From Chloroflexota bacterium (GTDB taxonomy: Bacteria; Chloroflexota; Limnocylindria; Limnocylindrales; CSP1-4): a DNA stretch of 10,208 nucleotides. The position numbers and the translations under genes were made by a program. The notes under the pieces were generated by a model that saw only the letters and a list, made by a program, of their open reading frames with translations, made no database searches and had not been told where the DNA came from. The DNA is taken from assembly GCA_021789355.1 (NCBI GenBank), contig JAJYJR010000166.1, positions 1-10,208 of the forward strand, given 5' to 3'. Positions within the stretch are counted from its first letter, which is position 1, and every line of letters begins with the position of its first letter. Shown here piece by piece: positions 1 through 10,208 of the stretch.

Positions 1-17
1 GGTATCTTCTTTCCCAC
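1..17 (-). CDS. 5' end of an unidentified gene running off the left edge
   Basis: On the - strand an excellent Shine-Dalgarno, AAGGAGG (30-24), is followed after 6 nt by GTG (17-15). The frame stays open to the window edge, reading fMet-Gly-Lys-Lys-Ile. Nothing can be said about the product from five residues. The start lies 82 bp beyond the restored stop of the HEPN gene on the same strand. It could therefore be a fifth member of that cluster or the first gene of the next unit, depending on whether the hairpin at 61-77 terminates transcription. Support is the spacing and quality of the ribosome site only. Confidence 0.45.
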
Positions 18-23
18 GGTGGT

Positions 24-30
24 CCTCCTT
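24..30 (-). promoter_or_regulatory. Strong ribosome binding site for the edge gene
   Basis: AAGGAGG on the - strand, 6 nt before GTG at 17-15. It is the best Shine-Dalgarno match in the left part of the window and is the reason for calling a gene start there. Confidence 0.5.
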
Positions 31-60
31 CTCTGCGGGCGTCTTGCAGGACACCCCGAA

Positions 61-77
61 CCTTGCCAGAGGCAAGG
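61..77 (-). terminator. Short hairpin after the HEPN gene
   Basis: CCTTGCC and GGCAAGG form a perfect 7-bp stem with a 3-nt loop, 22 nt past the restored HEPN stop. Read on the - strand it is followed by TTCGG, so the U-tract is very poor. It may be a weak or factor-assisted terminator, or just an intercistronic hairpin before the gene starting at 17. Confidence 0.35.
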
Positions 78-99
78 CCTCAGATGGCGGACCACCGCC

Positions 100-863
100 C
101 TACTTCAACAAATCGGGGGACAACCTCGCCTCGATCCGCTTCTGCTCGTTTTCCGAGACCGGGTTGTTGTGCGCCAAGGTGTCCTGGCGGGTTCAAGCTC
201 CTCGAGCCACTGGTTGATCCAATGCTGCTTGTGGATGATCGGCTCGAAGTCCGCCCAGTTCTTCTCGATTATGTTGCGGAGGTCGCTGAAGTCTGAGTAG
301 TAGATCTCGTGGGCGCCGCGCTTCCCGTGCCACGGCACCATGTCCTCCTTGTCCTTTCGGCCCTGGACAAGCTTGCGTACCCCGCTGGGCGCCTGGGTGA
401 GCCACCAGTCCCTGCCGTGTTTCGCGGTCAGCACCCGGTTGATCACGCTTCGGATCGAGTTCTCCAAGAGGTACATCTTCGGGTAGAGCTGAGCCATCCG
501 GGCTGCGTCCGTAGCGACCGATGTCGGAAGCAGGAGGTCGACGGCCGGGATTTCGGCGGACATGCGAACGGCACGCGAAGCAGGTGCTGCCGGCTTCGGC
601 GCTGCCGCCCGTCTTGGAGCTGTGGTGACGACGGGAGCTCCGTGGCTCCGCGGGACCATCCCTCGGACGCGATCGACAGTCTCGCGGTCCAGGTACTTCG
701 TGAGATCGATGCCCTTCTGGTGGGCGAGGACGTACGCGGCGTCCTCCGTCCTCATCGGCCCGTGCTGCTTCTTCACCTCGCCGACGAGCTGCGACAGCCG
801 TTGCGGCGTGACGTTCCCAAGCTTCTTCAGGAGCTCCGACCGGACCTCCGGGTTGGTTGCCAT
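100..863 (-). CDS. Swt1-type HEPN-domain protein, frameshifted at its RNase motif
   Basis: As written, the frame from ATG 863 gives 252 aa ending at 105, but its last ~25 residues are Arg/Thr/Ser-rich nonsense. Adding one G in the GG at 184-183 (codon 227) restores a C-terminus starting RDTLAHNNPVSENEQKRIEA and stopping at TAG 102-100, for 254 aa. That contains R227-x4-H232, the R-x4-6-H motif of HEPN ribonucleases, in the RNxxAHNN-like setting I associate with Swt1-type HEPN domains. Layout: N-terminal helical domain 1-70 (GPMRTEDAAYVLAHQKGIDL at 35-54), Pro/Ala-rich linker ~72-104, and HEPN core ~122-254 including YPKMYLLENSIRSVI. Family HEPN proteins are often RNA-cleaving toxins or defence effectors. 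It lies 7 bp after the last winged-helix gene, so it is probably co-transcribed. The indel may be a sequencing error or a real inactivation. Confidence 0.75.
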
Positions 864-870
864 GCTCCCG

Positions 871-1236
871 TCAGCCCTTCGCGGGCTGCGCGTCGTCGTC
901 GCGCGTGCGGTCCAGGTACCAGCGGACGATCGCGTCCTCGTTGCGGGCCACGATCACGCTCCGACCCGTTGCCCCTGGGGCGACCTCGACGAGCCCGAGG
1001 TCCAGTAGCTCCTTGACGAACAGCTGCGCTGCCCGGTCGGTGACGCCCGCCGCCTTCGCGAGTTCGGGGCTCCCGGCACGGCCGTCGATCGAGTCGAACA
1101 TCGACATCCGGGCGGATGTCCTCAGGAGCTCAGCCCGGAGCTTCGCCCGCAACTTCCGCTCCTCCGCTCCGGTCAGGAGCGCCAGCCGCCTGTCAATCGA
1201 GCGAAGGAGCCGGGTGGTCTGGTCGTTGTCGGTCAT
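871..1236 (-). CDS. Small winged-helix protein C (third of three paralogues)
   Basis: 121 aa from ATG 1236. The frame is open further upstream, but that extension is an Arg/Pro-rich shadow of the preceding gene; GTG at 1245 is a possible alternative start. Neither start has a good Shine-Dalgarno, so translation is probably coupled to the gene ending 13 nt upstream. Residues ~8-40 look like charged amphipathic helices (LLRSIDRRLALLTGAEERKL). Residues ~45-85 look like a helix-turn-helix (SIDGRAGSPELAKAAGVTDR, then an FVKELLDLGLVEV recognition helix and strand). A wing-like segment follows, and the C-terminus is acidic. A DNA-binding regulator or sensor is likely, with the specific role unknown. 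It resembles the proteins at 1595-1930 and 1250-1594 around the shared DG turn. The HEPN gene starts 7 bp downstream. Confidence 0.7.
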   Translation of the reverse strand: MTDNDQTTRLLRSIDRRLALLTGAEERKLRAKLRAELLRTSARMSMFDSIDGRAGSPELAKAAGVTDRAAQLFVKELLDLGLVEVAPGATGRSVIVARNEDAIVRWYLDRTRDDDAQPAKG

Positions 1237-1249
1237 CGTCGTCACACGC

Positions 1250-1594
1250 CTACGCGGCGGACTTCTTGGCTCGCACGGCCTTCGGCGGCGGGGTCTCGAT
1301 CCCGAGCTCAGCCAGGGTGAACGACGCCCTTGGGGACGCAGCGTCAGGGTCGACAAGCACGGCCGGCATCCATACCTTCAGCCACTTGGCGATGTCGTTG
1401 TGGTTCGCGCCGGTGGCCTTCTCGATCGCGATCACGCCGGTCCCGCCGTCCATCGCCGCATACGCACGCCGTTTCGCGTCCGTGTCGAGGAGCACCTCCG
1501 CACTCGACCGCAGCGCCGGCAGCGCTGCCAGTCGTGTCCAAGGCGCGATCTCCCTGAGGATGCGGATCTCCTCCACCCGGTCCTCGCCCGCCAT
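1250..1594 (-). CDS. Small winged-helix protein B (second of three paralogues)
   Basis: 114 aa. ATG (1594-1592) directly abuts the TGA of the upstream gene (1597-1595), and GGAGG (1607-1603) sits 8 nt upstream inside that gene's last codons, so the start is well supported. Helical N-terminus (~5-35), then KRRAYAAMDGGTGVIAIEKA and an IAKWLKVWMPAVLVDPD segment laid out like the helix-turn-helix of its two neighbours. The C-terminal 35 residues end in a Lys/Arg/Pro-rich tail (PPPKAVRAKKSA) that could bind nucleic acid. No enzyme motif is visible. It is the most diverged of the three: two Trp residues replace the usual recognition-helix pattern and the DG turn is kept. It is probably a DNA-binding or protein-contact component of the same operon. 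Confidence 0.7.
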   Translation of the reverse strand: MAGEDRVEEIRILREIAPWTRLAALPALRSSAEVLLDTDAKRRAYAAMDGGTGVIAIEKATGANHNDIAKWLKVWMPAVLVDPDAASPRASFTLAELGIETPPPKAVRAKKSAA

Positions 1595-1930
1595 TCAATC
1601 CACCTCCAGTGTCCGGGTCGGGTTCGACCCCTCTGTCACGGCTCCCAGCTCGCGGAGCTGCCGGAAGAACTTGCTGGTGGCGCCTTCGTCGAGCGCCGCC
1701 TCCGTGGAGATCTCCCTCTGCGTTCGGCTGCCGTCCGCCAGCTTCCATGCCTTGCGCCTGGTCACTGTGGACAGCAGGTCCCGCACCTGTTGGCGCTTCG
1801 CCTCCAGTCGTTCCGCTTGCCGCTGCTCGTAGCCTTGACGGTAGTGGTCGGCGATCGGGATGAGGAGATCGCGGATCTCACGAAGCAACTCTGTGTTCTC
1901 GTCCGGCAACTCGACAGTCCTCAAAGCCAA
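1595..1930 (-). CDS. Small winged-helix protein A (first gene of the HEPN cluster)
   Basis: Up to 111 aa. The frame is closed by a TGA 21 nt upstream of the TTG at 1930 and contains no ATG near its start. Candidate starts are TTG at 1930, 1924 or 1909; only the 1909 TTG has a purine-rich site (TGAGGA, 8 nt upstream). Residues ~10-55 are strongly helical and charged (LLREIRDLLIPIADHYRQGY, then Arg/Glu-rich), suggesting a coiled coil. Residues ~65-105 form a helix-turn-helix with wing: LADGSRTQREISTEAAL, then SKFFRQLRELGAVTEG. This is the clearest winged helix of the three small proteins. As first gene behind the promoter at 1982-1953 it could be the autoregulator of the cluster, but that is inference from position. 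Confidence 0.7.
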   Translation of the reverse strand: MALRTVELPDENTELLREIRDLLIPIADHYRQGYEQRQAERLEAKRQQVRDLLSTVTRRKAWKLADGSRTQREISTEAALDEGATSKFFRQLRELGAVTEGSNPTRTLEVD

Positions 1931-1952
1931 CTTGGCGAAGAAGTTGGGTCAC

Positions 1953-1982
1953 ATTCTACGCAGAGCCTCTTCGCTGTTGCAA
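1953..1982 (-). promoter_or_regulatory. Candidate promoter of the winged-helix/HEPN cluster
   Basis: On the - strand, TTGCAA (1982-1977) and TAGAAT (1958-1953) are separated by 18 bp, matching 4/6 and 5/6 of the sigma-70 type consensus. The predicted transcript start is about 15 nt before the TTG at 1930. This lies in the only gap between the recombinase and the cluster, so the cluster can be expressed independently of the recombinase. The TAGAAT hexamer resembles the -10 boxes before the housekeeping genes to the right. Confidence 0.45.
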
Positions 1983-2059
1983 GTCAAACTTGCCGCGTTC
2001 GGACATCTGTTCTAGCCCGACACCCACGTGCGAGTCTGCCTGCACGAGGTCGGTCGCGC

Positions 2060-3004
2060 CTACAGCCGGTCGCCTGGGCTGAGCCGCTTGTAGGCCTCGC
2101 GGGCGCGTTCGTCGGCCGCAGACGCGCCGTAGCGGGCGAGCATCTGGCGGCTTTTCCAGCCGGCAAGGCGCATCAGGTCGCCCTCGGTACCACCGGAGGC
2201 GAGCCACTGGTGGGCGTACGTGTGCCGGAACTGGTGCGGGTGAATGTCGGGCAAGCCCGCCTCGCGCCCGCGCCGCTTGATCGCAGGCTCGACGCCGGTC
2301 TCGGTTAGCCGGCCGCGCTTGCCGAGCCATAGCCAAGGCTCCGACGCGTCAGGCCGCTTCGATCGAGCGCGCAGGTAGCGATCGATGGCCTGGCCGGTCT
2401 TGTGGCCGAACGGACACGCCCGCGGCCGGCGGCCCTTGCCGAGGACGACGGCGGTCTCCTGGTCGAGGTCGACGTCCTCCAGTTTCAGCCCCGCGAGCTC
2501 GCCGCGGCGCATCCCGGTATCGAGGAAGAGCCGGATCATCGCGTTGTCGCGGCGGTCCTCGAAGCCGGTCGCGGCGCAGGCCTCCAGCAGCTTTCGCAGG
2601 TCGTCCTCGCGGAGGACGGGTGGGGGAGTCTCGGGCACGAGCGGCGGGCGCATCGTCGCCATCGGGCTCGCCGCGATCTCGCCCTCGGCGGCCAGCCACT
2701 TGAAGAACTGCTGGAGCGAGCGGAAGCGCTGCGAGAGGGTGGCCGGGCGCATCCCGGCGTCGGAGCGCTCGACGAGGAAGGCCTCGACATCCTCGCGCCG
2801 GACGTCGGCCACTCGGCGCGGGCGATGGCGGCGCGGCTCGGCAAGGAAGGCGTCGAACTGCTCGACCGCCTTGGCGTACGTGACGATCGTTGACGGCGCT
2901 TTGTTCTCGGCCCGGAGGTGGCGGGTGAAGGCGGCGAGGTTGGCGGGGACGTCGGGTTCGGCTATAGAATCGGGGCGAGCCCGACCGCGGGCGCTGGGAG
3001 CCAT
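2060..3004 (-). CDS. Tyrosine recombinase / phage-type integrase (XerC/D-like)
   Basis: 314 aa, the usual length for a compact tyrosine recombinase. It catalyses site-specific strand exchange through a covalent 3'-phosphotyrosine. The N-terminal SAM-like core-binding domain spans ~18-110 ([20 protein letters not shown] and [20 protein letters not shown]). The catalytic domain spans ~125-310 with all expected residues: R166 in [16 protein letters not shown]190 in VVLGKGRR, H257 and R260 in HPHQFRHT, W283 in LAGWKSRQ (the His/Trp position) and Y292 in ARYG. ATG at 3004 is the only obvious start but has no clear Shine-Dalgarno. It sits 105 bp from the 5' end of the tRNA at 3110 and is transcribed away from it. 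That position points to the integrase of an inserted element rather than the housekeeping Xer, but a chromosomal XerD-like protein cannot be excluded. Confidence 0.9.
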
Positions 3005-3109
3005 AACTATCGGCCGCCGTGCTTGGAACCATGGCGACAGCTACAGGCTCGAAATCGACTGCGGTCAAGCTCCGCGCCAGTTGTGAACTGTGACTGAGCG
3101 TGAATCGGC

Positions 3110-3184
3110 GGCGGAGTAGCTCAGTGGTAGAGCAGGGGACTCATAAGCCCTTGGTCACAGGTTCAAATCCTGTCTCCGCTACCA
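3110..3184 (+). tRNA. tRNA with CAU anticodon, probably elongator tRNA-Met
   Basis: A complete cloverleaf. The acceptor stem GGCGGAG pairs with CTCCGCT (G1-U72 wobble), discriminator A73, encoded CCA (3182-3184). The D-arm is GCTC...GAGC. The T-arm is ACAGG-TTCAAAT-CCTGT. The anticodon loop CTCATAA carries CAU. In the anticodon stem (GGGGA/GCCCT) the loop-closing pair is A31-G39, a mismatch; the outermost is G-U. CAU is shared by initiator Met, elongator Met and lysidine-modified Ile2. The lack of three G-C pairs at the loop end argues against the initiator, and overall shape favours elongator Met over Ile2. The - strand of the T-arm encodes a false peptide often mis-annotated as protein. Confidence 0.93.
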
Positions 3185-3198
3185 ACTTCCGAACGTGA

Positions 3199-3229
3199 AG
3201 CGGCCCCTCGGGGATCCCGAGGGGCCGCT
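3199..3229 (+). terminator. 14-bp perfect hairpin after the tRNA gene
   Basis: AGCGGCCCCTCGGG (3199-3212) and its exact complement (3216-3229) flank a GAT loop, starting 15 nt after the tRNA CCA. It is followed by CATTGCCCC, so there is no U-run. It is probably the tRNA terminator, since GC-rich stems with poor U-tracts also follow ftsH in this window. Being near-symmetric, it could act on both strands. Confidence 0.65.
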
Positions 3230-3352
3230 CATTGCCCCTCCGTGGACGGCCGGGCCGGTCTGTGCCGCAGCCGCCATCGTGGGCAGACAACCGCCAGTGC
3301 CGGGCCCGCTGGCCGGCCAGTTGACTGGACGTTGTCGCGCCCGATGGTGACC

Positions 3353-3384
3353 AGCCTCCTCGGATCGACCTCCGCGAGGAGGCT
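3353..3384. repeat. Inverted repeat, 10-bp stem
   Basis: AGCCTCCTCG (3353-3362) pairs perfectly with CGAGGAGGCT (3375-3384) around a 12-nt loop. There is no U-tract on either strand. It may be part of a structured RNA or an operator. Confidence 0.45.
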
Positions 3385-3659
3385 CGGCGCCGCTCCGGAT
3401 CGACGAGGGCAGCCTGTTCGGTCACCGGCGGCACGCCGCGTGGGAGGGCCCGAACGCCCCGCGTGCGGCCTACCCGAACGGGTGGTGGAGCTCGGTCCAT
3501 TCGGCGACCCTGCGGGGGGCGGGTCGGCCCTCGCCGGCGGCGGTGTCCGCATGCGATCGTCCCGTCAACGGTCGAGGGCGGTGTTCGGGCAGACATTCGC
3601 TCCCGATCGGAGTGTCGACCGCGGTACCCTCCCCCCACCCCCGCGGTTTGCCCTCATCC

Positions 3660-3695
3660 GAGGAGCCGGCGCCCGCCAGTGGCAGCCGGCTCCTC
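3660..3695. repeat. Inverted repeat, 11-bp stem
   Basis: GAGGAGCCGGC (3660-3670) and GCCGGCTCCTC (3685-3695) are exact complements around a 14-nt loop. It lies 275 bp upstream of the ftsH start. No U-run follows, so a classical terminator is not supported. Confidence 0.5.
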
Positions 3696-3914
3696 TGACG
3701 TCCGCCGCCGCTCGGTAACGTAACTCGCGACGGCCAGGAGGCGGGCGCGCGGCCCCGCCCCGGTTCCCCGCCGGGTCGATGCGGGGCAATCCGTTCCGCC
3801 GGTCCCTGGCGTACCGACCGGGGACGGGGGATCCCGGCCGGCGGGCGCGGTCCCGTGCCGCGAGTCCCGGACCGCCAACCCGACGGTCCAATCGGGCTCT
3901 CAGAATAGGGACGC

Positions 3915-3920
3915 TATACT
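3915..3920 (+). promoter_or_regulatory. Candidate -10 box of ftsH
   Basis: TATACT matches 5/6 of the sigma-70 -10 consensus, 50 nt before the TTG start. The position 17 bp upstream has no good -35 hexamer. The distance to the gene is like those of the other -10-like boxes in this window. Confidence 0.4.
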
Positions 3921-3956
3921 CGTGGCACGGTTGGTCCACGACCCGCCGCCTGACCC

Positions 3957-3961
3957 GGAGG
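3957..3961 (+). promoter_or_regulatory. Ribosome binding site fixing the ftsH TTG start
   Basis: GGAGG, 9 nt before TTG at 3971. It settles the start: the frame is open back to ATG 3779, but the 64 residues before the TTG are Arg/Pro-rich non-protein sequence, and the TTG places the first transmembrane helix near the N-terminus as in all FtsH. Confidence 0.75.
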
Positions 3962-3970
3962 CTCTCCTTC

Positions 3971-5893
3971 TTGAACGCAAAGTTCCTGCGCAACGGGATC
4001 GTGATGCTGGTGCTCGTGGTGGGCACGGTCGCGTTGCTCTACACCTGGCTGATGCAGCCCACGACCACCAATTCCGAGCCGTACTCGACGTTCCTGAACG
4101 ATGTCACGGCCGGCAAAGTGGCCAAAGTCGAGCAGCAGAACACGACCCTCACGGTCACGACCAACGCGTCGCCGCCCGAGACCTACACGAGCGAGGTCGC
4201 GAGCCCGCTCGTCAACGTCTACGACGACATCAAGGCCGCGGCCCAGAAGGGTGGCGTCGACTACACCAAGATCGTCTACCAGCCGGTCGCGGCCGCGGAC
4301 ACGAGCTGGATCGGCCTGCTGGCGTCCGTCCTCTTACCGGTCCTCCTGATCGGCGCCTTCATCTTCTTCATGATGCGCCAGGCCCAGGGGACCAACAACC
4401 AGGCTCTGAGCTTCGGCAAGAGCCGGGCCCGCATGTTCCTGGGCAACAAGACCGTCGTGACGTTCCAGGACGTGGCCGGCGTCGACGAGGCGAAGATGGA
4501 GCTCCAGGAGGTCGTGGAGTTCCTGAAGTACCCGGAGAAGTTCAACACGCTCGGCGCGCGCATCCCGCGCGGCGTGCTCCTCGTCGGCCCTCCGGGAACG
4601 GGCAAGACGCTGCTCGCCCGGGCCGTGGCCGGCGAGGCGGGCGTGCCCTTCTTCAGCATCAGTGGCTCCGAGTTCGTCGAGATGTTCGTGGGCGTCGGCG
4701 CGAGCCGTGTCCGCGACCTGTTCGACCAGGCCAAGCGCAACTCCCCCTGCATCGTCTTCGTCGACGAGATCGACGCGGTCGGCCGGCAGCGCGGCGCGGG
4801 CCTCGGCGGCTCGCACGACGAGCGCGAGCAGACCCTGAACCAGATCCTGGTCGAGATGGACGGCTTCGACACGAACACCAACGTGATCGTCGTCGCCGCC
4901 ACCAACCGCCCGGACGTCCTGGACCCGGCCCTGCTGCGGCCCGGCCGCTTCGACCGCCAGGTGATCCTCGATCGGCCCGACATGAAGGGCCGGGTCGCGA
5001 TCCTGAAAGTCCACACCAAGGGCAAGCCGCTCGACAAGACGATCGACGTCGAGAACCTGGCCCGCCAGTCGCCGGGCTTCAGCGGCGCCGACATCGCCAA
5101 TCTCGTCAACGAGGCCGCGATCCTCGCCGCCCGGCGCAACCGCAAGGTGATCGGGATGAGCGAGTTCGAGGAGGCGCTGGAGCGGATCGTCGCCGGCCCC
5201 GAGCGCAAGAGCCGGGTGATCAGCGATCCCGAGAAGCGGATCATCGCCATCCACGAGGGCGGCCACGCCGTCGTGCAGCGGGTCCTGCCGAAGTGCGACC
5301 CGGTCAACAAGGTGACGATCATCAGCCGGGGCATGGCTCTCGGCTACACCATGGCCCTGCCGGTCGAGGACCGCTACCTGCAGTCGAAGTCCGAGTTCGA
5401 GGACAAGATCGCGGGGCTCCTCGGCGGCAACGCGGCCGAGAAGCTGATCTTCGGCGACACGACGACCGGCGCGTCGAACGACATCGAGAAGGCAACCGAT
5501 CTCGCGAGGCGCATGGTCACCGAGTTCGGGATGAGCGACAAGCTCGGGCCGCTCGCCTTCGGCAAGCGCGACGAGATGATCTTCCTGGGGCGCGAGATCG
5601 GCGAGCAGCGCAACTACTCGGACGAAGTCGCCAAGCAGATCGACGAGGAAGTCCGGGCGATCATCGACCACGCCTACACCCGGGCGATGGAGACCCTGAC
5701 CGAGAACAAGCACCGGCTGATGGCCCTCGCCGACAAGCTGATCGCCGAGGAGACGGTCGACTCCGTGGAGTTCGAGAAGCTCTTCGCCGATCTGCCGCCC
5801 AAGGAGAACCAGCACGGGGCGCCGCCCCGGGTCGTGGCCCCGGATGCCGCGACGCCGGGCGCCGCTCCGACGCCGACGCCGAGCCCGGCCTGA
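3971..5893 (+). CDS. ftsH: ATP-dependent zinc metalloprotease FtsH
   Basis: 640 aa from TTG 3971, normal family length. It is a membrane-anchored hexameric AAA+ protease that unfolds and degrades membrane and short-lived cytosolic proteins. Order: TM1 ~9-28, extracytoplasmic domain ~30-110, TM2 ~113-135. AAA+ module: Walker A GPPGTGKT 206-213, pore motif around MFVG 238-241, Walker B with D265-E266, second region of homology ~306-328 including RPGRFDR. The zinc protease domain has H428-E429-G-G-H432 as the HExxH motif and D504 in [11 protein letters not shown] as likely third ligand. Usual FtsH has HEAGH; here Ala is Gly. The C-terminal ~30 residues are a disordered Pro/Thr/Ala tail ([14 protein letters not shown]). 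It is monocistronic: its own promoter-like box upstream and a hairpin just after the stop. Confidence 0.97.
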
Positions 5894-5920
5894 ACCGGGC
5901 GCCGCTCCCGCACCGCCGAT

Positions 5921-5949
5921 GAAGGGCGGGCCCGCCGGGCCCGCCCTTC
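5921..5949 (+). terminator. GC-rich hairpin ending the ftsH transcript
   Basis: GAAGGGCGGGCCC (5921-5933) is exactly complementary to 5937-5949 with a GCC loop, starting 27 nt after the ftsH stop. The following bases are TCTCGCTGCC, so the U-tract is poor. Its place between ftsH and a gene with its own promoter-like box supports a terminator. Confidence 0.7.
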
Positions 5950-6004
5950 TCGCTGCCTTCGCTGCCGCTCGGCGCCGCGACCAGCCGCGCGGCCCGCGGA
6001 CGGC

Positions 6005-6010
6005 TAGAAT
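6005..6010 (+). promoter_or_regulatory. Candidate -10 box of the M20 peptidase gene
   Basis: TAGAAT, 35 nt before the ATG at 6046. It is the same hexamer as before the winged-helix/HEPN cluster. No convincing -35 hexamer is visible 16-18 bp upstream. Confidence 0.4.
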
Positions 6011-6045
6011 CAGGTCATCCCGACCGACTCGTGCGGAGGCTACCC

Positions 6046-7473
6046 ATGACCGAAGCGACCGGGGAGCGCCTGCCCTCCCTCGATGCAGCCCTCGAGGCCT
6101 ACCTGGTGGGTAACCGCCGGCAGCGCCTGGACTTCTACGTGGACTTCCTGCGGATCCCCAGCATCTCCACGCTGCCGGAGCATGCCGCCGACTGCCGGAC
6201 CGCGGCTACCTTCCTGGCCGACCGGCTGCGCGCCGTCGGGCTGGAGCACGTCGAGATCGCCGAGACCGGCGGCCATCCCATCGTCTACGCCGACTGGCTG
6301 CACGCCGAGGGGGCGCCGACCGTCGTGGCTTACGGCCACTACGACGTCCAGCCGGTCGATCCGGTAGAGGAGTGGCAGGCACCGCCGTTCGAGCCGGTGG
6401 TGCGCGACGGACGGATTCTGGCCCGCGGCGCCAGCGACGACAAGAGCAACGTCACCATCCTCGTCCAGGCGATCGAGGCGGTCCTGGCCACCCGTGGCCG
6501 GCTGCCGGTCAACCTCCGCCTGGTCGTGGAGGGCGAGGAAGAGGCCGCCTCGGAGCACCTGGAGCCCTGGCTGATCGCCAACCGACAGCGACTCGGCGGC
6601 GACTTGGCCCTGATCAGCGATTCCGGCTTCTTCGACGGCAACCTGCCGGCCATCACCGTCGGGCTGCGCGGGCTGATGTATGCCCAGATCGACGTGGTCG
6701 GACCGTTCCAGGACCTCCATTCGGGCAGCCACGGCGGCGCGGTCGAGAACCCGGCCAACGCCCTGGCAAGGATCATCGCCGGGCTCAAGGACGACCACGG
6801 CCGGGTCCTGGTGCCGGGCTTCTACGACGAGGTCGTGCCGCTGAGCCCGGCCGATCGCGCCGCCTTCGCCGCGCTGCCGTTCGACGAGGAGGCCTACCGG
6901 GCCGCGGTGGGCGTGCCGGCGCTGGTCGGCGAGGCAGGCTTCAGCACGCTGGAGCGGCGCGGGGCGCGGCCCACCCTCGACGTCAACGGGATCTGGGGCG
7001 GGTTCCAGGGGGAGGGGAGCAAGACGATCATCCCCGGCCGGGCCCACGCCAAGGTGAGCTGCCGGCTCGTCGCGAACCAGGACCCGGAGCGCATCTTCGA
7101 GCGCTTCCGGGACTACGTCGTCCAGATCGCGCCGTCCGGCGTCCGCGTCGAAGTCACCAGCCTGGGCAGCGGCCGGCCGAGCCTCACCTCGATCGACCAT
7201 CCGGCGACCCGGGCGGCCGCCCGCGCGCTCGAGGCGACGTTCGGGGTCGGCCCCGTCTACTCCCGGGAGGGCGGCTCCATCCCCTTCGTGGCGACCTTCG
7301 AGACCGTCCTGGGTCTGCCGGTGACGCTGCTCGGCTTCACGCCCCCCAACGACAACGCCCACGCCCCCAACGAGTGGATGGACCTCGCCAACTACGAGAA
7401 GGGGATCCGGGCCATGGCCCGCTACTGGGACGAGCTCGCCGCCGCACCGGAGCTGAACGGCCCGCGCCCCTGA
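6046..7473 (+). CDS. M20 family metallodipeptidase (CNDP-like)
   Basis: 475 aa from ATG 6046, chosen over the in-frame GTG at 6031 because GGAGG (6035-6039) lies 6 nt before the ATG. It is a cytosolic di-zinc hydrolase that cleaves dipeptides or other short N-acyl/peptidyl substrates. Ligands in the order seen in CNDP-type dipeptidases: H98 and D100 in YGHYDVQP, bridging D131 in ARGASDDKSN, catalytic E165 with metal-binding E166 in VEGEEEAAS, D192 in ISDSGFF, H439 in NDNAHAPNEW. The lid/dimerisation domain spans ~205-370 and contains LHSGSHGGAV, the usual insertion. Length and motif spacing are normal for the family. There is no signal peptide. The exact substrate (carnosine-like, Xaa-His or general dipeptides) cannot be read from sequence. 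It is apparently transcribed alone. Confidence 0.95.
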   Translation: MTEATGERLPSLDAALEAYLVGNRRQRLDFYVDFLRIPSISTLPEHAADCRTAATFLADRLRAVGLEHVEIAETGGHPIVYADWLHAEGAPTVVAYGHYDVQPVDPVEEWQAPPFEPVVRDGRILARGASDDKSNVTILVQAIEAVLATRGRLPVNLRLVVEGEEEAASEHLEPWLIANRQRLGGDLALISDSGFFDGNLPAITVGLRGLMYAQIDVVGPFQDLHSGSHGGAVENPANALARIIAGLKDDHGRVLVPGFYDEVVPLSPADRAAFAALPFDEEAYRAAVGVPALVGEAGFSTLERRGARPTLDVNGIWGGFQGEGSKTIIPGRAHAKVSCRLVANQDPERIFERFRDYVVQIAPSGVRVEVTSLGSGRPSLTSIDHPATRAAARALEATFGVGPVYSREGGSIPFVATFETVLGLPVTLLGFTPPNDNAHAPNEWMDLANYEKGIRAMARYWDELAAAPELNGPRP

Positions 7474-7540
7474 CCGGTTCCGCGCCGCGGGTGGTCGGAA
7501 CGGATCGGTGTGGGTGGGTGATTCGGGGGGAATCCGATGC

Positions 7541-7546
7541 TAGGAT
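7541..7546 (+). promoter_or_regulatory. Candidate -10 box of the DnaB-like/ppa/thpR operon
   Basis: TAGGAT, 36 nt before the GTG at 7583. No clear -35 is visible. The strong GGGGAGGAA at 7565-7573, 9 nt before GTG 7583, fixes that start and rules out an ATG at 7537 in another frame. A weak GTTCCG/CGGAAC stem at 7477-7501 just after the M20 stop may help separate the two transcripts. Confidence 0.35.
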
Positions 7547-7582
7547 GGCCCCACGTCACAACCCGGGGAGGAATCAGACCGC

Positions 7583-8665
7583 GTGAGCACCGAAGCGCCG
7601 GACAACGTCACCCCCACCGCGAAAACCACCTGGCGCCTGGACACCGACAACGGGAGCATGGCCCCGCGTTCGGCGCTCGACGTCCTGGTCGACCTCAACG
7701 ACCGCGTCACGAGCGGCCGGCTGGCCGAGTACCAGCCGATGCCGCTCGGGTTCACCCCGCTCGACAAGACGATCGGCAACGGCCTGCGGCCCGGCGAGCT
7801 GCTCCTGATCGGCGGCGCCCAGGGAACCGGCAAGACGACCATGGCCCTCCAGATGGCCCGCAACGTCGCCTCCGGTGGCCAGGCCAACGTCCTCTACCTC
7901 TGCTTCGAGCACGAGGAGCACTACCTGCTGAACCGGCTGGTGGCCATGGAATCGGCCCTCGCCCACCTGCCTCACAAGACCGGGGCGATCAAGATCCAGG
8001 ACGTCCGCAGGGAGATCCTGGGCTCCTGGATGGCCGAGGGCCAGGGCGGCCCGCAGCTGGCCAGCAACCCGCGCCTGCGGCCCAGCCTCGATCGGATCGC
8101 GCGCTACGGGCAGAACCTCTTCCTGCTGCGGGGCTCGCAGACGGCCAGCACGATCGAGAACATCCGGCGGCTCGTCCAGCAGCACCGGCTGCTCTCCGGC
8201 GAGCGCCAGCTGATGGTGGTCGTCGACTACCTGCAGAAGGTGCCGATGTATCCCGAGCCGAACACCGAGGCGGAGAAGGTCACCTTCGTCGTCAACGGCC
8301 TCAAGGACATCGCGCTCTCGGAGCAGGTGCCGGTCATCACGATCGTGGCCGCGGACAAGGAAGGGCTCAAGGCCTCGCGCCTGCGGAACCACCACCTCCG
8401 CGGCTCGTCGGCCATCAACTATGAGGCCGACATCATCCTGATCATCAACGAGAAGTACCACATCGTCGCCAAGGTCAACATCGAGTTCAACCCGTACCAG
8501 GCCCAGCGCTTCCGGGACTGGGTGGTCCTCTCGGTCGAGAAGAACCGCGGGGGCCAGGACAATGTCGACCTCGAGTTCGAGAAGCACTTCGAGTTCAGCT
8601 GCTTCGACCCCAACGGTCGGACGGTCCAGGAGAAGCTGATCGAGGAGCGCCTCTACAACGACTGA
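7583..8665 (+). CDS. Single-domain DnaB-type RecA-fold ATPase
   Basis: 360 aa from GTG 7583 behind a strong Shine-Dalgarno. It corresponds to the C-terminal helicase/ATPase domain of replicative DnaB without its N-terminal primase-binding domain; residues 1-45 are a short non-conserved leader. Features: PLGFTPLDKTIGNGLRPGEL (54-73) matching the DnaB entry, Walker A GGAQGTGKTT (77-86), YLCFEHEEHYLLNRL in the place of the DnaB 'SLEM' segment, Walker B LMVVVDYLQKV with D215, HLRGSSAINYEADIILIINE (271-290) like the DnaB sensor region, and VEKNRGGQDNVDLEF (318-332) like its KNR finger. It probably binds ATP and nucleic acid. Whether it is a helicase, loader or regulatory ATPase is unknown, and it is unlikely to be the main replicative helicase. 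It is first in an operon with ppa and a 2H-phosphoesterase. Confidence 0.85.
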   Translation: MSTEAPDNVTPTAKTTWRLDTDNGSMAPRSALDVLVDLNDRVTSGRLAEYQPMPLGFTPLDKTIGNGLRPGELLLIGGAQGTGKTTMALQMARNVASGGQANVLYLCFEHEEHYLLNRLVAMESALAHLPHKTGAIKIQDVRREILGSWMAEGQGGPQLASNPRLRPSLDRIARYGQNLFLLRGSQTASTIENIRRLVQQHRLLSGERQLMVVVDYLQKVPMYPEPNTEAEKVTFVVNGLKDIALSEQVPVITIVAADKEGLKASRLRNHHLRGSSAINYEADIILIINEKYHIVAKVNIEFNPYQAQRFRDWVVLSVEKNRGGQDNVDLEFEKHFEFSCFDPNGRTVQEKLIEERLYND

Positions 8666-8674
8666 CGAGGCAGC

Positions 8675-9193
8675 ATGCCGGAACGACCGGGTGACCGCTT
8701 CCCGGAGATCGTCGAGATCGTCGTCGAGATCCCCCGCGGCAGCCGCAACAAGTACGAGTACGACGAGGCGGCCGGGGTCTTCCGCCTCGACCGAGTCCTC
8801 TCGTCGGCCGTCTTCTACAACTTCGACTACGGCTTCATCGAGGGGACGCGCGCCGACGACGGGGACCACACCGACGCCCTGCTGATCATCGACGAGCCCA
8901 CATTCCCCGGCTGCCACGTCTGGGCCCGCCCGGTCGGCGGCCTGGAGATGCGCGACGAGAAGGGCTTCGACTTCAAGGCCCTCTGCGTGGCTGTCGGCGA
9001 CCCGCTCTACCGGCACGTGCGGGATCTGAGCCAGGTTTCGCCCCACCAGCGGCTGGAGATCCAGAACTTCTTCGACACCTACAAGCTCCTCGAGAAGAAG
9101 GAGACCGAGGTGGTCGGCTGGCGCGAGTTCGACAGGGCGCGCGAGATCCTGCTGAACGACCGGGAACGCTTCGAGCGCGAGCGGCCGGCGTGA
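8675..9193 (+). CDS. ppa: Family I inorganic pyrophosphatase
   Basis: 172 aa, typical bacterial length. Hydrolyses pyrophosphate to phosphate in the cytosol with Mg2+, pulling biosynthetic reactions forward. By alignment with the E. coli enzyme: K26 and E28 in NKYEYD, R40 in RLDR, Y48 and Y52 in FYNFDYGF, metal-binding D62, D64 and D67 in DDGDHTDA, D94 and D99 with K101 in MRDEKGFDFKAL. All acidic ligands are present, but the family signature D-x-D-P-x-D is D-G-D-H-T-D here, with His for Pro and Thr for the usual hydrophobic residue. The C-terminus has the FFDTYKLLEKKE and VVGW segments of the family. The start lies 9 bp after the upstream stop behind GAGG, 4 nt from the ATG. Confidence 0.93.
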   Translation: MPERPGDRFPEIVEIVVEIPRGSRNKYEYDEAAGVFRLDRVLSSAVFYNFDYGFIEGTRADDGDHTDALLIIDEPTFPGCHVWARPVGGLEMRDEKGFDFKALCVAVGDPLYRHVRDLSQVSPHQRLEIQNFFDTYKLLEKKETEVVGWREFDRAREILLNDRERFERERPA

Positions 9194-9903
9194 ACGGCAC
9201 CCGCGGCGAGGGTCGCGGGTGGGTCGCCGCGGGGCACCTCCGGGCGCCGGACGGGGCGGCCGCGGCCGGCCACCCGGCGTCGGAGCGGCGCCGCTGGCAG
9301 CCGGACCGCCGGCCGGGTCGGCGGCTGTTCGTGGCCGTTCCCCTCGCGGACGAGCCCCGGCGGGCCGTGGAGCTCCTGGTGGAGCGGGTCCGGGCCGGAG
9401 AGCCGGTGCCGCCTGCCCGGGGCCGGCCGGACGTGCGCTGGGTCCGCCTGGACGGGCTCCACGTGACGCTCCGTTTCCTGGGGCCCACGCCGGAGGAGCA
9501 GCTGTCGGCGGTCGGGGCGGCCGTGGCCGCCGCTGCCGCGACCGCGGCCCCGTTCGAGATCCGCATCCACGGTGGCGGCGCGTTTCCCGGCGCCTCCCGA
9601 CCGCGGGCGGTCTGGCTGGGCGTGACGGCCGGTGAGCCCGAGCTGGCGGCCCTGGCCGCCAACCTGGACGCCGCACTGGAGCCCCTCGGCTGGCCGCCCG
9701 ACGAGCGGCCGTTCCGGGCCCACCTGACGCTCGCCCGGAGCGACGGGGTGGCCCGCGCCCGCGACGTCGTGGCGCGTCTGGAGGAGCTGGCCGCGGAGCT
9801 CGACGTGGCCTGGCGCGCGGAGCGCCTGGTGCTCTTCGAGAGCCACACCGGTCGCGGAGCCGCCGTCTACGAGGCGCTGCGCGAGGAGCGGTTCGGCCGC
9901 TGA
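9190..9903 (+). CDS. thpR: 2H-phosphoesterase, RNA 2',3'-cyclic phosphodiesterase family
   Basis: 237 aa from GTG 9190, which overlaps the ppa stop (GTGA), so translation is probably coupled. The family hydrolyses 2',3'-cyclic phosphates at RNA ends, and E. coli ThpR also has RNA-ligase history. Both HxT(x) catalytic motifs are present: H91-V-T-L in LHVTLRFLG and H178-L-T-L in FRAHLTLAR. The core begins at RRLFVAVPLADEPRRAVELL (44-63), the family's usual N-terminus. The first ~43 residues are Gly/Arg/Ala/Pro-rich and not family-like. They may be a genuine disordered extension or indicate an internal start, though no better start codon with a ribosome site is visible. The long Ala stretch (109-120) is ordinary for this GC content. 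Other 2H enzymes (LigT-like) cannot be separated by sequence alone. Confidence 0.88.
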   Translation: MNGTRGEGRGWVAAGHLRAPDGAAAAGHPASERRRWQPDRRPGRRLFVAVPLADEPRRAVELLVERVRAGEPVPPARGRPDVRWVRLDGLHVTLRFLGPTPEEQLSAVGAAVAAAAATAAPFEIRIHGGGAFPGASRPRAVWLGVTAGEPELAALAANLDAALEPLGWPPDERPFRAHLTLARSDGVARARDVVARLEELAAELDVAWRAERLVLFESHTGRGAAVYEALREERFGR

Positions 9904-9938
9904 TCCGGGGTCGGAGGCCGGACGTCCGGCGGGTCGCG

Positions 9939-9950
9939 GATGGTACCATC
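9939..9950. promoter_or_regulatory. 12-bp palindrome before the last gene
   Basis: GATGGTACCATC is a perfect palindrome in the 97-bp gap. It contains TACCAT (9944-9949), at the distance expected of a -10 box from GTG 10001. It could be an operator overlapping a promoter, or a chance restriction-site-like palindrome. Confidence 0.3.
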
Positions 9951-10000
9951 GGCCCCGATCCGCGATGGGCGCGTCTGCCCGAGCCGCTAGAGGAGGCGGA

Positions 10001-10204
10001 GTGTCGACGATCCAGCGAGGCCGGCTCGTGATCGCCCTCGGCCTGCTGAACCTCGCCCTGGCCGCGGTGGCCCTCGCGGTCAGCCTCTCGTTCCCCACCG
10101 TGTCGCCCGGCCCGGCTCCGGCCGGGGCCAGCGCCACCCCGAAGACCGCGCTGCGGAGCGCTTCACCGGTGCCGGCCACGCCCCCGGCGTCCGGCACGCC
10201 GTAG
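10001..10204 (+). CDS. Small single-pass membrane protein, function unknown
   Basis: 67 aa from GTG 10001, preceded by AGGAGG (9991-9996) 4 nt upstream; an ATG at 9965 in the same frame has no ribosome site and is less likely. Residues 1-8 are short and basic (MSTIQRGR), 9-29 are a strong hydrophobic helix (LVIALGLLNLALAAVALAVS). The remaining ~38 residues are a Pro/Ala/Ser/Thr-rich tail with no Cys, probably outside the membrane (basic N-terminus inside). There is no lipobox and no Ala-x-Ala followed by a mature domain, so it is an anchor rather than a clear secretory signal. The family is unknown to me. It is complete, ending 4 nt before the window edge, so a downstream partner would be out of view. 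Confidence 0.65.
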   Translation: MSTIQRGRLVIALGLLNLALAAVALAVSLSFPTVSPGPAPAGASATPKTALRSASPVPATPPASGTP

Positions 10205-10208
10205 ATCG

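What the first reader, a model, noticed from the sequence alone, without database searches (positions are those of the whole stretch)
100..1930. Three paralogous winged-helix proteins feeding into an Swt1-type HEPN protein: candidate undescribed module
Seen: four same-strand genes separated by 0, 13 and 7 bp. The three small proteins share a helical N-terminus and a helix-turn-helix opening at a common DG turn (LADGSRTQREIS, SIDGRAGSPELA, AMDGGTGVIAIE). The fourth ends in an R-x4-H HEPN domain once one base is restored. Known: HEPN domains are frequent RNA-cleaving effectors in toxin-antitoxin and anti-phage systems. Inferred: the winged-helix trio may sense or restrain the HEPN protein, either as a heteromeric DNA/RNA sensor or as stacked regulators. 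I do not recall a named system with this architecture, and the integrase beside it fits a mobile cargo.
Basis: partly seen in the sequence, partly recalled or inferred. Interest (0 to 1): 0.72.

Follow-up and report, generated by a model that had tools for sequence, protein, structure and literature searches.

The report
Tandem HTH proteins beside HEPN RNase
A short operon puts two to four small proteins that look DNA-binding directly in front of a putative RNA-cutting enzyme; the same layout recurs in distant uncultured bacteria, which points to an undescribed defence or toxin-antitoxin-like module, although the copy in this window looks broken.

Summary
On the minus strand three small genes (S1 1930-1595, S2 1594-1250, S3 1236-871) and an Swt1-type HEPN gene (863-105) follow the integrase, with gaps of 0, 13 and 7 bp. 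The small proteins are paralogues: family profiles S1-S3 and S2-S3 match at about 95%. S1 models as a long helix plus an ArsR-like winged helix.

The layout is conserved. Six distant HEPN loci of the same two-domain build, found by searching with HEPN alone, have 2-3 small HTH-like genes directly upstream (6 of 6). A seventh, shorter HEPN has four. In close metagenomic relatives HEPN and S1-S3 share contig lengths above control.

The effector matches PADLOC's candidate PDC-M34B; its listed partner (PDC-M34A, a DUF5343 protein) is replaced here by the stack. Nine paper searches showed me no description of it.

The window's HEPN frame breaks inside R-x4-H; intact relatives exist. Function is inferred: most likely an RNase effector restrained or triggered by a heteromeric HTH assembly. 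Mobile cargo is not shown.

The parts
105..863 (-). Swt1-type HEPN gene (putative RNase effector); N-terminal four-helix domain, linker, HEPN domain; frame breaks inside the R-x4-H motif and the family's last ~20 residues are missing
   Evidence: Pfam HEPN_Swt1 32.8 bits; PADLOC PDC-M34B 1.2e-34; 90 homologues; alignment; three-frame reading of the 3' stretch; model of the relative P0002
871..1236 (-). S3, small DG-type winged-helix-like protein, 121 aa
   Evidence: ORF; 30-row family alignment with invariant L-x-SIDRRLA helix; profile match to S1 and S2 families
1250..1594 (-). S2, small DG-type protein, 114 aa
   Evidence: ORF; 28-row family alignment, mean column identity 77%; profile match to S3 family
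1595..1930 (-). S1, small protein, long N-terminal helix plus ArsR-like winged helix, 111 aa (104 aa if it starts at TTG 1909)
2060..3004 (-). tyrosine recombinase (XerC/D-like integrase) upstream of the stack; membership of the module not shown
   Evidence: Pfam Phage_integrase 1.7e-29; below NCBIfam cut-offs for XerC/XerD
3110..3184 (+). tRNA-Met beside the integrase; integration there not shown
   Evidence: ARAGORN; Rfam tRNA 69.9 bits

Best explanation
A compact effector-plus-sensor module. The last gene encodes a HEPN RNase of the Abi2/Swt1 kind. The two to four small genes in front of it encode different proteins that share a short N-terminal helix and a C-terminal (winged) helix-turn-helix. 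They most likely assemble with one another through the helix into a heteromeric DNA-reading array that holds the HEPN protein, perhaps through its basic N-terminal helical domain, and releases or triggers it when phage or other foreign DNA disturbs the array; the RNase then stops growth (abortive infection). Shown: the operon, the paralogy of S1-S3, the recurrence of the layout, the S1 fold as a model, and the catalytic motif in relatives. Inferred: assembly, contact with HEPN, DNA binding, RNase activity and defence. The window's own copy is probably not active because its HEPN frame is broken.
Confidence: 0.5

Rival explanations
1. An ordinary type II-like toxin-antitoxin operon: the small winged-helix proteins are transcriptional autorepressors, one of them also binding the HEPN toxin; extra copies are redundant or control other promoters. 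No foreign DNA is sensed.
For: Regulator-before-toxin order and tight or overlapping genes; the S1 model resembles ArsR-family repressors; neighbours in L001 and L002 are classical toxin-antitoxin genes.
Against: A single autorepressor would do, yet 2-4 distinct paralogues are kept in every stack locus seen, and S2 and S3 families are strongly conserved in both helix and HTH; no inverted repeat stands out upstream in 7 of 8 loci tested (only L030, 0.003 of shuffles; window 0.12).
Confidence: 0.25
2. The HEPN protein is held by a structured RNA as in AbiF (type III-like), and the HTH proteins only control transcription.
For: Closest structural match is AbiF bound to its ncRNA (8vz6); the AbiF passages read (PMC12373285) report an antitoxin RNA; a strong hairpin lies just downstream of the window's HEPN gene (window 1-130, z -2.75).
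Against: No RNA family other than tRNA in the window and seven loci; the genes upstream of HEPN are packed without room for an RNA gene, at most 42 bp; I did not look for the hairpin in relatives.
Confidence: 0.08
3. PDC-M34 in the narrow sense: a DUF5343 protein plus HEPN, here with the DUF5343 gene missed or degraded.
For: The HEPN protein is PDC-M34B.
Against: S1-S3 and the small proteins tested have no PDC-M34A match, and profiles of three DUF5343 proteins match neither the DG type, the short type nor the HEPN N-domain (at most 3%); stack HEPN proteins have an extra N-terminal domain that the three DUF5343-linked ones lack.
Confidence: 0.07
4. Chance neighbours: local regulators with nothing to do with HEPN.
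For: Only six other loci; one protein family could drag its neighbours along by descent.
Against: Recurrence in 6 of 6 loci with HEPN proteins only about a quarter to two fifths identical, in at least two phylum groups, with the gene type exchanged between loci.
Confidence: 0.05

Closest known systems
PDC-M34 (PADLOC phage defence candidate; PDC-M34A = DUF5343 protein, PDC-M34B = Swt1-type HEPN)
   Same: Effector: window and relatives hit PDC-M34B; two-gene tight operon in L032 and L033 (L034 by eye).
   Different: Partner: no DUF5343; instead 2-4 small HTH-like proteins. The HEPN carries an extra N-terminal helical domain in 6 of the 7 stack loci besides the window. PDC-M34 is itself only a computed candidate as far as I saw: the term was in no paper of the library.
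Abi2/AbiD/AbiF HEPN abortive-infection proteins
   Different: AbiF uses a ncRNA antitoxin (PMC12373285, passages); here protein-coding small genes take the upstream place and no RNA family was found.
Giant Swt1/Abi2-HEPN proteins with SF-I helicase, Vsr nuclease and two wHTH domains (MTES_1575 type)
   Same: HEPN of the same family joined to several wHTH domains; the authors propose that the wHTH recognise invading DNA (PMC3710099, passages).
   Different: There all in one polypeptide with helicase and nuclease; here separate small proteins and no helicase or nuclease.
ArsR-family winged-helix repressors (HlyU, NolR, CzrA)
   Same: Fold of S1 residues 30-111.
   Different: 43-residue N-terminal helix; no sequence match at Pfam or PDB thresholds.

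Membership tests
Swt1-like HEPN (PF18731) | curated Pfam score | tested here: met
   32.8 bits against 27.5
Swt1-like HEPN (PF18731) | R-x4-H active-site motif in the window's frame | tested here: not met
   frame breaks inside the motif; present in 88 of 91 proteins (plus two read by eye)
PDC-M34 | PDC-M34B HEPN protein | tested here: met
   1.2e-34
PDC-M34 | adjacent PDC-M34A (DUF5343) protein | tested here: not met
   no match for S1, S2, S3 or the integrase; none for the small proteins of L001, L002, L028, L030; sequence beyond window position 1 is not available
AbiF-type (type III-like) system | structured antitoxin RNA | tested here: inconclusive
   only tRNA found in Rfam scans; I do not know whether Rfam holds an AbiF RNA
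AbiF-type (type III-like) system | HEPN fold like AbiF | tested here: inconclusive
ArsR winged-helix family (S1) | Pfam HTH_5 score | tested here: not met
   17.2 bits against 22
ArsR winged-helix family (S1) | winged-helix fold | tested here: met
Type II toxin-antitoxin | toxicity of HEPN and neutralisation by a neighbour | not testable with these tools
   needs expression tests
tRNA-integrated mobile element | att repeats at both ends beside the tRNA | tested here: inconclusive
   none seen in window 1-3300, but the far end of any element may lie outside the window; the integrase lies on the tRNA's 5' side

The most novel reading that the evidence does not exclude
A modular immune system in which a set of two to four non-identical small coiled-helix HTH proteins forms a heteromeric DNA-reading array that gates an Swt1-HEPN RNase, with the HTH modules exchangeable between unrelated HTH types from lineage to lineage while the stack and the two-domain effector stay.
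Probability: 0.3. Interest if true: 0.78.

Novelty: new variant of a known kind. Interest (0 to 1): 0.6.

Why it matters
If the stack senses DNA, it would be a defence design in which recognition is split over several small exchangeable proteins, rather than one large sensor. It would also give the Swt1-type HEPN candidate PDC-M34 a second, unrelated partner set, which makes the question of how these HEPN RNases are kept off and switched on directly testable with four small genes.

Tried and rejected
Viral or phage origin: four scans of viral contigs (HEPN, S1 family, S3 family) and two of phages gave no relative. Plasmids: one record, a cyanobacterial plasmid, with a standalone HEPN of another N-terminus and no HTH gene directly upstream.

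How common are the small genes without HEPN: a search with the short type found 3 of 251 genomes, 9 matches, all 9 being the rows the profile was built from, so it only shows that no other genome of that sample reached E<=1e-6. The same with the DG type found 0 of 201, with no positive control. Taxonomy of the window: not settled; a chromosomal protein of the window found nothing in 41 genomes of the class of G001, again without a control. Names of two relatives (P0041, P0241) say Actinomycetota.

In the genome searches of whole phyla or large classes only the best 6-8 candidates per genome were scored, so misses are possible. Contexts of L010-L013 and L026 (frames of 665 to 983 aa) were not inspected.

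Full report
What is in the window. The minus strand carries, in order of transcription, a tyrosine recombinase (3004-2060; Pfam Phage_integrase 1.7e-29), S1 (1930-1595), S2 (1594-1250), S3 (1236-871) and a HEPN gene (863-105). Gaps between the last four are 0, 13 and 7 bp. The rest of the window is chromosomal: tRNA-Met 3110-3184, then on the plus strand FtsH, an M20 peptidase, a DnaB-like ATPase, a pyrophosphatase and a LigT-like phosphoesterase. G+C is 65-66% over 1-2000 against 66-77% over the other 1-kb steps, a mild difference. No whole genome is held for the window.

The HEPN gene. It passes the Pfam HEPN_Swt1 cut-off and hits PADLOC's PDC-M34B at 1.2e-34. One search found 91 proteins, the window's included, nearly all from metagenomes. 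In the alignment the window copy leaves the family just after the arginine of the R-x4-H motif; a family-like reading continues in another frame for about 18 residues and then diverges, so the last ~20 residues of intact copies are missing. The motif is present in 88 of 91 (86 by pattern, and two read by eye) and is lacking in the window copy, P0066 and P0083. A true pseudogene and a sequencing or assembly error in the frame cannot be told apart here, but the divergent tail speaks for real decay.

Recurrence. One scan of genome contigs with a HEPN alignment gave four loci. Genome searches with HEPN alignments gave, at E<=1e-15, 7 of 400, 1 of 63, 4 of 299, 1 of 82, 4 of 298 and 5 of 298 genomes; samples overlap, and 15 distinct genomes matched. 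A search at E<=0.001 gave 6 of 41, of which only G001 was strong. Six of the 15 match the model from its start, that is, have the N-terminal domain too: G001 (L001), G002 (L002), G003 (L003), G269 (L028), G897 (L030) and G978 (L031). All six have 2-3 small HTH-like genes directly upstream on the same strand: L001 three (gaps -4, -4, 3), L002 two (-8, -23), L003 two (21, 11), L028 two (-26, -35), L030 two (3, 42), L031 two (18, 2). A seventh, G144 (L029), has a HEPN without the N-terminal domain and four small genes (-8, 6, -4, 4). Of the other eight, three have a protein of about 210-230 aa upstream that is DUF5343 by Pfam in L032 and L033 and by eye in L034, L033 also hitting PDC-M34A at 5.7e-55; G004 has a SIR2_2 protein upstream; G080 and G276 (identical loci) and G341 show other arrangements without the stack; G816 was not inspected.

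Types of small gene. The window's DG type is also seen, by alignment only, in both small genes of L030 and in one of L028 (16-24% identity to S3). The other loci carry a shorter type of 69-99 aa that is not detectably related to the DG type and whose HTH reading rests on sub-threshold Pfam hits. L028 has one DG-type protein and one short protein without any Pfam hit.

Close relatives. The protein database gives no gene context, but it gives the longest contig and the source. Equal length and shared source link HEPN with S1 5 times, with S2 9 times, with S3 10 times, and S2 with S3 16 times, against control means of 0.3, 0.075, 0.375 and 0.25 from shifted lengths (largest control value 2); two lengths carry all four families (90 HEPN, 45 S1 and 118 of the 218 S2/S3 proteins were given). 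Fourteen contig lengths link HEPN with at least one small family. Distances co-vary weakly, which adds little.

Neighbours. L003's module lies between a DUF1156 adenine methyltransferase (PADLOC HmaB 3.8e-38) and a SNF2 helicase (BrxHI 2e-101). L031 is followed by a D12 methyltransferase and a HerA ATPase. L002 is followed by HicBA and L001 lies near three Phd antitoxins and a PIN toxin. L028, L029 and L030 show no such neighbour in the ORF lists (L030 sits on a contig of 5,336 bases). PD-T4-5 and CARF-family PADLOC hits of the HEPN and small proteins are weak and were not used.

Mechanism. The most likely reading is an RNase effector controlled by its stack. What favours a multi-protein assembly over one repressor is that no stack locus has fewer than two small genes, that the paralogues are kept distinct, and that the type can change while the stack stays. 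What favours a plain toxin-antitoxin operon is the gene order, the ArsR-like fold and toxin-antitoxin neighbours. A precedent for several wHTH domains working with this HEPN family is the giant MTES_1575-type protein, for which wHTH recognition of invading DNA was proposed (PMC3710099, passages). None of the steps from binding to defence is tested.

Novelty. The effector is known as a candidate (PDC-M34B). Its partner in PADLOC is a DUF5343 protein, with no profile similarity to the small proteins. 'PDC-M34' is in no paper of the library, 'Swt1-like HEPN' in none; seven further searches listed nothing that by title and start of abstract describes this architecture. Only passages of four papers were read, and subscription papers and preprints are largely outside the library. 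I therefore call it a new variant of a known kind.

Noticed in passing
window 1-130, minus strand: A strong hairpin just downstream of the HEPN gene (-56.8 kcal/mol, z -2.75, 0 of 200 shuffles as good), with a 16-nt inverted repeat 17-32/82-97. It could be a terminator or an inserted element behind the lost 3' end.
   Followed up: partly
window 2060-3184: The integrase lies on the 5' side of tRNA-Met, the unusual side for tRNA-integrating elements (that usual side is recalled, not from a call).
   Followed up: no
L004 4885-6603: A SIR2_2 protein 27 bp upstream of a short Swt1-type HEPN gene: possible second partner type.
   Followed up: partly
L046 3686-4435 (AP018315.1): A conjugative cyanobacterial plasmid carries a standalone Swt1-type HEPN gene one gene away from ParB and ParA-like genes.
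   Followed up: partly
L016 and L017: Two genomes (G080, G276) gave loci with identical ORF lists over 3.5 kb, so the two records may be near-duplicates or share a recent transfer.
   Followed up: no
L001 4370-4738, minus strand: A further small winged-helix-like ORF on the opposite strand upstream of the stack, with a similar N-terminal helix by eye; only sub-threshold Pfam hits.
   Followed up: no
L018 952-1887: HEPN fused to an N-terminal part that by eye resembles the separate 106-aa ORF upstream of HEPN in L016/L017: another possible partner type.
   Followed up: no
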